Both the position numbers and the translations under genes were made by a program. This document shows, one piece after another, positions 1 to 64,000 of a DNA stretch of 64,000 bases. Where the stretch lies: positions 186,001 to 250,000 of the forward strand of contig JAIOOU010000004.1 of the NCBI GenBank assembly GCA_021414245.1, written 5' to 3'. The stretch comes from Chloroflexota bacterium (GTDB lineage: Bacteria; Chloroflexota; Anaerolineae; Anaerolineales; Villigracilaceae). The notes beneath the pieces were generated by a model. The model saw only the letters and a list, made by a program, of their open reading frames with translations, was not told the DNA's origin and did no database searches. Positions within the stretch are counted from its first letter, which is position 1. Each line of letters opens with the position of its first letter.

Positions 1-1081
1 TTAAACGGGACATTGCGTTGGTGCGGTACATCACCGCGCAGTCGCCGGGTTCGAATTGTTTGCTCAGCACGAGCTGGGCGATGGTATCCACCACAAAAGC
101 AGCCTCGCCGTAATCGTCGCGGGCTTCGAAAAAGAAGATCTTGTCGCCCGCACCGCGGTCGCTGAACAGTTTTTTCTTGCGGCGGTTGCCGGCGCGGTCG
201 ATCACGCTCATGGCGGCATCCAGGATGTTTTGATGGGAGCGGTAGTTCTGTTCCAGAAGCACCACCTGGGCATTCGGGAAATCCTGTTCGAAGCGGTGCA
301 CATTGCGCCAGTCTGCGCCGCGCCAGGCGTACACGCTTTGGTCTGGGTCGCCCACGCAGAAGATGTTCTTATGGAAGGAAGCCAGGTGTTTTACCAGCGC
401 GTATTGCGCGAGGTTGGTGTCCTGGAACTCGTCCACCAGAACGTGGCGGAATCTCTGTGCGTATTTGTCACGCACGGACGGAACTTCCTCCAGCAGGCGC
501 GCAGTGTAAACCAGCAGGTCGTCAAAGTCCACGGCGTTGCTGGCGATCAATCTCTTTTGATATTCGACATATACACGTTTGACCACTTCATCACGATAGG
601 TGCTGACCGGGTAATCGTCCGGTCCGATTAGTTCGTTCTTGGCGCGTGAGATGGCGGCATGAATGCTGGCGGGCCGGTAGAGTTTTTCGTTCAGGTTCAA
701 TTCCTTTACTACGCTTTTGACGATCCTCTCCTGGTCGTCCGAATCGAAGATCACAAAATTCGATTCAAGCGGCAGGTGCTCAACCTCGCGTCTCAGGATG
801 CGCGCACAAATGGAATGGAAGGTGCCCAGCATGATGCCTTCGGTGGCCTGCTCGTTCAACATGGCCTTGACCCGCTGATCCATTTCCTTCGCCGCCTTGT
901 TGGTGAATGTGACCGCGATGATCTGCCATGGGCGGACTCCTTCGGACGCGATCAGATACGCAATACGCTGCGTAAGCACCCGCGTCTTTCCGGACCCCGG
1001 GCCTGCCACTACCAGAACAGGTCCGTCCGCCGCTGTGACCGCTTTACGTTGTTGGGGGTTGAGTTTGTCTAGAAAATCCAT
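1..1081 (-). CDS. pcrA: ATP-dependent 3'-5' DNA helicase PcrA/UvrD, N-terminal part (cut by window edge)
   Basis: Superfamily 1A helicase acting in nucleotide excision repair and in clearing stalled replication or recombination intermediates. The first 360 residues are visible. They carry the Q motif (residues 8-12), Walker A GPGSGKT (27-33), motif Ia TFTNKAA, the DEAD-like box VDEFQDTN, motif III GDPDQSVYAWRGA and motif IV EQNYRS. The reading frame runs off position 1 with no stop, so domain 2 and the C-terminus lie outside. The ATG at 1081 is chosen because the conserved N-terminus (DFLDKLNPQQRKAV) begins there and a TATAAT box lies exactly 6 nt upstream, which suggests a leaderless mRNA. 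PcrA and UvrD cannot be told apart from this part. Confidence 0.95.
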   Translation of the reverse strand, partial: MDFLDKLNPQQRKAVTAADGPVLVVAGPGSGKTRVLTQRIAYLIASEGVRPWQIIAVTFTNKAAKEMDQRVKAMLNEQATEGIMLGTFHSICARILRREVEHLPLESNFVIFDSDDQERIVKSVVKELNLNEKLYRPASIHAAISRAKNELIGPDDYPVSTYRDEVVKRVYVEYQKRLIASNAVDFDDLLVYTARLLEEVPSVRDKYAQRFRHVLVDEFQDTNLAQYALVKHLASFHKNIFCVGDPDQSVYAWRGADWRNVHRFEQDFPNAQVVLLEQNYRSHQNILDAAMSVIDRAGNRRKKKLFSDRGAGDKIFFFEARDDYGEAAFVVDTIAQLVLSKQFEPGDCAVMYRTNAMSRL

Positions 1082-1087
1082 GAGTCT

Positions 1088-1093
1088 ATTATA
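1088..1093 (-). promoter_or_regulatory. -10 box of leaderless pcrA promoter
   Basis: On the minus strand TATAAT is followed by AGACTC and then the pcrA ATG. With the usual 6-7 nt from -10 box to start point, transcription would begin at the A of the ATG. No Shine-Dalgarno sequence fits between them, and no good -35 box is seen. Confidence 0.6.
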
Positions 1094-1100
1094 AACGGCG

Positions 1101-1133
1101 CGATAAATAATAAGGGCGGGGATGCCCCGCCCG
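1101..1133 (-). terminator. Rho-independent terminator of mscL
   Basis: GGGCGGGG (1114-1121) and CCCCGCCC (1125-1132) form an 8-bp GC stem with a 3-nt loop. On the minus strand it is followed by a T-rich tract (TTATTATTT). It lies 19 bp beyond the mscL stop and just upstream of the pcrA promoter. Confidence 0.75.
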
Positions 1134-1151
1134 TTTTCGATCCTTATTTTC

Positions 1152-1541
1152 TTACTTCAGTTCGGAAGTGCAGTGTGCACAGCGCGTGGCCTTGATCGGA
1201 ATCACGCTCAGACAGTACGGGCAGTCCTTGGTGGTGGGGTCCGCCGGGGCGGGGGCCTTTTTCATTTTGTTTGCAAGCTTGACGATGAGAAAGATCACAA
1301 AGGCGATGATGAGAAAGTCAAAGATGGCTTGTACAAATACGCCCCAGGTGATGACGGCTTCACCCACAGTGGTGGACAATCCGCTGAAGTTAATCCCGCC
1401 GATCAGAAGTCCGATCACGGGCATAAGAATGTCGTTGACCAGCGAACCAACGATTTTTCCGAACGCCCCGCCGATAATAACTGCAATGGCAAGGTCCAGC
1501 ACATTGCCGCGCATGACAAATTCCTTGAATTCCTTTAACAT
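1152..1541 (-). CDS. mscL: Large-conductance mechanosensitive channel MscL with C-terminal zinc ribbon
   Basis: Homopentameric membrane channel that opens under membrane tension and releases solutes on osmotic downshock. The 129-residue protein starts with the family signature [18 protein letters not shown]. It has TM1 at about residues 14-45, a periplasmic loop, and TM2 at about 65-92. The C-terminal helix is replaced or followed by a zinc ribbon with C107-x2-C110 and C121-x2-C124. E. coli MscL lacks the ribbon. The start is supported by AGGAG 6-7 nt upstream. The gene is monocistronic, with its own promoter (1577-1605) and terminator (1114-1132). Confidence 0.95.
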
Positions 1542-1576
1542 GTTTTCTCCTGTTTTTGGGTGATGGTTCCCTTTGG

Positions 1577-1605
1577 ATTTTATGGTATGGTCAGGGGTCT
1601 GTCAA
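1577..1605 (-). promoter_or_regulatory. Sigma-70 promoter of mscL
   Basis: Minus-strand TTGACA (1600-1605) and TAAAAT (1577-1582) are separated by exactly 17 bp. This leaves a leader of roughly 30 nt that carries the mscL ribosome binding site. Confidence 0.8.
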
Positions 1606-1641
1606 CGATGGGCAGCTTTTTGTGGAGCCTGCACCCGGTAA

Positions 1642-1737
1642 AGAACTGCTTTTTTGATGGCTGGGCAGGCAGCGGACGGGAAGATGTGCCGCTTTTTGTC
1701 AAAAATTGTCACAAAAATTGGCCCAAAAAACAGTTCT
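1642..1737. repeat. Long-range inverted repeat in the mscL-dpp intergenic region
   Basis: The 374-bp gap between mscL and the transporter operon holds no credible gene. It contains two arms, AGAACTGcTTTTTTG (1642-1656) and CCAAAAAACAGTTCT (1723-1737), complementary apart from one extra C. The interior holds A/T-rich TTTTTGTC and CAAAAATTG motifs. A second TATAAT lies at 1779-1784. The arms could form a folded leader RNA or be the ends of a small decayed element. No function is assigned. Confidence 0.45.
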
Positions 1738-1818
1738 CTAGAGGGGTGTTTTCCTGTTCTTCCGCCGTGTATTTTGAATATAATTGTGACTATACATATT
1801 TGCTTGGGGTCCCGGCTG

Positions 1819-1846
1819 TTGACGCTCCTAAAGAATTAGGTATAAT
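1819..1846 (+). promoter_or_regulatory. Sigma-70 promoter of the peptide-transport operon
   Basis: TTGACG (1819-1824) and TATAAT (1841-1846) are 16 bp apart. The predicted start near 1853 gives a leader of about 60 nt before the first ATPase gene. Confidence 0.8.
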
Positions 1847-1915
1847 CTAATTCGCTTTGAAGCACGGTCGTAATCGCAAGAGCAATTATCTCAATGTAGA
1901 AAAGGACCTTTGCGG

Positions 1916-2905
1916 ATGCCTGATCTTTTATTAGATATTAAAGGGCTCGAAACCGAGTTCAAGACTCCGGACGGGATCATCCATGCAGTCAATGGAGTGT
2001 CGTTCGGGCTGAAGGAAGGTGAAACACTGGGGGTTGTGGGGGAGAGCGGTTGTGGAAAGAGCGTTACGATGCTTTCTGTGCTCGGTCTCATTCCGTCACC
2101 TCCAGGAAAGGTGGTTGCGGGGGAAGCGTTATTTTTCGGCCAAGATCTTTTGAAAATGACAAAAGAGGAAATTCGTCTGGTGCGCGGTGCGCAGATCGGC
2201 ATGATTTTCCAGGACCCAATGACGTCCCTGAATCCCGTGTTGACCATTGGCCGTCAGATCGAAGAACCGTTGATGCTGCATATTGGAATGACCAAAAAGC
2301 AGGCTCAGGAACGCGCGGCTGAATTACTTGGCATGGTGGGAATTCCGAACGCCAAGGATCGTTTGAATGATTATCCTCATCAGTATTCGGGTGGAATGCG
2401 CCAGCGCGTCATGATCGCCATGGCGCTTTCGTGCAGTCCCCAGGTTTTGATCGCGGATGAACCCACAACGGCTTTGGATGTGACCATTCAGGCCCAGATC
2501 ATGGACCTGGTGAAGCGCCTGCGCAATGAACTCGGCATGACCATTGTCTGGATCACACATGATCTGGGTGTGGTGGCCGGGCTGGCTCAGCGTGTGATCG
2601 TGATGTACGGTGGTTTGATCATTGAAGAAGCGCCGGTAAATGAATTGTTTGCGAACCCCTCCCACCCATATACCGTCGGGCTGATCGGTAGCCTGCCGCG
2701 TGTGGACGAAACGGAACATTCGCGTTTGTTCTCGATTGACGGCCAGCCCCCGGTTCTATACCAGAAGCCGCATGCCTGTCCATTTGCGCCGCGCTGCAAG
2801 TGGGCCATGGAACGCTGCTGGAAGGAAAACCCCGCGCTTGAGACGGTTTCCAATGAACACCGGATCGCCTGCTGGGTCGATATCAAAACGGGGAGAAGCC
2901 GATAA
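1916..2905 (+). CDS. dppD: Peptide ABC transporter ATP-binding protein (DppD/OppD type)
   Basis: One of two cytoplasmic ATPases that power di/oligopeptide import. The 329-residue protein has Walker A GESGCGKS (residues 42-49), the Q-loop region [11 protein letters not shown], the signature YSGGMRQRV, Walker [13 protein letters not shown], the switch histidine in WITHDLGV, and the Cys-rich Opp/Dpp C-terminal extension [14 protein letters not shown]. The ATG at 1916 is preferred over the in-frame TTG at 1910 because AAAGGA (1901-1906) has proper spacing only to the ATG. The stop overlaps the next ATG by one base (TAATG). Substrate (di- or oligopeptide, nickel) cannot be read from sequence. Confidence 0.93.
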
Positions 2906-3891
2906 TGACTACTAGCAATGAAGAAACCATTCTCCAGGTTGAAGACCTGAAAATGCACTTCCCGATTTACCGCGGCGTTTTTCAACGCCAGGTGGGGGCA
3001 GTCCATGCGGTGGATGGGATTTCGTTCGATGTCCGGCGTGGTGAAACGCTGGGTCTTGTGGGTGAATCCGGTTGCGGTAAATCCACCACTGGCAGGACCA
3101 TTTTGCAATTGTACAAACCGACGGCAGGTCAGGTCCATTTTAATGGAGTTGACCTTGTTTCGTTAAAAGGCGAAGAGCTGCGTATGATGCGCCGCAAGAT
3201 GCAGATGATCTTCCAGGACCCATATGCCAGTTTGAATCCGCGCATGACTGTTGCGGATACCGTCGGTGAACCGCTCATGGTTCACAATGTGGCCACCGGC
3301 AAGGAGATCCAGGAACGTGTGCAACAGCTGCTGGAGTTGGTGGGCCTGAACCCGGCTTTTGCCAGCCGTTATCCTCATGAATTTTCAGGCGGTCAGCGCC
3401 AGCGTATTGGTGTGGCGCGCGCCCTGGCTTTACAACCCTCGTTTATCGTTTGCGATGAGCCAATATCCGCCCTGGACGTGTCCATTCAGGCGCAGGTCGT
3501 AAACCTGCTTGAGGAACTGCAGGAGCAATTCAATCTCACCTATCTGTTCATTGCCCATGACCTGTCCATGGTCCGCCATATCAGCAAACGCGTGGCGGTC
3601 ATGTATCTTGGCGTGATCATGGAATTGGCGGACCGGGATGATTTGTATCTCCATCCTCTCCATCCATATACCCAGGCTTTGCTCTCAGCGGTTCCAATTC
3701 CGGATCCGGTGGCGGATGCCAGGCGCACCCGCACAATTCTGGAGGGGGATGTTCCCTCCCCGGTTAACCCGCCTTCAGGCTGCCGATTCCGCACACGCTG
3801 CCCCATCGCTGAAAAGATCTGCGCCGAGTCGCGCCCTGATTTCCGCGAGGTTTCATCAGGCCATTTTGTGGCCTGTCATATGGTCAAGTAG
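2905..3891 (+). CDS. dppF: Peptide ABC transporter ATP-binding protein (DppF/OppF type)
   Basis: Second ATPase of the importer, pairing with the upstream DppD. The 328-residue protein has Walker A GESGCGKS at 53-60, [14 protein letters not shown], signature [15 protein letters not shown], Walker [13 protein letters not shown], the switch histidine in IAHDLSMV, and the C-terminal [14 protein letters not shown] extension typical of OppF/DppF. Translation is probably coupled to dppD through the 1-bp stop/start overlap. It is 57-60% alike by eye to the second copy at 12240, pointing to duplication of the ATPase pair within this locus or separate recruitment. Confidence 0.93.
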
Positions 3892-4016
3892 AAGCTTTTC
3901 ATATTCATAAAAGGAGGTGGTTGTCTGCAAGTAAAGATGAGATCATTCATGATCTATTACCTGCTCAATGTAAGTTCGTAAATCAAAACTTTCCATATTT
4001 TGTGAGGAGAAGAAAA
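3892..4016 (+). other. dppF-binding protein spacer with orphan Shine-Dalgarno and 16-bp palindrome
   Basis: AAGGAGGTG (3911-3919) is a near-perfect anti-16S match, but it is followed within usable distance only by a TTG at 3921 (3 nt from the core) and a GTG mini-ORF of five codons. The real lipoprotein start at 4017 has its own GAGGAGA. AGATCATTCATGATCT (3940-3955) is a perfect palindrome that could be an operator or a short hairpin. In frame, the spacer reads through to the lipoprotein, but the translation looks non-coding. Confidence 0.5.
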
Positions 4017-6068
4017 ATGCGTAAAATGTTTACTTTGCTAAGCCTTCTCGTCGTCGCCAGCATGGCTCTTGCTGCTTGTGGTGGTACATCCACTCAGGCT
4101 CCTGCCACCGGCGGTGATGCGACCCAGGCTCCTGGTGACACAAGTGCCCCCTCCGGCTTCCACGCCGCGGATACAACCACACTTGTTGTTGCAGAATCCG
4201 AAGTTGGTATCGATACCCTCGATCCAGCATTGGCTTACGACACTGCTTCGGGTGAAATCATCCAGAACGTCTACGAGACCCTGGTCTTCTATGATGGCGA
4301 TGCGACCGATAAATTCGTTCCCCAACTCGCCTCTGAAATGCCCACCGTTTCCGCCGATGGCACAACCTACACCTTCAAGATCCGCTCCGGTGTGAAGTTC
4401 CACAATGGCGACGTCATGACCCCGTCTGATGTGGCCTATTCCTTCCAGCGCGGACTTTTGCAGGGCGGTACTTCCTCCCCGCAATGGCTGCTGACCGAGC
4501 CCTTCTACGGCGTTGGCGTTGACGATGTCTCCCTTTTGGTTGATCCGGAAGGCAATCTCTATGACGACCGCGAAGCACTCTCCGCTGCCGACCCCGCCAC
4601 CCTCGTGGCTGCCTGTGAACAGACCAAGGCCGCGATCGTGGCCGACGATGCCGCTGGCACCGTCACCATGACCCTCAAGCAAGCCTGGGGTCCTTTCCTC
4701 CCCACAATCGCCCAAACCTGGGGCTCCGTTATGGACCAGAAATGGGTTGTTGAGAACGGCGGCTGGGATGGTTCCTGCGATACGTGGCAGAACTTCTACG
4801 GCATGGCTTCCGCTGATGATCCTTTGAGCGGCATTGCCAACGGTACCGGCGCCTTCACCCTCGACAAATTTGCCAACGGTGAAGAAATTGACCTGGTCCG
4901 TTTCGCTGATTACTGGCGCGAACCTTCCAAACTCGAGCGTGTGATCTTCAAGCAGGTTCCTGAATGGGGTACCCGCTTCGCCATGATGCAGGCTGGTGAT
5001 GCCGATTTGGCCACCGTGCCCTCTGCAAACCGCTCCCAGATGGACGCCTTGGTCGGCATCTATCAGGTCTTCGATACCGCTTCGAATACCTATGGACCCG
5101 AGCAGGAAGTCTGTGGTTACGACGAGACCGCTTTGGGCGCCGCCAAGTTCACTCCCTGCGCCGCAGGCGAGACCGGCAATGGTGGACAATTCCGCCTGCG
5201 CATTGGCCGCCCTGTGATCTCCATGGACGTGCTTCTGTCCAACTGGAACATTGCCACCTCCGAAGAAAGCCCGAACCCCTACATTGGCTCCGGCAAACTC
5301 GATGGCAATGGTATCCCGGCTGACTTCTTTAGCGATGTTCACATCCGCAAGGCCTTTGGATATTGTTTCGACTTCGACACCCTGCTGAACGATGTGTTCA
5401 GTGGCGAGGCCGTTCAATCCTTCCAGCTGCCCCTCGCTGGCATGCCCGGCTACTTCCCCGACACCCCCCACTACACCTTTGACCTCGCTCAATGCGAAGC
5501 TGAATTCAAGCTCGCTGACCTGGACAAGGATGGCATTGCCGCTGGTGACGATCCCGAAGGCGATGTTTGGACCACCGGTTTCCGCGTCCAGATGGCCTAC
5601 AATCAGGGCAACTCCACCCGTCAGACGATCGCCGAGATCCTGGCTGGCAATCTTGCCTCCGTCAACGAACTGTTCCTCGTCGAGACCCTTGGTCTGCCGT
5701 GGCCTGCTTACCTGCGCTCTCAGCGTGCCAAGCAGCTCCCGCTCATGACCGGCGGCTGGCAGGAAGATATTCACGATCCCCACAACTGGTACCAGCCCTA
5801 CACCACCGGTACGTATGGTGGCCGCCAGTCCCTGCCCGATGATGTCAAGGCCCAATTCCGTGACATTCTCGAACGCGGTGTTTCCGAGACAGATCCCGCC
5901 AAGCGCGCTGAGATCTACAAGGAAGCCAACACCTTGTACTACGATCTGGCTGTAGGCATCCCGTTGGAAGTAACCACCAGCCATGGCTTCTCACAACGCT
6001 GGCTCCAGGGCGTCGTGTTGAACCCGATCCTGTCTGGCAACTACTACTACCCGATGTACAAAGAATAG
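4017..6068 (+). CDS. Peptide ABC transporter substrate-binding lipoprotein (family 5)
   Basis: Membrane-anchored receptor that hands peptides to the DppB/DppC permease. The 683-residue protein has a lipoprotein signal (MRKMFTLL...) with lipobox LAAC and lipidated Cys21, a Ser/Thr/Ala-rich tether, then the SBP_bac_5 fold with the recognisable stretch YTFKIRSGVKFHNGDVMTPSDVAYSFQRG. It is longer than the usual 530-600 residues because of inserts, including acidic loops near NLYDDREALSAAD and DLDKDGIAAGDDPEGD. The latter resembles a calcium-binding loop. The frame is open upstream to 3921, but the ATG at 4017 follows GAGGAGA and begins the signal peptide. The gene sits between the ATPases and permeases. 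Confidence 0.93.
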   Translation: MRKMFTLLSLLVVASMALAACGGTSTQAPATGGDATQAPGDTSAPSGFHAADTTTLVVAESEVGIDTLDPALAYDTASGEIIQNVYETLVFYDGDATDKFVPQLASEMPTVSADGTTYTFKIRSGVKFHNGDVMTPSDVAYSFQRGLLQGGTSSPQWLLTEPFYGVGVDDVSLLVDPEGNLYDDREALSAADPATLVAACEQTKAAIVADDAAGTVTMTLKQAWGPFLPTIAQTWGSVMDQKWVVENGGWDGSCDTWQNFYGMASADDPLSGIANGTGAFTLDKFANGEEIDLVRFADYWREPSKLERVIFKQVPEWGTRFAMMQAGDADLATVPSANRSQMDALVGIYQVFDTASNTYGPEQEVCGYDETALGAAKFTPCAAGETGNGGQFRLRIGRPVISMDVLLSNWNIATSEESPNPYIGSGKLDGNGIPADFFSDVHIRKAFGYCFDFDTLLNDVFSGEAVQSFQLPLAGMPGYFPDTPHYTFDLAQCEAEFKLADLDKDGIAAGDDPEGDVWTTGFRVQMAYNQGNSTRQTIAEILAGNLASVNELFLVETLGLPWPAYLRSQRAKQLPLMTGGWQEDIHDPHNWYQPYTTGTYGGRQSLPDDVKAQFRDILERGVSETDPAKRAEIYKEANTLYYDLAVGIPLEVTTSHGFSQRWLQGVVLNPILSGNYYYPMYKE

Positions 6069-6090
6069 TTCGACGAACAAACTGAAGTAA

Positions 6091-6120
6091 ATTCGGAGGC
6101 CTGGAAACAGGCCTCCGAAT
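6091..6120 (+). terminator. Perfect 13-bp hairpin after the binding-protein gene
   Basis: ATTCGGAGGCCTG (6091-6103), loop GAAA, and the exact complement (6108-6120). There is no U-tract (CCCTTCAG follows). It is therefore more likely a partial terminator or an mRNA-protecting 3' hairpin that raises binding-protein output relative to the permeases downstream. Confidence 0.65.
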
Positions 6121-6143
6121 CCCTTCAGAATTCCGATTTGCCG

Positions 6144-6172
6144 AGTATAAAGAACCCGGGGTTCCCTATACT
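6144..6172 (+). other. Second hairpin upstream of the permease genes
   Basis: AGTATA (6144-6149) pairs with TATACT (6167-6172), and an inner GAACC pairs with GGTTC around a 3-nt loop. It lies 44 bp before dppB. It may add to attenuation or mRNA stability, and it also contains a TATAAA-like sequence. Confidence 0.45.
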
Positions 6173-6215
6173 TGGGAAGTCAGAATAAAACTTTTAGCTC
6201 GAAAGAGGTTGTTTA

Positions 6216-7280
6216 ATGACCACATATATTATTCGCCGTTTGCTGTTGGTGCCGGTTCTCCTGTTTGGAGTGACTGTCTTGATCTTTGCCATGCTGCAAT
6301 TTCTTTCGCCTGTCGAGCGGACAGCACTTTATGTTCGCGATTTTCCCAAGAATGACAAGGCGATCGAAGGCCTGATCAAACGCTACGGTTTTGACCAGCC
6401 GATCTATGTTCAATACTGGACCTGGCTCGTTGGCAAGGTCGACAAAACCTCAGGCGTGCGCGAGGGCGGCATCCTCTTTGGGAATTTTGGATATTCCCGT
6501 TCGGCTTCCCAGCCGGTCGCCGAGTTGATCGCGCGCCGCTTCCCTAATACACTGGACCTGACCATTTGGACGGTGGCACCGATGATCCTGATAGGTATAT
6601 GGATGGGGGTCCAGGCGGCGGTGCATCACAATGGATTTATCGACCAAGCGGCCCGTGTTTTTAGCATTGTCGGAACCTCCTTCCCAACCTTCGTTTTTGG
6701 TTTGTTAATGTTGCTTATCTTTTATGCCAATTTGCACTGGTTTTCGCCCGGACGTTTGTCCGATGCGTACAACCAGGTCGTTGATTCAAGCAGTTTCACT
6801 CATTACACTTCGCTTCTTACTTTTGACGCCCTTTTGAATGGCCGCTTCGACATCTTTCTGGATGCATTGCGCCATATGTTCCTGCCCATTTTGACCCTCT
6901 CATACATCAGTTGGGCCACCTTCCTGCGCGTGACGCGCGGTTCCATGCTTGAAACCCTCCGCATGGAATATGTGACGACCGCACGTGCGATGGGCCTGCC
7001 GGAGCGGGATGTGATCTTCAAACATGCCCAGCCGAACGCCATGTTGCCGGTATTGACCCTGGCCGGGTTCAGCATCGTGGGTTTGTTGGGCGGTGTTCTG
7101 ATCACGGAAACGGTCTTCAATTACCCCGGCATCGGTTCGGCTGCTGCGCGTGCTGCCACCAGCCTGGATGTGGTAGCCATGCTTGGTTTCGCCCTTTTCA
7201 ATGGATTGATCCTGATCGTCGCAAACCTGGTCGTTGATGTTCTGTATGCCTTCGTCGACCCGCGCGTGCGTTTATCATAA
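6216..7280 (+). CDS. dppB: Peptide ABC transporter permease (DppB/OppB type)
   Basis: Inner-membrane half of the peptide channel. The 354-residue protein opens with the typical IRRLLLVPVLLFGVTVLIF segment and has about six membrane spans. Near the C-terminus it carries the EAA loop that docks on the ATPases (ARAMGLPERDVIFKHAQPNAMLPV) and ends in the family motif VDVLYAFVDPRVRLS. A GAAAGAGG ribosome site lies before the ATG. The dppC start follows 12 bp after the stop, so the two are co-translated. Confidence 0.93.
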   Translation: MTTYIIRRLLLVPVLLFGVTVLIFAMLQFLSPVERTALYVRDFPKNDKAIEGLIKRYGFDQPIYVQYWTWLVGKVDKTSGVREGGILFGNFGYSRSASQPVAELIARRFPNTLDLTIWTVAPMILIGIWMGVQAAVHHNGFIDQAARVFSIVGTSFPTFVFGLLMLLIFYANLHWFSPGRLSDAYNQVVDSSSFTHYTSLLTFDALLNGRFDIFLDALRHMFLPILTLSYISWATFLRVTRGSMLETLRMEYVTTARAMGLPERDVIFKHAQPNAMLPVLTLAGFSIVGLLGGVLITETVFNYPGIGSAAARAATSLDVVAMLGFALFNGLILIVANLVVDVLYAFVDPRVRLS

Positions 7281-7292
7281 GGAGATTTGATC

Positions 7293-8333
7293 ATGACTGT
7301 AACTGCTCCCACCGGCGATAATACCTTGCTGGGCGAGAATGTCGCGACCCGCAAGATTGGCCGCTTTGAAAGATTTCTCGGACCGGAAAACTACCGTATT
7401 CTTACCGGTTTGCTCAAAACACCGGCATCCATCGCGGGCTTTGTGTTGATTGCTTTTTTCATCTTCATCTCTCTTGCCGCCCCCCTGATCATTCCACCGG
7501 TCACTGCTTCTGATCCCTTCAAGATCCCGCGTGATGGTTTCCGCTCTGATCCGCGCCCGATGGGCTCCGAATGGACCCGGAATGTTCCGGATGTTCCCTT
7601 CTGGTACAAGGCAGTGACCGGCAAGGATGAATGGGTTCATCTCCTCGGCACCTCCGAAGGCCAATATGATATCTTTTACGGAATCGTCTGGGGCACACGT
7701 ACCGCCTTTAAGACCGGCCTGGTGGTTACCATTGCCACTTTCCTGATTGGCATCATTTATGGTTCCATCTCTGCGTATTATGGCGGTTTTGTGGACAATA
7801 TCATGATGCGTGTTGTGGATATCCTGTTGATTCTCCCGAGTATTCTTGCCGTTCTCATCCTGGCTTCCGTTTTAACCCCCAGAATAGGAAAAAGCCTGAT
7901 TCCAGCCATGATCGCGTTAATTGCCTTCGGGTGGATGGGATATTCGCGCATCATTCGAGGGGATATCCTTTCCGTAAAGCAGCGTGACTATGTTCTGGCT
8001 GCCCGCGTGATCGGTGTAAAGGACAGCCGTATTCTCTTCCGTCACATCCTTCCCAACGCGATCTTCCCCACTCTTGTGCTGGCCTCGCTCGCCATCGGTG
8101 ACGTGGTGCTCAGTTTTGCGGCGCTTTCATTCCTCGGCATTGGCACTGAGGTTGGTTATGCGGACTGGGGCCAGGTGCTTTCTTTTGCCCGTAACTGGAT
8201 CACCAGCCTGAACACCTACTGGTATATCATTGTCTGGCCAGGTCTCACCCTGGTGCTGTTCGTCATGGGCTGGAACCTTGTGGGGGATGCCCTGCGCGAT
8301 GTTCTGGATCCGCGCATGCGCGGCAAGACCTAA
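7293..8333 (+). CDS. dppC: Peptide ABC transporter permease (DppC/OppC type)
   Basis: Partner permease of DppB. The 346-residue protein has an N-terminal span (GFVLIAFFIFISLAAPLII), a long extracytoplasmic loop (residues about 60-120), five further spans, and the EAA loop AARVIGVKDSRILFRHILPNAIFPT. It ends GDALRDVLDPRMRGKT, typical of OppC. ATG 7293 is chosen over the in-frame TTG 7287 because AAGGAG (7279-7284) sits 8 nt before it. The operon probably ends at, or is attenuated by, the terminator hairpin at 8384-8413 inside the next gene. Confidence 0.93.
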   Translation: MTVTAPTGDNTLLGENVATRKIGRFERFLGPENYRILTGLLKTPASIAGFVLIAFFIFISLAAPLIIPPVTASDPFKIPRDGFRSDPRPMGSEWTRNVPDVPFWYKAVTGKDEWVHLLGTSEGQYDIFYGIVWGTRTAFKTGLVVTIATFLIGIIYGSISAYYGGFVDNIMMRVVDILLILPSILAVLILASVLTPRIGKSLIPAMIALIAFGWMGYSRIIRGDILSVKQRDYVLAARVIGVKDSRILFRHILPNAIFPTLVLASLAIGDVVLSFAALSFLGIGTEVGYADWGQVLSFARNWITSLNTYWYIIVWPGLTLVLFVMGWNLVGDALRDVLDPRMRGKT

Positions 8334-8339
8334 ATTTCC

Positions 8340-9029
8340 GTGCGACAAAAATTATTCTTTCAATTACTTCTGGTAAGTATCGGAATAGCCCTGCTTTTTG
8401 CAGGGCTATTTTTCGACACAAGCGCCGCTATTTCACAAAAAACCGCTCTCATGCCCACGCCAGATCGTCTGGCGGAGCCCACATTGCCTGCCAGCCCCTC
8501 TCAGGCGGATAAAGGTGCCCAGGTTTATTGGCTATCCTGCCTTCCCTGTCACGGTGACCGCGGGCAGGGCCTTACTGATGAATTCATCCAAACCTACCCG
8601 GTTGAAGACCGAAATTGCTGGGAGTCGGGCTGCCACGGCAAACTTCCATACGACAAAGGCTTCACCCTGCCCGTCACCATCCCTGCTGTGATCGGCACGC
8701 AGACCCTTCAAAAATTTTCAAATGCATCTGCCTTGCGTGCTTTCATCTTCTCTGCCATGCCATATTGGAAACCCGGCAGTTTGACCGAGGAGGAATCCTG
8801 GCAGGTGACTGCGTTCGTTTTGCGGGAAAACAAACTCTGGGCGGCCCGGGAAGATCTGAGCGCATCCAACGCCGACCAGGTAAGGGTCGGCCCGCCGCCG
8901 GCCTCTCCCATGCCCCGGCCTGATTCAGCGGCGGCCGTCTTGACTGGATTTACACCGATCATGATTGGCGTAGTTGTTCTGGTTCTGCTGCTCATTCTTC
9001 AAAGAATATGGCGAAGAAAATCAATTTGA
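8340..9029 (+). CDS. Membrane-anchored c-type cytochrome
   Basis: Probable extracytoplasmic electron carrier. The 229-residue protein has an N-terminal hydrophobic signal or anchor (about residues 6-26), heme-binding C67-L-P-C-H71 followed by GDRGQGLTD as in class I cytochromes c, a second C93-x4-C98-H99 motif that could bind another heme, and a C-terminal membrane span (about 203-223). The GTG at 8340, 6 bp after dppC, gives the only full signal peptide but has no clear Shine-Dalgarno; a later start at 8451 would lose it. A perfect terminator hairpin lies within codons 15-25. Why a cytochrome sits in a peptide-transport cluster is unknown. Confidence 0.75.
   Translation: MRQKLFFQLLLVSIGIALLFAGLFFDTSAAISQKTALMPTPDRLAEPTLPASPSQADKGAQVYWLSCLPCHGDRGQGLTDEFIQTYPVEDRNCWESGCHGKLPYDKGFTLPVTIPAVIGTQTLQKFSNASALRAFIFSAMPYWKPGSLTEEESWQVTAFVLRENKLWAAREDLSASNADQVRVGPPPASPMPRPDSAAAVLTGFTPIMIGVVVLVLLLILQRIWRRKSI
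8384..8413 (+). terminator. Intrinsic terminator inside the cytochrome signal-peptide codons
   Basis: AATAGCCCTGC (8384-8394), loop TTTTT, exact complement GCAGGGCTATT (8400-8410), then TTT. The 11-bp stem is 50 bp after the dppC stop. It encodes part of the hydrophobic helix of the following gene, so transcription of that gene needs read-through or translation that opens the hairpin. Confidence 0.7.
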
Positions 9030-9032
9030 AAA

Positions 9033-9070
9033 TTGACAAGCCGTCCGCATGGACGGCTTGCTTGTATAAT
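9033..9070 (+). promoter_or_regulatory. Hairpin plus -10 region upstream of the second binding protein
   Basis: CAAGCCGTCC (9037-9046), loop GCAT, GGACGGCTTG (9051-9060) form a perfect 10-bp hairpin just after the cytochrome stop. It is directly followed by TATAAT (9065-9070). TTGACA at 9033-9038 is 26 bp from that box, too far for a standard promoter, so the -10 box may act alone or with an activator. The hairpin probably ends the upstream transcript. Confidence 0.5.
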
Positions 9071-9103
9071 AAGCGCATGCTTTTCCAAGAAAAGGAAGTT
9101 GCC

Positions 9104-11044
9104 ATGTTGTCTATGAAAAAACACGCCGGATGGATCGCTTTGTTTTCCTTCTTTGTGATGACGGCCTGCGCATTCGGCTCCCTGCAGACGAATGCGACAG
9201 ATACGCCTGCAGAAGTGCCGGTGATCATTTCAACGGCAACCCCGCAGCCGAGCGGATTAACCGTATGCCTGGGCCAGGAACCGAATACGCTGTACCCCTA
9301 TGGTGGATTAAATGCCGCAGCCCGCAGTGTTCTGGCTGCGGTCTATGACGGTCCCTATGACACGATCGGGTATGCCTATCAGCCGGTAATCCTTGCAGAA
9401 ATGCCGTCCATTGAGAACGGCCAGGCGCAAATTGTCAGTACGCTGGTGCAGGCCGGAGGTCAGGTGGTGGATGCGGATGGAAATCTGATCACTCTCGAAA
9501 AAGGTGTGCATGTCCGCCCTGCGGGTTGTCGTGCAGATGATTGTGTCATCAGTTATGATGGGATCACGGATTTGGAAATGGATCAGATGATTGTCGATTT
9601 TCATATCCGTCCGGATTTGACATGGTCGGATGGCACACCGATTACTTCTGACGATTCCGTCTACGCATTTACGCTCGCTTCCGATCCGTCTGCGGGTACG
9701 AACAAGTATTTGACGGATCGAACGCAAACCTATGAAGCCACCGATCCGGCCACGGTCCAATGGTGGGGAAGACCTGGTTTGATCGATCCTGTTTATGCCA
9801 CTAATTTTTGGGCGCCTGCGCCGAGGCATTTATGGAGTCAGTATCCGGCCGATCAACTTCAGGAGATCGACATTGCCTCGCGTTCCCCCATGGGTTGGGG
9901 ACCTTATATCATTCAGGATTGGGTTGCGAACGATCGTATTACCCTGACCAGGAATCCCCATTATTTTCGGAGCGCGGACGGTTATCCAAAATTTGACAAA
10001 CTTACCTTTCGGTTCATCAACGACCCGGATACGGCATTAAGCGAACTGGTGGCCGGCCGATGTGACATCCTTGACCCCACCGTGAATCTGGATGGTCAGG
10101 TCGGGTTATTGAAGGAAATGCAAACCGGCAGGGAGTTGCAGGCCTTCTTTGTCCCGGGGATGACGATCGAATGGCTGGGGCTTGGCATTTCCCCCACCTC
10201 TTATGATGACGGCTATGATCCAGTCAATAAGAGGGATAGGCAGGATTATTTTGCGGATGCACATACACGCCAGGGGATTGCCTATTGCCTCGACCGGCGT
10301 GCCATTGTGGAAAATGTGCTCTTCGGGTATTCGACCGTGCCGGGTACATATGTTCCGGTTGAACATCCGTTATTTGACAGTGATATTCAGGTCGTTCCAT
10401 ACGACCCGGCAGTGGGCACTTCACTGCTTGAACAGGCGGGGTGGAGGGATACGGATGGAGATCCATCCACTCCGTTGCGCGCGGTTAATGTCCGCAATGT
10501 GACACCTGGGACCCCCCTTCAATTAAATTATTACACCACGACTGCCACGCAACGCAGGCAGGTGTCTGATATTCTTCAGCATTCGCTTGCCCAGTGTGGA
10601 ATTTCGCTGCATGTGGAATACTTCCCGCAAAACGACCTTTACGCCCCCGGACCCGGCGGATTGCTTTTCGGGCGTCGTTTTGATCTGGTCGAATACGCTC
10701 TCGGCGTGAATGGCGTCGAACCTCCCTGCGGGTGGTTTACCGGTAATGAGATTCCCTCGGAAACGAATGCGTGGATCGGTACGAACGTGACCGGATACCG
10801 GAATCCCGATTTCGATGCGGCCTGCCGTGCGGCACGGCTTGCCCTTCCCGATGAGCAGGCTTATGTGGACGCCTATCGCAATACACAGGTGCTGTTCGCG
10901 AATGACCTGCCCGCCATTCCGCTTTTTTATCGTTTGCGGATCGCGGTTGCGCGAATGGAGGTTTGCAACTTTGACCTGGATGCCACGGCAAACCCGCTCT
11001 GGAATATCGAGGCAATTGACAAAGGGGAAGCCTGCCGGAAGTGA
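9104..11044 (+). CDS. Second peptide ABC transporter substrate-binding lipoprotein
   Basis: Family-5 binding protein for peptides or related solutes. The 646-residue protein has signal MLSMKKHAGWIALFSFFVMTAC with Cys22 as lipidation site, then the SBP_bac_5 fold (DFHIRPDLTWSDGTPITSDDSVYAFTLA). It is well diverged from the 4017 protein. The frame is open to 9008, but ATG 9104 follows AAGGAAG (9092-9098) and starts the signal sequence. It precedes its own DppD/DppF pair at 11174 and 12240 but has no permease genes, so it may share DppB/DppC or use permeases elsewhere. Confidence 0.88.
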   Translation: MLSMKKHAGWIALFSFFVMTACAFGSLQTNATDTPAEVPVIISTATPQPSGLTVCLGQEPNTLYPYGGLNAAARSVLAAVYDGPYDTIGYAYQPVILAEMPSIENGQAQIVSTLVQAGGQVVDADGNLITLEKGVHVRPAGCRADDCVISYDGITDLEMDQMIVDFHIRPDLTWSDGTPITSDDSVYAFTLASDPSAGTNKYLTDRTQTYEATDPATVQWWGRPGLIDPVYATNFWAPAPRHLWSQYPADQLQEIDIASRSPMGWGPYIIQDWVANDRITLTRNPHYFRSADGYPKFDKLTFRFINDPDTALSELVAGRCDILDPTVNLDGQVGLLKEMQTGRELQAFFVPGMTIEWLGLGISPTSYDDGYDPVNKRDRQDYFADAHTRQGIAYCLDRRAIVENVLFGYSTVPGTYVPVEHPLFDSDIQVVPYDPAVGTSLLEQAGWRDTDGDPSTPLRAVNVRNVTPGTPLQLNYYTTTATQRRQVSDILQHSLAQCGISLHVEYFPQNDLYAPGPGGLLFGRRFDLVEYALGVNGVEPPCGWFTGNEIPSETNAWIGTNVTGYRNPDFDAACRAARLALPDEQAYVDAYRNTQVLFANDLPAIPLFYRLRIAVARMEVCNFDLDATANPLWNIEAIDKGEACRK

Positions 11045-11074
11045 TTCGGGAACGATTATTTTTTGCAGCGGAAG

Positions 11075-11102
11075 ATCGATTGGGTGGGTTCTTCCAATCG
11101 AT
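11075..11102 (+). terminator. Hairpin between second binding protein and ATPase gene
   Basis: ATCGATTGG (11075-11083) and CCAATCGAT (11094-11102) form a 9-bp stem with a 10-nt loop. No T-tract follows, so termination is likely partial. It is followed by the promoter at 11118-11145. Confidence 0.5.
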
Positions 11103-11117
11103 ATAACGGCTCAAGCT

Positions 11118-11145
11118 ATGACTTCCCCATAAACTTTGCTATAAT
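11118..11145 (+). promoter_or_regulatory. Extended -10 promoter of the second ATPase pair
   Basis: TGC immediately precedes TATAAT (11140-11145), an extended -10 element. A weak -35 (ATGACT, 11118-11123) lies 16 bp upstream. The predicted start near 11152 leaves about 20 nt of leader with AGGAG. Confidence 0.65.
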
Positions 11146-11173
11146 GCAGCCATTCAAACTTCAGGAGTCGGAT

Positions 11174-12199
11174 GTGGCAAAGACCGATAAAAAGCCCCTA
11201 TTGGAAGTGCGTAATCTCAAAACCTATTTTTCCACCGAGGACGGCATTGTCCGAGCTGTGGACGGGGTGAGTTTCGAAGTGTATCCCGGCGAGGTCCTGG
11301 GGATTGTCGGCGAATCAGGCTGTGGCAAAAGTGTCACTTCCCTTTCGATTATGAGATTGATCGCCCCGCCCGGCAAAGTCGTGGAAGGCGAGATCCTGCT
11401 GGATGGGAAAAACCTGCTTGATTTTTCCGAGGATGAAATGACCAGGGTGCGTGGAAACAGGATTTCCATGATCTTTCAACAGCCCCAAACTGCCTTGAAT
11501 CCTGTATTTCAGGTGGATGATCAGATCGCTGAAGTTTTGAATATTCACAAGGATTTTGGCAGGAACGCGGGCAAACAACGCGCCATAGAATTGTTAAAAA
11601 TGGTGGGTATTCCTGATGCGGAGCGGCGTGCCGAGGCATATCCTCACGAGCTTTCCGGCGGAATGGCACAGCGTGTCATGATTGCCATGGCCCTCGCCTG
11701 CGTGCCCGAATTGTTGATCGCGGATGAACCCACCACCGCTCTGGATGTAACCATCCAGGCCCAGATCCTCGATCTGGTGCGTGAGCTCGGCTCCAAAATG
11801 GGCACCTCGGTTATTTTGATCACTCATGACCTGGGGGTTGTGGCGGAAATGGCCGAGCGTGTTGCCGTAATGTATGCTGGTGAGATCGTGGAGCAGGCGG
11901 ATGTGAACTCTCTTTTTGACCAGCCCCTGCATCCCTATACCCAGGGGCTGATCGGCTCCATTCCGGTCCTGGGTCAGCTTAAGGAGCGTTTGGATGTGAT
12001 CCCGGGCTCGGTGCCGAATCTGGTCAATCTGCCAGCCGGTTGTCGATTTGCCCCGCGTTGTACTGCACGCGAAAAATTCGGTTTGAAAATCTGCACGGAT
12101 GTAAAACCAGACCTGACCGAAGCGGTTGAAGGCCACCTGGTCCGTTGCTGGCTGTATCAGAACGCACAGGGCCATCAGGCACCCTTGAAGGCAAAGTAG
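11174..12199 (+). CDS. dppD: Peptide ABC transporter ATP-binding protein, second DppD-type copy
   Basis: ATPase of a peptide importer. The 341-residue protein has Walker [23 protein letters not shown] (the family D of the Q-loop region replaced by Q), signature [10 protein letters not shown], Walker [13 protein letters not shown], the switch in ITHDLGVV, and C-terminal [14 protein letters not shown]. The start is the GTG at 11174, 6 nt after AGGAG (11163-11167) and downstream of the extended -10 promoter. A longer open frame to 11063 would include the promoter and reads as non-coding. It forms a unit with the next gene. Confidence 0.92.
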
Positions 12200-12239
12200 T
12201 CATTAATTTCAATTATCGATCGCCTCGGAGCAGATGAGC

Positions 12240-13232
12240 ATGAGTCAAATCGTAGAGCCTCACAAAACAGAAGACCTGGTGGAAGTCCAGCATTTGGTAA
12301 AGTATTTCCCGGTGCGCGCCGGGTTGATGCAGCGCGTGGTGAATTGGGTCAAGGCTGTGGACGATGTTTCCTTTACCGTCCAAAAGGGCGAAACTCTCGG
12401 CATGGTGGGCGAATCCGGATGCGGAAAGACCACCATCGGGCGCTCCATGCTTCGGCTGGTGGAACCCACGTCCGGGTCCGTGCATTATGACGGAAAGGAC
12501 GTCTTGAAATTGCGCGGGGGGGATCTCAAGGATGTGCGCCGTCACATGCAGATCATTTTTCAGGATCCATACGCCTCGCTTGATCCGCGCGTGCCGATTG
12601 GCGAATCGGTCATGGAAGGCCTGCATATTCATAATATCGGAACCCGTCAGGAACGCTACGATCTGATGATCGATACGCTCAAAAAGGTGGGGCTGGAGGA
12701 TTATCATGCCCGCCGGTATCCACATGAATTCTCCGGCGGACAGCGGCAGCGCATCGGCATCGCCCGTGCTCTCGCCTTGCGTCCCAATTTCATTATCTGT
12801 GATGAACCCGTCTCCGCCCTGGATGTATCGATTCAATCACAGGTGCTTAACATTTTGAAGGATCTGCAAAAGGAATTCGGCCTTACCTACCTTTTCATTG
12901 CCCACAACCTGAGCGTGGTGGAGCACATTTCAGACCGGGTGGCCGTTATGTATCTCGGTAAAATGGTGGAGTTGGCCACGCGCGATGACCTTTATAAGGA
13001 GGCCCTGCATCCCTATACCAAGGCCTTGATGACAGCCATCCCCATTCCGGATCCCAAACTGAAACGCAAGCGCGAAGTGCTGAAGGGGGATGTGCCCAGC
13101 CCGCTTAATCCGCCCAAGGGCTGCCGTTTCCATCCACGCTGCCCGATTGCGGAAAAGATCTGCTCGGAGCAGGAACCCGAATTTCGGGAAGCCAAGCCCA
13201 TGCATTGGGTGGCCTGTTGGATGGTTAAGTAG
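12240..13232 (+). CDS. dppF: Peptide ABC transporter ATP-binding protein, second DppF-type copy
   Basis: Partner ATPase to the preceding gene. The 330-residue protein has Walker [23 protein letters not shown], signature [15 protein letters not shown], Walker [13 protein letters not shown], the switch in IAHNLSVV (D to N beside the histidine), and the C-terminal [17 protein letters not shown] 12240 lies 9 nt after GGAG (12227-12230), better placed than ATG 12234 at 3 nt. The response regulator starts 8 bp after the stop, so the two are likely co-transcribed. Confidence 0.92.
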
Positions 13233-13240
13233 GTCTTCCC

Positions 13241-14332
13241 ATGGATCGCAATATCTTAATTGTCGATGACCAGCGTGATATTTTACGTCTGTTGCATTCC
13301 ACCCTGGATACCCTGAAAAACCCCGATATCAAGATATTTGAATCCCCGTCCGGCGAAGAGGCGCTGCTTGAATCCTCCCGGCATAAGATCCACCTGCTTG
13401 TCACCGATTACAAACTCCCGGGGATGAGCGGGGTGGAACTTATGCACAAGGTGCGTGCGCGCCACCCGGAGGTCAAGGTGATCATCATCACCGGCATGTC
13501 TGACCGCAAATCGCGCGATGAGATCCTTGGCGCCGGGGCGCTGGCGATCTTTGACAAGCCCATTCCCCTGGCTGATTTTCTCGACATGGCCGAGCGCGGT
13601 CTGGACCTGGTTCAAACCATTTTTCCTCCCGAAAAATCCAGTCCAAAAGCGGAGGAAAAGCACTCCAGGGTTTCAGATCTGCTGGCCAACTTTCGACAGG
13701 ATATCAAGGCGGAAGCTGTCTTTCTGTTGAATGATCGCGGCCTTGTCCAGGCACGCACGGGCAAATTGCATGACCCCAGCATGGAAGTCTCCCTGATCTC
13801 CACCTTGATGGCCATTCACAGCGCCAGCTTAAAGGTTGTTCGTCATAACCACCAGGAGGGCCTGGATGCATATCATGTATTCAGCGGCGGTGATCACGAT
13901 CTGCTTTTCATACCCGTGACGCCCTTGTATGCCTTGCTTGTGGCGGGCAACGGTCTTGCCTCTGAAGAACACATCCTGGAATCCGTCAGCGGATTGCTGG
14001 CTTTGCGGACCCAGGTGGAAAAATCCCTTAAATCGATGGGCGTGACCGGTGAATTGCATCAGGTTCCCACCACGGATGCGAAATCCGCGTCTCCCACCAC
14101 GCCCGGACCTGCCTCTGTGAAGCAAGCTGGGAAGGCCGCTGTGGAAGCGCCTCCCTCCCCGGAGATGGAGGCGCTTTTGAAGGAAGCTGCCGGTAAAAAA
14201 GCAAAAGCTGTTGACACGGACGACTTTTGGAACCAGGCCGCACAGAAACATGGAAACAAACCGGTCAATTCAGATGTGATCTCCCTTGAAGAGGCACGCA
14301 AGCTCGGACTGATCCCCGGCGAAGGGAAATAA
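13241..14332 (+). CDS. Response regulator: receiver domain with non-DNA-binding output region
   Basis: Signal-transduction protein of 363 residues. The CheY-like receiver spans about residues 1-120 with the acidic pair D9/D10, phosphoacceptor D56 (VTDYKLPGMSG), T84 and K106 (FDKP). Residues about 145-265 form an alpha/beta region (AEAVFLLNDRGLVQARTGKL..., LLFIPVTPLYALLVAGNG) that resembles a roadblock or GAF-like sensory fold rather than a DNA-binding domain. The tail to 363 is Ala/Pro/Lys-rich with short helices. No histidine kinase is nearby. Being 8 bp behind the ATPase pair, it may link uptake to a cellular response, but this is inference. Confidence 0.8.
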   Translation: MDRNILIVDDQRDILRLLHSTLDTLKNPDIKIFESPSGEEALLESSRHKIHLLVTDYKLPGMSGVELMHKVRARHPEVKVIIITGMSDRKSRDEILGAGALAIFDKPIPLADFLDMAERGLDLVQTIFPPEKSSPKAEEKHSRVSDLLANFRQDIKAEAVFLLNDRGLVQARTGKLHDPSMEVSLISTLMAIHSASLKVVRHNHQEGLDAYHVFSGGDHDLLFIPVTPLYALLVAGNGLASEEHILESVSGLLALRTQVEKSLKSMGVTGELHQVPTTDAKSASPTTPGPASVKQAGKAAVEAPPSPEMEALLKEAAGKKAKAVDTDDFWNQAAQKHGNKPVNSDVISLEEARKLGLIPGEGK

Positions 14333-14361
14333 AAAAATTTGTGATACAATTTTGCCCGCAC

Positions 14362-14432
14362 TGGGGTATGGTGCAACGGCAGCACACCAGCCTTTGGAGC
14401 TGTGGATCTTGGTTCGAATCCAGGTACCCCAG
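14362..14432 (+). tRNA. tRNA-Gln (anticodon TTG)
   Basis: Acceptor stem TGGGGTA pairs with TACCCCA. The D stem is GTGC/GCAC, and the anticodon loop CTTTGGA has TTG at 14394-14396. The T arm CTTGG-TTCGAAT-CCAGG and discriminator G are present. The top pair of the anticodon stem is C-T, and CCA is not encoded. Confidence 0.93.
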
Positions 14433-14440
14433 CCTGACAG

Positions 14441-14466
14441 ATCCCGCGTTCGCGGGATTCTTTTCT
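14441..14466 (+). terminator. Rho-independent terminator of tRNA-Gln
   Basis: ATCCCGC-GTTC-GCGGGAT (14441-14458) is followed by TCTTTTCT, 8 bp after the tRNA. Confidence 0.85.
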
Positions 14467-14468
14467 GG

Positions 14469-14510
14469 AACAGGATTTAAGTGGATCAACCACTCAAATC
14501 CTGTTTTCGT
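14469..14510 (+). terminator. Second, longer terminator-like hairpin
   Basis: AACAGGATTTAAGTGG (14469-14484) and CCACTCAAATCCTGTT (14490-14505) pair almost fully around ATCAA, followed by TTCGTT. It probably acts as a back-up terminator that insulates glmU. Confidence 0.65.
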
Positions 14511-14516
14511 TATAAT
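14511..14516 (+). promoter_or_regulatory. -10 box of glmU-cdd-recO operon
   Basis: TATAAT lies directly after the second hairpin, 38 bp before the glmU ATG. No convincing -35 box is seen. Confidence 0.55.
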
Positions 14517-14554
14517 TCCCCAGGCTTTTTCCAATAATGGTTCGAGGTGATCTT

Positions 14555-15916
14555 ATGAAAACAACAGCCATTCTCCTTGCCGCAGGGCAGGGTACACGAA
14601 TGAAATCCACACTTCCAAAAGTTCTTCACCCGGTGGCGGGCAGGCCCCTGATTTGGCATGCGATGCAGGCCATCGGCCAATCCACCACGGAAAAACCGGT
14701 TGTTGTGGTTGGTCATGGCGCGGACCAGGTGACCGGTTATCTCGGCGATTCCGCCCGGACTGTCCTGCAGGAGCCGCAATTGGGGACCGGCCATGCCGTT
14801 GTGCAGGCAGAGTCGCTGTTGAAAGGGAACACCGACCTGGTGGTGGTCTGTTATGCAGACATGCCCCTGCTGCGCGGCGAGACTTTGCGGAAACTTGTGG
14901 AAATGCAAAAAAATAACACAGGCCCGGTCTCCTTGCTCACCGTTATCGCAGATGATCCACGCGGGTTCGGTCGCATCATCCGCAGGCCGGATGGGACGGT
15001 GGACGCCATCGTCGAGGAATATGTTGCGACGGCCGAACAGTTACAAGTTAAGGAACTGAACGTGGGCGGATATTGTTTCGATGCGGCCTGGTTGTGGGAT
15101 GCCCTGCACCGCATTCCGCAGAATCCCAAAAAGGGCGAATATTATCTAACCGATGCGATCGAACTTGCCGCCAAAGCCGGATTGCCGGTCCAGGCCCTCG
15201 TCATGGAGGATGCGGAGGAGACCATCGGAATTAACACGCGTGTGCATCTTTCCGAAGTGGAGGCGGCCATGCGCAGACGCATCAATCAGGAATACATGCT
15301 GAATGGTGTGACCCTGATCGACCCCGCCTCCACCTATATCGAGATCGGCGTGACGATCGGCAGGGACACAATCATCATGCCGAACACCCATCTGCATGGA
15401 AATACGGAGATCGGTGAAGGGAATGTGCTGGGGCCGAACACGATCATTCGTGATTCAAGGATCGGCGATTATTGCAAGGTACTTGCTTCCGTGATGGAGG
15501 GCGCAGTCCTCGAAGATTATGTGGATATGGGTCCCTTTGCCCGTCTGCGAAAGGGTGCGCATTTGGGAAACCACGTTCATATGGGAAATTTCGGCGAGGT
15601 AAAGGATTCATATCTCGCCGACGGGGTGAAGATGGGACACTTCTCCTATATCGGCAACGCGCAGATCGGGTCGCGCACCAACATTGGCGCGGGTACAATT
15701 ACCTGTAACTACGACGGTGAGAAGAAACACGATACCGAGATCGGTGAGGATGTGTTTATCGGTTCCGACACCATGCTGGTGGCTCCCTTGAAGATCGGGG
15801 CAGGCGCGCGGACCGGGGCAGGCGCTGTGGTTACAAAGAATGTGGCTGAAGATACCCTGGTGGTGGGCATGCCCGCCCGTGCCATCCGGAAAGTGGAAGG
15901 AAAAAGGGAAAAGTAA
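14555..15916 (+). CDS. glmU: Bifunctional GlmU: GlcNAc-1-P uridyltransferase / GlcN-1-P acetyltransferase
   Basis: Makes UDP-N-acetylglucosamine for peptidoglycan and other glycans. The 453-residue protein has an N-terminal nucleotidyltransferase with LAAGQGTRMKS and the downstream Lys in LPKVLHP, GTGHAVVQA, YADMPLL and NVGGYCFD. The C-terminal left-handed beta-helix acetyltransferase carries ARLRKGAHLGNHVHMGNF, GAGTITCNYDGEKKH and GSDTMLVAPLKIG. Length fits the family (about 455). ATG 14555 follows GAGGTGA with correct spacing; the ATG at 14537 lacks this. First gene of a likely glmU-cdd-recO operon. Confidence 0.97.
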   Translation: MKTTAILLAAGQGTRMKSTLPKVLHPVAGRPLIWHAMQAIGQSTTEKPVVVVGHGADQVTGYLGDSARTVLQEPQLGTGHAVVQAESLLKGNTDLVVVCYADMPLLRGETLRKLVEMQKNNTGPVSLLTVIADDPRGFGRIIRRPDGTVDAIVEEYVATAEQLQVKELNVGGYCFDAAWLWDALHRIPQNPKKGEYYLTDAIELAAKAGLPVQALVMEDAEETIGINTRVHLSEVEAAMRRRINQEYMLNGVTLIDPASTYIEIGVTIGRDTIIMPNTHLHGNTEIGEGNVLGPNTIIRDSRIGDYCKVLASVMEGAVLEDYVDMGPFARLRKGAHLGNHVHMGNFGEVKDSYLADGVKMGHFSYIGNAQIGSRTNIGAGTITCNYDGEKKHDTEIGEDVFIGSDTMLVAPLKIGAGARTGAGAVVTKNVAEDTLVVGMPARAIRKVEGKREK

Positions 15917-15945
15917 TCCGGCCTGTTGCCATTAAAGGAAACGTC

Positions 15946-16353
15946 ATGACGAAACTTACCACGGAAGAACGCCAGTCCTTGATCGATCTCGCCAATGAGG
16001 CCCGCCGGCGGGCCTATGTTCCGTATTCGAAATATCCCGTGGGCGCGGCCCTGCGTACAAAATCCGGCCGTTTATACACGGGAGTGAATGTGGAAAATGC
16101 GGCTTACCCGCACACCATGTGCGCGGAACGTGTCGCTATTTTCAAGGCGGTCTCGGAAGGCGAGACCGAATTCGATGTGATGGCGGTGGTCACAAACAAT
16201 GGAGGTTCGCCCTGCGGCGGGTGCCGCCAGGTGATGGCTGAATTTGGTCTGGATACCATCGTATTAATTGCTGATGGAAATGGGGTTTTTAAAAAAGAAA
16301 TGACCGTGGCGGACCTGCTGCCGGAAGCCTTCACGCCCAAGCATTTGCTGTAA
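15946..16353 (+). CDS. cdd: Cytidine deaminase
   Basis: Zinc hydrolase that deaminates cytidine and deoxycytidine to uridine compounds in pyrimidine salvage. The 135-residue protein has the full active site: NAAYPHTMCAERVA with C59 and catalytic E61, and SPCGGCRQV with C90 and C93. Substrate residues NVEN are at about 48-51. Length matches the small tetrameric family. It lies 29 bp after glmU (AAAGGAAAC before ATG) and 3 bp before recO. Confidence 0.95.
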   Translation: MTKLTTEERQSLIDLANEARRRAYVPYSKYPVGAALRTKSGRLYTGVNVENAAYPHTMCAERVAIFKAVSEGETEFDVMAVVTNNGGSPCGGCRQVMAEFGLDTIVLIADGNGVFKKEMTVADLLPEAFTPKHLL

Positions 16354-16356
16354 TTC

Positions 16357-17115
16357 ATGACTGAATTTCGTTCGTTCCGTGCCCAGGCTGTTGTGCTGCG
16401 TCATAAAGATTGGGGTGAAGCGGACCGTTTGCTTACGCTTTACACGCGCGAGCAGGGCAAGGTGCGCGCGCTGGCGAAGGGTGCCCGCAAGGTCACTTCG
16501 CGCAAGGCGGGGCATCTGGAACCCTTCACCCAGGTAACCTTGCAGCTCGCAAAAGGCCGTGACCTGTTAATTGTCACCCAGGCTGAAACCGTCAACGCCT
16601 TCCTCGGGATCGGGGAGGACCTGGTCAAGACCGGATATGCCTCCTATGTGCTCGAACTGCTTGACCGCTTTACCTATGAAGAGGAAAGCGGACATCCCTC
16701 GCTCTTCAAGCTGCTGGTCGATACGCTCGACCGTCTTGAGAAGGAGGCGGATGCATGGGTGGCTGTTCGATATTATGAAATGCGATTGTTGGATTACACC
16801 GGTTTTCGGCCCCAGTTGTTTGAATGTGCGAATTGTGAGCGGGAGATCCTGCCGGAGGATCAATTTTTTTCGTTTACGGCGGGCGGCGCCATCTGCCCGC
16901 GCTGTGGACAAGGCCTGCCCAATCTGTCGAAAATTTCAGTGGAAACGCTTAAATACCTGCGTCACTTCCAGCGCTCGAGCTACAGGGATGCCTCTCGGGC
17001 GCGCCCCAGCTCCGAGGTCCAGAAGGAAGCGGAGATCCTCATGCAGGGCTACTTCACCTCCCTGGTGGAACGCGAACTGCATACGCCGGGCTTTATCAAA
17101 CGCGTCAAGGCCTGA
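16357..17115 (+). CDS. recO: DNA repair protein RecO
   Basis: Recombination mediator that loads RecA onto SSB-coated DNA with RecR and RecF. The 252-residue protein has an N-terminal OB fold (AQAVVLRHKDWGEADRLLTLYTREQGKVRALAKGARK), a helical middle, and a zinc-finger C-terminal part with C-x2-C pairs at CANCEREI and CPRCGQGL. Only 3 bp separate it from cdd, and its stop abuts the stop of the convergent metallophosphoesterase gene (17115/17116), with no room for a terminator between them. Confidence 0.93.
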   Translation: MTEFRSFRAQAVVLRHKDWGEADRLLTLYTREQGKVRALAKGARKVTSRKAGHLEPFTQVTLQLAKGRDLLIVTQAETVNAFLGIGEDLVKTGYASYVLELLDRFTYEEESGHPSLFKLLVDTLDRLEKEADAWVAVRYYEMRLLDYTGFRPQLFECANCEREILPEDQFFSFTAGGAICPRCGQGLPNLSKISVETLKYLRHFQRSSYRDASRARPSSEVQKEAEILMQGYFTSLVERELHTPGFIKRVKA

Positions 17116-18480
17116 TCATGCGTACGCGCCGGACCAGGTTTCGAAACGCCGGCCGTCATGTTCGTCGGGTCTGAAAAAAGTGACGTAGGTCAGGGCCTGA
17201 TAGGGGACGAACTGTTGTTCCTTCGGGTTTTTGATGGCCAGGTCATAATACGAATGCCAGGTGCCTGAGTTGAAATAGACTTGGCTTTCCGCATGCGGGG
17301 CGGCCTGCATGCCGAGGGGAACGATCTCGTATTGATGAGTGTGCCCGTATACGACGAACTGGTTTTGGTTGTTGATGAAGGTGGGTTCCTGCAGGGCATG
17401 GCTGGCGAAGGAATGTTTTACGCCCCACATTTTTTTGCGCACCCACAGGACCACATCGTTGATGGTCGAAAAGGAGGCATGCCCGGAGATCTTGATGATC
17501 AACTGCAGCGTATCCACCATGTCGAATCGGTAGGCCTTGTCGGCCTTGCGGACGAAATCAAGTTCGAGGAACTCCGCGGCGATGCGATCCCAAACCTTTT
17601 TTAATTTATTTTCCACCGCGCGCGTCCCGGCGTGACTTTTGATCTGCCCGCTGATCCATAACGGGGCGGCCAGCACGGGACGGATATTCGAGATCCGGCG
17701 CAGGCTGTCGACGATGCCGGCTGGAAGGTGATCACCGTATTGGAGCTGCGCCTCAATCGGATAGCGGTTGCAGACATCCATGGTGAAGGCATCCCCGATC
17801 GTTCCGGCGTCGCGCCCCTTATCGCGATCAAAATTGAATTTATCGTAGCGGTCCCCGTGATGCGCCACCACCTTATATTGGTCGAACAGATCCTTGAGCA
17901 GGGGGGACTCGCTTTCATCGTAAGGGAAGGGAGATTCGGGATTGCTCAATCCCATCTTTTCGATGATCTCCCGGCGGATCAGATCAAAGGCTTCGCCCTG
18001 CAGGTGATAATACCAGTCATGATTGCCGATCATGTAATGCAGGTTGACCTTGATGCGGAGCTGTTCACTGCTTTGATAATCCGGGTTGCCGCGCCGGTCT
18101 GCCGGAGACAGGGAGATCAGCTCCCCGTTTGCGCATTTCCGTAAAACCTCCACGGCCTCCTTGTTTTCTTCCAGGATGGCAAGGGTGACTTCCATTAGTT
18201 TATTTGCGTACTGCGGGCTGGCCGGGTCGCTCCACGGCCGGATGTAGTTTGCGTCGCCCGGCAGCGTATCCAGCCAGCGGGTGGAATGCAGCGGGTCAAG
18301 GATGTCTCCCATCAGGATCACATGAATGTCCCTGATCGGGGCGTAGCGGCCATCTTTATTCCAGGACGCGAAATAGGCCGTCTCCTGAAGACGTTTTGCA
18401 AAGACTTGAAAAGCGCTGGGGGAAATGGAGTTGGCGGTGGTTCCATCGCCGAGGTGAAGATCGCTGACAATGAAGAGCAC
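17116..18480 (-). CDS. Calcineurin-like metallophosphoesterase
   Basis: Di-metal phosphoesterase of unknown substrate. The 454-residue protein has all five family motifs: SDLHLGD near the N-terminus, GDILDPLH, GNHDWYY, AHHGDRYD and a C-terminal GHTHQYE. It is longer than typical family members because of helical inserts between the GNHD and GHTH motifs. The GTG start at 18480 follows AGGAG by 8 nt, downstream of a TATAAT box (18512-18517). The gene is monocistronic and convergent with recO. Confidence 0.88.
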   Translation of the reverse strand: MLFIVSDLHLGDGTTANSISPSAFQVFAKRLQETAYFASWNKDGRYAPIRDIHVILMGDILDPLHSTRWLDTLPGDANYIRPWSDPASPQYANKLMEVTLAILEENKEAVEVLRKCANGELISLSPADRRGNPDYQSSEQLRIKVNLHYMIGNHDWYYHLQGEAFDLIRREIIEKMGLSNPESPFPYDESESPLLKDLFDQYKVVAHHGDRYDKFNFDRDKGRDAGTIGDAFTMDVCNRYPIEAQLQYGDHLPAGIVDSLRRISNIRPVLAAPLWISGQIKSHAGTRAVENKLKKVWDRIAAEFLELDFVRKADKAYRFDMVDTLQLIIKISGHASFSTINDVVLWVRKKMWGVKHSFASHALQEPTFINNQNQFVVYGHTHQYEIVPLGMQAAPHAESQVYFNSGTWHSYYDLAIKNPKEQQFVPYQALTYVTFFRPDEHDGRRFETWSGAYA

Positions 18481-18511
18481 GGTGATTCTCCTGAAACGAT
18501 TATTGCGCTGA

Positions 18512-18517
18512 ATTATA
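18512..18517 (-). promoter_or_regulatory. -10 box of the metallophosphoesterase gene
   Basis: Minus-strand TATAAT, giving a leader of about 25 nt that contains the AGGAG site. No clear -35 box. Confidence 0.5.
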
Positions 18518-18701
18518 GCGCGAATGAATTTGCGGGCAAGTAAATACGGAAACTATCAGCATGGTTAAATAAACGGCGAGAGTGGGCTGACAGGACCAAT
18601 GCCTGCTGGACTAATGTCTCTTATTGGTGTATGGTAATCAGGCAATTGGTTTTCTGTCATGATTGTTTGCGTCTCTCATATCAGCTATACCAAAGGATGA
18701 C

Positions 18702-19568
18702 ATGAAAAAAAATTCTGTTTGCATTGCACTTGTATTAATTCTGCTGGTGAGTCTGGCTTGCAACATCGGCAGTACAGCGCCGGCAACGGATACTGGGCAG
18801 GCAGACCCACCCAGCACAAATGCTGTGTCCACGGAAGCGGCGGGAAGTGACGATGGCCCTGCAGGTCCCGAGTCAATTGACCTGACGGATCCTGCATTGT
18901 ATATCATCCCCGGTGCGCCGGCGTATAAATATGACACGACATTACAGATCACAGGCATGGATACAGCTGGAAATCCCAAGGAGTTTCGGTCTTTCACATC
19001 AGTGGAGGTTCAAACTCTGCCGCAAATCAACCAGCACATTTTTTTTGAAGGAGACACCCTTGGACCCGAGCCTTCGAACAAGGCGGGTAGCATTAATATC
19101 CTTTCTTCGGATACGGTGATCATTGGTGATGAGATGACCAGCGCCCAGATGGTGAGCGTAAATGGAGAGGCGCCAAAACTGTCCTGTCATACCGCCCCAA
19201 CTTCAAGCGTGCAAGGGCCGGGCTTGCTGGAGTCCACACTGCAATTCATGCCCAATGTTCAACAAATGGTTACAGGCCAGGCGCTGCGTGTGGAAAGTGG
19301 TGTTGAAGTCAACGGATATATCACAGACAAATATCAACTCTCCATCGAAAATTTTGTTCAGGCGGATGGGGAATTGATCAGCGCATTTGTGTATGTGGCC
19401 CGGGACGGCGGTTTTATCACCCGCTTTGAAGATCAGGCGCAAAACAAGATGGATTTCTTCGGACGGTTTGACCCGAATCAGATGGCCAGCCTTGCCACCA
19501 CAACCAACTACTTCCTTGTAGAAGATGGCTCATTGAATATCTCTGTTCCTTCAGTCTGCCTCAAATAG
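18702..19568 (+). CDS. Lipoprotein of unknown function
   Basis: A 288-residue protein I do not recognise. The signal MKKNSVCIALVLILLVSLAC has a lipobox LAC with Cys20. It is followed by a Thr/Ser/Pro-rich tether of about 35 residues and a globular part with several beta strands, and one late Cys in SVCLK. The layout resembles outer-face lipoproteins of the LolA/LppX-like type, but no motif proves it. ATG 18702 follows AAGGA; the upstream in-frame ATG at 18663 lacks a ribosome site and would bury the signal peptide. Confidence 0.75.
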   Translation: MKKNSVCIALVLILLVSLACNIGSTAPATDTGQADPPSTNAVSTEAAGSDDGPAGPESIDLTDPALYIIPGAPAYKYDTTLQITGMDTAGNPKEFRSFTSVEVQTLPQINQHIFFEGDTLGPEPSNKAGSINILSSDTVIIGDEMTSAQMVSVNGEAPKLSCHTAPTSSVQGPGLLESTLQFMPNVQQMVTGQALRVESGVEVNGYITDKYQLSIENFVQADGELISAFVYVARDGGFITRFEDQAQNKMDFFGRFDPNQMASLATTTNYFLVEDGSLNISVPSVCLK

Positions 19569-19613
19569 ACCCTCAGATGGATTCCTTCCGGGGAAAGTAA
19601 TAAACTCAAGTTG

Positions 19614-19653
19614 TATGAATACAGGCCGCTTTTGCGGCTTGTATTCATATTTG
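19614..19653 (+). terminator. Terminator hairpin after the lipoprotein gene
   Basis: TATGAATACAGGCCGC (19614-19629), loop TTTT, and the complementary arm (19634-19649) with a single G-U pair, followed by TTT. The 16-bp stem is unusually long and nearly symmetric, so it could also work on the other strand. Confidence 0.75.
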
Positions 19654-19673
19654 GCTTGCGTGTATCATGAAAC

Positions 19674-19702
19674 TTGACATAGAACACATGTTCTATTACA
19701 CT
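19674..19702 (+). promoter_or_regulatory. Promoter with LexA-box-like operator filling its spacer
   Basis: TTGACA (19674-19679) and TACACT (19697-19702) are 17 bp apart. The spacer is taken up by the perfect palindrome ATAGAACA-CA-TGTTCTAT (19679-19696), which contains GAAC-N4-GTTC, the core of the Gram-positive DinR/LexA operator. The -10 box ends 8 nt before the ATG at 19711, so the transcript would be almost leaderless. Position predicts tight repression. Confidence 0.65.
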
Positions 19703-19710
19703 CTTGTATT

Positions 19711-20124
19711 ATGTCGATGTGGCGATTTTTTATTTCCTGGTGGTCGGGCTTGCGAAAAGGCGCCGGGAAGAAATATACCTATGTTGCGGGCCATCCTTTC
19801 GACCTTGAGTTGACCCAACCCGTGGCCCGCCATGAAGACGACCAGCAGGCATCCGATTCCCATCCAGCGGCCCCCCGCACGGACAAGGTTTATCAAAGTT
19901 GGCAAAAGCTTTCCCGCCGGGAGCAGGATGTGACCGCGCTTACCTGTCTTCGATATACAAATCCCCAGATCGCTGCACGCCTGGGTCTGTCGGTCGGGAC
20001 CGTACGATCGTATCTTGATAAAGTATTAAGCAAATTGGGATTACAAAACAAAGCCGATCTGCGCGTGTTTTTTGCCGCATGGGATTTCAAGGAATTTGAA
20101 AGAAGGAAAGACCCATATCGCTGA
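19711..20124 (+). CDS. Small LuxR/NarL-type helix-turn-helix regulator
   Basis: Likely DNA-binding regulator of 137 residues. The C-terminal half (about 65-125) is a GerE-type HTH: LSRREQDVTALTCLRYTNPQIAARLGLSVGTVRSYLDKVLSKLGL, with the recognition helix at VGTVRSYLDKVL. The N-terminus is hydrophobic (MSMWRFFISWWSG) and could touch the membrane. No receiver or ligand domain is present. Its promoter holds a LexA-like operator, and a terminator follows at 20185. The TIR gene begins 110 bp downstream. A role in a damage response is inference. Confidence 0.82.
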   Translation: MSMWRFFISWWSGLRKGAGKKYTYVAGHPFDLELTQPVARHEDDQQASDSHPAAPRTDKVYQSWQKLSRREQDVTALTCLRYTNPQIAARLGLSVGTVRSYLDKVLSKLGLQNKADLRVFFAAWDFKEFERRKDPYR

Positions 20125-20184
20125 CCCTTATGGCTAAATCCATCCCATATTTGCCTCCCCTTTCGGGAGGTTGCCGCGCAGCCG

Positions 20185-20211
20185 CCCCTCAAAAGGGGTT
20201 TTTTATTTTTT
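20185..20211 (+). terminator. Rho-independent terminator of the LuxR-type gene
   Basis: CCCCT (20185-20189), loop CAAA, AGGGG (20194-20198), then TTTTTTATTTTTT. The stem is short but GC-rich and the U-tract is strong. It lies only 23 bp upstream of the TIR gene start. Confidence 0.8.
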
Positions 20212-20233
20212 CAGTCTGGATTATTGTGGGGAC

Positions 20234-20686
20234 ATGAAGAATTTTTTGGAAAAGCTGTTTTCCCAAAAACGACTCCACAAAGCCTTTCTTTGTTACTGCC
20301 ATGCGGACCGTGATCCGGTTCACGCTTTGTATTCCCGTCTGCAAAGCGACGGTGTGCAGGTATGGCGGGACAGGGAGAGTCTGCTGCCGGGGCAGAATTG
20401 GGAACATGAAATTCGCAAGGCGATTCTGGGGAGCGATGTCATTCTTGTCTGCCTTTCAAAAAATTTTGGCGGTCAAACGGGATATCGCCACGAGGAATTG
20501 AAGCTTGCCCTCACAAAGGCGGATGTCCTGCCTGTGGAAGACATCTCCATCATTCCGGTTCGCTTGGAGGAATGCGATCTGCCTGAGTCGCTGCAGCATT
20601 TGCATCGCGTCGATCTATTTAAGAGGGGCGGGTATGCAGAATTGTTGCGCGCTTTGTGGAAAGATAATGATTTGAACTGCGCGTAA
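20234..20686 (+). CDS. TIR-domain protein
   Basis: The 150-residue protein is one TIR domain with a short N-terminal helix. It has KAFLCYCHADRD (strand A and box 1), VQVWRDRESLLPGQNWEHEI, VILVCLSKNF, and a long C-terminal part IIPVRLEECDLPESLQ. E57 in NWEHEI aligns with the catalytic glutamate of NAD-cleaving TIR domains such as SARM1, so NADase activity is possible. No effector or sensor domain is fused. ATG 20234 is preceded by GGGG; an in-frame start at 20171 would run through the terminator. TATTGT lies exactly 6 nt before the ATG and might drive a leaderless transcript. Confidence 0.82.
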   Translation: MKNFLEKLFSQKRLHKAFLCYCHADRDPVHALYSRLQSDGVQVWRDRESLLPGQNWEHEIRKAILGSDVILVCLSKNFGGQTGYRHEELKLALTKADVLPVEDISIIPVRLEECDLPESLQHLHRVDLFKRGGYAELLRALWKDNDLNCA

Positions 20687-20699
20687 GCATTCTCTCTTT

Positions 20700-21881
20700 T
20701 TAGGATCTCAGCCGCCTGCCCCAATTCAAGACGAAGATCCAGGCTGTGATCACCACCACGGGTTTTACCAGCCGCCAGAGCAGGATTTGGAACCAGCGCC
20801 ATTTGATCAGGTAGATCACCTGGGCCAGGAACCAGCGTGACAACAAAGTCTGCCCCAGTGCGCTTCGCAGGACCCGCGCCTTGTATCCCTTGAATGAAAA
20901 CTGATCGCGCCGGAACGACTCGCCGATCTCCTTCGCGGCAACGGCGCCATATCCCAGGGCGATGCTGATGCCCTCGCCAAAAATCGGGTCCGCTCCGACG
21001 GCATCCCCGACCAGTAATACTCGTGGAACGGCCATTTGATTTTCCGGGCTGAACCAGCGGATGGGATGTCCCTTTAATTCCACCGAGTCCAGATCAAAGC
21101 CGTGCCGTTCCAGCTCCTGCGCCAGTACTTCCTTCAAGGCCGGTCGCGAGTCGCCTGCCAGCAGGTTGGTATCGTAAATGCCCCAACAGCGCATGGCTTG
21201 GCCGTTGACCTGGGTGGGAAAATCCCAGGTGTAGCCGGCAATATTGTCAGGCACGGGGAAGAAATCAAAATAAGCATGGTCTTTGTGATGATCAGCCTTG
21301 CCGGGAGCGGGGGCGAGATCATTGGCTGGCGTGAGGACTTCCAGCGCCCGCGCGGTATAGATGGGGGCATGCGGCAGGATGCTGCGCCGGGTCACGCCGT
21401 TGGACCCGTCTGCGCCGACGACGATCAGCGCTTCGAAGGTGCCCGCGTCCGTCTCAACGGTGACATGGTCCTCGTTTGCCCGGACCTCCCTGACCTTGAT
21501 GCCTTCCCGGATCTCAATTCCCCTTTCCCTTGCTTTTTCAGCCAGCCAGGCATCGAATTCATTTCGACGGATCACGCGGATGGCATGCGTCCCGGGAATG
21601 TGCAGGCTGATGCCCCTGCCCGCAAAATCGAAATGGGCTGTGTCCACATCCACATGCGGGACTTCGGTGACATCCAGGCCGAGGCCTTCAAGGATCACTT
21701 CCGCGTCCGCAACCAATCCGCCGGCACACAGCTTGACGCGCGGATAATGTTCCTTTTCAAGGATCAGGATGCGGGAGGTCAGATGCGGGAAGTCCCTCGC
21801 CAGATGCAGGGCGGTCGATAGTCCGCTTGGGCCGCCGCCCAGAATGAGGATATCGTGTTGCTGCATGCTGCTGTTTTCCAT
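20700..21881 (-). CDS. Geranylgeranyl reductase family FAD-dependent oxidoreductase
   Basis: Flavoprotein of 393 residues, related to enzymes that saturate isoprenoid chains of quinones, chlorophyll or archaeal lipids. It has the N-terminal FAD-binding LILGGGPSGLSTALHLARD, an LKLCAGGL-like segment (RVKLCAGGLV), GADGSNGVTRR, and GDAVGADPIFGEGISIALGYG. A hydrophobic C-terminal tail (LAQVIYLIKWRWFQILLWRLVKPVVVITAWIFVL) suggests membrane contact. The natural substrate is not shown; menaquinone or a lipid is the best guess. TTAAAT lies 6 nt before the ATG, again compatible with a leaderless start. Confidence 0.85.
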   Translation of the reverse strand: MENSSMQQHDILILGGGPSGLSTALHLARDFPHLTSRILILEKEHYPRVKLCAGGLVADAEVILEGLGLDVTEVPHVDVDTAHFDFAGRGISLHIPGTHAIRVIRRNEFDAWLAEKARERGIEIREGIKVREVRANEDHVTVETDAGTFEALIVVGADGSNGVTRRSILPHAPIYTARALEVLTPANDLAPAPGKADHHKDHAYFDFFPVPDNIAGYTWDFPTQVNGQAMRCWGIYDTNLLAGDSRPALKEVLAQELERHGFDLDSVELKGHPIRWFSPENQMAVPRVLLVGDAVGADPIFGEGISIALGYGAVAAKEIGESFRRDQFSFKGYKARVLRSALGQTLLSRWFLAQVIYLIKWRWFQILLWRLVKPVVVITAWIFVLNWGRRLRS

Positions 21882-21941
21882 GTTTTAATTTAACCACGGA
21901 ATGCGTTGGGCGGGCAGGATAAATATCCGCTGCGCCTGCTG

Positions 21942-21947
21942 TATAAT
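21942..21947 (+). promoter_or_regulatory. -10 box upstream of FGE-like lipoprotein gene
   Basis: TATAAT preceded by TG. The predicted start is about 33 nt before the ATG, leaving AAAGGA in the leader. No clear -35 box. Confidence 0.5.
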
Positions 21948-21986
21948 TTCAGTCACTTTTTCAGAAAGGGAAGCAAAGGATCGATC

Positions 21987-22772
21987 ATGACATCTGCGAA
22001 AACAATGGTTCTGGTCTTGATATCATTTGGGATGCTTTCCTGTCAGGCGGCGACAACCCCTGTAGCCCTGCCTGCCGAGATCACGGACGCCAAAGGCCTG
22101 ACCATGCACCTGGTGCCTGCAGGCGCCTTCCTCATGGGCAGCGATGACGACAAGTCTGGCGAGGCACAGCCTGCCCACACGGTTAAACTCGATAACTATT
22201 ACATGGATGTTTATGAAGTGACCCGCGGGCGTTACAAGGAATGTGTAACTGCCGGCGCATGCAGCGAATCAAGGAATCTGGCTGGTATCGATTCGTTTTA
22301 TGCGGACCCCGATTATCCGATGTCTGCCGTGGACTGGAATCAATCCAAAGTCTATTGCGAAGCGTGGCGGGGTGCGCGCCTGCCCACCGAAGCGGAATGG
22401 GAAAAGGCCGCGCGCGGTACGGATGGCCGTACCTATCCCTGGGGAGAGGAATACGACTCGTCGTACGTCAAGCTCGAACCTGATCCCAACGGGGATTTTC
22501 TAAGCAAGGTTGGGTCTTATGAAAAGGGAAAAAGCCCGTACGGCATGTACGATATGGCGGGCAGTGTCTTCGAGTGGACGGCGGATTCGCTTACCGTCTA
22601 CCCGGGCAATCAGGGAGATCACAGCTACTATCGCGATACCGACCGGGTGCTGCGCGGCGGATCGTGGGATCATCCCGACCCTTACGTGCTAAGCACCTGG
22701 TTTCGTTTTGCCAGCTTCACCGGGGACAATTCAGGTTATACCGGTTTTCGCTGCGCCAAAGATGCCCCGTGA
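21987..22772 (+). CDS. FGE-sulfatase (SUMF1) fold lipoprotein
   Basis: The 261-residue protein has a lipoprotein signal (MTSAKTMVLVLISFGMLSC) and the formylglycine-generating-enzyme fold: FLMGSDDDKSGEAQPAHTVKLDNYYMDVYEVTRGRY, AVDWNQSKVYCEAW, RLPTEAEWEKAARG, YPWGEEYD, YGMYDMAGSVFEWTAD, RVLRGGSWD and TGFRCAKD. The family includes sulfatase-activating enzymes and many proteins without that activity. No sulfatase gene is near and the paired active-site cysteines of true FGE are not evident, so a binding or structural role is equally possible. ATG 21987 follows AAAGGATCGATC. The stop overlaps an inverted repeat. Confidence 0.87.
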   Translation: MTSAKTMVLVLISFGMLSCQAATTPVALPAEITDAKGLTMHLVPAGAFLMGSDDDKSGEAQPAHTVKLDNYYMDVYEVTRGRYKECVTAGACSESRNLAGIDSFYADPDYPMSAVDWNQSKVYCEAWRGARLPTEAEWEKAARGTDGRTYPWGEEYDSSYVKLEPDPNGDFLSKVGSYEKGKSPYGMYDMAGSVFEWTADSLTVYPGNQGDHSYYRDTDRVLRGGSWDHPDPYVLSTWFRFASFTGDNSGYTGFRCAKDAP

Positions 22773-22842
22773 AACATGGAGTCGAACCAGAGTCGAAGGA
22801 GAGTCGAAGGACTGCCGGGGAAGGGTTGCCAATGTTTCACGG
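22767..22842. repeat. Inverted-repeat element with AGTCGAA repeats at 11-bp period
   Basis: CCGTGAAACATGG (22767-22779) and CCAATGTTTCACGG (22829-22842) are inverted with one extra base. Between them AGTCGAA occurs at 22780, 22791 and 22802, one DNA turn apart. The left arm includes the stop of the FGE-like gene. It could be a hairpin terminator or a small dispersed element. Confidence 0.55.
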
Positions 22843-22873
22843 ATTGTGTGAAAATTTGGCTGGTAATGTCATA

Positions 22874-22900
22874 AAAGCCAGTCCATAACGGACTGGCTTT
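22874..22900 (+). terminator. Hairpin upstream of the DUF3592 gene
   Basis: AAAGCCAGTCC, loop ATAAC, GGACTGGCTTT: a perfect 11-bp stem. It shares its core with the hairpin after the DUF3592 gene (23412-23444). TATAAT partly overlaps its 3' end, so a promoter for the next gene may start here. Confidence 0.6.
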
Positions 22901-22942
22901 ATAATGTCGGCGCATTTCAACTTTATTCATGGAGGCTGGAGA

Positions 22943-23398
22943 ATGGAACAGGAGAAATCCACAAGGAAGGGCAATATTAAGTTTTGGGCCGTCGCTTTGT
23001 TGTTGGGGGCACTGGTCCTGTTTGTTGTCGGCGGGTACCCGCTGATTAAGCAGATCGCATTGGACGGGTTTGGACAGGAAGTGACCGGGACGGTCGTGGA
23101 GCTGGCTGGCGCGGACAGGATCCAGACCCCGATCGTACAATTTACAACCACGGATGGAAGGCAGTATACGTTTAAGTCCCATTACGGGAACAGGAATATC
23201 CGCTTCACGGCTGGGGAGCAGGTTCAAATGCGATATCTCCCCGCCGCCCCGCAGATCGCGGAGATCAACCTGCTGGGCCGCATGAATTATCCCTCCAACC
23301 TGGAAGCCGCCTGCATTGGTTCGCTCCTGCTCATGGGCGGACTGGTTTCATTGCGCAATAAACCCCTGACTCTGGATTTCAGCCGTCGAAAGAACTGA
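22943..23398 (+). CDS. DUF3592 membrane protein
   Basis: The 151-residue protein has two membrane spans (about residues 14-33 and 126-143) flanking an extracytoplasmic beta domain with the DUF3592 pattern VTGTVVEL...TPIVQFTTTDGRQYTF...GEQVQMRYLP. Function is unknown; the family is widespread in bacteria. ATG 22943 follows GGAGGCTGGAGA; the in-frame ATG at 22904 lies before this site. The gene is bracketed by two hairpins with the same core sequence, so it is a self-contained transcription unit. Confidence 0.82.
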   Translation: MEQEKSTRKGNIKFWAVALLLGALVLFVVGGYPLIKQIALDGFGQEVTGTVVELAGADRIQTPIVQFTTTDGRQYTFKSHYGNRNIRFTAGEQVQMRYLPAAPQIAEINLLGRMNYPSNLEAACIGSLLLMGGLVSLRNKPLTLDFSRRKN

Positions 23399-23411
23399 TT
23401 TTTAAATCATA

Positions 23412-23444
23412 AAAAGAGCCAGTCTATAACGGACTGGCTCTTTT
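23412..23444 (+). terminator. Terminator after the DUF3592 gene
   Basis: AAAAGAGCCAGTCT, loop ATAAC, GGACTGGCTCTTTT: a 14-bp stem with one G-U pair and a T-tract. The core repeats the hairpin at 22874-22900. Confidence 0.8.
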
Positions 23445-23464
23445 GTATATATCCTCGTTAAATA

Positions 23465-23470
23465 TATAAT
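23465..23470 (+). promoter_or_regulatory. -10 box of the RAYT gene
   Basis: TATAAT lies 7 nt before the ATG at 23478. No Shine-Dalgarno is present, so the transcript is probably leaderless. Confidence 0.5.
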
Positions 23471-23477
23471 CGTGATC

Positions 23478-24008
23478 ATGGAATTTGACCCTAAGATCCA
23501 TCATCGCCGTTCCATTCGCTTGCAGGGATATGACTATTCACAGGCAGGCGCGTATTTTGTGACCATTGTCGCCTGGCGACGTGAAATGTTGTTTGGGGAC
23601 ATTGTGGATGGTGAAATGGGGCTGAACGATTTTGGGAAAATTGTTTCCGAGAAATGGCGATGGTTGGAAACACAATATGAATATATTGAATTAGGTGCAT
23701 GGGTTGTCATGCCAAATCATTTTCATGGCATTTTGATAATCCATGATGTTGGCAGGGGCGGATCGCGATCCGCCCCTGCGCCTGCCAAACGAAAATCATT
23801 GGGCGGATTGATCGGTGCGTTCAAAACGGTTTCGACAAAACAAATCAATTTATTGCGTAATACCGAAGGACAGATTGTCTGGCAGCGGAATTATTATGAA
23901 CACATTATCCGCAACGAACGCGAAATGGGCAGGATCACCCGTTATATCGAAGTCAACCCATTGCGCTGGGCGGATGATGAAGAAAACTCGATGAATATAA
24001 AACCGTAG
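23478..24008 (+). CDS. REP-associated tyrosine transposase (RAYT, Y1_Tnp/TnpA_REP)
   Basis: Single-strand DNA nuclease of the HUH superfamily thought to mobilise REP-type palindromes. The 176-residue protein has the N-terminal RRSIRLQGYDYSQAGAYFVTIVAWRR strand, HUH motif H81-F-H83 in MPNHFHGI, and catalytic Tyr140 (or Tyr139) in WQRNYYEHIIRNE. It ends YIEVNPLRWADD, as usual for this family. Residues 92-101 are encoded by a 28-bp palindrome, and another copy follows the stop, so enzyme and probable substrate are together. The in-frame GTG at 23472 is an alternative start. The gene appears intact and is the only mobile-type protein in the window. Confidence 0.9.
   Translation: MEFDPKIHHRRSIRLQGYDYSQAGAYFVTIVAWRREMLFGDIVDGEMGLNDFGKIVSEKWRWLETQYEYIELGAWVVMPNHFHGILIIHDVGRGGSRSAPAPAKRKSLGGLIGAFKTVSTKQINLLRNTEGQIVWQRNYYEHIIRNEREMGRITRYIEVNPLRWADDEENSMNIKP
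23752..23779. repeat. 28-bp TCGCGA palindrome, copy A (inside RAYT gene)
   Basis: A perfect palindrome with left arm GCAGGGGCGGATCG and its exact complement to the right, centred on TCGCGA. It is translated in frame as RAYT residues 92-101, in the variable loop after the HUH motif. Same length and scheme as copies B (24014) and C (25847). Confidence 0.85.
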
Positions 24009-24013
24009 AGGCG

Positions 24014-24041
24014 GTAGGGGCAGGTCGCGACCTGCCCCTAC
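24014..24041. repeat. 28-bp TCGCGA palindrome, copy B (after RAYT gene)
   Basis: A perfect palindrome with left arm GTAGGGGCAGGTCG, 6 bp after the RAYT stop. Compared with copy A, the three variable arm positions differ on both sides in a compensating way. It could fold as a strong hairpin and also serve as terminator. Confidence 0.85.
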
Positions 24042-24100
24042 GTATGATGTTTACTCCCGCCCCGCATGAAGCGCAAATCCTTCAACGCCTTTCCATCAGT

Positions 24101-24106
24101 TATAAT
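24101..24106 (+). promoter_or_regulatory. -10 box of glyQS
   Basis: TATAAT 78 bp before the glyQS ATG. The remaining leader has only a weak TCCC/GGGA stem. I see no T-box (no specifier stem or conserved antiterminator sequence). Confidence 0.45.
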
Positions 24107-24184
24107 CTCCCCGCAATCACCCATTTAAAATCGTAAATCCCAAATCGGGAATACTGGCAGAAAGCGCAAGTACAGGTGTTATAA

Positions 24185-27172
24185 ATGACGAAACCCTCCT
24201 CCTTTCAAGAAATCATCCTCAAACTCCAGGACTTCTGGGCCTCGCACGGATGTCTGATCACCCAGCCTTACTACACCCAGGTGGGCGCAGGGACGATGAA
24301 TCCCAACACCTTCCTGCGTGTACTTGGTCCCGAGCCGTGGAACGTGGCCTATGTCGAGCCGTCTGTGCGCCCCGATGACGGGCGCTACGGCGAAAACCCC
24401 AACCGCTTCCAGCTGCACACCCAGTATCAGGTCATCCTCAAGCCCGACCCCGGCAACCCGCAGGAACTTTACCTCGAGTCGCTCAAAGCCCTCGGCATCG
24501 ATCCGCGCCAGCACGACATCCGTTTCGTGGAGGACAACTGGGAACAGCCCGCCATCTCCGCCTGGGGCCTGGGTTGGGAGGTCTGGCTCGACGGGCAGGA
24601 GATCACGCAGTTCACCTACTTCCAGCAGATGGGCGGCGTTGCGCTCGACCCTGTGTCTGTTGAAATTACCTACGGCCTCGAGCGCATTCTGATCGCGCTC
24701 AACAATGCCAAAGCCATTTGGGATGAGGAATGGGGCGCGGGTGTCAGCTATGGAGAGATCCGTCACCAGGAGGAATTCGAACACTCCAAATATTATTTTG
24801 AAGTGGCCGATGTCGAACGCGTCCGCGCCATGTACGACCTCTTCTCCGCCGAAGCCGACGCCTGTCTCGCACAAGGGTTGATCGTCCCGGCGCACGACTA
24901 CGTCCTCAAATGCTCGCATTGCTTCAATGTTTTAGATACGCGCGGCGCGATCAGTGTCGCCGAACGTCAGGCGTTCTTCCGCCGTATCCGCGAACTGGCC
25001 AAGGGTGTGGCAGTGGCGTATGGGGAGCAGCGCAAGGGTTTTGAGTATCCGTTGTTGAAAGAGACGGGTTCGAAGGTTACAAGTTCGAAAGTTTCAACGT
25101 TCAAACCTTCCAACTCGGGACCTTCCAAATTTATTTTGGAGATCGGTGTCGAAGAACTGCCCGCCTCTGATGTGGACACCGCCCGCGAACTTTTGACGAC
25201 CCGCATCCTGACTCTGCTCGATGAACTTCGTCTTGCCCACGGGGACGTGCGCATCTTTACGACCCCGCGCCGGATCGTCGTTTCCATTGACTCTCTCGCC
25301 CCGAATCAGCCGGATCGTGAAGACCTCGTCAAGGGTCCGCCCGCAGATAAGGCCTTCGACAAGGACGGCAAACCGACCCAGGCCGCGCTTGGCTTTGCGA
25401 AGAAGAATAATCTCGACCCTGCAGCACTCGAAGCCCGCGAGATCGACGGCGGAAAGTATGTCGCGGCGGTCGTCAAACAAAAGGGTCGTCCGACTCCCGA
25501 AGTGTTGGCCGAAGCATTGCCCAAATTAGTCGAGAGCATCAAGTTCGAAAAATCCATGCGTTGGAACCACTCCGGCGCTGCCTTCTCCCGTCCCATCCGC
25601 TGGTACGTGGCCCTGCTCGGTGACATGCTCATCCCGTTCGAATACGCCGGCGTTGCCTCGGGAAATATTTCCCGCGGACTGCGCCCCTACGGCTCGCCCG
25701 AGATCACCATCCCATCCGCCGATAAATATTTTGATGTGATTCGTGAAGCAGGCATCCTGCTCGATAAAGAAGAACGCAAAGCCTCCATCGTGGAGCAGGT
25801 CAACCAGGCTGCGGCCTTGATCGGCGGGGAAGCCATCATTGGCTATGTAGGGGCGACTCGCGAGTCACTCCTACTGGACGAGGTTGCCAACCTCATCGAA
25901 ATGCCGACGGCCGTGATGGGCGGTTTCAACGAGGAATTTCTGTCCCTGCCGCGCGATGTCTTGATCTCGGTCATGAAGAAACATCAGCGTTATTTTCCCG
26001 TGCAGAAAAACGGGAAATTGCTGGCGCATTTTATAGCCATTCGCAATGGCGATGACATCGGCATTGACACGGTCCGCGAGGGAAATGAACATGTGCTCGG
26101 CGCGCGTTTCGCGGATGCCAATTTCTTTGTGAGGGAGGATGTAAAGAATCCCCTCGAGTATTACCGCGCCCAGCTTTCCGGCCTCACCTTCCACACCAAA
26201 CTGGGTTCGATGCTGGATAAGTCCACGCGCATTGAGAATCTGGTCAATGAATTGATCCCCATGCTTGCGCTTGAAAAAGACGAGGCTGTCTTTGCCCGCC
26301 GCGCCGCGCATTTAATGAAGGCCGATCTGGCGACCCAGATGGTCACCGAAATGACCTCCCTGCAGGGTATCATCGGCGGCGAATACGCCCTGCGCTCCGA
26401 AGAACATAAGGATGTTGCCGCCGCGATCAGCGAACAATATCAAACCGTTCCGCAAACCAAGGCCGGCCTTGCGATTGCCCTTGCCGACCGGTTGGATTCA
26501 CTGGTTGGTTTGTTTGCAGCCGGGCTGGTGCCCACCGGCGCGAAGGACCCCTTCGGTCTGCGCCGTGCCGCCATCGGCGTGGTCCAGCCGTTGATCGAGC
26601 AGGATGTTGACTTTGACATCGCCGAAGCCGTGAAGAAATCCGCCGGAACCCAGCCGATCGGAGTCAAGGACGATGTACAAAAGCAGATTCTGGAATTCAT
26701 CACGGGCCGCTTGAAGGTTGTGCTGGGCGATCTCGGCTACAAGTACGACGTTGTCGATGCCATTCTTGCGGCGCAGTCCAATAACCCGGCGGGAACCGTC
26801 CGGGCGGTGAAGCAGTTGTCGGCCTGGGTCGGACGCGAAGACTGGTCCACGACTCTGGACGGTTTCGCGCGCTGTGTCCGCATCACCCGCGATCAGAAGC
26901 AAGATTTCAAGGTCAACGAGAAGTTATTTGCGGACAAGGAAGAAAAAGACCTGTTCGCCGCACTCCAGAAATCTGCAAAGACCCAGCCTGGCAGCGTGGA
27001 TGAATTTCTGGAGATCGTCGTCAAACTCATTCCGGCCATTACCGCCTTCTTTGACAAGGTGCTGGTCATGGCAGAGGACAAGGCCGTGAAGGAAAACCGG
27101 CTTGGCCTGCTGCAAAAGATCGCTGCACTCTCCAACGGAATTGCGGATTTGAGCAAACTTGAAGGGTTCTAA
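24185..27172 (+). CDS. glyQS: Fused glycyl-tRNA synthetase (alpha and beta chains in one protein)
   Basis: Charges tRNA-Gly with glycine. Residues 1-293 match the alpha subunit GlyQ ([24 protein letters not shown]..., [17 protein letters not shown]). Residues about 316-995 match the beta subunit GlyS ([43 protein letters not shown]-like [44 protein letters not shown]) with the C-terminal DALR-type anticodon domain. In most bacteria these are two genes; fusions are known. The linker 294-315 is Ser/Lys/Thr-rich and encoded by short imperfect repeats. Residues 555-564 come from a 28-bp palindrome that interrupts the normally conserved GGEAII...[10 protein letters not shown] segment. ATG 24185 follows AGGTG. 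Confidence 0.95.
25847..25874. repeat. 28-bp TCGCGA palindrome, copy C (inside glyQS)
   Basis: Left arm GTAGGGGCGACTCG; the right arm is its complement apart from two transitions. It lies within the beta-subunit part of glyQS and is translated without a frameshift (about VGATRESLL). The mismatches fit an older copy that has begun to drift under coding constraint. Confidence 0.8.
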
Positions 27173-27193
27173 TCCACTGATTGTTTTATCACC

Positions 27194-27229
27194 AAATGGA
27201 GCGCCTAAAAGATGGCGCTCCATTTTTTT
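27194..27229 (+). terminator. Rho-independent terminator of glyQS
   Basis: AAATGGAGCGCC (27194-27205), loop TAAAAGAT, GGCGCTCCATTT (27214-27225), then TTTT. It lies 21 bp after the stop. Confidence 0.92.
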
Positions 27230-27286
27230 AATTTTACAAAAATGGGAGATTGGCCGTGTTTTTCCATAACCCGGCCGGTTCCGAGG

Positions 27287-28171
27287 CTATTGGCACATCC
27301 CTGTGGCTGGATTGATCGTACAGGGTGAAAATTGATCGGTATTGTTATTGTCGGTCACGCCACAACTGCCCAACGTGATGTTGTAGTTCTGTGTCTGCGT
27401 ATTGTTGTCGAGGGATGTAGTTCGAACACAATACGACACTTTTATCATTTGGCCGTGTTCATCTGCCGGGTCGGGCTCCCAGACCAGGTATTCCAAATAT
27501 CCTGCCGGGCAGGCCGAAGGATTTACAAATTGTTTGTTTTCCCTGCAGCAATTTGAGCCGGTGTCAAAAAAAGTGCCGATTGGACAGAGTGGTGCGTCTG
27601 GCGGCATTATATATTCACAGCCGCCGTATCCATACGGATTGCTTTTATAACCCGGCGGGCAGGACCCTTTTACAATTTCAGGCAAATTTGCGTCTGAAGG
27701 GGTGCAGGAGTTTTGCACGGTCAGGTTGACCTTTGAGCCCGCGGGTCCGGAACATACAATCTTCTTTGCAGAGAGTTTTTCCTCGTCAACCACGACGCTG
27801 CAATTCTTCGGGAGATTTATGTATTGGGAGGAGCCTTGGGGCAGGATAACGGTTGCACCGCCCAACTTGGTTCCTTTGTTAAGACAATAGGGATTTACCT
27901 GCAGTGTCGCAGGAAATTCCACAGTGCAGATCGAGGATTGCTGTTGAATGATCTGGGGGGATTTCTGAAGGGGATCGATCTTCTGGTCCACCGTGCAAAC
28001 TTTCGGGAGCGAGGAAGGTTTTAGAATTGCAGGAAGGATTTGCCCGGCACCTGAATTGTCCTGGGGGTCAATGCCTCCGCCGCCACGGGCCTGAACAAGG
28101 ATGCCTGCTATCGCCAATATCGAAGCGAGGGCGGTAATACTCAGGACGTGAATGGGGGAAACTTTTTTCAT
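27287..28171 (-). CDS. Secreted or membrane-anchored Cys-rich protein of unknown function
   Basis: The 294-residue protein has an N-terminal hydrophobic segment (VLSITALASILAIAGILVQA) and then a mainly polar exported part with about 16 cysteines. Several are in CPPGYKSNPYGYGGCEY, CPIGTFFDTGSNCCRE and ACPAGYLEY, resembling small disulfide-rich modules. It has no Lys-rich retention motif or known enzyme signature. The C-terminus is Asn/Thr-rich. It lies 30 bp after the lipoprotein gene at 28202-28807 on the same strand, so the two probably form an operon. CPxG repeats recall extracellular Cys-rich repeat proteins, but this is only resemblance. Confidence 0.72.
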   Translation of the reverse strand: MKKVSPIHVLSITALASILAIAGILVQARGGGGIDPQDNSGAGQILPAILKPSSLPKVCTVDQKIDPLQKSPQIIQQQSSICTVEFPATLQVNPYCLNKGTKLGGATVILPQGSSQYINLPKNCSVVVDEEKLSAKKIVCSGPAGSKVNLTVQNSCTPSDANLPEIVKGSCPPGYKSNPYGYGGCEYIMPPDAPLCPIGTFFDTGSNCCRENKQFVNPSACPAGYLEYLVWEPDPADEHGQMIKVSYCVRTTSLDNNTQTQNYNITLGSCGVTDNNNTDQFSPCTINPATGMCQ

Positions 28172-28201
28172 GATTCGGTTGAGCCTTTCGGATTTGGGAT
28201 G

Positions 28202-28807
28202 TTAGAACCTGTTGAAAATTCGATCCAGCATGTCGATGATTCCCGACTCGTTCGCCATATACAGGACGTCCTGCGGGATGTAGCGCAGGATGAGAGTCTT
28301 GCCGCCCTGGCGGGCAAAGACAACATACAACCCGGTCACTTTGGATGACCAGACATAATTTTCATCGGCCAGACCCTCAATGCTGTTGACGACGATGTCC
28401 GAGGGCTCCTGAGACAACTCATAACTTCGCTTCATCTCCCACGCGGCCGCCGCGTCTGCACCGAAATTGACTTCAAGATAAAAGATTTGAGTCCCGCTGC
28501 CGCCATTAGGCGTGTACTGCCAGGCGCATATCGTGCCTCCGGCATTTGCGTTCTCGCTCAGGTTCGCAGGATCGATATTGTTTAGCAGCAGCTTGACGTC
28601 ATTCGGTGCGAGCAGTTGCGAACAAGGGATGACTCCACCCGGGTTGGAACTGTTGCCGGAAGGCGCACTGACCCCCGGCTCGGTTGCGGGCGCAAGCTGG
28701 GCGGATGGTTCCGTAGCATGCGGCGCGGAAATGGTTCCGCAGGCGAGAATACTGAGGGTCAATGCACTCAGCATAAGGGTGATCATGAGACGGGGGGGTT
28801 TGTTCAT
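28202..28807 (-). CDS. Lipoprotein of unknown function
   Basis: The 201-residue protein has a lipoprotein signal (MNKPPRLMITLMLSALTLSILAC, lipidated Cys23) and an Ala/Pro/Ser-rich tether. The globular part has paired Cys in PCSQLLAPNDVKLLL and GTICAWQY, a layout seen in DUF3558-like lipoproteins. Family assignment is tentative. ATG 28807 is preferred over ATG 28834 because AAAGGAG lies 8 nt upstream and the signal peptide starts there. First gene of a two-gene minus-strand unit, divergent from the XRE/NB-ARC gene across 113 bp. Confidence 0.72.
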   Translation of the reverse strand: MNKPPRLMITLMLSALTLSILACGTISAPHATEPSAQLAPATEPGVSAPSGNSSNPGGVIPCSQLLAPNDVKLLLNNIDPANLSENANAGGTICAWQYTPNGGSGTQIFYLEVNFGADAAAAWEMKRSYELSQEPSDIVVNSIEGLADENYVWSSKVTGLYVVFARQGGKTLILRYIPQDVLYMANESGIIDMLDRIFNRF

Positions 28808-28884
28808 CGGGCCGCTCCTTTGGGCTAATTTCATCTGAAAAGATTACAATTACCAACAGGATACCAATCCATGCTGTAAGATGG

Positions 28885-28917
28885 GTCACGTTGACCGTGA
28901 CAAAAACCGTGACAAAA
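28885..28917. promoter_or_regulatory. Direct and inverted CCGTGAC repeats before the XRE/NB-ARC gene
   Basis: GTCACG (28885-28890) faces CGTGAC (28896-28901) across TTGAC, and CCGTGACAAAA recurs at 28895 and 28907 with a 12-bp period, ending 4 bp before the ATG. The arrangement suits an operator for the XRE protein itself (autoregulation). The start codon has no Shine-Dalgarno. Confidence 0.45.
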
Positions 28918-28920
28918 TAA

Positions 28921-31251
28921 ATGACCTTCTCCTCGTTTGGTACATGGGTGCGAACCCGCCGTAAACAACTCGACCTGACCCAGTCCGGGCTGGGCAAACG
29001 CGCGGGTTGTTCAGAGGCAGCCATCCGCAAGATCGAAGCGGACGAGCGCAAACCATCCAGTCAACTGGCTGAATTGTTGTCGAGTGCGCTGCAAATCCCA
29101 CAGGAAGAGAGAGAGTTATTTCTTCAATTTGCGCGCGGCATGCTCACGCAGGAAATTTCGGTCAGTGTAAAAACAAAATCCAACCCGAACAATCTGCCAG
29201 TTCTGCTCACTTCGACGATCAACCGCATAAACGACCTTGCCGCAGTCTCATCGTTGATCACCGATTCAGCCATCCATCTCGTCACGATCATCGGGCCGCC
29301 GGGCATTGGCAAGACGCGTCTTGGCATCCACTGCGGAAATCAGGCGCTGGATCAATTCGCGGATGGGGTTTGGTTTGTCGATTTGGCGGAACTCACCAAT
29401 GCGGAATTTTTCATCCCCTCCATCGCCCGCTTCATCCCGACCCTTGGCCTGCCGCCGTCTCCCAGCCTTTCCCAACTCCTCAGCAGACTCAAGGATAAAT
29501 CCCTCCTGCTCATTCTCGATAATTTTGAACAAATTGTTGAAGGAGCATCCCTTGATGTTGCGCAAATCCTCAAGGCCTGCCCGAAGGTCAAAATATTGGT
29601 AACCAGTCGTGTGCCGCTGCATATTTATGGCGAGAACGAATACCAACTTCCGCCTTTATCCGTTCCCCCGCGTGAGGCGAAAGAGACGCAGGATACATTG
29701 ATGCAGTTTGAATCTGTGCAGTTGTTTGTCGCGCGCACGCGTCAGCATCAGCCCCACTTCATGATTACTCCCGAGAATGCATCTGCGATCATCGAAATAT
29801 GCGCCATCCTCGAGGGGATTCCTCTCGCGCTCGAACTTGCTGCTGCAACCTTGCGGCATATGCCTCTCGATGAAATGGCGAAACTATTGCGCGGGAAAGA
29901 CTGGGTCAAAAAGATCGCGACCTCTGCCCGGGACCTGCCGCATAGACAGCGTACGTTGGAAAACGTCATTGATTGGAGTTACACATTGCTCGCTGACGAG
30001 CAAAAGGACTTCTTTTGTAAACTGGGGGTCTTCACAGGCTGGTTCGATTCGAATGCCGTGAGTGATATTTGTGAAACGACCCCGTCGAAATCCGGCGAAT
30101 TGCTGAACGTATTGACCGATCACTCCCTGCTGATGCGTGAGATCTTTAATGGCAAATCATATTTCCGCATGTTGAGGCTCATCCACGAGTATTCAAGGTC
30201 AAAGCTAAAACCCGAACAACGTTCCCGTATGGAATTGCTCCATGCCGAATTCTTTTTGAAGCGATTGCAAACGATAAGACAGCAGGAACCGGTTGAAATT
30301 AATCGTCAGACCAGCTATCGGATGAGCATTGGCAACTTCCATGCCGCGCTTCAATGGGCGATCGCGGACAAAAGGACCGAACTTGCCTTTCAACTGGTGG
30401 CTGCGCTTGAAGAGGCCTGGTGGTCCCTGGGTTATCTGAAAGAAGGCCTTGGGTTGGTGCGTCAGCTTATGACCCTGCCTGACGAATCAGAGCCCCAGGT
30501 GCGGGCAAACCGGCTTCAAATGGCCTCTGACCTGGCGTGGCAACAACATGATTTTGAAACCGGGCTGGGTTATTCAAAAGCCGCTGTTGAACTGGGCCGG
30601 CTGCACGGATTAAAAAACACCTACCCCTGGCATCTCAATCGTTTGGGACGCATCTACATTGAACAGGAGAGATACGCCGAATCCAGGGCCATGTTGGAGG
30701 AATGTCTGAGCCTGGCATACGAAGATCCCGGCATTGTGAACCCCGGCTCACCGCTTGCGCAACTTGGTGAGATTGCCTTATTCGAAAATAGATTGAATGA
30801 TGCGAAATCCCTCCTGGAAAAGTCCTTGGATTATCTGAAAGACGGGGAAGAGATATTCCTTGCCATGGCAAAAACGGACCTGGCGGAAGTCGCGCTGGCT
30901 CAAAAGGACTTCCCGAACGCGCTTCACTGGCTGAGGCAGGCCCATGTCCATGCCGGCGGGCATATTAGAAGGCTGCTGGTGTTTCTCTTTGCACTGGCGG
31001 GGTATGTAGCGGTCTCGAAGGACACGCTTGATAGTCAACTGAATGCCGTCCGTATGTATGGCGCCCTGGAAACCATAGGCGCGCAGTTTGGAATCGCTTT
31101 TAATTCCTTTTATCAAAACTTGAAGCAGGAAAGAATCCAAATCCTGCAGGAAAAAATATCAAAACAGGAGTGGCTCAAGGCGTTTGAATCAGGGCGTGGT
31201 TGGGAAAAAGAGGAAGTTCTTGAACAGGCGAGAAGAGAGTTGGGTCTTTGA
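28921..31251 (+). CDS. XRE-family HTH / NB-ARC ATPase / TPR regulator
   Basis: STAND-type signalling ATPase of 776 residues. N-terminal XRE HTH (about 5-60: GTWVRTRRKQLDLTQSGLGKRAGCSEAAIRKIEADERKP), then NB-ARC with P-loop GPPGIGKT at 125-132, Walker B LLLILDNFEQ, and sensor LVTSRVPLHIYGENEYQLPPLSVP followed by EGIPLALELAAATL (GLPL motif). The C-terminal third (about 480-740) is made of TPR-like helical pairs. Such proteins bind a ligand or partner through TPRs and oligomerise on ATP. Target genes are unknown; the adjacent secreted-protein operon is the nearest candidate. An ATG directly after CCGTGAC repeats, with no ribosome site, suggests a leaderless or poorly translated message. Confidence 0.9.
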   Translation: MTFSSFGTWVRTRRKQLDLTQSGLGKRAGCSEAAIRKIEADERKPSSQLAELLSSALQIPQEERELFLQFARGMLTQEISVSVKTKSNPNNLPVLLTSTINRINDLAAVSSLITDSAIHLVTIIGPPGIGKTRLGIHCGNQALDQFADGVWFVDLAELTNAEFFIPSIARFIPTLGLPPSPSLSQLLSRLKDKSLLLILDNFEQIVEGASLDVAQILKACPKVKILVTSRVPLHIYGENEYQLPPLSVPPREAKETQDTLMQFESVQLFVARTRQHQPHFMITPENASAIIEICAILEGIPLALELAAATLRHMPLDEMAKLLRGKDWVKKIATSARDLPHRQRTLENVIDWSYTLLADEQKDFFCKLGVFTGWFDSNAVSDICETTPSKSGELLNVLTDHSLLMREIFNGKSYFRMLRLIHEYSRSKLKPEQRSRMELLHAEFFLKRLQTIRQQEPVEINRQTSYRMSIGNFHAALQWAIADKRTELAFQLVAALEEAWWSLGYLKEGLGLVRQLMTLPDESEPQVRANRLQMASDLAWQQHDFETGLGYSKAAVELGRLHGLKNTYPWHLNRLGRIYIEQERYAESRAMLEECLSLAYEDPGIVNPGSPLAQLGEIALFENRLNDAKSLLEKSLDYLKDGEEIFLAMAKTDLAEVALAQKDFPNALHWLRQAHVHAGGHIRRLLVFLFALAGYVAVSKDTLDSQLNAVRMYGALETIGAQFGIAFNSFYQNLKQERIQILQEKISKQEWLKAFESGRGWEKEEVLEQARRELGL

Positions 31252-31252
31252 T

Positions 31253-31280
31253 TTGCCAAATCTCTGATTGCGTCTATAAT
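31253..31280 (+). promoter_or_regulatory. Promoter of dnaG-rpoD
   Basis: TTGCCA (31253-31258), 16-bp spacer, TATAAT (31275-31280). The predicted start near 31287 leaves a leader of only about 5 nt before the dnaG ATG. Confidence 0.65.
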
Positions 31281-31291
31281 TCAAACACCCT

Positions 31292-33199
31292 ATGTCAACA
31301 ATTGATGAAGTTAAATCCAAAATAGATATCGTCGACCTCGTCTCCGAGGCCGGTGTAAAACTGCGCCACGCGGGCAAAAACTATACCGGTTTCTGTCCCT
31401 TCCATGACAACAAGAAGACCCCGGCCTTTGTGGTCTGGCCGGAGTCCGGCACGTGGCGCTGCTTCGGCCAGTGTAATGAAGGCGGAGACATCTTCAAGTT
31501 CATCATGAAGCGCGAGGGTTTGGATTTCAAGGACGCCCTGCAAAAGCTGGCGGATCGCGCCGGGGTGAAGGTTGAATCGTTTGTTTCGGAAAAACCCGAG
31601 ATTAAAGAGGCCCATGACCATCTGCGGACGCTGTTGGAGGATGCGGTCATTTTTTACCGAACGCATCTCTTTAACAACAAGGAGATCCTGGCCTACCTGC
31701 GTGAAAAGCGCGGGTTAAGCGATGCAACCATTGAGGCCTTCGGTCTGGGATATGCGCCGCACGGATACGATAATCTGATAAGACACTTTATTCCCAAGGG
31801 ATACAAGGAGCAGGAATTGATCGAGGCGGGCATGTTGTCCATCCGGGATGAGGATAACAAGTCCTTCGACCGCTTCCGCAACCGCATCATGATCCCCATC
31901 CGCGATGAAAATGGAAAGATGGCGGGTTTCGGGGCGCGCATTGTCGACCCGAACGACATTCCCAAATTTTTGAACTCGCCCGAGACCCCGATCTTCACCA
32001 AGGGACGCCTGCTTTACGGTCTCGACCGGGCCCGCAAACCGATCCGCGCGGCGGATCAGGCCGTGATCGTTGAGGGCTATCTGGATGTGATCGCCCTGCA
32101 TCAGGCCGGATACGAAAACGTTGTTTCGCCGATGGGCACGGCATTGACCGAAGACCAGCTGCGTCTGCTCAAAAAGTCCACCCGCAGGATCGTGCTGGCC
32201 CTGGACCCGGATGTGGCCGGACAAAAAGCCGTGCTGCGCGGGCTGGATGCCGCCCGGTCCGCGATGGACCGCGAAGGGGAACTGGGTTTTGACGCGCGCG
32301 GTCTGCTGCGCAACGAGGCCCGTCTCCAGGCGGATCTTCGGGTTGCATCCATGCCGGACGACATGGACCCCGATGAGATCGTCGCACGCGATAAAGAGGA
32401 GTGGAAACGGCTGATCGAGACCGCCAAGCCGATCGTCACGCATGTCATGGATTCGCTGGCGCAGGGTCAAAACTTAAATGATGCCAAGGTGAAGAATCAG
32501 ATCGCGGCCCAGGTGCTCCCTTTAATTGAGGACCTGCCCAGCCCGATGGAGCGCGATACCTACCGTCAGGCGCTGGCGCGCATGCTGCGGGTGGATGAAC
32601 GCTCGTTGACGGCCGCACAGGTCCAGGGTCCGGTGGTGAGGCGAAAACCGCGGCTGGCCACGGGACAGAGTCAAAAGACCGACCTGTCGGTGGTAACCGT
32701 CAATCCGACTTTAAAAATAGAGTCCTATTGTCTGGGTGTATTGTTTCGCAAACCAGAATTGTTGTACCGGCTGGATAGAACACTGCAGGAGTTCGGCTTG
32801 AGTCCGCTGGCCGTGGAGGACTTCGAGTATACTGACCATCAGTTGCTGTTCGGTGTGGTGCGCATGGCCGTGGAGCAGGACGAAAAGGATCATCACCATT
32901 ATGTGATGACCCATCTGCCTGAAGCGGTGGCAGACCTGTCGAAGGAATTGCTGGCCAGGACCGAGTCGCTTGACCTGCTGGATGACAAGATCACCGAGGA
33001 ACTGCTTGCGCGTTTCATGGATTTGCGCCGCGCAAATGCGATGTCGAATGTAAATCAACTGCGTTTTCTCCAGGAGGAGGAACAGCAGCAGGGCGGCGGA
33101 AATTTAAAAATGTACCAGCAGCAGGCCATGCAATTCACAAAGCTGCTGCATGGATTGGACCAGGCCAAAAGGAAGTTGTCGTCAAAGCGGCAGGCATGA
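31292..33199 (+). CDS. dnaG: DNA primase DnaG
   Basis: Makes RNA primers for chromosome replication. The 635-residue protein has an N-terminal CHC2 zinc-binding domain (C35-P-F-H38 and C57...C61), the RNA polymerase basic motif region (FRNRIMIPIRDENGKMAGFGAR), and the TOPRIM domain with VIVEGYLDVIALHQAG and ALDPDVAGQKA. The C-terminal part (DnaB-binding helical region) is poorly conserved. The second zinc half reads CFGQC, C-x3-C rather than the usual C-x2-C. It precedes rpoD, the conserved primase-sigma pair of the macromolecular synthesis operon. A near-leaderless start is predicted. Confidence 0.95.
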   Translation: MSTIDEVKSKIDIVDLVSEAGVKLRHAGKNYTGFCPFHDNKKTPAFVVWPESGTWRCFGQCNEGGDIFKFIMKREGLDFKDALQKLADRAGVKVESFVSEKPEIKEAHDHLRTLLEDAVIFYRTHLFNNKEILAYLREKRGLSDATIEAFGLGYAPHGYDNLIRHFIPKGYKEQELIEAGMLSIRDEDNKSFDRFRNRIMIPIRDENGKMAGFGARIVDPNDIPKFLNSPETPIFTKGRLLYGLDRARKPIRAADQAVIVEGYLDVIALHQAGYENVVSPMGTALTEDQLRLLKKSTRRIVLALDPDVAGQKAVLRGLDAARSAMDREGELGFDARGLLRNEARLQADLRVASMPDDMDPDEIVARDKEEWKRLIETAKPIVTHVMDSLAQGQNLNDAKVKNQIAAQVLPLIEDLPSPMERDTYRQALARMLRVDERSLTAAQVQGPVVRRKPRLATGQSQKTDLSVVTVNPTLKIESYCLGVLFRKPELLYRLDRTLQEFGLSPLAVEDFEYTDHQLLFGVVRMAVEQDEKDHHHYVMTHLPEAVADLSKELLARTESLDLLDDKITEELLARFMDLRRANAMSNVNQLRFLQEEEQQQGGGNLKMYQQQAMQFTKLLHGLDQAKRKLSSKRQA

Positions 33200-33252
33200 T
33201 GCTTTGGATATCCGGAATTTGTGAACACCGTCCATAAGGGAAAGGGAAACCA

Positions 33253-34857
<1,605 letters not shown>

Positions 34858-34866
34858 GCGAGTGCA

Positions 34867-34916
34867 AAGTGACAGTCACCCGGCGCAGCCCCTGCGGGTT
34901 AAGGTGACTGTCACTT
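34867..34916. repeat. REP-like two-level hairpin after rpoD
   Basis: AAGTGACAGTCACC (34867-34880) is exactly complementary to GGTGACTGTCACTT (34903-34916). Inside, CGCAG pairs with CTGCG around CCC. The bulged stem on stem is typical of REP/BIME or MITE sequences. It may double as rpoD terminator, but no T-tract follows. Confidence 0.7.
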
Positions 34917-34941
34917 GAATAAGCAATACACCGAGGCGCAT

Positions 34942-35850
34942 ATGAAAAGGCTTTTGCTTTCTTTAATTATTTTCTCCAGTTTGATTCTCACAGCCTGCGC
35001 ATCCGTTCCAATTGCGACAATGGTGCCAGGTGAAACGCCTGTTCCCAGCCCAAGCCCAACGAATACTCCGACCGCCAGCCCGACGGAAACGCCTGCTCCA
35101 AAAGCTGCAGAAATAGATATTAAACCTGTTTATACAGAAAAGGCAGCAGGCGAATTATTAGGTGTAAAAATAACAACTAATTTAATAACGGATGCTTCAT
35201 TAAATCCTACAATTTCAAGAATTGAGAGAGATGACAGCTACAAAAATTACGATGAAGCCATGACAGAATTTACTGCAAAAACTTTCTATTACATAGCCCT
35301 TAAAAAGGGTGGTATTGATGGAACTGGTATTAAAAATGAGGATGGTACAGTTTCTGCGTTTGAACAATATATGGCGATGTGGGATAAAGCACAAGAAAGT
35401 GGAAGTGAAGAAGACTGGAGAAAAGTACAAGTAACAATTAAACTTAATGACATTGCAACTGAAGGGTATGAAACAAATCCAACCGTTGTCTGGCCAATGT
35501 ACACTGGAGATCAAATTCCAAATGGTGTTAGAGCAATTACTGAGTTTAACATCGTCTTATTTAAATCTGGTGACAGATCGGTAGTAAATCACGATCCAGT
35601 TGTAACCAGTTTGGGATCAAATATTTTGAATAATACATTATATTTATACCGTGGAGTAAAGTTATCATATTTATATCAACCAATATCAGATAACAAAAAT
35701 GACTCTTACGTTGTAGATGGCTTATCTGCTATACCAACTTGGTTAGCAATAAATTCCCTTCCTAATGGATTTGATACCAGTATTATTAAAATCATCTCAA
35801 ACAATTCTAAATCCAGCACTTCATTTAAATCTGTTATAAATATTAAATAA
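34942..35850 (+). CDS. AT-rich lipoprotein of unknown function
   Basis: The 302-residue protein has the signal MKRLLLSLIIFSSLILTAC (Cys19) and a Pro/Ser/Thr tether (VPSPSPTNTPTASPTETPAPK). The globular part shows no known motif. Codon use after the signal is strikingly A/T-rich (many AAT, TTA, ATT codons), unlike GC-rich neighbours, pointing to recent transfer. The signal peptide and tether are close to those of the broken gene at 62244. ATG 34942 is chosen because the signal starts there; the frame from TTG 34915 would start inside the hairpin. Confidence 0.72.
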   Translation: MKRLLLSLIIFSSLILTACASVPIATMVPGETPVPSPSPTNTPTASPTETPAPKAAEIDIKPVYTEKAAGELLGVKITTNLITDASLNPTISRIERDDSYKNYDEAMTEFTAKTFYYIALKKGGIDGTGIKNEDGTVSAFEQYMAMWDKAQESGSEEDWRKVQVTIKLNDIATEGYETNPTVVWPMYTGDQIPNGVRAITEFNIVLFKSGDRSVVNHDPVVTSLGSNILNNTLYLYRGVKLSYLYQPISDNKNDSYVVDGLSAIPTWLAINSLPNGFDTSIIKIISNNSKSSTSFKSVINIK

Positions 35851-35897
35851 TAATTCATTTGACTTGTGATTCGATATTGTGAGATATTGAATATAGC

Positions 35898-36344
35898 ATG
35901 AGACGATACTTTGCGATTTTGTTTTTGTTCATGATACTTATTTTGATCACTGCATCAAGAATAAGCGCATACTGTAATCCGCCAGAATGTGAAGATTTTG
36001 ATTCCAACGGTAATCTTCTTCCAAAATGTCCAGGGGTTCAAGTCTGTTCTGCAAAATGTTGTGTTGATCCAGGGGGTAGTGGTGGGGTATCTGCAACACC
36101 TGCACCTGGTGGTGGATCTTGTCCTTGGACTGTAGTTAATTGTCCATCTGGAACCGTAAAGGATACAAGCCAACTTCTATACTCACAATGTGGAGGAAGT
36201 AGCCAGGCTTGTACTGCAGGTACTGCCCAAACACAAGATGGTAGTGATGCTAATTGTTGTAGATGGATAAGTTCATCACGCTCTGGTTGTGGCCCTGTTA
36301 CGCCAGTGGGTGGTTTTTGTAAAAAAGACGGTCAGCCCGGCTAA
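35898..36344 (+). CDS. AT-rich, small secreted Cys-rich protein
   Basis: The 148-residue protein has a cleavable signal (MRRYFAILFLFMILILITASRISA) and then a Gly/Ser/Cys-rich mature part with about 17 cysteines (CNPPECEDF, CPGVQVCSAKCC, CPWTVVNCPSG, NCCRW, GCGPV). It resembles disulfide-stabilised secreted peptides or repeat modules, but no family is recognised. Base composition matches the preceding lipoprotein, so both probably arrived together. A strong terminator follows at 36381. Confidence 0.65.
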   Translation: MRRYFAILFLFMILILITASRISAYCNPPECEDFDSNGNLLPKCPGVQVCSAKCCVDPGGSGGVSATPAPGGGSCPWTVVNCPSGTVKDTSQLLYSQCGGSSQACTAGTAQTQDGSDANCCRWISSSRSGCGPVTPVGGFCKKDGQPG

Positions 36345-36380
36345 TTTTCGAGTAGTGCTTAAATTGTATGGAAATCGTGG

Positions 36381-36408
36381 AAAAAGGCCGCCTTTTGGCG
36401 GCCTTTTT
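36381..36408 (+). terminator. Rho-independent terminator of the AT-rich pair
   Basis: AAAAAGGCCGCC (36381-36392), loop TTTT, GGCGGCCTTTTT (36397-36408): perfect 12-bp stem with U-tract. It is symmetric enough to act from either side. Confidence 0.92.
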
Positions 36409-36444
36409 ATGATCATGTCTGCAATATGACTATTATCATCATTT

Positions 36445-36495
36445 TTGTGAAATGTGACACATTGTGTGGTTCCTGAAAGTCTCTTATGATATACT
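36445..36495 (+). promoter_or_regulatory. Promoter of the nuo operon with Rex-like operator
   Basis: TTGTGAAATGTGACACAT (36445-36462) matches 14 of 18 positions of the S. aureus-type Rex box. It includes the palindrome AATGTG-A-CACATT (36451-36463). TGA-TATACT (36487-36495) is an extended -10 element with no good -35 box. The predicted start near 36502 leaves a leader of about 130 nt. Confidence 0.5.
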
Positions 36496-36630
36496 TTGCC
36501 GAACGTGCCAGATTTCACGCACTACCGCTGGCTGTTATTTGCTAATCTTTAACAGAATTTCCGCGTCAAAATTGAAGTTTGTCTGGCTTTACGCGGTACT
36601 CTGTGATTTCATACACCAACGAGGTGTTCC

Positions 36631-36987
36631 ATGTTGCTGGAGTATATTGCCATTGGAGTGATGATCGCGGTGGCCACGCTAATAGCGTTCATTGCGATAG
36701 GTCTGGGGGAATTATTTGGTCCACGGAAAAATACGGAAGCGAAAAATGTGCCGTACGAATCAGGCATGGACCCATACGGCGAGGGAACGCGCCGCATGCC
36801 TGTCCGCTTCTATTTGATCGCCGTGTTGTTCATCCTGTTTGACATTGAAGTCGTGTTCTTCCTGCCCTGGGCCATTGCATTCCGCAGCCTGGGCATTTTT
36901 GGTTTGTTTGAAATGATCGTTTTTATCGTTATCTTACTGATAGGCTACGTGTATGCGTGGAAAAAAGGAGCATTGGAATGGGAGTAG
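36631..36987 (+). CDS. nuoA: NADH-quinone oxidoreductase subunit A
   Basis: Small membrane subunit at the junction of the two arms of complex I. The 118-residue protein has three membrane spans and the family segment [49 protein letters not shown], including the conserved Cys-less ESG loop and the DIEVVF acid pair. GAGGTG precedes ATG. First gene of the 14-gene nuoA-N operon, overlapping nuoB by 10 bp. Confidence 0.97.
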
Positions 36988-37466
36988 AACAAAAACTTGG
37001 AAATATGGGCGTGGTCACCACCACGCTGGAGACAATGGTCAACTGGTCGCGTACCAATGCAATGTGGCCGATGTTGTTTGGGCTGGCCTGCTGCGCCATC
37101 GAGATGATGTCCGCCCAGGCCTCGAGTTACGACATGAGCCGCTTTGGCATGGAACTCATGCGCGCCAGTCCGCGCCAATCGGACCTGATGATCGTGGCGG
37201 GGCGCGTTTCGAAGAAAATGGGCCCGGTCCTTCGCCGCTTGTACGATCAGATGCCCGAGCCCAAGTGGGTGATTGCCATGGGCGACTGCGCCTCCTGCGG
37301 CGGGGTCTTCAATAATTATGCGATCTATCAGGGAGTCGATGAAGTGGTCCCTGTGGATGTGTATGTGGCGGGCTGCCCGCCGCGCCCCGAGGCTTTGATC
37401 CATGGTGTGCTCACCGTGCATGAAAAAGTGAAGGGCGAGAAATTCAAGGATTTGGCCAAAAGTTAA
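36978..37466 (+). CDS. nuoB: NADH-quinone oxidoreductase subunit B
   Basis: Carries the terminal [4Fe-4S] cluster N2 that reduces quinone. The 162-residue protein has the four ligands in [18 protein letters not shown] and [11 protein letters not shown]. Start ATG 36978 lies 7 nt after AAAAGGAG; an upstream in-frame GTG (36957) would push further into nuoA. A 69-bp gap with repeat-like sequence separates it from nuoC, the longest gap in this part of the operon. Confidence 0.97.
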
Positions 37467-37480
37467 TCGTTGCTGACCAT

Positions 37481-37523
37481 GTCATTGCGCGGACCTTCTC
37501 CACAATGACATCATTGCAATGAC
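37481..37523. repeat. GTCATTGC inverted-repeat element between nuoB and nuoC
   Basis: GTCATTG (37481-37487) faces CAATGAC (37503-37509), followed by the palindrome TCATTGCAATGA (37511-37522). The terminal motif recurs at 56444-56508, so this looks like a reduced copy of a dispersed repeat placed inside the operon. Confidence 0.55.
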
Positions 37524-37535
37524 GGGATAGTGACC

Positions 37536-38048
37536 ATGGATAAAAATCTGGAACCGATTGTAAAAAACATTCAGGAAAAATTCGGCGCGGCCCTTGAGGA
37601 ATTCCGCGAGGAGGCGCATTTGTTCCTGAAACCCGAGCAGATCGTCGACGCGCTGACCCTTCTGCGCGATGAATCTAATTTCGAACTGCTCTCGGCGCTG
37701 ACTGCGACCGATTACTGGCCGCAGACCGCGCCGCGTTTTCATGTGATCTATCAACTCACATCGCTCGAAAAAAACCTTTCGCTGCAGATCCGGGTCCCGG
37801 TGAACGGGGACAGCCCAAAGGTCCCAACCGTAACCGGCATTTATGCCTCTGCGAACTGGCGCGAGCGCGAACTGCTCGACATGTTCGGCATCGAGGTCGA
37901 GGGTCATCCCGATCCGCGCCGCATCCTGATGCCGGAGGATCATGAAGGTCATCCGCTTCGCAAAGATTACCCCCTCGGGTATGAAGAACCGCAGTTCAGC
38001 TTTAACTATGATGAGATCGATCTGCGCAAGCCGTATGCAAAGGAATAG
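37536..38048 (+). CDS. nuoC: NADH-quinone oxidoreductase subunit C (30 kDa)
   Basis: Peripheral-arm subunit. The 170-residue protein has the signature ERELLDMFGIEVEGHPDPRRILMPEDHEGHPLRKDYPLGYEEPQF. It is separate from NuoD, not fused as in E. coli. The ATG at 37536 is preferred over the GTG at 37530; neither has a strong ribosome site, perhaps because of the repeat just upstream. The stop is 2 bp before nuoD. Confidence 0.96.
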   Translation: MDKNLEPIVKNIQEKFGAALEEFREEAHLFLKPEQIVDALTLLRDESNFELLSALTATDYWPQTAPRFHVIYQLTSLEKNLSLQIRVPVNGDSPKVPTVTGIYASANWRERELLDMFGIEVEGHPDPRRILMPEDHEGHPLRKDYPLGYEEPQFSFNYDEIDLRKPYAKE

Positions 38049-38050
38049 TC

Positions 38051-39280
38051 ATGAGTCAGATTGAAGAAGTCAGCATAGAGAAATTCAAGCATCTCGTATC
38101 GGCGCGGGCGCTTACCGGCGAAACCATGCTCCTGAACATGGGCCCGCAGCATCCATCCACGCACGGGGTGCTGCGCCTTTTGCTCGAATTGGACGGCGAG
38201 ATCGTGGTCAATTGCATTCCCGACATCGGGTATCTGCACACCGGCATCGAAAAGAACATGGAGGCCAAGACCTACCAGAAGGCTGAAGTGATGACCGACC
38301 GCCTCGATTATATGAACACGATGGGGAATAACCTGGCGTATGTCATGGCGGTCGAGAAACTGGTTGACCTGGATGTGCCTGCCCGCGCGCAGGGACTGCG
38401 GGTGATCCTGACCGAGCTTCAACGCATCGCCTCGCATCTCGTCTGGCTTGGCACCTCGGGGCTTGATCTCGCGGCCATGTCCATGTTCCTGTATTGTTTC
38501 CGCGAACGCGAACAGATCCTCGACATCTTTGAACTGGTCTCGGGCCAGCGCATGATGACCACGTATTTCCGCCCCGGCGGCGTATGGCGCGACGTGCCCG
38601 TGGAGTTCGAAAAAGCCGTCCGGGATTTCATCAAAATATTCCCGAAACGCATCGATGAATACGAATCCTTGTTGACAAAGAATCCGCTTTTTATCGACCG
38701 CATGGTGGATATCGGTCATCTCAGCAAGGAAGTGGCCCTTCAATATGGCGTGACCGGGCCCTCCCTGCGCGCTTCCGGTGTAAATTGGGATCTGCGCAAG
38801 GCCCGCCCGTATTGCGGTTATGAACAATATGATTTCAATGTGCCCACCCGGACCGAAGGCGACACCTATGCCCGTTACCTTGTGCGCATCGATGAACTGC
38901 GCGAGTCTTTGAAGATCGTGGAGCAGGCCCTGAACAAATTGCCGCTTGGACCGGTACGCTCCGAGAACCGCAAATTTGTCCCGCCGCCCCGCTCAGAGAT
39001 CGGCGTCAGCATGGAAGCGCTGATCCATCATTTCAAGTTGTGGACGGAAGGATTCCCCGCGCCAAAGGCCTCGGTTTATAGTGCGGTCGAATCGCCGCGC
39101 GGTGAACTTGGTTTGATGCTGGAGGGTGATGGCGGTCCGAAACCGCTGCGCGTACATTTGCGCACCCCCTCCTTTGACAACCTGGGAGTGCTTTCACAGA
39201 TCGTAAAAGGGCATTTGGTGGCGGACCTGGTGGCCATCCTTGCCTCGATTGACATTGTCCTCGGAGATATTGACAGATGA
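38051..39280 (+). CDS. nuoD: NADH-quinone oxidoreductase subunit D (49 kDa)
   Basis: Forms the quinone pocket with NuoB. The 409-residue protein has NMGPQHPSTHGVLRLLLELDGE, the IGYLHTGIEK motif, RMMTTYFRPGGVWRDV, and the C-terminal HLRTPSFDNLGVLSQIVKGHLVADLVAILASIDIVLGDIDR. The stop overlaps nuoE (ATGA). Confidence 0.97.
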   Translation: MSQIEEVSIEKFKHLVSARALTGETMLLNMGPQHPSTHGVLRLLLELDGEIVVNCIPDIGYLHTGIEKNMEAKTYQKAEVMTDRLDYMNTMGNNLAYVMAVEKLVDLDVPARAQGLRVILTELQRIASHLVWLGTSGLDLAAMSMFLYCFREREQILDIFELVSGQRMMTTYFRPGGVWRDVPVEFEKAVRDFIKIFPKRIDEYESLLTKNPLFIDRMVDIGHLSKEVALQYGVTGPSLRASGVNWDLRKARPYCGYEQYDFNVPTRTEGDTYARYLVRIDELRESLKIVEQALNKLPLGPVRSENRKFVPPPRSEIGVSMEALIHHFKLWTEGFPAPKASVYSAVESPRGELGLMLEGDGGPKPLRVHLRTPSFDNLGVLSQIVKGHLVADLVAILASIDIVLGDIDR

Positions 39281-39783
39281 GCCTTGAGAAAACCCATCCG
39301 AAGGAAGTAAAACAGATCCTTTCGAAATACCCGCCTGAGCACAAACGTTCGGCGGTCATGCCCCTGTTGTACCTTGCCCAGCGCGAGGAAGGTTATGTCA
39401 ACAAGGCCGCGATGCAGGACATTGCCCAAATGCTGGAAATTACCGAGACCGAAGTCGCTTCGATCGTCGGTTTTTACACCCTTTATCACGATGAGAAGGC
39501 CGGCAAATACCGCATGCAGGTCTGCACCGACCTGCCCTGCGCCCTGCGCGGTGCGGACGAATTCATGCAGAACCTGTGCGGGAACCTTGGGATCAAGGTC
39601 GGTGAGACCACGCCCGATGGCGTGGTTACCCTTGAAGCTGTGACCTGCCTGGCAGCCTGTGACAAGGCGCCCATGTTCCAGATCCAGGGTCCGAATGGGA
39701 TCAAATACCACGAGAATATGACCGTGGACAGGACCATGGAATTGGTCGAGACCTTGAAGAAATCAGATCGGGGGGTGAAGTAA
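39277..39783 (+). CDS. nuoE: NADH-quinone oxidoreductase subunit E (24 kDa)
   Basis: Thioredoxin-fold subunit with [2Fe-2S] cluster N1a, part of the NADH dehydrogenase module with NuoF. The 168-residue protein has ligands C-x4-C in VCTDLPCALRGADE and C-x3-C in TCLAACDKAP. Overlaps nuoD by 4 bp and nuoF by 1 bp (TAATG). Confidence 0.96.
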   Translation: MSLEKTHPKEVKQILSKYPPEHKRSAVMPLLYLAQREEGYVNKAAMQDIAQMLEITETEVASIVGFYTLYHDEKAGKYRMQVCTDLPCALRGADEFMQNLCGNLGIKVGETTPDGVVTLEAVTCLAACDKAPMFQIQGPNGIKYHENMTVDRTMELVETLKKSDRGVK

Positions 39784-41030
39784 TGACTCACATCCTGTTA
39801 CGTCACCGGGATATTCCCGACCTCAATAAATTCGAAGTCTACAAAAAGAACGGCGGGTTCGCGGCTTTCAAAAAGGCCGTCACCAAAATGCAGCCCACGG
39901 AAGTGACCGATGTGGTCAAAAATTCCGGCCTGCGCGGCCGCGGCGGCGCGGGTTTTCCAACCGGGATGAAATGGTCCTTCATTGATAACAAGAACTGGCC
40001 GCATTATGTGGTCGCCAATGCGGATGAATCCGAACCCGGCACCTTCAAGGACCGCGAGATCATGGAAGGCAATCCCTTCCAGTTCCTTGAGGGCCTGGCC
40101 TTGGCAAGCTATGCGGTTGGGGCAACGGCCGCTTATGTCTACCTGCGCGGCGAATTCTGGGAACTGGCCGCCTTTCTCGATGAAAAGATCGCAGAGATGG
40201 AGGAGGCAGGGTATCTGGGGGACAAATTATTCGGAACGGGATACTCGCTGAAGATCTTTACTCATCTCGGTGCGGGTGCCTACATCTGCGGCGAAGAAAC
40301 CGCCCTGTTGGAATCCCTGGAAGGCAAACGCGGACAACCCCGTGTGCGTCCGCCCTTCCCGCCTTCCTATGGTTTGTACGGCAAGCCCACCATTATCAAT
40401 AATGTTGAAACCTTTACCAATGTGCCCCTGATCCTCGCCAACGGCGCGGATTGGTACAAATCCATGGGGACAGCGGACAGCGCCGGGGTGAAGGTCTTCT
40501 CGCTTTCCGGGCGTGTGCGCAAGCCGGGCAATTATGAATTGCCGTTTGGCACCACCTTCCGCCAGTTGATCTACGAACACGGCGGCGGGATCCAGGAAGG
40601 CCGCCCGGTCAAGGCGATCATGCCTGCGGGTGCCTCCTCTTCGTTGATCGTTGTGGATGACAAGGTGCTCGACACGCCGATGGATTATGCCACCGTCCGC
40701 ACGCTCGGGGCGGATCTCGGGTCTGCCTCCGTGATCGTACTGGACGACACCGTCAGTTTGGACTGGGTCATCAACAAGACCATCCACTTTTTCAAGCACG
40801 AGTCCTGCGGGAAATGCACCACCTGCCGCGAAGGGACCTTCTGGATGCGCAACATCACCGACCGCATTCACTCCGGGAACGGTTCGCAGGGGGATGTGGA
40901 CCTGCTTCTCAATGTAGCCAGGCAGATGCAGGGCAAGTGCCTGTGCGCGCTGGGCGAATTCTCAACGATGGCTGTGGTTACCGGTATCGAAAGATTTCCG
41001 CAGGATTTCAAAAAAGTAGTCAAGGCTTAA
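39783..41030 (+). CDS. nuoF: NADH-quinone oxidoreductase subunit F (51 kDa)
   Basis: Binds NADH, FMN and cluster N3. The 415-residue protein has GLRGRGGAGFPTGMKW (NADH), NADESEPGTFKDRE (FMN), the GAGAYICGEETALLESLEGKRGQPR segment, and the [4Fe-4S] site ESCGKCTTCREGTFWM with a distant Cys in GKCLCALGE. Confidence 0.97.
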   Translation: MTHILLRHRDIPDLNKFEVYKKNGGFAAFKKAVTKMQPTEVTDVVKNSGLRGRGGAGFPTGMKWSFIDNKNWPHYVVANADESEPGTFKDREIMEGNPFQFLEGLALASYAVGATAAYVYLRGEFWELAAFLDEKIAEMEEAGYLGDKLFGTGYSLKIFTHLGAGAYICGEETALLESLEGKRGQPRVRPPFPPSYGLYGKPTIINNVETFTNVPLILANGADWYKSMGTADSAGVKVFSLSGRVRKPGNYELPFGTTFRQLIYEHGGGIQEGRPVKAIMPAGASSSLIVVDDKVLDTPMDYATVRTLGADLGSASVIVLDDTVSLDWVINKTIHFFKHESCGKCTTCREGTFWMRNITDRIHSGNGSQGDVDLLLNVARQMQGKCLCALGEFSTMAVVTGIERFPQDFKKVVKA

Positions 41031-41040
41031 CGGAGCACGC

Positions 41041-43488
41041 ATGACGAAACAAGTCACGCTTTCAATTAATGGAATAACCGTAACGGTCCCGGATGGAACC
41101 CTGGTGGCCGATGCCGCCAAGATGGCCGGGATCGACATTCCCGTCTTCTGTCATCATCCCAAACTGGAACCGGCCGGCATGTGCCGCATGTGTCTGGTCG
41201 AAATCGGGCGTCCCATGCTGGACCGCGCCACCGGCCAGGTCGTGATGGAGAATGGGCTGCCCAAGATCCAGTTCATGCCGAAACTGGAGACGGCCTGCAC
41301 GAACCGCGTCTCGGAAGGCATGGTGGTCATGACCACCACCGACAAGGCCAGGGATGGTCAAAAGAGTACGGTTGAATTACTGCTCACTTCGCATCCGTTG
41401 GATTGCCCCGTCTGTGACAAGGGCGGCGAATGTCCGCTTCAGAATCTGACCATGGCCTTCGGTCCCGGACAGAGCCGTTTTATTTACGATGAGAAGCAGC
41501 ATCTGCAAAAGCAGGTCCCGCTAGGGGAGTTGATCTGGCTCGACCGCGAACGCTGCATCCAGTGTGCACGCTGCATCCGTTTTCAGGATGAGGTGGCGGG
41601 CGAAGCCGTGCTCGGTTTCGATGAGCGCGGGCGTACTACACAGATCGTTTCCCTGTCTGAACCCGGGTTTGATTCTGTTTTTTCGGGCAATACCACTGAT
41701 ATTTGTCCCGTCGGCGCATTGACCACTGCGGACTTCCGCTTTGGCGCCCGCCCGTGGGAGTTAAAAGCCGAGGCCTCCATCTGTACGCAATGTCCGGTGG
41801 GTTGCAACACCACCCTGAACACCCGTCGTGAAGCGAAAGCCGGCGGCGATATTGTGGTCAAGCGGGTCATGCCGCGCCAGAACGAGGAAGTCAATGAGAT
41901 CTGGCTGTGCGACAAGGGCCGCTTCGCCTATCATTATGCAGAAAGCAAGAAACGACTCAGCCGGCCCATGGTCCGCAAGGACGACAAGCTGGCGCGCGCT
42001 TCGTGGGAAGCCGCCACGAAACTGGCTGCGGAGAGTTTCTCGAAGGCCAAAAAGGATTTTGTTGTGCTTGCCTCCGGCCGCCTTGCCAATGAAGACCTGT
42101 TCAATTTGAAATCCCTCGCCGACCATGCCGGCGGAAAAGCCATCATGTATTCCGACATGGGCGGCGGCGACATCACCGCCCTGGTGGGTGTGGGCCAGGG
42201 TACGAACATCGGCAAGATGGGCAAGGGCGATGCCATCCTGGTGGTTGCCTCGGACCTGTATCAGGAGGCTCCCATCTGGTGGCTGCGCGTTAAGCAGGCC
42301 GCCGACCGCGGTGCGACCCTGATCGTGGCCAATCCGCGCGCGACCAAGATGGACCGCTTTGCGAAATTTGTCATCCGTTATGCCTATGGCGATGAGATCA
42401 AGACCGTCAATGACTTAAGCAAGAAAGGCAAGATCGCCGATGAATTCGCGAAGGCAAAGAATGCCATCGTATTCTATGGCAGCGAGGGCCTTGGCTTGAA
42501 CGGCACCTCGGGCCTGGCCTCGGCTTGCGCGACATTATTGAAGGAAACGGACCATATCGGCAGGCCAAACAATGGATTGGTGGGTGTATGGCAGAGAGTC
42601 AATGATCAGGGCGCGTGGGAGGTTGGTTTCCGCCCCGAGCCCGATTTGGAGAAGGCACTCAAAGGCAAGTCGGTCTACATCGTCGGTGCGGACCCGGTTG
42701 GTGACGACCCGGCCCTGGCGAAGGCCTTGATGGGCGCGAAGTTCGTAGCCGTGCAGGATATTCTGGAAACCGCCACGACCGAAATTGCGGATGTGGTCCT
42801 GCCTGCACAGGCCTACACCGAACGCGAGGGAACCTTCACCTCCGGCGAACGCCGTGTGCAGCGTTTCTATGCGGCCGTTCCCGTGCTGGGTGATGCCAAG
42901 CCTGATTTTTCGATCACATCGCAAGTTGCCAAGCAAATGGGTGTGATTTTGGAGGGTTCGTCCGTTTCGGTGGTGTTCGATATCCTGGCGAACTCCCTCG
43001 AAGCCTTTACCGACTTAAGCTATGAAAAACTTGCCGAGGTGCATGGTCAATGGCCGATCGTCGGGCGCGGCGACCTGTATTACGGCGGTACAACCTATGA
43101 AAACACGCAGGGGTTGGGTGTGCAGCTCGTCCCGGCCGCTCAAGCCGGGGGAACGGTGCGCATCCCCAAGGTCAGGAAGGAAGCGGCTCTTCGTCCAAAA
43201 GAAAAGGAATTACTAGCGGTGCCGGTCAATAAACTATATGACCGCGGCGTGACGGTTAATCCCGCGCAGTTGCTCGAGCAGCGCATCGGCGAGGCCACGG
43301 TCACCCTGCATTCCTCCGCCGCCAAAAAACTGGGCGTGGAGGCTGGCGCGCGTGCCAGGATCAGTTTTGACGGTGTCAGCGCCGAGGTGCTGGTAAAGAT
43401 AGACGATACGATCTCCGCGGGTGTGGCGCTGGTGCCGCGCAGTATGGGCATTGCGATCCGCGAACCTGTTGCAGCGAAGGTGAAGTGA
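41041..43488 (+). CDS. nuoG: NADH-quinone oxidoreductase subunit G (75 kDa)
   Basis: Electron-wire subunit. The 815-residue protein begins with a [2Fe-2S] domain (IPVFCHHPKLEPAGMCRMCLVEI), the His-Cys cluster segment LDCPVCDKGGECPLQNL, CIQCARCIRFQDE, and the molybdopterin-family [4Fe-4S] motif CTQCPVGCNTTL with a later WLCDKGRF. The long C-terminal part follows the molybdopterin oxidoreductase fold without evident cofactor residues, ending in a formate-dehydrogenase-like beta barrel. Confidence 0.96.
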   Translation: MTKQVTLSINGITVTVPDGTLVADAAKMAGIDIPVFCHHPKLEPAGMCRMCLVEIGRPMLDRATGQVVMENGLPKIQFMPKLETACTNRVSEGMVVMTTTDKARDGQKSTVELLLTSHPLDCPVCDKGGECPLQNLTMAFGPGQSRFIYDEKQHLQKQVPLGELIWLDRERCIQCARCIRFQDEVAGEAVLGFDERGRTTQIVSLSEPGFDSVFSGNTTDICPVGALTTADFRFGARPWELKAEASICTQCPVGCNTTLNTRREAKAGGDIVVKRVMPRQNEEVNEIWLCDKGRFAYHYAESKKRLSRPMVRKDDKLARASWEAATKLAAESFSKAKKDFVVLASGRLANEDLFNLKSLADHAGGKAIMYSDMGGGDITALVGVGQGTNIGKMGKGDAILVVASDLYQEAPIWWLRVKQAADRGATLIVANPRATKMDRFAKFVIRYAYGDEIKTVNDLSKKGKIADEFAKAKNAIVFYGSEGLGLNGTSGLASACATLLKETDHIGRPNNGLVGVWQRVNDQGAWEVGFRPEPDLEKALKGKSVYIVGADPVGDDPALAKALMGAKFVAVQDILETATTEIADVVLPAQAYTEREGTFTSGERRVQRFYAAVPVLGDAKPDFSITSQVAKQMGVILEGSSVSVVFDILANSLEAFTDLSYEKLAEVHGQWPIVGRGDLYYGGTTYENTQGLGVQLVPAAQAGGTVRIPKVRKEAALRPKEKELLAVPVNKLYDRGVTVNPAQLLEQRIGEATVTLHSSAAKKLGVEAGARARISFDGVSAEVLVKIDDTISAGVALVPRSMGIAIREPVAAKVK

Positions 43489-43489
43489 C

Positions 43490-44605
43490 ATGGATTGGAC
43501 TTTCTGGGTTGAATGGGTAATTAAAGGCTTTGTGCTCTGCCTGATCCTGTTGACGGGCTTTGCGTATCTGACCCTGTATGAGCGCCGCGCGCTGGCCCGC
43601 ATGCAGGTACGCGTGGGCCCGAATCGCGCCGGACCTCAAGGGCTGCTTCAGCCGATCGCGGATGCGGTCAAACTGATCTTCAAGGAGGAGTTCACGCCCG
43701 GCCGGGTGTACAAGGTGGTCTTCATCCTTGCGCCGGTCCTGACCGTGGTGCCTTCGCTGGTGCTTGCGGCCGTCATCCCGCTCGGAACCTCCTTTAATTT
43801 GTTCGGCCGCGTGGTCACCCTGTATGTTGCGAATGTGAACGTGGGCATTTTGTACATCATGTCGATCGCCTCCATTGCAGTGTATGGCATTGTGCTGGCG
43901 GGCTGGTCGAGCAACAACAAGTACGCCATGCTGGGCGGCATTCGTTCCTCCGCGCAAATGATCTCCTACGAACTGGCGCTGGGGCTGTCCTTTGCGGTGG
44001 CGATCGTGCTGGGCAATTCGATGAATTTGATGGACATCGTCAATGCGCAAAAGGATATGTGGTTTGTGGTCGTTCAGCCGGTGGGAGCCCTGATCTTCTG
44101 GATCGCGACCCTCGCGGAAGTAAACCGCGCGCCCTTCGACATGCCCGAAGCCGAACAGGAATTGACCGCCGGTTATCATTCGGAATATTCAGGCATGAAG
44201 TTCGCCCTGTTCTTCATGGCGGAGTATCAGAAGATGATCGTGATCTGCATGATCATGGCCACCCTGTTCTTTGGCGGGTATCTTGGGCCGGGCGTGGAAA
44301 AATATCACCTGCTTGGGCCGGTGTATTTGTTCGCAAAAGTAATCATTCTTTTGTTTGCGATGATCTGGGTGCGTGCCACCTGGCCGCGCATTCGTTATGA
44401 CCGTTTGATGTCCTTTGGCTGGAAGATCCTGCTGCCGCTTTCATTGGCGGTGGTCTTCATCACAGCCACGGGAATATTGCTGGCTGATGTCTATCAGAAT
44501 CAAATGTATTTTTGGAGCATCCCCGTCCTTTCCATTATCAGTGCCGGTGCGGCGGTGTTGTTCATTTATCGTGATCTGAGGAGAAAATCCCATGGGCGTA
44601 TTTGA
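43490..44605 (+). CDS. nuoH: NADH-quinone oxidoreductase subunit H
   Basis: Membrane subunit linking quinone chemistry to proton pumping. The 371-residue protein has about eight spans, RMQVRVGPNRAGPQGLLQPIADAVKLIFKEE near the N-terminus, and TLAEVNRAPFDMPEAEQELTAGYHSEYSGMKFALFFMAEY. The start is 2 bp after nuoG, and the end overlaps nuoI by 14 bp. Confidence 0.97.
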   Translation: MDWTFWVEWVIKGFVLCLILLTGFAYLTLYERRALARMQVRVGPNRAGPQGLLQPIADAVKLIFKEEFTPGRVYKVVFILAPVLTVVPSLVLAAVIPLGTSFNLFGRVVTLYVANVNVGILYIMSIASIAVYGIVLAGWSSNNKYAMLGGIRSSAQMISYELALGLSFAVAIVLGNSMNLMDIVNAQKDMWFVVVQPVGALIFWIATLAEVNRAPFDMPEAEQELTAGYHSEYSGMKFALFFMAEYQKMIVICMIMATLFFGGYLGPGVEKYHLLGPVYLFAKVIILLFAMIWVRATWPRIRYDRLMSFGWKILLPLSLAVVFITATGILLADVYQNQMYFWSIPVLSIISAGAAVLFIYRDLRRKSHGRI

Positions 44606-45113
44606 TCCCGTTGTTGAGCTTGGACGTGGTCTCGCCGAGACGCTCCGTTCCTTTTTGTTCGAGAAGACGGTCACCGTCCAGTATCCTGAACAGAAACGCG
44701 AAGTGCGTCCGCGCTTCCGCGGCCGGCATGTGTTGAAACGGTACGAGAACGGCCTGGAGAAATGCATCGGATGTTCGCTGTGCGCGGCGGCCTGCCCCGC
44801 GGACGCCATCTTCGTCGAGGCCTCCGAGAACACGGATGAGAAGCGCTTCTCTCCCGGCGAGCGGTATGCCTCCACCTACGAGATCAACATGCTGCGCTGC
44901 ATCTATTGCGGCTTCTGCGAGGATGCCTGCCCGACCGAGGCTATTGTCCTGGGCGACAACTACGAACTCTCGTTCACCGACCGCCGCCAGGCTGTGTACA
45001 CCAAGGACAGCCTGCTCGAGCCGGTCCCAACGGCCGAGATGCTCACCCCGCGCAAGGTGGACGCAGGCGTCTTTACCCGCTCGGTTCCTGAAATGCAAAA
45101 TCCAACTGATTAA
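44592..45113 (+). CDS. nuoI: NADH-quinone oxidoreductase subunit I (23 kDa)
   Basis: Carries two [4Fe-4S] clusters (N6a/N6b). The 173-residue protein has CIGCSLCAAACPADAI and CIYCGFCEDACPTEAI, and the upstream RPRFRGRHVLKRYENGLEKC. GAGGAG precedes the ATG inside nuoH. Confidence 0.97.
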   Translation: MGVFDPVVELGRGLAETLRSFLFEKTVTVQYPEQKREVRPRFRGRHVLKRYENGLEKCIGCSLCAAACPADAIFVEASENTDEKRFSPGERYASTYEINMLRCIYCGFCEDACPTEAIVLGDNYELSFTDRRQAVYTKDSLLEPVPTAEMLTPRKVDAGVFTRSVPEMQNPTD

Positions 45114-45136
45114 CGATAATCGGAAATGAATTGCCT

Positions 45137-45661
45137 ATGAACTCTGACCTGATCGTTTTCCTCGTCCTTTCCCTGGTTTCCGTATCCAGCGCGCTGGGCA
45201 TGGTCTTCAGCCGCAACGCGGTCTATTCGGCCCTGTTCCTGGTGCTGAACTTTGTCACGGTGGCGGTCTTTTACCTGCTGTTGGGCGCGCCCTTTATTGC
45301 AATGTCGCAGATCACGGTGTATGCGGGCGCGATCATGGTCCTGTTCCTGTTCGTGATCATGCTGCTGGGCACCGAAACCATTTCCTCTCCGACTGCCCTG
45401 CCCTGGCAGAGACCGCTCGCAGTGCTGCTGGCGGTCGTGCTTGCGGTTGAATCCGTTTATCTGGTTTTCGCCCGCGCCGGATCAAATGCCTCCATTTCCG
45501 CACCGGACGCCTCCCTGAACAGCATGGAGAGTCTGCGCGGGATGGCGATGTCCCTGTTCAATAATTTCCTCCTGCCGTTCGAGATCACATCCATTTTGCT
45601 GCTGGTGGCGATGGTGGGCGCGATCGTGATCGCGAAGCAGGAAAAGGTAGGGCAGAAATAA
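45137..45661 (+). CDS. nuoJ: NADH-quinone oxidoreductase subunit J
   Basis: Membrane subunit of 174 residues with five spans and the family stretch [46 protein letters not shown]-like sequence, including the conserved [14 protein letters not shown] 45137 is preferred over the TTG at 45131 seen in frame. TAATG overlap with nuoK. Confidence 0.95.
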
Positions 45662-45963
45662 TGGTACCCGTGGATTATTACGTCATCCTTTCGGCTGTTT
45701 TGTTCGCCATTGGCGCGATGGGCGTGTTGAGCCGCCGCAACCCGTTGATCATCTTCATGTCCATTGAGTTGATGCTCAATGCGGGTAACCTGGCCTTCGT
45801 GGCCTTCTCGAACATGTACAAGACCTTCAACGGACAGATCTTTGTGTTCTTTGTGATTGCAGTGGCCGCGGCGGAAGTGGCCGTGGGCCTGGCCTTGATC
45901 GTTGAGATCTTCAAGACCAAGAAGAGCATCAATATTGATGAGATGAATTCTCTCAAGGGATAG
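45661..45963 (+). CDS. nuoK: NADH-quinone oxidoreductase subunit K
   Basis: Small three-span subunit related to Mrp antiporter MrpC. The 100-residue protein has [18 protein letters not shown] with the channel glutamate, and [22 protein letters not shown] with the second conserved glutamate. Confidence 0.96.
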
Positions 45964-45996
45964 TTCGATAACGGATATCGGACATCGGAGAAGTTT

Positions 45997-48183
45997 ATGC
46001 ACTTAAGCGAAGCAGTTAATTCAGGATTTTTCTTTCTCGCCCCGTGGCTGGTCTTTGCGCCCCTGGCCGGCCTGTTGATCAATTTGATCTTCGGCCGCAG
46101 GTGGAGCGAAAGGACGGTCGGCACGGTGGCCAGCCTGGCCTCGGGAGCGGCCTTTGTCGTTTCCGTGTTGCTGGCCTATTCGGTCTCGGCCAATCACGGC
46201 GAGGTGATGCGCTGGCGTCTGGCGGAATGGATCCATATCGGCACCCTTAACCTCGATTGGACCTTCCGCATGGACTCGCTCTCGACCACCATGATGCTGG
46301 TCGTTTCGGGTGTGGGCACCCTCATCCACATCTACGCCATCGGATACATGCACGAGGATGTGCGTTTCAAGAAGCAGGAGGGACGTTTCAACCGTTTCTT
46401 CATTTTCCTGAACCTGTTCATTGCCGCGATGATGATCCTGGTCAGCGGTGACTCGTACATGATGCTCTTCGTCGGCTGGGAGGGCGTGGGATTGTGCTCC
46501 TTCCTGCTGATCGGTTTCTGGTATGAGATGGATACGCTGGGACGTCCGTCCTGGGCCAACTCCAATGCCGCCAAGAAAGCCTTCATCACCAACCGGGTCG
46601 GTGACTTCGGTTTCCTGATCGCAGGCTTCCTGATGTTCTGGCACCTCGGTTCCTTCCAATTCGATGCCGCCTTCAAGGCTGCGCCCGCCATTGCCGCTTC
46701 CGAGCCGTGGGTGATCACAGCCATTACCTTGTTCATGCTGATTGGCGTTGCCGGCAAGTCCGCGCAGATCCCGTTGTACATCTGGCTGCCGGATGCGATG
46801 GCTGGCCCGACGCCTGTTTCCGCGCTCATTCATGCGGCCACGATGGTGACGGCGGGTGTCTATCTTGTGACCCGTTCCGCTCCGCTTTACACGCTGGTCC
46901 CGGATGCACAATACATTGTCGCCATGACCGGCGCGGTGACTGCATTCTTTGCCGCGACGATCGCCGTCGGTCAATACGATATCAAAAAGGTGCTCGCATA
47001 CTCCACGATCTCCCAGCTGGGTTTCATGGTCGCTGCCGTGGGCATGGGTGCTTACGTGGCGGGCATGTTCCATTTGATTACACATGCCTTCTTCAAGGCT
47101 TTGTTGTTCCTCTCCGCAGGTTCCGTCATTCTCGGCATGGAACGCGGACACCATCATGCGGAGCACGCTCATCATGATGTCAAGCCCGTCAAGGCGAAGA
47201 AAGCCAAACCCGCCTCCGACAAATCCGGGCATGAAACTCACGGGCATGAAGATCACGGCGAAGTGTTCGACCCGGGCGACATGCGCAACATGGGCGGGCT
47301 TCGCAAGACCATGCCGGTCACGTTCTGGCTGTATATGATCGGCACCCTGGCTCTGGCAGGCATCTTTCCGTTTGCGGGCTTCTGGTCCAAGGATGAAATC
47401 CTATTGGATGCCAGCCTGCACTACCGGGCTGTGTACTGGCTGTTGACGTTTGCTGCCTTCCTGACCGCCTTTTACATGGGACGTCAGGTCTGGATGGTCT
47501 TCTTCGGTCCGGCAAGACATGCGGCTGCCGCACACGCAGAGGAAAGCCCGAAGGTGATGACCGTCCCGCTGATGGTGTTGGCAGGCCTTTCGGTCCTGGG
47601 CGGTGCGCTCAATCTTCCAACGATGTTGGGCGTGACTTTGCCCGGTTCACATGCGCTGACTGAATGGCTGGGTCACACTCTGGGAGAGGTGGAAGGCGGC
47701 GAACTCAATCTAACCGTTGCCGGTATCTCCACCGGCCTGGCATTGCTTGCCATTTTGATCTCCTGGTTGATCTACGGCCGGAACCCGATCAAGGCCGGCC
47801 AGGCCGACCCGCTCAAGAAACCGCTCGGCCCGGTCTTCATTGGGATGGAAAGCAAGTGGATGATTGACGAGATCTACCAGGCCGTCATCATCAATCCCTT
47901 CAGGAAGGCATCCGAATTCCTGGCGGATGTGATCGACTGGCGCTTCTGGCATGACTTTGTGCATGATACGGTTATCCTCGGAACATACAACTGGGTCAGT
48001 GAAATCGCGCTGAACAAGTATTCCGATCAAAAAGGGATTGACGCTTTCGCGAACTGGCTGGGTGACGCCACTCAATCGGCATCCGCGACCCTGCGTAAGG
48101 TCCAGAACGGATTCGTGCGTTCGTACGCGCTTTCCGTCATGCTGGGTGTTGTTGCCATCTTGGGTTATTTGTTGTTGAAATAA
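45997..48183 (+). CDS. nuoL: NADH-quinone oxidoreductase subunit L
   Basis: Largest antiporter-like proton-pumping subunit. The 728-residue protein has WEGVGLCSFLLIGFWYE, GKSAQIPLYIWLPDAMAGPTPVSALIHAATMVTAGVYL, and the C-terminal lateral helix region. A hydrophilic insert at about residues 385-425 is rich in His and Lys (HHHAEHAHHDVKPVKAKKAK), lying in a loop after the spans. CGGAGAAG precedes ATG. Confidence 0.96.
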   Translation: MHLSEAVNSGFFFLAPWLVFAPLAGLLINLIFGRRWSERTVGTVASLASGAAFVVSVLLAYSVSANHGEVMRWRLAEWIHIGTLNLDWTFRMDSLSTTMMLVVSGVGTLIHIYAIGYMHEDVRFKKQEGRFNRFFIFLNLFIAAMMILVSGDSYMMLFVGWEGVGLCSFLLIGFWYEMDTLGRPSWANSNAAKKAFITNRVGDFGFLIAGFLMFWHLGSFQFDAAFKAAPAIAASEPWVITAITLFMLIGVAGKSAQIPLYIWLPDAMAGPTPVSALIHAATMVTAGVYLVTRSAPLYTLVPDAQYIVAMTGAVTAFFAATIAVGQYDIKKVLAYSTISQLGFMVAAVGMGAYVAGMFHLITHAFFKALLFLSAGSVILGMERGHHHAEHAHHDVKPVKAKKAKPASDKSGHETHGHEDHGEVFDPGDMRNMGGLRKTMPVTFWLYMIGTLALAGIFPFAGFWSKDEILLDASLHYRAVYWLLTFAAFLTAFYMGRQVWMVFFGPARHAAAAHAEESPKVMTVPLMVLAGLSVLGGALNLPTMLGVTLPGSHALTEWLGHTLGEVEGGELNLTVAGISTGLALLAILISWLIYGRNPIKAGQADPLKKPLGPVFIGMESKWMIDEIYQAVIINPFRKASEFLADVIDWRFWHDFVHDTVILGTYNWVSEIALNKYSDQKGIDAFANWLGDATQSASATLRKVQNGFVRSYALSVMLGVVAILGYLLLK

Positions 48184-48203
48184 ACCGCAATCGAGGATAG
48201 AAC

Positions 48204-49715
48204 ATGGAATTTCTCTTACAACCTCTTACACTTTTGACCTTCTTCCCGCTGGTGGGCGTACTCGTGATTCTCTTCATGAAGTCCGAGGCCAAGAACGCCA
48301 TCCGCTGGGTTGCAATGGTCACCACCCTGGTCACCTTCGGCATTTCGCTTTGGGTGCTGGGCCTCTTCACCGCCTCCAATCCGGATCTGCAATTGGAAGC
48401 CAGGTACCCCTGGATCCAGGTGGCCGGATGGAATATTTATTATTACCTTGCGGTGGACGGCTTGAGCATTCTGCTCGTCCTCCTGACCGCTTTCTTGACG
48501 CCCATCTCCATCCTGTCCACCTGGACAGCGGTGGAGGATCGCGTCAAGGACTTCATGATCTTCTTCCTTCTGCTGGAAGTGGGCATGATGGGCGTGTTCC
48601 TGGCGCAGGACCTGTTCATGTTCTACATCTTCTGGGAGTTCACGCTCGTGCCGATGTACTTCCTGATCGGTCTGTGGGGCGGACCGCGCCGGATCTATGC
48701 GGCGGTCAAGTTCTTCCTGTACACCATGGCCGGTTCCATTTTGATGCTGGTTGCCATTCTGTTCATCGGAATTAAGACCGGCACCTTCAACATGCCTGAA
48801 ATGCTGGCGGCATTGCCCGGACTTTATTCATCAGGCGCAATCGCACCCAACGTTCAAATGTTATTGTTCATTGCATTTGCCGCGGCTTTTGCCATCAAAG
48901 TCCCGATGTGGCCGCTGCACTCCTGGCTGCCGGATGCCCACGTGGAAGCGCCCACCGCCGGTTCCGTGATCCTGGCCGGTGTTCTGCTCAAGATGGGCAC
49001 CTATGGCTTCCTGCGATTTAACCTGCAGCTCTTCCCGCAGGCCACCCTGCAGGCCGCCCCGTGGATTGCGCTGCTCGCGACCATCGGCATTATCTATGGC
49101 GCGGCGGTTTCGTATGCCCAGGCGGATGTGAAGAAACTGGTTGCATATTCGTCTGTCAGCCATTTGGGTTTTGTGATGCTCGGCATGTTCGCGCTGAATG
49201 CACAGGGCGTTTCGGGTGCGATCCTGCAAATGATCAACCATGGGCTGAGCACCGGCGCCTTGTTCCTTTTGATCGGTATGGTCTATGAACAGACCCATAC
49301 CCGTGAGCTCAAAGTCTACGGCGGATTATGGAAGGTCATGCCGATCTTCGGCACTGTCATGCTGATCTCCTCCCTTTCCTCGATGGGACTGCCAGGATTG
49401 AACGGCTTCATCGGTGAATTCACCATTTTGCTGGGCGCGTTCGGTTCGGATGCGATCGGCAGCCCCTGGTTTGCGGGCATCTCCGCCATCGGTGTCATCA
49501 TGGCCGCGGTCTACATCCTCTACATGTTCCAGAAGATGTTCCTCGGACCTGCCGGCGAGGTCACCCAGCATCACGAACTCAAGGACCTCAACTGGCGCGA
49601 GATCGCCACGGTTGCCCCCCTGATCCTCTTCATGTTCTGGATCGGCCTGTATCCCGCCCCCTTCTTCAACTTGATAGCTCCTGCTGTTGAGAAATTGCTT
49701 TTAGCGCTCCACTAA
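48204..49715 (+). CDS. nuoM: NADH-quinone oxidoreductase subunit M
   Basis: Antiporter-like pump subunit of 503 residues with about 14 spans. Landmarks are FWEFTLVPMYFLIGLWGG, KVPMWPLHSWLPDAHVEAPTAGSVILAGVLLKMGTYG and INHGLSTGALFLLIGMVYEQTHTREL. Conserved Lys and Glu of the proton path are in these segments. 20 bp after nuoL. Confidence 0.97.
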   Translation: MEFLLQPLTLLTFFPLVGVLVILFMKSEAKNAIRWVAMVTTLVTFGISLWVLGLFTASNPDLQLEARYPWIQVAGWNIYYYLAVDGLSILLVLLTAFLTPISILSTWTAVEDRVKDFMIFFLLLEVGMMGVFLAQDLFMFYIFWEFTLVPMYFLIGLWGGPRRIYAAVKFFLYTMAGSILMLVAILFIGIKTGTFNMPEMLAALPGLYSSGAIAPNVQMLLFIAFAAAFAIKVPMWPLHSWLPDAHVEAPTAGSVILAGVLLKMGTYGFLRFNLQLFPQATLQAAPWIALLATIGIIYGAAVSYAQADVKKLVAYSSVSHLGFVMLGMFALNAQGVSGAILQMINHGLSTGALFLLIGMVYEQTHTRELKVYGGLWKVMPIFGTVMLISSLSSMGLPGLNGFIGEFTILLGAFGSDAIGSPWFAGISAIGVIMAAVYILYMFQKMFLGPAGEVTQHHELKDLNWREIATVAPLILFMFWIGLYPAPFFNLIAPAVEKLLLALH

Positions 49716-49741
49716 TCGCTGATTGCCAGGAGCTGATCGTT

Positions 49742-51193
49742 ATGACGCAACCTGAATACACAGAATATTACACAATCCTCCCGCTCATCATTCTGGTCAT
49801 CTGGGCCTGTTTGTTGCTGCTGGTCGATCTCTTCATTCCAAAGGACCGCAAGGGCATCACGGGCTTTCTGGCTGCAATGGGACTGGCCCTTACGCTGGGT
49901 TATTCCATTTCACAGATCGGACGCGAGGGCACGGGCTTTAACGGCATGGTCGTGCTCGACGGTTTCTCGACCTTCATCAACATCCTGATCCTCATCAGTG
50001 GTTTGTTGGGGATTTCCCTCGCCTATGGGTACGTCAAACGCATGGGCATCGAACGCGGCGAGTATTACACCCTGCTCCTGTTCAGCGTGACCGGCATGAT
50101 GCTCATGGCACAAGCCGCGGACCTGATCATCGTCTTCCTCGCCCTGGAATTGCTGTCCATTCCGCTGTATGTGCTGGCCGCCTTTGCGCGTCCCAACCTG
50201 CAATCCGAGGAAGCTGGCGTGAAATACTTCCTGCTCGGAGCCTTCGCGACCGGATTTGTGGTCTACGGCACGGCACTGGTCTTTGGAGCCACCGGACAAA
50301 CATCCTTTAGCGGCATCTTCAGCGCCGCTTCCGGCGGGACTTCCGGCCTGCTCCTGACCATTGGGGCGGCTCTCATCCTGGTCGGTTTTGGCTTCAAGGT
50401 GGCGGCAGTTCCCTTCCACATGTGGACCCCGGATGTGTATCAAGGCTCGCCGACAGCCGTGACCGCCTTTATGTCCTCAGGCGCGAAGATTGCGGGCTTT
50501 GCGGCCTTGCTGCGGGTATTTGCCACGGCCTTCCCCGCCCTCTCCGCTGACCTGACCAACATCCTGTGGGTCCTGGCCGCGTTGACCATGATCGTCGGCA
50601 ACCTAACCGCCATTTCCCAGACCAACATCAAACGCATGCTGGCTTATTCCAGCATTGCCCATGCGGGCTATATCCTGATGGCTTTTGTGCCCTACGGCAA
50701 CAAGGATGTCACCTCCATCTCTATTGCGGCGGGACTCTTCTATCTCGTCACCTATGTCCTGACCAACTTCGGGACCTGGGCCGTGGTCATCGCGCTTGAA
50801 AAGGCCGAAGGCAGGGGGCTGGAGATCGCGGACTACGCCGGAATTGCCAAAAAATATCCAGCCCTGGCTGCGGCCATGACCGTCTTCATGCTTTCGTTCA
50901 TCGGTTTCCCGCCCACGCTTGGCATGGTCGGCAAATTTTACCTTTTCCGTGCTGTCATTGCGGGCGGGTATTCCGGCCTGGCCATCATCGGTGTGGTGAC
51001 CTCGCTGGTCTCCGCATATTACTACCTGCGGGTCGTGGTCAATATGTACATGCGCGAAGGCGATCCGGTCCTTGAACAGGAATCCTGGCTGGGACTGACC
51101 ACGGCGTTTACCGCCATCCTGACCGTGGCCTTGAGCTTTGTCCCGCAGTGGCTCTTCCTGCTGGCGAGCACGGCCGTGTTCAGATTGTTCTAG
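49742..51193 (+). CDS. nuoN: NADH-quinone oxidoreductase subunit N
   Basis: Third antiporter-like subunit, 483 residues. Landmarks are FLALELLSIPLYVLAAFAR, FKVAAVPFHMWTPDVYQGSPTAVTAFMSSGAKIAGFAALLR and NIKRMLAYSSIAHAGYILMA. It completes the nuoA-N set and is followed by a strong terminator at 51209-51247. Confidence 0.97.
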   Translation: MTQPEYTEYYTILPLIILVIWACLLLLVDLFIPKDRKGITGFLAAMGLALTLGYSISQIGREGTGFNGMVVLDGFSTFINILILISGLLGISLAYGYVKRMGIERGEYYTLLLFSVTGMMLMAQAADLIIVFLALELLSIPLYVLAAFARPNLQSEEAGVKYFLLGAFATGFVVYGTALVFGATGQTSFSGIFSAASGGTSGLLLTIGAALILVGFGFKVAAVPFHMWTPDVYQGSPTAVTAFMSSGAKIAGFAALLRVFATAFPALSADLTNILWVLAALTMIVGNLTAISQTNIKRMLAYSSIAHAGYILMAFVPYGNKDVTSISIAAGLFYLVTYVLTNFGTWAVVIALEKAEGRGLEIADYAGIAKKYPALAAAMTVFMLSFIGFPPTLGMVGKFYLFRAVIAGGYSGLAIIGVVTSLVSAYYYLRVVVNMYMREGDPVLEQESWLGLTTAFTAILTVALSFVPQWLFLLASTAVFRLF

Positions 51194-51208
51194 AAAACCT
51201 GATGAATC

Positions 51209-51247
51209 GAATGGCTCCGGGTTGGAAAAACCCGGAGCCATTCTTTT
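51209..51247 (+). terminator. Rho-independent terminator of the nuo operon
   Basis: GAATGGCTCCGGGTT (51209-51223), loop GGAAA, exact complement (51229-51243), then TTTT. Confidence 0.93.
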
Positions 51248-51270
51248 GAAGCTGCGCGGCGGGATAATTA

Positions 51271-51298
51271 TTGACAGTCAATTCCTTTGCGGTATAAT
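51271..51298 (+). promoter_or_regulatory. Consensus promoter of tRNA-Lys
   Basis: TTGACA (51271-51276), 16-bp spacer, TATAAT (51293-51298). The precursor would have about 60 nt of 5' leader. Confidence 0.88.
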
Positions 51299-51365
51299 AC
51301 CGTCCGCATGTGTATGGCCGGCCGGCTCTGTTTGCAGGGCAAATGACTCGATATGGGTCCGCCAA

Positions 51366-51437
51366 GGCCTCGTAGCTCAATGGCAGAGCAGTTGCCTCTT
51401 AAGCAATTGGTTGAGGGTTCGAATCCCCCCGAGGTCA
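51366..51437 (+). tRNA. tRNA-Lys (anticodon CTT)
   Basis: Acceptor GGCCTCG pairs with CGAGGTC (one G-T). D stem GCTC/GAGC, anticodon stem GTTGC/GCAAT with loop CTCTTAA and CTT at 51398-51400, T loop TTCGAAT, discriminator A. The T stem has one A-C mismatch. CCA is not encoded. Confidence 0.93.
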
Positions 51438-51442
51438 CACAA

Positions 51443-51470
51443 AAAACAGCCTTCCAACGAAGGCTGTTTT
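51443..51470 (+). terminator. Rho-independent terminator of tRNA-Lys
   Basis: AAAACAGCCTTC (51443-51454), loop CAAC, GAAGGCTGTTTT (51459-51470): perfect 12-bp stem ending in T4, 5 bp after the tRNA. Confidence 0.9.
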
Positions 51471-51533
51471 GATTCAGGGCAGGAAATGAATCAGATCGTG
51501 GATTCAACCGCCGGTTAAGCGTGAAGCGGTTCC

Positions 51534-54500
51534 TTATCCGCCAAACAGGTTCTTGAAAAGGTCGTTGAGGAATTTTTGGATTCTCTCGAAGGTTGTGAGC
51601 GTAACGGGTGTTTCCGGCTGCGGCACCGGCGTCAATGTGGCCGTCGCGGTCAGTGTGGGAGTCGGCGTGGGAGTGTTCGTGATCGTGGCCGTGGGAGTCA
51701 AGGTAACCGTGGCGGTCGGCTGGGCCTCACGATAAATTCCGGGGGAGGCCCAGAAGACATGATTGCCCGGGTCGGTGTTCAACGGCGTGACATCCAGGAT
51801 GAACTTGACCTTTTGGCCCGCCAGGCTGCTGATGTCGATGTCGATCTTCGTATATTGTTGATCGTAAAACTCACCGACCGCCCACAGGTCCACAATGGCA
51901 TTCGAGGCGTCCTGATAGCTGACCCGCAGCAGGGCCGAGCACGACAAGGCATTGGCTTCGCAGCTTGCGATGGCGCGGAAATGGTCCCCGGCCTGCACCT
52001 CATAATCGGGGTAGATGCTTTGAATCGAACCGTTTCCACCGGCCGGGCTGATCATGATGGCTGGCGTGTTAAGTGTCGTGCCATCTTCGAGGGCAGGCAG
52101 GGTCACCAGGTGGATTGGATTTTGCGCATCACTCCCGGACCCCGGGCAGGGCTGCTGGACATTGTTGCTCAACCATTGGGCCGAGCAGATCTCTGCCACC
52201 AGATCATATACAAGAGTTTCCTTCATTGCGGGTGCGCTGGAAACCGCCGTTGTTGGAGCAGCTTCCGTGGCGGTCGCTTGAACGACGGGTTCGCTTGTTT
52301 GGGTCGCTGAAGGCAGAGGCTCGGCGGTATTTGTCGGTGCCAGAATCACCTGCACCTGAACCCAGATCTGTCCGTTCGAGGAGGAACCCAGCCCGAATGG
52401 GCTGCCCCCATCATCTTCAAAGGACCAGATGCCTTTGTAGGTGCCTGCAATGGCCGGAGCGGTGAAGTCCACCGAAATATCCACGGTCTCGCCAGGTGCG
52501 ACGGCGTTGGGGAGAGTCACGGAATCGGGCGCATCCATTTTGTCACCGCTGATGAAGATGAATTTAAAGGAGCTGGTCCACGGGCAGGTTCCGATGTTCT
52601 TGAAGCGCCAGGTCTTGGTGAATTTTTCCGTCGCATTAACGTTGGTGCCATCCGGCATGGTCACATCTTCCACAAACCCGGCCCGGTAACAATTGGGATC
52701 GAAGGTGGGAGTTGGCGTCATGCTTGGCGTGAAAGTCAGCGTAACGGTCGGTGTAATCGATGGGGTAAGGGTGGCGGTCAAGGTCGCAGTCGGCCGCGCA
52801 GTACGCGAAGCGGTCACGGTGGGGGTGCGCGAAGGGGTAAAGGTCAGCGTGGCTGTGGGTGTATTGGTTTTGGTCGGGCGCGGCGTGAAGGTGAGGGTAT
52901 TCGTTTCTGTAGGCCGAGGTGTTCGTGTGGGTGTGCTAGTCTCCGTCGGGCGGGGAGTGCGGGAAGCGGTCACTGTAGGAGTGACTGAAGGCGTAAAGGT
53001 TTGGGTGGCTGTGGGCGTGTTGGTAGCAGTCGGACGCGGTGTGCGCGAAGGAGTCACCGTGGGGGTAACCGAAGGTGTGAAAGTCAGTGTGGCTGTGGGA
53101 GTATTGGTTTTGGTGGGGCGCGGTGTAAAAGTAAACGTATTGGTCGCGGTGGGGCGGGGAGTACGGGTGGGTGTGCTGGTCTCCGTCGGACGGCGTGTGC
53201 GGGTGGAAGTTGGCGTTAAGGTGGGCAGCGGAGTCCTGGAGGCAGTCATCGTGGGCGTGACCGATGGCGTGAAGGTCGCAGTGAAGGTTGGGGTGGCTGT
53301 GGAAGTTGAGCTCGGAGTAAAGGAAGGTGTGACCGTGGGTGTATTCGAAGGTGTGTAGGTGGGCGTGGCTGTGGGAGTATTGGTTTTGGTCGGGCGCGGT
53401 GTAAAAGTAAACGTGTTGGTCGCCGTGGGACGCGGCGTGCGACTGGGTGTGCGGGTCTCCGTCGGACGGGGTGTGCGCGTTGAAGTGGCCGTGGCTGTGA
53501 CGGTGGACGTAAAGGATGGCGTGAAGGTAAATGTGTTGGTCGCGGTTGGGCGGGGCGTGCGCGAAGGTGTAACCGTCGGTGTGTTGCTCGGGGTATGGGT
53601 TGGAGTATTCGACGGTGTCACGGTCGGCGTTTTGCTGGCCGTGGATGTGGGTGTATGCGAAGGTGTAAAAGTTGTTGTGGGCGTGGCGGTCTTGCTGGGC
53701 GTAAGGCTCGGAGTCCGTGACGCGGTCGCGGTGGCGGTCCTGCTGGGTGTGAAGGTGGCCGTTTGTGTGGGTGTGAAAGTAATCGTGGGAGTCCGCGAAG
53801 GCGTAAAGGTGGGGGTGATGGTGGGTGTGCGTGTGACCGTCGGACTGGGGGTAAAGGACGGGTCGAGACACGCAGGGGCGGAATCTATCTTTCCATATGG
53901 GATGCTGGTGTTGCCGTTTTCATCATAGATCTTCACATATTTCACATATGGGAATTGTTTGACCGTGGCTGTCAACGGGCTGGCAATGTTGTAAGTGCTT
54001 CCGTTGGACTGGCATTGCCCCTTCAGGTAGATATTCAATACGCCATTCGCAGCCAGTTCAATCCGGTCATATCCCACAAAGCCATTCCAGTAGGCTGCCA
54101 GTCCGGCATTTTGTTCGACGGCGTTGGGTCCCTTGAAGTATTCATCGATTACCGCTGCAACCGGATTGATCGAGGAGAGAATTTCCCGGGACGCAGCCTT
54201 TTCAGCCGAGGATGCACCGCTTTCCAGGAGCTTTTTATCGGTGAAGACAATATTGACCTTGATGGTCAATGGGGTTGGGGTGATGGTGACGGTCGGCGTG
54301 GATGTGAACGTGGCTGTCCGCGTGACAGTGGGGGTGTTCGTCGGCCTGGCGGTCGCTGTCACGGAAGGCGTGGAAGTGGATGTCTTTGTGGTTGTGGCGG
54401 TGCTGCTAGATGTTGCAGAGGCAGCCTTGGTGGGGGTCCGTGTGGGTGTTGAGGTGGACGTTGGAGAAGCTGCCTTTGTAGGCGATGAAGTGAAAGTTGC

Positions 54501-55661
54501 GGTAAAGACCCTGGTTGCGGTCGGCGCCTTGGTCATCGTTGGCGCGGATGTGATGGTTGCGGCTTTTGTTAAAGTGAAAACAGGTGTGATGGTTTTGGTG
54601 GCGGTTGGGGCGCTTGTGGATGTTTTTCCGGTTACTGAAGTCGGGGTTCTGGAAGGTGTCACGGAAACTGCCGCAGGAATGGCCGTTCGTGTGCGTGTGG
54701 CTGTTGCGGACGGGGTGGATGTGGAGGTTCGGGTGGCTGTGGCCGAAGCGGTTGAGGTCGGGGTCCTGCTTGGGGTGTTGGAAGCAGGCAGGGTGGCCGT
54801 CGGAAGCGCGGTTTTCGTCGCTGTGGCTGTGACGGTCGGAGTGGCGCTGGGTGCGCTGGTGGATGTTTTGGTCGGTGTAGGTGTGATCGTGGGCGGGTTG
54901 CCGGTTAACGTAAAGGATCCCGAGTTCTTCCACTGGCTGCCAATGAAGATCTGGACTTCATAAAAGCCCGGCAGCCATTTGTCCACGGGCTGGGTCCAAA
55001 CGGAATTTCCGAAGCCCCTGGCATTTCCATCCCAGGTTTTGGTCTCGTAATATTGCAGCACACCGTCGCGATACCAAAGTGCGGTCCATTGCACGCCCGG
55101 GTCGAGCTGTTCATAATTAAAGAAGACGTACATTTGATTGATGGGATTGCTGAAACTGGACGCGATCACCGCCGGCAGTCCGCTTTCAATGTGCGTTGAA
55201 AATTTCAGGTCGCTGATCCTGGCGCTGGCTTGCGGGGTGACATCTCCCTTAAAGAGGGCTTCCACGGCCAATGGAACCGATGGCAGAGGGGTTTGTGTGG
55301 CAGTCGGCAGGGTTTCCGGTGTGCTGGTCAGGGCGAATTCGGTCGGGTTGTTATCCGGGGTATCTGTCGGCGCGGAGATTTGGGTGAATTCAGGGGTGGG
55401 CCGGGGCGTGCGGGTGTAGAACAGCGGAATGGCAGGCAGACTGCTGCGCGGGATCAGGCTCAGGACGAATAGTACCAGGCCGAAGGCCGCAAAGACCCAC
55501 AGGGCTGTGAAGGCTCTGCGCGCGCGGACCGTGTTTTGTTGGCGGGTGAGATAATTGGGGGAGCGTCGTGATTCCTGCAGCGCACGTATGGCAATGAAGT
55601 AACTGAAGACAATCCCCAGTGCGATCGCAGTCCCTCCAATAAGCAGAAAAATCGATGACAT
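51534..55661 (-). CDS. Giant Thr/Pro-rich surface protein with GerMN-like and NBR1-type Ig-like domains
   Basis: A 1375-residue cell-surface protein. Two membrane spans lie at about residues 5-25 and 50-70. Then come a beta domain (about 130-250, [26 protein letters not shown]), a first Thr/Pro/Ser-rich tract (about 253-470), and a GerMN-like domain (about 472-596: [38 protein letters not shown]). A second Thr/Pro tract of nearly 400 residues (about 598-990) is built from units such as [20 protein letters not shown]. An NBR1-type Ig-like domain (about 992-1105, [13 protein letters not shown]), a beta domain and a short Thr-rich tail follow. The tracts probably act as extended, perhaps glycosylated, spacers. 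Apparent long plus-strand frames here are antisense mirrors. TATAAT lies 8 nt before ATG. Confidence 0.85.
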
Positions 55662-55669
55662 TGGACAGG

Positions 55670-55675
55670 ATTATA
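55670..55675 (-). promoter_or_regulatory. -10 box of the Thr/Pro-rich protein gene
   Basis: Minus-strand TATAAT ends 8 nt before the ATG at 55661; no Shine-Dalgarno, so a near-leaderless transcript is predicted. Confidence 0.5.
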
Positions 55676-55725
55676 TCATTAGCTTTTTCTTTATTAAGAC
55701 AGGCGTGTTTGCGCCCTGAAGCAGC

Positions 55726-56427
55726 CTAGAAAAGACTTAACGCCCATACGATCAGGGGCGCAACTACAAGCGCGGGCAGGAAGTTTCCCACGCGGATCTT
55801 CTTGATCTCAAGCAGGTTGCTGATCGCGAGGCCGACCAGGATCACCCCGCCCGTGGCGGTCATTTCGTTCATCATCGGGGCGGTAACAATGGAGCTGAGC
55901 TGGCCGGCCAGCAGACTGATGCCGCCCTGGTAAAGCAAAATGATGACCGAGGAGAACATCACGCCGATTCCCAGGGTGGAGGCGAAGGCAATGGATGCGA
56001 ATCCATCCAGGGTGGATTTTACAGCCAGCAGGTTGTAATCACCGGTCAGGCCGTCCTGGATGGAGCCGAGAATCGCCATTGGGCCGATGCAGAATAGGAG
56101 CGAGGCCACCATAAATCCGCGCACGAATTTGGACCCCGCACCTGTTTCTGTGTCTTTTGAAAAACGCTGCTCCAGGGATTGTCCCAGGGTTTGCAGCCGG
56201 TCTTCGATCTTGAGCCATTCGCCAATCAGGGCGCCGATAATCAGGGCTCCGAGCACGATCAGTTGATTCTCGCTTTTAAGGAACATTTGCAGACCCATGG
56301 CTCCGGTGAAGAGACCCATGCCGGCGATAACCGTGCTCTTGTAGCGTTCGGGAATACGCGAACCGAAAATCAACCCGATGGTCCCGCCGAGTAGGATCGC
56401 GGCTACATTAATGAATGTACCTGTCAT
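55726..56427 (-). CDS. DUF554 family membrane protein (YdfK-like)
   Basis: The 233-residue protein matches DUF554: MTGTFINVAAILLGGTIGLIFGSRIPERYKSTVIAGMGLFTGAMGLQM, GALIGEWLKIEDRLQTLG, FCIGPMAILGSIQDGLTGDYNLLAVKSTLDGFASIAFASTLGIGVMFS. About seven membrane spans. Function is unknown, possibly transport. AAAGG lies 6 nt before ATG. It shares a strand with the adenosyltransferase gene, but 100 bp with a dispersed repeat lie between. Confidence 0.9.
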   Translation of the reverse strand: MTGTFINVAAILLGGTIGLIFGSRIPERYKSTVIAGMGLFTGAMGLQMFLKSENQLIVLGALIIGALIGEWLKIEDRLQTLGQSLEQRFSKDTETGAGSKFVRGFMVASLLFCIGPMAILGSIQDGLTGDYNLLAVKSTLDGFASIAFASTLGIGVMFSSVIILLYQGGISLLAGQLSSIVTAPMMNEMTATGGVILVGLAISNLLEIKKIRVGNFLPALVVAPLIVWALSLF

Positions 56428-56443
56428 GTTTTACCTTTACCCT

Positions 56444-56508
56444 GTCATTGCGAGCCGCCGGTGTTTTCAGGCGACGTGACGATCTCCCGCCGTAGTGAAT
56501 GCAATGAC
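56444..56508. repeat. 65-bp GTCATTGC...GCAATGAC element
   Basis: GTCATTGC (56444-56451) and GCAATGAC (56501-56508) are terminal inverted repeats around a GC-rich interior (GCCGCC, GGCGACGTGACG, CCCGCC). It lies between the DUF554 and adenosyltransferase genes. The form is that of REP/MITE-type repeats. A reduced relative lies at 37481-37523. Confidence 0.65.
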
Positions 56509-56527
56509 GTTTCTTGTTTGAGTGTGG

Positions 56528-57070
56528 CTACGATTTTGCGAGTGTTGTCTTCCTGCCCGCGTTTTGATTTTCCAGAAGTTCCAGCACGAAACAGAGCGAG
56601 GAAAGCCTGTTCAGGTAACGCTGCAGGTCCGGATTGGTCACTTCCTCTTCATCGAACAGGCCGACCACCCAGCGTTCCGCGCGGCGGACAACGGCGCGGG
56701 CCATGGAGAGCGCTGCACCGCCGAGGGTGTCCCCGGGCAGGATGAATTCCTTGGGCATTTCCACGACCTGGCTAAGTTCATTTGTATGCTCTTCGAGCCA
56801 GTTCACACGCGCCTCATCAATAAAATGAAAGCGTTTTGTGTTTTCCGGCGTGGCGGCCACTTCCGCCATGAGCTTGTACAGGTCGCGCTGCGCTTCCAGT
56901 AATATGGGTGCGATCTGGTGTGCGCTGCATTGCGCGCGTGCCAGGCCCAGGGCAGCGGAGGCTTCATCCAGCGCGCCAATCGCCTCCATGCGGACATGAT
57001 ATTTGGGAACGCGGCCTTCGCCGAGCAGGCCAGTGGTGCCATCGTCGCCCTTTGCGGTGTAAAAAGTCAT
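56528..57070 (-). CDS. Cob(I)yrinic acid a,c-diamide adenosyltransferase (PduO type)
   Basis: Attaches the adenosyl group of ATP to cobalt(I), the last step in making coenzyme B12. The 180-residue protein has KGDDGTTGLLGEGRVPKYHVRMEAIGALDEASAALGLARA at the N-terminus (TGL-GGRV-type phosphate loop with the KxxxR pair) and ILPGDTLGGAALSMARAVVRRAERWVV with the conserved RxxxRRAER helix. No other cobalamin gene is near and no B12 riboswitch is seen. TATAAT lies exactly 6 nt before the ATG (leaderless). Confidence 0.93.
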   Translation of the reverse strand: MTFYTAKGDDGTTGLLGEGRVPKYHVRMEAIGALDEASAALGLARAQCSAHQIAPILLEAQRDLYKLMAEVAATPENTKRFHFIDEARVNWLEEHTNELSQVVEMPKEFILPGDTLGGAALSMARAVVRRAERWVVGLFDEEEVTNPDLQRYLNRLSSLCFVLELLENQNAGRKTTLAKS

Positions 57071-57076
57071 GGGCGC

Positions 57077-57110
57077 ATTATAACCACTTTGCAGGTGCGT
57101 CGCTTATAAT
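57077..57110. promoter_or_regulatory. Divergent pair of leaderless promoters
   Basis: Minus-strand TATAAT (57077-57082) serves the adenosyltransferase ATG at 57070; plus-strand TATAAT (57105-57110) serves the ATG at 57117. Each is exactly 6 nt from its start codon, and the 46-bp space has no Shine-Dalgarno on either side. No clear -35 boxes. Confidence 0.65.
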
Positions 57111-57116
57111 TTTGCA

Positions 57117-57740
57117 ATGCTCATTCCCATCCATGAAGAGATGACCTGCGAAGCCCTGGGCGCGCATTTCAGTCAACGTGCGCTGGAGGTGATCCTGGCG
57201 GCCAACCGCAAACAGGATGCCCTCTCCGGCCAGATCGGTCACGATGAATTTCACTTTGACAACAACGCCATTGAAAGAGGCATGGCCTATATCAATGAAC
57301 AGCGCGGCCTGGTGATTGCCTCCCTGCTTTCGCCGGGCGTGCTTTCCGCATGGGTCGCCTTTGGGAGATTGATCCATACAGTGCAGGATTTCTACTCCCA
57401 CACCAATTATGTCTCCCTGTGGCTGGACGCACACGACGGCACACCTCCCGCCCCGTCCGAAATTGATCCCGTTCGAAAGGATTTGATCGAAAGCCAGAAG
57501 CTGCACTCCGGCAGGATCTACCTGCCCCTGGATGCGTTGTATTTCATCCCCTTCCTGCGCAATTTTTCACTGGGCCTTCTGCCCAAAGACTCGCACGGAT
57601 GGATGAATCTGGACTCTCCCAAACAGGGGGTCAGATTTGAATATGCACGCGCCGCAGCGATCAAGCGCACCGGGTATGAGTTTGATATTTTGAAAAAAAT
57701 TCTCACCCCGGAAATGTTCACAAAGTTTACTGATATATAA
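57117..57740 (+). CDS. HetC/zinc-dependent phospholipase C-like protein
   Basis: The 207-residue protein has a histidine/aspartate pattern seen in the phospholipase C/P1 nuclease and HET-C superfamily: MLIPIHEEMTCEAL at the N-terminus, GHDEFHFDN, then FGRLIHTVQDFYSHTNYVSLWLD, and KDSHGWMNLDSP. These histidines and aspartates could bind zinc. No signal peptide is present, so it probably acts in the cytoplasm or at the inner membrane face. The substrate is unknown. Start fixed by the TATAAT-N6-ATG arrangement. Confidence 0.65.
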   Translation: MLIPIHEEMTCEALGAHFSQRALEVILAANRKQDALSGQIGHDEFHFDNNAIERGMAYINEQRGLVIASLLSPGVLSAWVAFGRLIHTVQDFYSHTNYVSLWLDAHDGTPPAPSEIDPVRKDLIESQKLHSGRIYLPLDALYFIPFLRNFSLGLLPKDSHGWMNLDSPKQGVRFEYARAAAIKRTGYEFDILKKILTPEMFTKFTDI

Positions 57741-57839
57741 AAATGTCTTCCTGAAGCATTTTGTGATGGAAGGATCTCCCCGCTCTTGAATCAGGCCCGG
57801 GCACGCACGAAACGGTTCTTTATCCCGTTTACGAAAGGG

Positions 57840-57845
57840 TATAAT
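57840..57845 (+). promoter_or_regulatory. -10 box of leaderless yqeY transcript
   Basis: TATAAT, then CAAATC, then the ATG at 57852. The spacing places the transcription start on the A of the ATG. Confidence 0.6.
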
Positions 57846-57851
57846 CAAATC

Positions 57852-58298
57852 ATGGATACAAAAACCCAACTTAATGAATCAATGAAAGACGCCATGAAAA
57901 GCGGCGACGAGGTCCGCAAGCGCACGGTGCGCATGGTGCTTGCCGCGGTGAAACAGGCCGAAGTGGACAAACAGGCTGCGATTGAGGATCTGGCCGTGGT
58001 GGGCCTCATTCAAAAAGAGATCAAGAACCGCCGCGAAGCGATCGAAGAGGCCAAAAAAGCCAACCGCGCGGACCTAATCAGCGAGAATGAAGTCGAGATC
58101 AAGGTGTTGGAGGTCTTCCTTCCCCAAGCCATGTCTGCCGAGGAATTGCGCGGACTGGTGCAGGCCGCGATTGTTGAAACCGGCGCCGCCGCTCCGAGCG
58201 ACATGGGCAAGGTGATGAAGATCGTCATGCCCAAGGTGGCCGGCCGCGCCGCCAATGACATGATCAGTTCCATGGTTAAAGAATTGCTAACGAAATAA
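57852..58298 (+). CDS. yqeY: GatB/YqeY domain protein
   Basis: Small helical protein of 148 residues, homologous to the tRNA-binding tail of the GatB amidotransferase subunit. Landmarks are LNESMKDAMKSGDEVRKRTVRMVLAAVKQAEVD, ISENEVEIKVLEVFLPQAMSAEELRGLV and SDMGKVMKIVMPKVAGRAANDMISSMVKELL. Its role is unsettled; a tRNA-linked function is usually proposed. The frame is open to 57786, but ATG 57852 matches the family start and the leaderless -10 box. It leads into the pgpH-ybeY-dgkA group. Confidence 0.92.
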   Translation: MDTKTQLNESMKDAMKSGDEVRKRTVRMVLAAVKQAEVDKQAAIEDLAVVGLIQKEIKNRREAIEEAKKANRADLISENEVEIKVLEVFLPQAMSAEELRGLVQAAIVETGAAAPSDMGKVMKIVMPKVAGRAANDMISSMVKELLTK

Positions 58299-58359
58299 CC
58301 TTTCATCGTGCAGGGACCGGTGCTTTTTCCCCGGGCCGGATCCCTCACGATTGATATTT

Positions 58360-60471
58360 ATGCGTGCAAGATCCCCCGTTTCCACCCGTATCCGAATAGC
58401 ACAGTTCAGCCTGATCTTTGCGGTCAGCCTGGTATCTTTTGCATCCCTGACCCTGCCCATCGGCCTACGGCCGACCACCCAGTCTCTGGAAGTGGGCACG
58501 GTGGCCCAGATCACTTTGCAGGCCCCCCGTGACCTCGAGTATGTCAGCGATGTCCGTACGGAGGAGGCTCGCCAGGCCGCCGAAAGTGCGGTCAGTCTGG
58601 TTTACACCTCCCCTGATCCGACCATTGCCCGCCAGCAGATCGAACGCTTGAACACGGCGATGCAATACATCACATCCGTAAGAACGGATCTGGCTTTGAC
58701 AGGCGAACAAAGAAAATCCGATCTGGTTGCGCTGAGCGATGTGCGTCTGCAGCTTCAGACCATTGATTATCTGCTTGCAATTTCGGATTCCCGCTGGGAG
58801 GCTGTGCAGGCGGAATGCCTGCGGGTTTTGGAACAGGTCATGCGCCGCGCGATCTATGAAGACAAGGTGGAGTCCACGCAGGCGGGTATTTCCTCCATGG
58901 TGAGTCTCACCCTGAGCGAACAGCAATCCGGGCTTGTCACAGAGCTGGTCTCCGCTTTCATTGTGCCGAACAGTTTTTACAGCGAAGAGCTGACCAGTGT
59001 TGCACGTCAGGCGGCGCGCGATGCCGTAAAACCGATCGTACAGACTTATAAAACCGGAGAGACCATTGTGCCGGCCGGGGAGATCATTACCCCTGCGGAT
59101 GTCGAGGCCTTTCAGCAGCTTGGCATGATCCGTCCCGGTCAGCGCTGGGAGGATGTGATCGGCGCCGCGGCAATGGTTTTGCTGTCGGCTCTGTTCGTGC
59201 CGCTGTATTTCTTCCGCCGCAATCGTTCAGTGGTCGTAAACGATCCGCGCAGCCTGCTGGTCATTGCGCTGATTTTTATCATTTTTCTGCTCGGTGCGCG
59301 CCTGTTTACCAATCGCACCCTCGCACCTTACGGCTATCCCCTGCAGGCCGCCGGCTTATTGATCACGGCTCTCTTCGGGTTGGAGACCGGAGTGGTGATC
59401 TCCATTCCACTTTGCCTGCTCGCCGCCTACGGCCTGCCGAATACACTTGACCTTGCGCCGTATTACCTGCTTTCGTCCCTGATCGGCCTGCTCGTGCTGG
59501 GTCCGGTCCGCAGGTTTTGGGGCTTTGTGCGCGCCGGCATTGCCATTTCCCTTTCCGGCATGGCTGTGCTGCTGGCCTTTCGTCTGCCCTTCTTTACACC
59601 CGATTGGCTGGGAGTGATTCAATTTGTCGGTGTGATTTCCTTTGCCGGGTTTGCGGCGGCGAGTATTACGCTCTTGCTTCAATTTCTGCTTGCGCAATCG
59701 CTTGGGCTTACCACCGCGTTTCAGCTGCTTGATATTTCCCGCCCTGATTATCCACTTTTGCAGTTCCTGCTTCGGAACGCGCCCGGCACCTATCAACATA
59801 GCCTGCAGGTCGCCAATCTTGCCGAACAGGCCGCTGAGAAGATCGGCGCGGACCCCCTGTTGACACGGGTGGGCGCGCAGTTCCATGATATCGGCAAGGC
59901 CCTCAATCCAACCTTCTTCATTGAAAATCAAATCCCCGGAAACGTGAACAAACACCACGATATCACTCCGGAAGAATCTGCCGCCACCATTATCCGTCAT
60001 GTCACCGACGGCATCCAGCTTGCGAAAAAACACCGCCTGCCGCGCCGACTGCATGATTTCATTCTCGAACATCACGGCACCCTGATCACACGCTATCAAT
60101 ATACCCAGGCCATGGATGCGGCCGGCGGGGATATGACCAAAGTTGATATTGAGAAATTCCGCTATCCCGGTCCGCGGCCGAATTCGCGTGAAACAGCCTT
60201 GCTCATGCTTGCCGATGCCACCGAGGCGCGGGCCCGTGCCGAACGGCCGACTTCCGACGAAGATCTGCGCGCGCTTGTCCGCAATGTGATTGAGACCGTG
60301 CAAAAATTCGGCCAGCTGGACGATACGCTTCTTACGCTGCGCGACCTGACCCTGATCACCGAATCCTTTGCCACCACCCTGCGAGGAACCTATCATCCGC
60401 GAATTCAATATCCCAATGCGACTGTGCCCGACCAGGATTCAACCATCCTGGCACCGAGAAAAGATAAATGA
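58360..60471 (+). CDS. pgpH: 7TM-HD phosphohydrolase, PgpH/YqfF type (c-di-AMP phosphodiesterase)
   Basis: Membrane HD-domain protein of 703 residues. One N-terminal span (about 13-35), an extracytoplasmic 7TMR-HDED domain (about 40-270), seven spans (about 275-450), then a cytoplasmic HD domain with LLRNAPGTYQHSLQVANLAEQAAE, HDIGK near residue 508, KHHDITPEESA, HRLPRRLHDFILEHHGT and ADATEARARAE. Characterised relatives in Firmicutes degrade c-di-AMP. The order yqfF-ybeY-dgkA matches that found in Firmicutes. The ATG at 58360 is favoured over TTG 58351. The stop overlaps ybeY (ATGA). Confidence 0.93.
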   Translation: MRARSPVSTRIRIAQFSLIFAVSLVSFASLTLPIGLRPTTQSLEVGTVAQITLQAPRDLEYVSDVRTEEARQAAESAVSLVYTSPDPTIARQQIERLNTAMQYITSVRTDLALTGEQRKSDLVALSDVRLQLQTIDYLLAISDSRWEAVQAECLRVLEQVMRRAIYEDKVESTQAGISSMVSLTLSEQQSGLVTELVSAFIVPNSFYSEELTSVARQAARDAVKPIVQTYKTGETIVPAGEIITPADVEAFQQLGMIRPGQRWEDVIGAAAMVLLSALFVPLYFFRRNRSVVVNDPRSLLVIALIFIIFLLGARLFTNRTLAPYGYPLQAAGLLITALFGLETGVVISIPLCLLAAYGLPNTLDLAPYYLLSSLIGLLVLGPVRRFWGFVRAGIAISLSGMAVLLAFRLPFFTPDWLGVIQFVGVISFAGFAAASITLLLQFLLAQSLGLTTAFQLLDISRPDYPLLQFLLRNAPGTYQHSLQVANLAEQAAEKIGADPLLTRVGAQFHDIGKALNPTFFIENQIPGNVNKHHDITPEESAATIIRHVTDGIQLAKKHRLPRRLHDFILEHHGTLITRYQYTQAMDAAGGDMTKVDIEKFRYPGPRPNSRETALLMLADATEARARAERPTSDEDLRALVRNVIETVQKFGQLDDTLLTLRDLTLITESFATTLRGTYHPRIQYPNATVPDQDSTILAPRKDK

Positions 60472-60917
60472 TCAACATTGACTCGCACGTGGATTTCATA
60501 GAGACCGCCCTGCTTGAACGCGCCGCCCGCCTCACTCTTGACCATGAGTCTGCTCCAGCGGATGCAGACATGACCATCGTGCTGACGGATGATGCGCAAC
60601 TGCACGAATTGAATCGCGAATATTTGGGCGTGGACGCCCCCACGGATGTGCTCTCCTTCCCTGCGTCCGAAACCGACCCGGAGACCGGTCTGCCCTATCT
60701 GGGAGATATCCTTATCTCGATCCCTCACGCGACCCGGCAGGCCCAGGCAGCAGGGCACCCGGTCGAGGCCGAGGTGCAGTTGCTGGTCGTGCATGGGACC
60801 CTGCATTTGCTGGGACATGACCATGCCGAGCCGGAGGAGAAGGCCCGCATGTGGGAAGCCCAGGCTGAGGTTATGTCCCGACTCGGTTTGTCGCATGTCA
60901 GGATCCAGGATACCTAG
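60468..60917 (+). CDS. ybeY: Endoribonuclease YbeY (16S rRNA maturation)
   Basis: Metal-dependent RNase for 16S rRNA 3'-end processing and ribosome quality control. The 149-residue protein has the zinc motif H109-x3-H113-x5-H119 in HGTLHLLGHDH and the upstream TDVLSFP segment. 4-bp overlap with pgpH and 1-bp overlap with dgkA (TAGTG). Confidence 0.96.
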   Translation: MINIDSHVDFIETALLERAARLTLDHESAPADADMTIVLTDDAQLHELNREYLGVDAPTDVLSFPASETDPETGLPYLGDILISIPHATRQAQAAGHPVEAEVQLLVVHGTLHLLGHDHAEPEEKARMWEAQAEVMSRLGLSHVRIQDT

Positions 60918-61306
60918 TGAAACTTTTTATCCTGTCCCGCATCCGGTCTTTTGCACATGCTTTTCATGGCTGGGGCCATGTTCTGCGCACGCAGCATAAT
61001 GCCTGGATCCACAGTACCATCGCAACCATTGTATTCATTCTGGCCATATGGCTTCGCCTGCCGCCACGGGATTGGGCTGTACTCATCCTGACAACGGCAA
61101 TGGTGTTCTCCGCGGAATTCGTCAATACCGCCATCGAAGCCGTCGTGGACCTGGCCAGCCCGGACAGACACCCGCTGGCAAAGATCGGAAAGGACGTGGG
61201 CGCTGCCGCCGTGTTGGTTGCCGCCCTGGCTGCAATTCTGATCGGATTGTTGTTGCTCGGCCCTCCTCTTTGGGCCAAACTGATCTTATTGTTTACAGCA
61301 AATTAA
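60917..61306 (+). CDS. dgkA: Diacylglycerol/undecaprenol kinase (DgkA family)
   Basis: Small membrane kinase of 129 residues that phosphorylates undecaprenol or diacylglycerol, recycling lipid carriers for wall synthesis. It has the core E67-F-V-N70-x3-E74 (FSAEFVNTAIEAVVDL), three to four spans, and KIGKDVGAAAVLV. The GTG start overlaps the ybeY stop. Which lipid is used cannot be read from sequence; the Gram-positive-type enzymes favour undecaprenol. Confidence 0.94.
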   Translation: MKLFILSRIRSFAHAFHGWGHVLRTQHNAWIHSTIATIVFILAIWLRLPPRDWAVLILTTAMVFSAEFVNTAIEAVVDLASPDRHPLAKIGKDVGAAAVLVAALAAILIGLLLLGPPLWAKLILLFTAN

Positions 61307-61322
61307 TTAACGGAGGCAAGTC

Positions 61323-62174
61323 ATGTCTTTATCTTTTAAATTCGGCACAGTGGGTTCGCCCACAGGCACGCCCAAGAAACCCGGTGGTTCGGTGGGTTCC
61401 ATCGGATTCAGCAAGTCGATCGGGCTGGAGGCCCTTGAACTTGGTTGGGTACAGTCCGTACGGGTGACGGAGGCCACTTGTTCCCTGATCAAAGCCGCCG
61501 GGGAAGAGCACGGTGTTTCCCTGAGTGTGCATGCACCTTATTTTATTAACCTGAATGCCACTGCCGAGGAGTGGCCCAAGTCCCGCAAGCGTTTGATGGA
61601 TGCGGCCCATTATGGCTATCTGGCGGGTGCAACAGATATCATTTTTCATCCTGGTTCGTATTTCGGCAATGACCCTGCCGAGGTGTTGAAGACCGCCATT
61701 CCGCGCTTGAAAGGCTGTGTGGATGAATTAAAGAAGAACGGTGACAATGTCACGATCCGCCCGGAGACAATGGGTAAATCTGCGATGCTGGGCTCGATCG
61801 AGGATGCCATCGCGATGAGCGCCGCCATGGATATGGTTCAGCCGTGCATTGACTTTGCGCACATGCACGCCCGTCCGGGGAACGGTTCGATGAACACGTA
61901 TGAAGAGTGGTCCGGACTGCTTGAAAATTACAAAAAGGAATTGGGAGCCGGGGCCCTGAAGAATTTGCACATCCACCTGTCCGGCATTGAATACGGCGAG
62001 AAGGGCGAGAAAAATCACCTGTCTCTCGCCGATGCGGATCTGGACTTGAAAGCCTTGTTCAAGGCTCTAAACGATTTTGGCTGTGCCGGACGCATCCTGT
62101 GCGAAAGCCCCATTATGGAAGAGGATGCGCTGAATATGAAGAAAGCCTGGATGAAGGTCAGTGGGGAAAAGTAG
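61323..62174 (+). CDS. nfo: Endonuclease IV-type TIM-barrel protein (AP endonuclease family 2)
   Basis: Likely apurinic/apyrimidinic endonuclease in base excision repair. The 283-residue TIM barrel shows the zinc ligands at expected places: H70 (VHAPYFINL), H109 (IIFHPGSY), E148 (IRPETMGK), D178 and H180/H182 (CIDFAHMHAR), a His in LHIHLSG, and the C-terminal Glu in LCESP. It resembles the archaeal/phage-like branch more than E. coli Nfo, so sugar isomerase-like roles cannot be excluded. CGGAGG lies 9 nt before ATG and 16 bp after dgkA. Confidence 0.88.
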   Translation: MSLSFKFGTVGSPTGTPKKPGGSVGSIGFSKSIGLEALELGWVQSVRVTEATCSLIKAAGEEHGVSLSVHAPYFINLNATAEEWPKSRKRLMDAAHYGYLAGATDIIFHPGSYFGNDPAEVLKTAIPRLKGCVDELKKNGDNVTIRPETMGKSAMLGSIEDAIAMSAAMDMVQPCIDFAHMHARPGNGSMNTYEEWSGLLENYKKELGAGALKNLHIHLSGIEYGEKGEKNHLSLADADLDLKALFKALNDFGCAGRILCESPIMEEDALNMKKAWMKVSGEK

Positions 62175-62243
62175 TAACTACTTTAGTCGTTTTTTTTACG
62201 GCAAAGAGCGATTGAAGTCATTACCACAAAAAATGAGGTGTAT

Positions 62244-63031
62244 GTGAAAAGGTTTTTGCTTTCTTTAATTATTTTGCCGATTTTAATTCTCGCCGCTTGT
62301 GCGCCCGCGACAATTAAGCCAAGTGAAACGCCCAGTCCCAGCCCAACTGATGCTCCGACCACCACCCCAAGCGCATCACCAACTCCACTAAAAGCATATT
62401 CTGAAGAACAACTTTTTCAGATGGCAGATGATGAGAAGCTTTCTAAAGCACCTCAAATTGAAGATTTAGTAAAAAGCAATGTAAGTACAGTTAGAAACAA
62501 TTTGGTTATCTATCGTAATATAACTGGGGACGCTATAAAAGTATATGATCTAACTATAGGAAAGGAACTGACGCTACAAGAAACTGGGATTATTGAGCTT
62601 GCATTAAAGGATGGTGGATCATTTGAAATGTTAAGTTTTCAAACTGCAGAAGATTTGATCGTCTACGCGATTAATGATGGGGTTGTTTGGAAAAACGGTA
62701 ATGATAGTGATAGAGTGAGTTACTGGAATCAATATTTTTTCAGGAACTTCAATCCGACAGATCAAGAAAAAGATGTATGCGAAACAGTAAATAACATTCT
62801 AGGAATATCGGTATTAAGTTTTAGAAATGTAACGTTGCCAAAACAAAAGAATGTAAGTGAAAGGCAGATTTTTTTGGGATACTTTTGACTCCGGTTTACA
62901 ACGAAACGATTGTTGAATATAAAACTCTTGAAGATGTGTTAAAAGTAGTGCATTCAAGTATGAGTCTTGGTGCCTTGTACGGCACTTTGAATAATGTTGA
63001 TGGCTCTCTGCTTGTGTTTCCCGCAGAATAA
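62244..63031 (+). pseudogene. AT-rich lipoprotein gene with probable frameshift
   Basis: Starts at GTG 62244 (GAGG 5 nt upstream), with signal MKRFLLSLIILPILILAAC-like sequence and a PSPSPTDAPTTTP tether similar to the lipoprotein at 34942. As written, the frame stops at 62888 (214 residues). In the +2 frame, protein-like sequence continues from ILLTPVYNETIVEY to LLVFPAE and a TAA at 63029-63031. A run of seven T at 62869-62875 lies at the switch; one extra T would join the halves into about 262 residues. Either a sequencing or assembly error, or a real pseudogene. Low GC suggests transfer. Confidence 0.65.
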
Positions 63032-63070
63032 ACTCTATGTTGAATTCTTGTGGTTTTCTCATGCTAACAA

Positions 63071-63175
63071 ACTAGAAGCTATCTCAAAAATACCCTTGCT
63101 GGGCAAAAGTCCCAAATTTACAAGGGAAATCCGACAGTTTCAGAGACTTTAACCATTTTTGAGATGACTTCTAGT
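63071..63175. mobile_element. 105-bp MITE-like element with 22-bp terminal inverted repeats
   Basis: Left end ACTAGAAGCTATCTCAAAAA (continuing to 63092) matches the reverse complement of the right end (63154-63175) at 19 of 22 positions. The outer bases form CTAG on each side, as expected for a 4-bp target duplication (YTAR) of IS5-type elements. It has no coding capacity and lies just after the broken lipoprotein gene. Confidence 0.7.
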
Positions 63176-63231
63176 GAATAAAAGAAGAACTTTTTATTGT
63201 AACAATCTTTAGCATTCTGAGTTTAGTGAAA

Positions 63232-63798
63232 TTATAGTTTCGCAGGTAGTCCAAAATCTGAGGGGAGTAGTGAATACATATGTGCGTCGTAAATCTCTTT
63301 TCCAATCACCATCCGATTGAGCAGCAGGCCTTCGTAGTGCGCTCCGGTTTTTTCCGCGACGCGCCTGCTGGCTTCATTTCCTGCGGCGATCACGATCTCT
63401 GCGCGGATCAGCTTTATCCGTTCGAAGGCGAATTTTGCAGCCAGTTTCGCCGCCCTTCCGGCGATCCCTTCGCCGCGCCGTGCGGATCGCACCCAGTATC
63501 CCAGGTTGCAAAAATGATAGACGGGATGCATGTGGCTCAGGCTGCATCCGCCCAGAAACTCGCCTGTCTGCGCATCTGTCACCGCAAAGGCATACATCAC
63601 CCCGCCTGACCATTGTGCCCGGGTCAGTGCGATGAAGTTGCGGGCCACCTCGACGGAATAATCCTCGTTGGCCCACACCATCCAGGGCTTGAGCTCGGGC
63701 AGGGACTGCTGCACGGCTCTGTGCAGTTCATTTTCTTCGCCGAATTCGTACGGCCTGAGGGTGATGGTTTCATCGGTCAATTTCAGGAAAGGGAACAT
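63232..63798 (-). CDS. GNAT family N-acetyltransferase (RimJ/RimL type)
   Basis: Acetyl-CoA-dependent acetyltransferase of 188 residues, similar to ribosomal-protein N-terminal acetyltransferases. Landmarks are LRPYEFGEENELHRAV (strand 1), FAVTDAQTGEFLGGCSLSHM, LGYWVRSARRGEGIAGRAAKLAAKFAF (acetyl-CoA pyrophosphate loop, R-x2-G-x-A/G), and AGNEASRRVAEKTGAHYEG. The substrate is unknown. No strong ribosome site before ATG 63798. A 16-bp A/T palindrome (63809-63824) sits just upstream. Confidence 0.9.
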   Translation of the reverse strand: MFPFLKLTDETITLRPYEFGEENELHRAVQQSLPELKPWMVWANEDYSVEVARNFIALTRAQWSGGVMYAFAVTDAQTGEFLGGCSLSHMHPVYHFCNLGYWVRSARRGEGIAGRAAKLAAKFAFERIKLIRAEIVIAAGNEASRRVAEKTGAHYEGLLLNRMVIGKEIYDAHMYSLLPSDFGLPAKL

Positions 63799-63890
63799 GG
63801 ATGCTCTCTTTTATTTAAATAAAAACAGAGACACGCTTTCACCGAGGTTGCCTCTGTGCCTGCGGATCCCTGTCATTGGGTGCGAATGGA

Positions 63891-64000
63891 TTACAGGGAA
63901 ATGTATTCTCTTAAGCTGTGCTGCACGGCATACGCAGCGGCTTCCGCGCGATTGTTCACGCTGAGTTTCGAAAGAATGCTCGAAACATAATTGCGGACCG
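63891..64000 (-). CDS. LuxR/NarL-type regulator, C-terminal end (cut by window edge)
   Basis: The last 35 codons on the minus strand read [23 protein letters not shown]...SLREYISL and stop at 63891-63893. This is the recognition-helix end of a GerE-type HTH, as in response regulators of the NarL family. The rest of the gene lies beyond the window. Confidence 0.8.

Follow-up and report, generated by a model that had tools for sequence, protein, structure and literature searches.

In the window, as we call the whole 64-kb stretch of DNA that was analysed, a RAYT gene is followed by glyS on the same strand, and three 28-bp TCGCGA palindromes are associated with these genes:

23472..24008, + strand: RAYT gene, encoding a TnpAREP-like Y1 HUH nuclease (by profile, motifs and predicted fold)
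23752..23779, no strand: copy 1, perfect double-foot palindrome, foot GCAG/CTGC, core GGATCGCGATCC
24014..24041, no strand: copy 2, perfect double-foot palindrome, foot GTAG/CTAC, core AGGTCGCGACCT
24185..27172, + strand: glyS, glycyl-tRNA synthetase, alpha and beta regions joined in a single ORF (PF02091, PF02092)
25847..25874, no strand: copy 3, imperfect 28-bp palindrome, core GACTCGCGAGTC

With up to three mismatches allowed, AGGGGCNNNTCGCGANNNGCCCCT was found at exactly three places in the 64 kb, corresponding to the three palindromes, whereas 100 dinucleotide shuffles gave a mean of 0.06 and a maximum of 1, and none reached 3. Copies 1 and 2 are perfect over all 28 bp, with predicted DNA hairpins of -15.4 and -13.5 kcal/mol (z -4.9 and -7.0), and copy 3 has two imperfect pairs (G.T at pair 6, C.A at pair 8) and a weak predicted hairpin (-4.7 kcal/mol, z -1.3). 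Pairs 9-11 read GGA/TCC, AGG/CCT and GAC/GTC in copies 1, 2 and 3, each difference being compensated on the other arm. GTAG is present in copies 2 and 3; copy 1 has GCAG instead. Copy 1 lies in frame within the RAYT gene (residues 92-101, numbered from ATG 23478), copy 2 starts 5 nt past the RAYT stop codon, and copy 3 is in frame within glyS. A preliminary description of this DNA had given the same positions, the same compensated changes and the same placement of one palindrome inside and one beside the RAYT ORF, and had not mentioned that the third is hosted by glyS.

That the palindromes arose by chance, or that they are ordinary transcription terminators, is hardly credible. Copy 2 does lie just behind a stop codon as a terminator would, but no T run follows it, two of the three copies are within ORFs, and 0.06 copies were expected where three are seen. 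Copy counts across genomes refute both ideas, as 122 of the 150 family genomes carry the same palindrome arms.

The RAYT protein and related systems

The RAYT gene starts at GTG 23472 or ATG 23478. Its product matched the RAYT profile NF047646 (E 1.9e-19) with 70 bits, which is under the 80-bit cut-off, and carries the motifs NHFH, WQ and YIEVNP; a Pfam search at E 0.001 named no family for it. The best Foldseek match of the predicted structure was the TnpAREP 4er8 (E 2.1e-7, TM 0.55/0.58). Copy 1 encodes the loop surrounding residues 94-98, the only stretch of the model with pLDDT below 50. The window protein thus combines the profile, the HUH and YI..NP motifs and the fold of the RAYT/TnpAREP class.

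Within this class it is closest in description to TnpAREP subclass 2.4 (RAYT group 4), for which the available text of Quentin et al. 2018 (PMC6006769) describes double-foot REPs of the form GT[AG]G...C[TC]AC and REPs lying in frame within the gene itself, in the stretch from HUH to Y. The window RAYT shares with this subclass the double-foot REPs near the gene (copies 1 and 2), the in-frame REP between HUH and Y, a variable region following the HUH strand, and the NH[IFV]H and WQ motifs (NHFH and WQ here). Its Y motif is YIEVNP rather than the YIxNNP given there, and we therefore call it 2.4-like and not a member; several of its relatives have YIESNP or YIEANP. Since double-foot REPs and REPs within RAYT genes had already been reported for subclass 2.4, the earlier suggestion that the 28-bp class may be new is not supported: judged by their sequences, the window palindromes resemble subclass 2.4 REPs, a kind of repeat already known. 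A literature search of titles and abstract openings returned no report of REPs inside RAYT genes beyond PMC6006769, and in the available parts of that paper we found neither DNA-level conservation across phyla nor a match between in-gene core and RAYT clade. What the present analysis adds are the counts of linker palindromes and an identical in-gene 28-mer across six phylum labels.

The GTAG-tagged REPs of Di Nocera et al. 2013 (PMC3733652) are described, in the portion available, as 20-40-bp palindromes with complementary stem variants, located near RAYT genes and also inside genes, with Chloroflexi among the phyla reported. The window palindromes agree in size, in the GTAG (GCAG in copy 1) and in their closeness to a RAYT. 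However, in those REPs, of which the study has 24 families, the GTAG stands unpaired as a tag at one of the ends, whereas here it pairs with CTAC (GCAG with CTGC in copy 1). As to enzyme activity, Corneloup et al. 2021 (PMC8266576, in the sections available) report that the REP hairpins of E. coli, S. maltophilia and Marinomonas are each cleaved by the TnpAREP of the same organism, that stem mismatches in the S. maltophilia REP reduce or almost abolish cleavage, and that loop and unpaired bases matter together with stem pairing, enzyme and REP co-evolving. Those pairs resemble the one in the window in the hairpin substrate and the GTAG foot, but the enzymes belong to groups 2 and 3, and no in-gene REP is noted for them in those sections.

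Palindrome copies in related genomes

The genome from which the window comes holds about nine copies, of which eight were kept by their palindromic core and one is a 27-bp copy with another core. Counting by up to three outer-arm mismatches alone was rejected as misleading, since it gave 15 places per strand in this genome against 53 for a backwards control. Across the family the median was 7.5 copies in the 74 genomes with an own-class RAYT and 1.5 in the 76 without, and none of 5000 within-genus permutations reached this association, in agreement with the RAYT-REP pairing proposed before. The TCGCGA class was present in all five genomes having a close RAYT and in 32 of the remaining 145; with the in-gene copies left out, these five still held 2, 2, 11, 3 and 0 TCGCGA copies (p 3.5e-4).

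According to the preliminary description, a lack of further copies in the genome, or copies equally common in relatives without the RAYT, would speak against the pairing. Further copies are present, and the 17 genomes in which neither search detected a RAYT had a median of 1 copy. The second of these objections is nevertheless answered only as a matter of degree, as four of these 17 have 6-14 copies (G118 14, G094 11, G125 10 and G045 6), with genome completeness of 95% for G094 and 98% for G045. TCGCGA copies were also seen in three of eight genomes chosen because they host RAYTs with a different core, G172 having eight.

Covariation and the glyS copy

In the wider family (77 sites) the palindromes measure 26-32 bp, 71 of them 27-29 bp. 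A length of exactly 28 bp holds for the TCGCGA copies found, but the claim that it is constant fails for the wider family and for the 27-bp copy of the own genome. Covariation was assessed through patterns and pair counts: 91.1% of core pairs were Watson-Crick against 51.1% after shuffling, the shuffles here and those for core matching and for cores on the tree treating related rows as independent.

The glyS ORF matched PF02091 (E 4.4e-132) and PF02092 (E 1.9e-185). At the site of copy 3, five of 26 aligned glyS rows have the insert, 20 lack it and one is cut off. Copy 3 is thus inserted DNA, shared with the glyS of relatives. Rickettsia palindromic elements (RPE) are likewise palindromic repeats within protein genes, and the glyS copy resembles them in this respect. 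The RPEs of R. conorii differ from the window REPs in that they carry a CGTC tag, and CGTC repeats are without a dedicated transposase in the available account (PMC3733652). Copy 3 has a core that is frequent in other genomes (a GACTC core in G146, G118 and G104), and none of the 46 in-gene RAYT cores that could be parsed is of this type. The view that the three palindromes form a single family that varies freely was therefore rejected.

Among the five genomes that have a copy at this one glyS site, the copies differ from each other by C-G/G-C swaps on both arms, at pairs 11 and 13. They make clear that compensated changes may have a cause other than selection by the RAYT. The preliminary description read covariation as meaning that pairing is kept as a nuclease substrate; the excess of Watson-Crick pairs bears out the pairing, but "as substrate" was too strong, because the glyS copies also differ in compensated fashion. 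More generally, a small palindrome may show compensated differences without being under selection for a hairpin.

The compensated differences may instead be mutational in origin, through template switching between arms or exchange with other REPs, which we consider possible though rather doubtful. The glyS swaps fit this, and among RAYTs at least 70% identical the core differences affected both sides in 55 cells and a single side in 4, a count in which one-sided states are underrepresented because palindrome-less rows were left out and row pairs share sequences. On the other hand, the glyS copies may be independent insertions, an unpaired intermediate exists among the matches listed (L040), and a mutational origin offers no reason for the tip to go with the RAYT clade.

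Core type and the proposed substrate

On the RAYT tree the TCGCGA core changes only twice, against at least 10 times in 200 shuffles. At 13 loci the in-gene core could be compared with that of another copy at the same locus and was the same in seven, with 1.55 expected, and RAYT similarity correlated with core similarity (Mantel r 0.327, reached by 0 of 5000 permutations). The data support that core type follows the RAYT tree. In the FastTree tree the window clade is separate from the GGTTCG clade.

Taken by their sequences, the palindromes are very probably double-foot REPs and the single-stranded hairpin substrate of RAYT 23472-24008 and its relatives; that this RAYT binds, cuts and mobilises them is our inference. 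A single-stranded 28-mer would form a hairpin of 12 pairs tipped by CGCG, of which the RAYT would recognise the fixed foot GTAGGGGC and the clade-specific tip TCGCGA. Cleavage of the hairpin and strand transfer by the RAYT would then spread copies, the middle pairs being free to change while pairing holds, and either strand could serve, because both begin with GTAG. One copy lies in frame in a flexible loop of the RAYT, the second directly after the gene, and the last is the glyS insert that relatives share. In favour of the substrate reading are the shuffle control, the identification of the RAYT by profile, motifs and fold, the higher copy numbers with own-class RAYTs, the tie of core type to the RAYT tree, the covariation of the cores, the linker palindromes described below, and the cleavage of REP hairpins by the TnpAREPs of Corneloup et al. 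Counted against the substrate reading were the roughly half of in-class RAYTs without a linker palindrome, the copy-rich genomes without a detected RAYT, the total of only about nine own-genome copies, TCGCGA in hosts of other-core RAYTs, the position of the window clade apart from the GGTTCG clade, and the departure of YIEVNP from the printed subclass 2.4 consensus.

Palindromes inside RAYT genes

Of the 106 usable RAYTs in this 2.4-like family, 51 have the linker between HUH and WQ filled by a palindrome, compared to 0-1 after codon shuffles, and so do 43 of 68 usable RAYTs from named genomes (41 of 64 without L211, L213, L242 and L252, the four genes common to both sets). None was found in 16 usable RAYTs of other classes, where the interval was HUH to Y instead of HUH to WQ. 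Rows were excluded when a motif was not found or the gene was broken (24 of 130 loci, 12 of 80 named-genome loci, 4 of 20 other-class controls), and 5 of the 51 palindromes had no parsable core, leaving 46 in-gene cores for analysis.

Eight RAYTs carrying the labels of six phyla have exactly the same in-gene 28-mer, the labels being taken from the titles of records that are for the most part metagenome bins and may be mis-binned. The proteins of these eight are 57% identical and their fourfold sites only 32%, and conservation of the in-gene palindrome at the DNA level is thereby shown. The RAYT gene may thus carry its own hairpin substrate. It would then be a one-gene REPtron whose coding sequence itself contains the cognate hairpin, preserved as DNA and able to seed a new REP population; enzyme and substrate would move together on horizontal transfer. 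This proposal, which we hold tentatively as quite possible, is supported by the identical 28-mer, by the tie between core type and RAYT tree, and by three hosts (G165, G166 and G176) that have no second copy with the core of the in-gene one.

Not far short of an even chance is given to a different account, which sees no more than a hitchhiker in the in-gene copy: REPs frequently insert close to their RAYT, the single loop tolerant of an in-frame insert is filled again and again without benefit, and recopying maintains perfection. The position in the only low-pLDDT loop is in line with this, as is the codon phase of GTAG, which is 0 in 24 cases, 1 in 13 and never 2, where TAG would be in frame. 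The close RAYTs L091 and L053 have, among the matches listed, wholly different cores within the same outer arms, and presence of the palindrome changes at least 29 times on the RAYT tree. In-frame copies also occur in glyS, metG-like and glyA-gcvT-like ORFs. However, presence is clumped on the tree, since shuffles needed at least 48 changes, and the 28-mers of the eight RAYTs are not only identical but also in one phase despite their diverged fourfold sites. In G165, G166 and G176, moreover, no copy is available from which the in-gene one could be refreshed, because it alone has its core.

If the REPtron proposal is true, a new REP population could be founded in a genome previously without one, which bears on the question of how RAYT/REP matching survives transfer or loss of the RAYT gene. 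An in-gene substrate identical across distant relatives allows a direct test of REP founding with the protein unchanged, and the RAYTs with a readable internal substrate form a specificity table of protein sequence versus hairpin tip.

Self-control through a hairpin in the RAYT mRNA, by attenuation or a translation block, seems unlikely. A strong hairpin is predicted within the gene, folded as DNA, and E. coli REPs can act on mRNA (cited in the available text of PMC6006769). The sense strand shows no excess of G.U pairs, with 5 G.U against 7 A.C in 1179 cells (few events), and the same hairpins are found also in glyS and between genes.

Palindromes and RAYT protein of the window

The palindromes of the window are a real RAYT-linked set of double-foot REPs (RAYT-associated palindromic repeats with GTAG...CTAC at their ends) of a known kind, and within the RAYT gene there appears to be a cognate hairpin of the enzyme that is conserved at the DNA level. 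The genome comprises 3.87 Mb on 17 contigs. The three 28-bp TCGCGA palindromes reported in the preliminary description were confirmed at their positions, with 0.06 expected by chance:

23752-23779: copy 1, within the RAYT ORF
24014-24041: copy 2, starting 5 nt past the RAYT stop
25847-25874: copy 3, within glyS, with two imperfect pairs

As single-stranded DNA, copies 1 and 2 are predicted to form hairpins of 12 pairs tipped by CGCG (-15.4 kcal/mol for copy 1, -13.5 for copy 2), and copy 3 a weak hairpin (-4.7 kcal/mol). A terminator-like inverted repeat (AAAAGAGCCAGTC / GACTGGCTCTTTT, 23412-23444) lies between the RAYT gene and the ORF ending at 23398.

The ORF was identified as a RAYT by profile NF047646 (E 1.9e-19; 70 bits, below the 80-bit cut-off) and has the motifs NHFH, WQ and YIEVNP. 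The closest structure to its AlphaFold model (pLDDT 86.2, 30 sequences) was 4er8 (E 2.1e-7), in which TnpAREP binds a REP hairpin. Residues 92-101, counted from the ATG at 23478, are encoded by copy 1. The only run of at least three residues with pLDDT below 50 is 94-98, which belongs to the loop joining the HUH strand to the helix after it.

The class had been proposed as perhaps new. However, Quentin et al., 2018 (PMC6006769) describe double-foot REPs for TnpAREP subclass 2.4, as well as REPs inserted in the gene between HUH and Y with the frame intact. The Y motif given there is YIxNNP, which YIEVNP does not match, and we therefore call the window RAYT 2.4-like. GTAG REPs with complementary stem variation, including in Chloroflexi and within genes, are described by Di Nocera et al., 2013 (PMC3733652), and Corneloup et al., 2021 (PMC8266576) show that cleavage by RAYTs of other groups is affected by the foot, the loop and the pairing of the stem. 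Thus, the finding belongs to a known kind.

Copies in the genome and their association with RAYTs

Allowing at most three mismatches in the outer arms gave 15 places in the own genome and 53 in a backwards control, so mismatch counts alone carry little meaning. We accepted nine copies: eight of the 15 by their palindromic core, and another, 27 bp long, whose core is GGGGTGACCCC. Besides those in RAYT and glyS, two copies lie in frame in ORFs named by reading their proteins only, one metG-like and the other a glyA-gcvT-like fusion; the remainder, copy 2 and four more, lie between ORFs or at ORF ends. At L198:2001-2028 and near 2001 of L202 (own genome C5:65893 and C7:35280), the foot (GTAA, GTAG) seems to provide the stop codon of the upstream ORF.

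Of the 150 genomes of the family, 122 contained the pattern GTAGGGGCN{4,24}GCCCCTAC, with up to 62 copies. Core pairs were Watson-Crick in 91.1% of cases in 77 listed sites, partly related and hence non-independent, as compared to 51.1% (maximum 59.5%) with right arms shuffled among sites of equal length. These sites were selected by their outer 8+8 letters only, with up to five next core pairs scored, so the covariation was not made by site selection. There were 38 distinct five-letter cores, and every scored pair was Watson-Crick in 53 sites.

The proposed link of copies with the RAYT was borne out: the median was 7.5 copies per genome with an own-class RAYT (E<=1e-20; 74 of 150) and 1.5 in the other 76 (p 8.5e-9; within-genus permutation 0/5000). 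Copies equally common without the RAYT had been named as evidence against this link. The 17 genomes without a RAYT in either search had a median of 1 copy, but four of them had 14 (G118), 11 (G094, 95% complete), 10 (G125) and 6 (G045, 98% complete), and at least five copies occurred in 17 of the 76 genomes without an own-class RAYT. The TCGCGA class was found in all five genomes with a close RAYT (3, 3, 12, 4 and 1 copies) versus 32 of 145 others; with the in-gene copy removed, the five keep 2, 2, 11, 3 and 0 (p 3.5e-4).

A hairpin within the RAYT gene

Of 130 RAYT loci read, 106 had recognisable motifs. Of these, 51 had a palindrome with a stem score of 11 or more in the linker, the HUH-WQ interval, and 6 had one in the rest of the ORF, a region of twice the length; when linker codons were shuffled 20 times, 0-1 were obtained. 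Among 80 named-record loci the linker palindrome was present in 43 of 68 usable genes (41 of 64 without four duplicates of the first set) and elsewhere in 7, whereas other-class RAYTs of the same family had none in 16 usable of 20 examined. In 37 parsable cases the GTAG began at codon position 0 (24) or 1 (13) and never at 2, which would place TAG in frame. As translation reads the insert in either of two phases, no single peptide is conserved.

The in-gene core recurred in another copy at the same locus in 7 of 13 cases (1.55 expected; 0/5000), and core similarity tracked RAYT similarity (Mantel r 0.327, 0/5000). Flanking copies accompanied 12 of 44 RAYTs with an in-gene copy versus 3 of 62 without (p 0.0015). 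On a FastTree of 170 RAYTs, built with the linker excluded, the TCGCGA core required 2 changes (at least 10 in 200 shuffles) and palindrome presence 29 (shuffles at least 48).

The identical 28-mer GTAGGGGCGGTTCGCGAACCGCCCCTAC occurred in one phase in eight RAYTs, labelled, mostly from metagenome bins, Nitrospirota (3), Chloroflexota, Calditrichota, Cyanobacteriota, Planctomycetota and Thermodesulfobacteriota. Outside the 28-mer, their proteins were 57% identical (0.50-0.68) and 284 of 881 fourfold sites agreed (32%). Identity of the 28-mer is partly by choice, since these RAYTs were picked by TCGCGA core and conserved arms, with pairs 10-11 left free. They are adjacent in leaf order, with no hairpin-less row among them. 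The tree separates the window clade from the GGTTCG clade; in the Anaerolineales family, a single genome out of 150 has the GGTTCG core. The window clade (five RAYTs, 82% identical) has GGA, GGG and one intermediate unpaired at pair 11 (L040), and the foot of the window in-gene copy is changed on two sides (GCAG/CTGC).

TCGCGA-class places (at most one mismatch) numbered 56, 17 and 10 in hosts G169, G168 and G167; in G165 and G166 the in-gene copy was the only one, and in G176 it was the sole strict palindrome of the genome. Three of eight hosts picked for RAYTs with other cores had such places (8, 2 and 2).

In the parts of the literature covered, we found neither cross-phylum DNA-level conservation nor the two-phase rule, nor a correspondence between in-gene core and RAYT clade. 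What stands out is the conserved hairpin that the gene apparently carries; it may serve a function, or may have arisen as a side effect of insertion into a loop that tolerates it.

Origin of the compensated changes

In 46 pairs of RAYTs with an identity of 70% or more (rows shared among pairs, all with a palindrome), the cores differed on both sides in 55 cells and on one side in 4. Close RAYTs L091 and L053 have identical arms and wholly different cores. Mismatches showed no G.U excess on the mRNA strand (5 G.U, 7 A.C and 2 others among 1179 cells of 98 in-gene palindromes), and thus no sign of this strand being the selected one.

A glyS match was obtained in 26 of 31 genomes searched. Five aligned rows (G000, G104, G116, G146, G147) have gained a net 7 codons through an insert at a shared position; it is absent in 20, and one row is cut off. 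Among the five cores, pairs 11 and 13 and the tip are swapped on both sides (C-G/G-C), and the outer 3' arm has drifted. If the insert was one event, pairing would have been regained in a housekeeping gene, where the RAYT is unlikely to have been the selecting force, and the swaps would then trace to template switching or to exchange with other REPs. Alternatively, there may have been separate insertions at the same site.

Other palindromes in RAYT genes and hosts

Strict GTAGGGGC...GCCCCTAC copies numbered 214 and 173 over about 2.0 and 1.5 Mb in the hosts of L210 and L216 (G168 and G172), both titled planctomycetes, which stood far above the other 14 genomes of the same search. In a divergent RAYT group, GTAGAGAC...GTCTCTAC palindromes replace GTAGGGGC; L155, L158, L159 and L161 have them in the linker, L162 downstream of the gene. 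Other-class RAYTs (L283-L287, L296, L300 and others) have different palindromes beside the gene, e.g. AGGTCACGCTTCAAGCGTGACCT, and none in the HUH-Y interval. A second palindrome type, with centre GAATTC, AAATTT or similar, occurs in the same linker in L054, L048, L071 and L075; at L054:1744-1769 it abuts the GTAG palindrome (1716-1743). In L053, L077, L114, L091, L101 and L159, in-gene palindromes reach up to 7-8 bp past the GTAG foot into coding sequence, e.g. CAATCCGTAG...CTACGGATTG.
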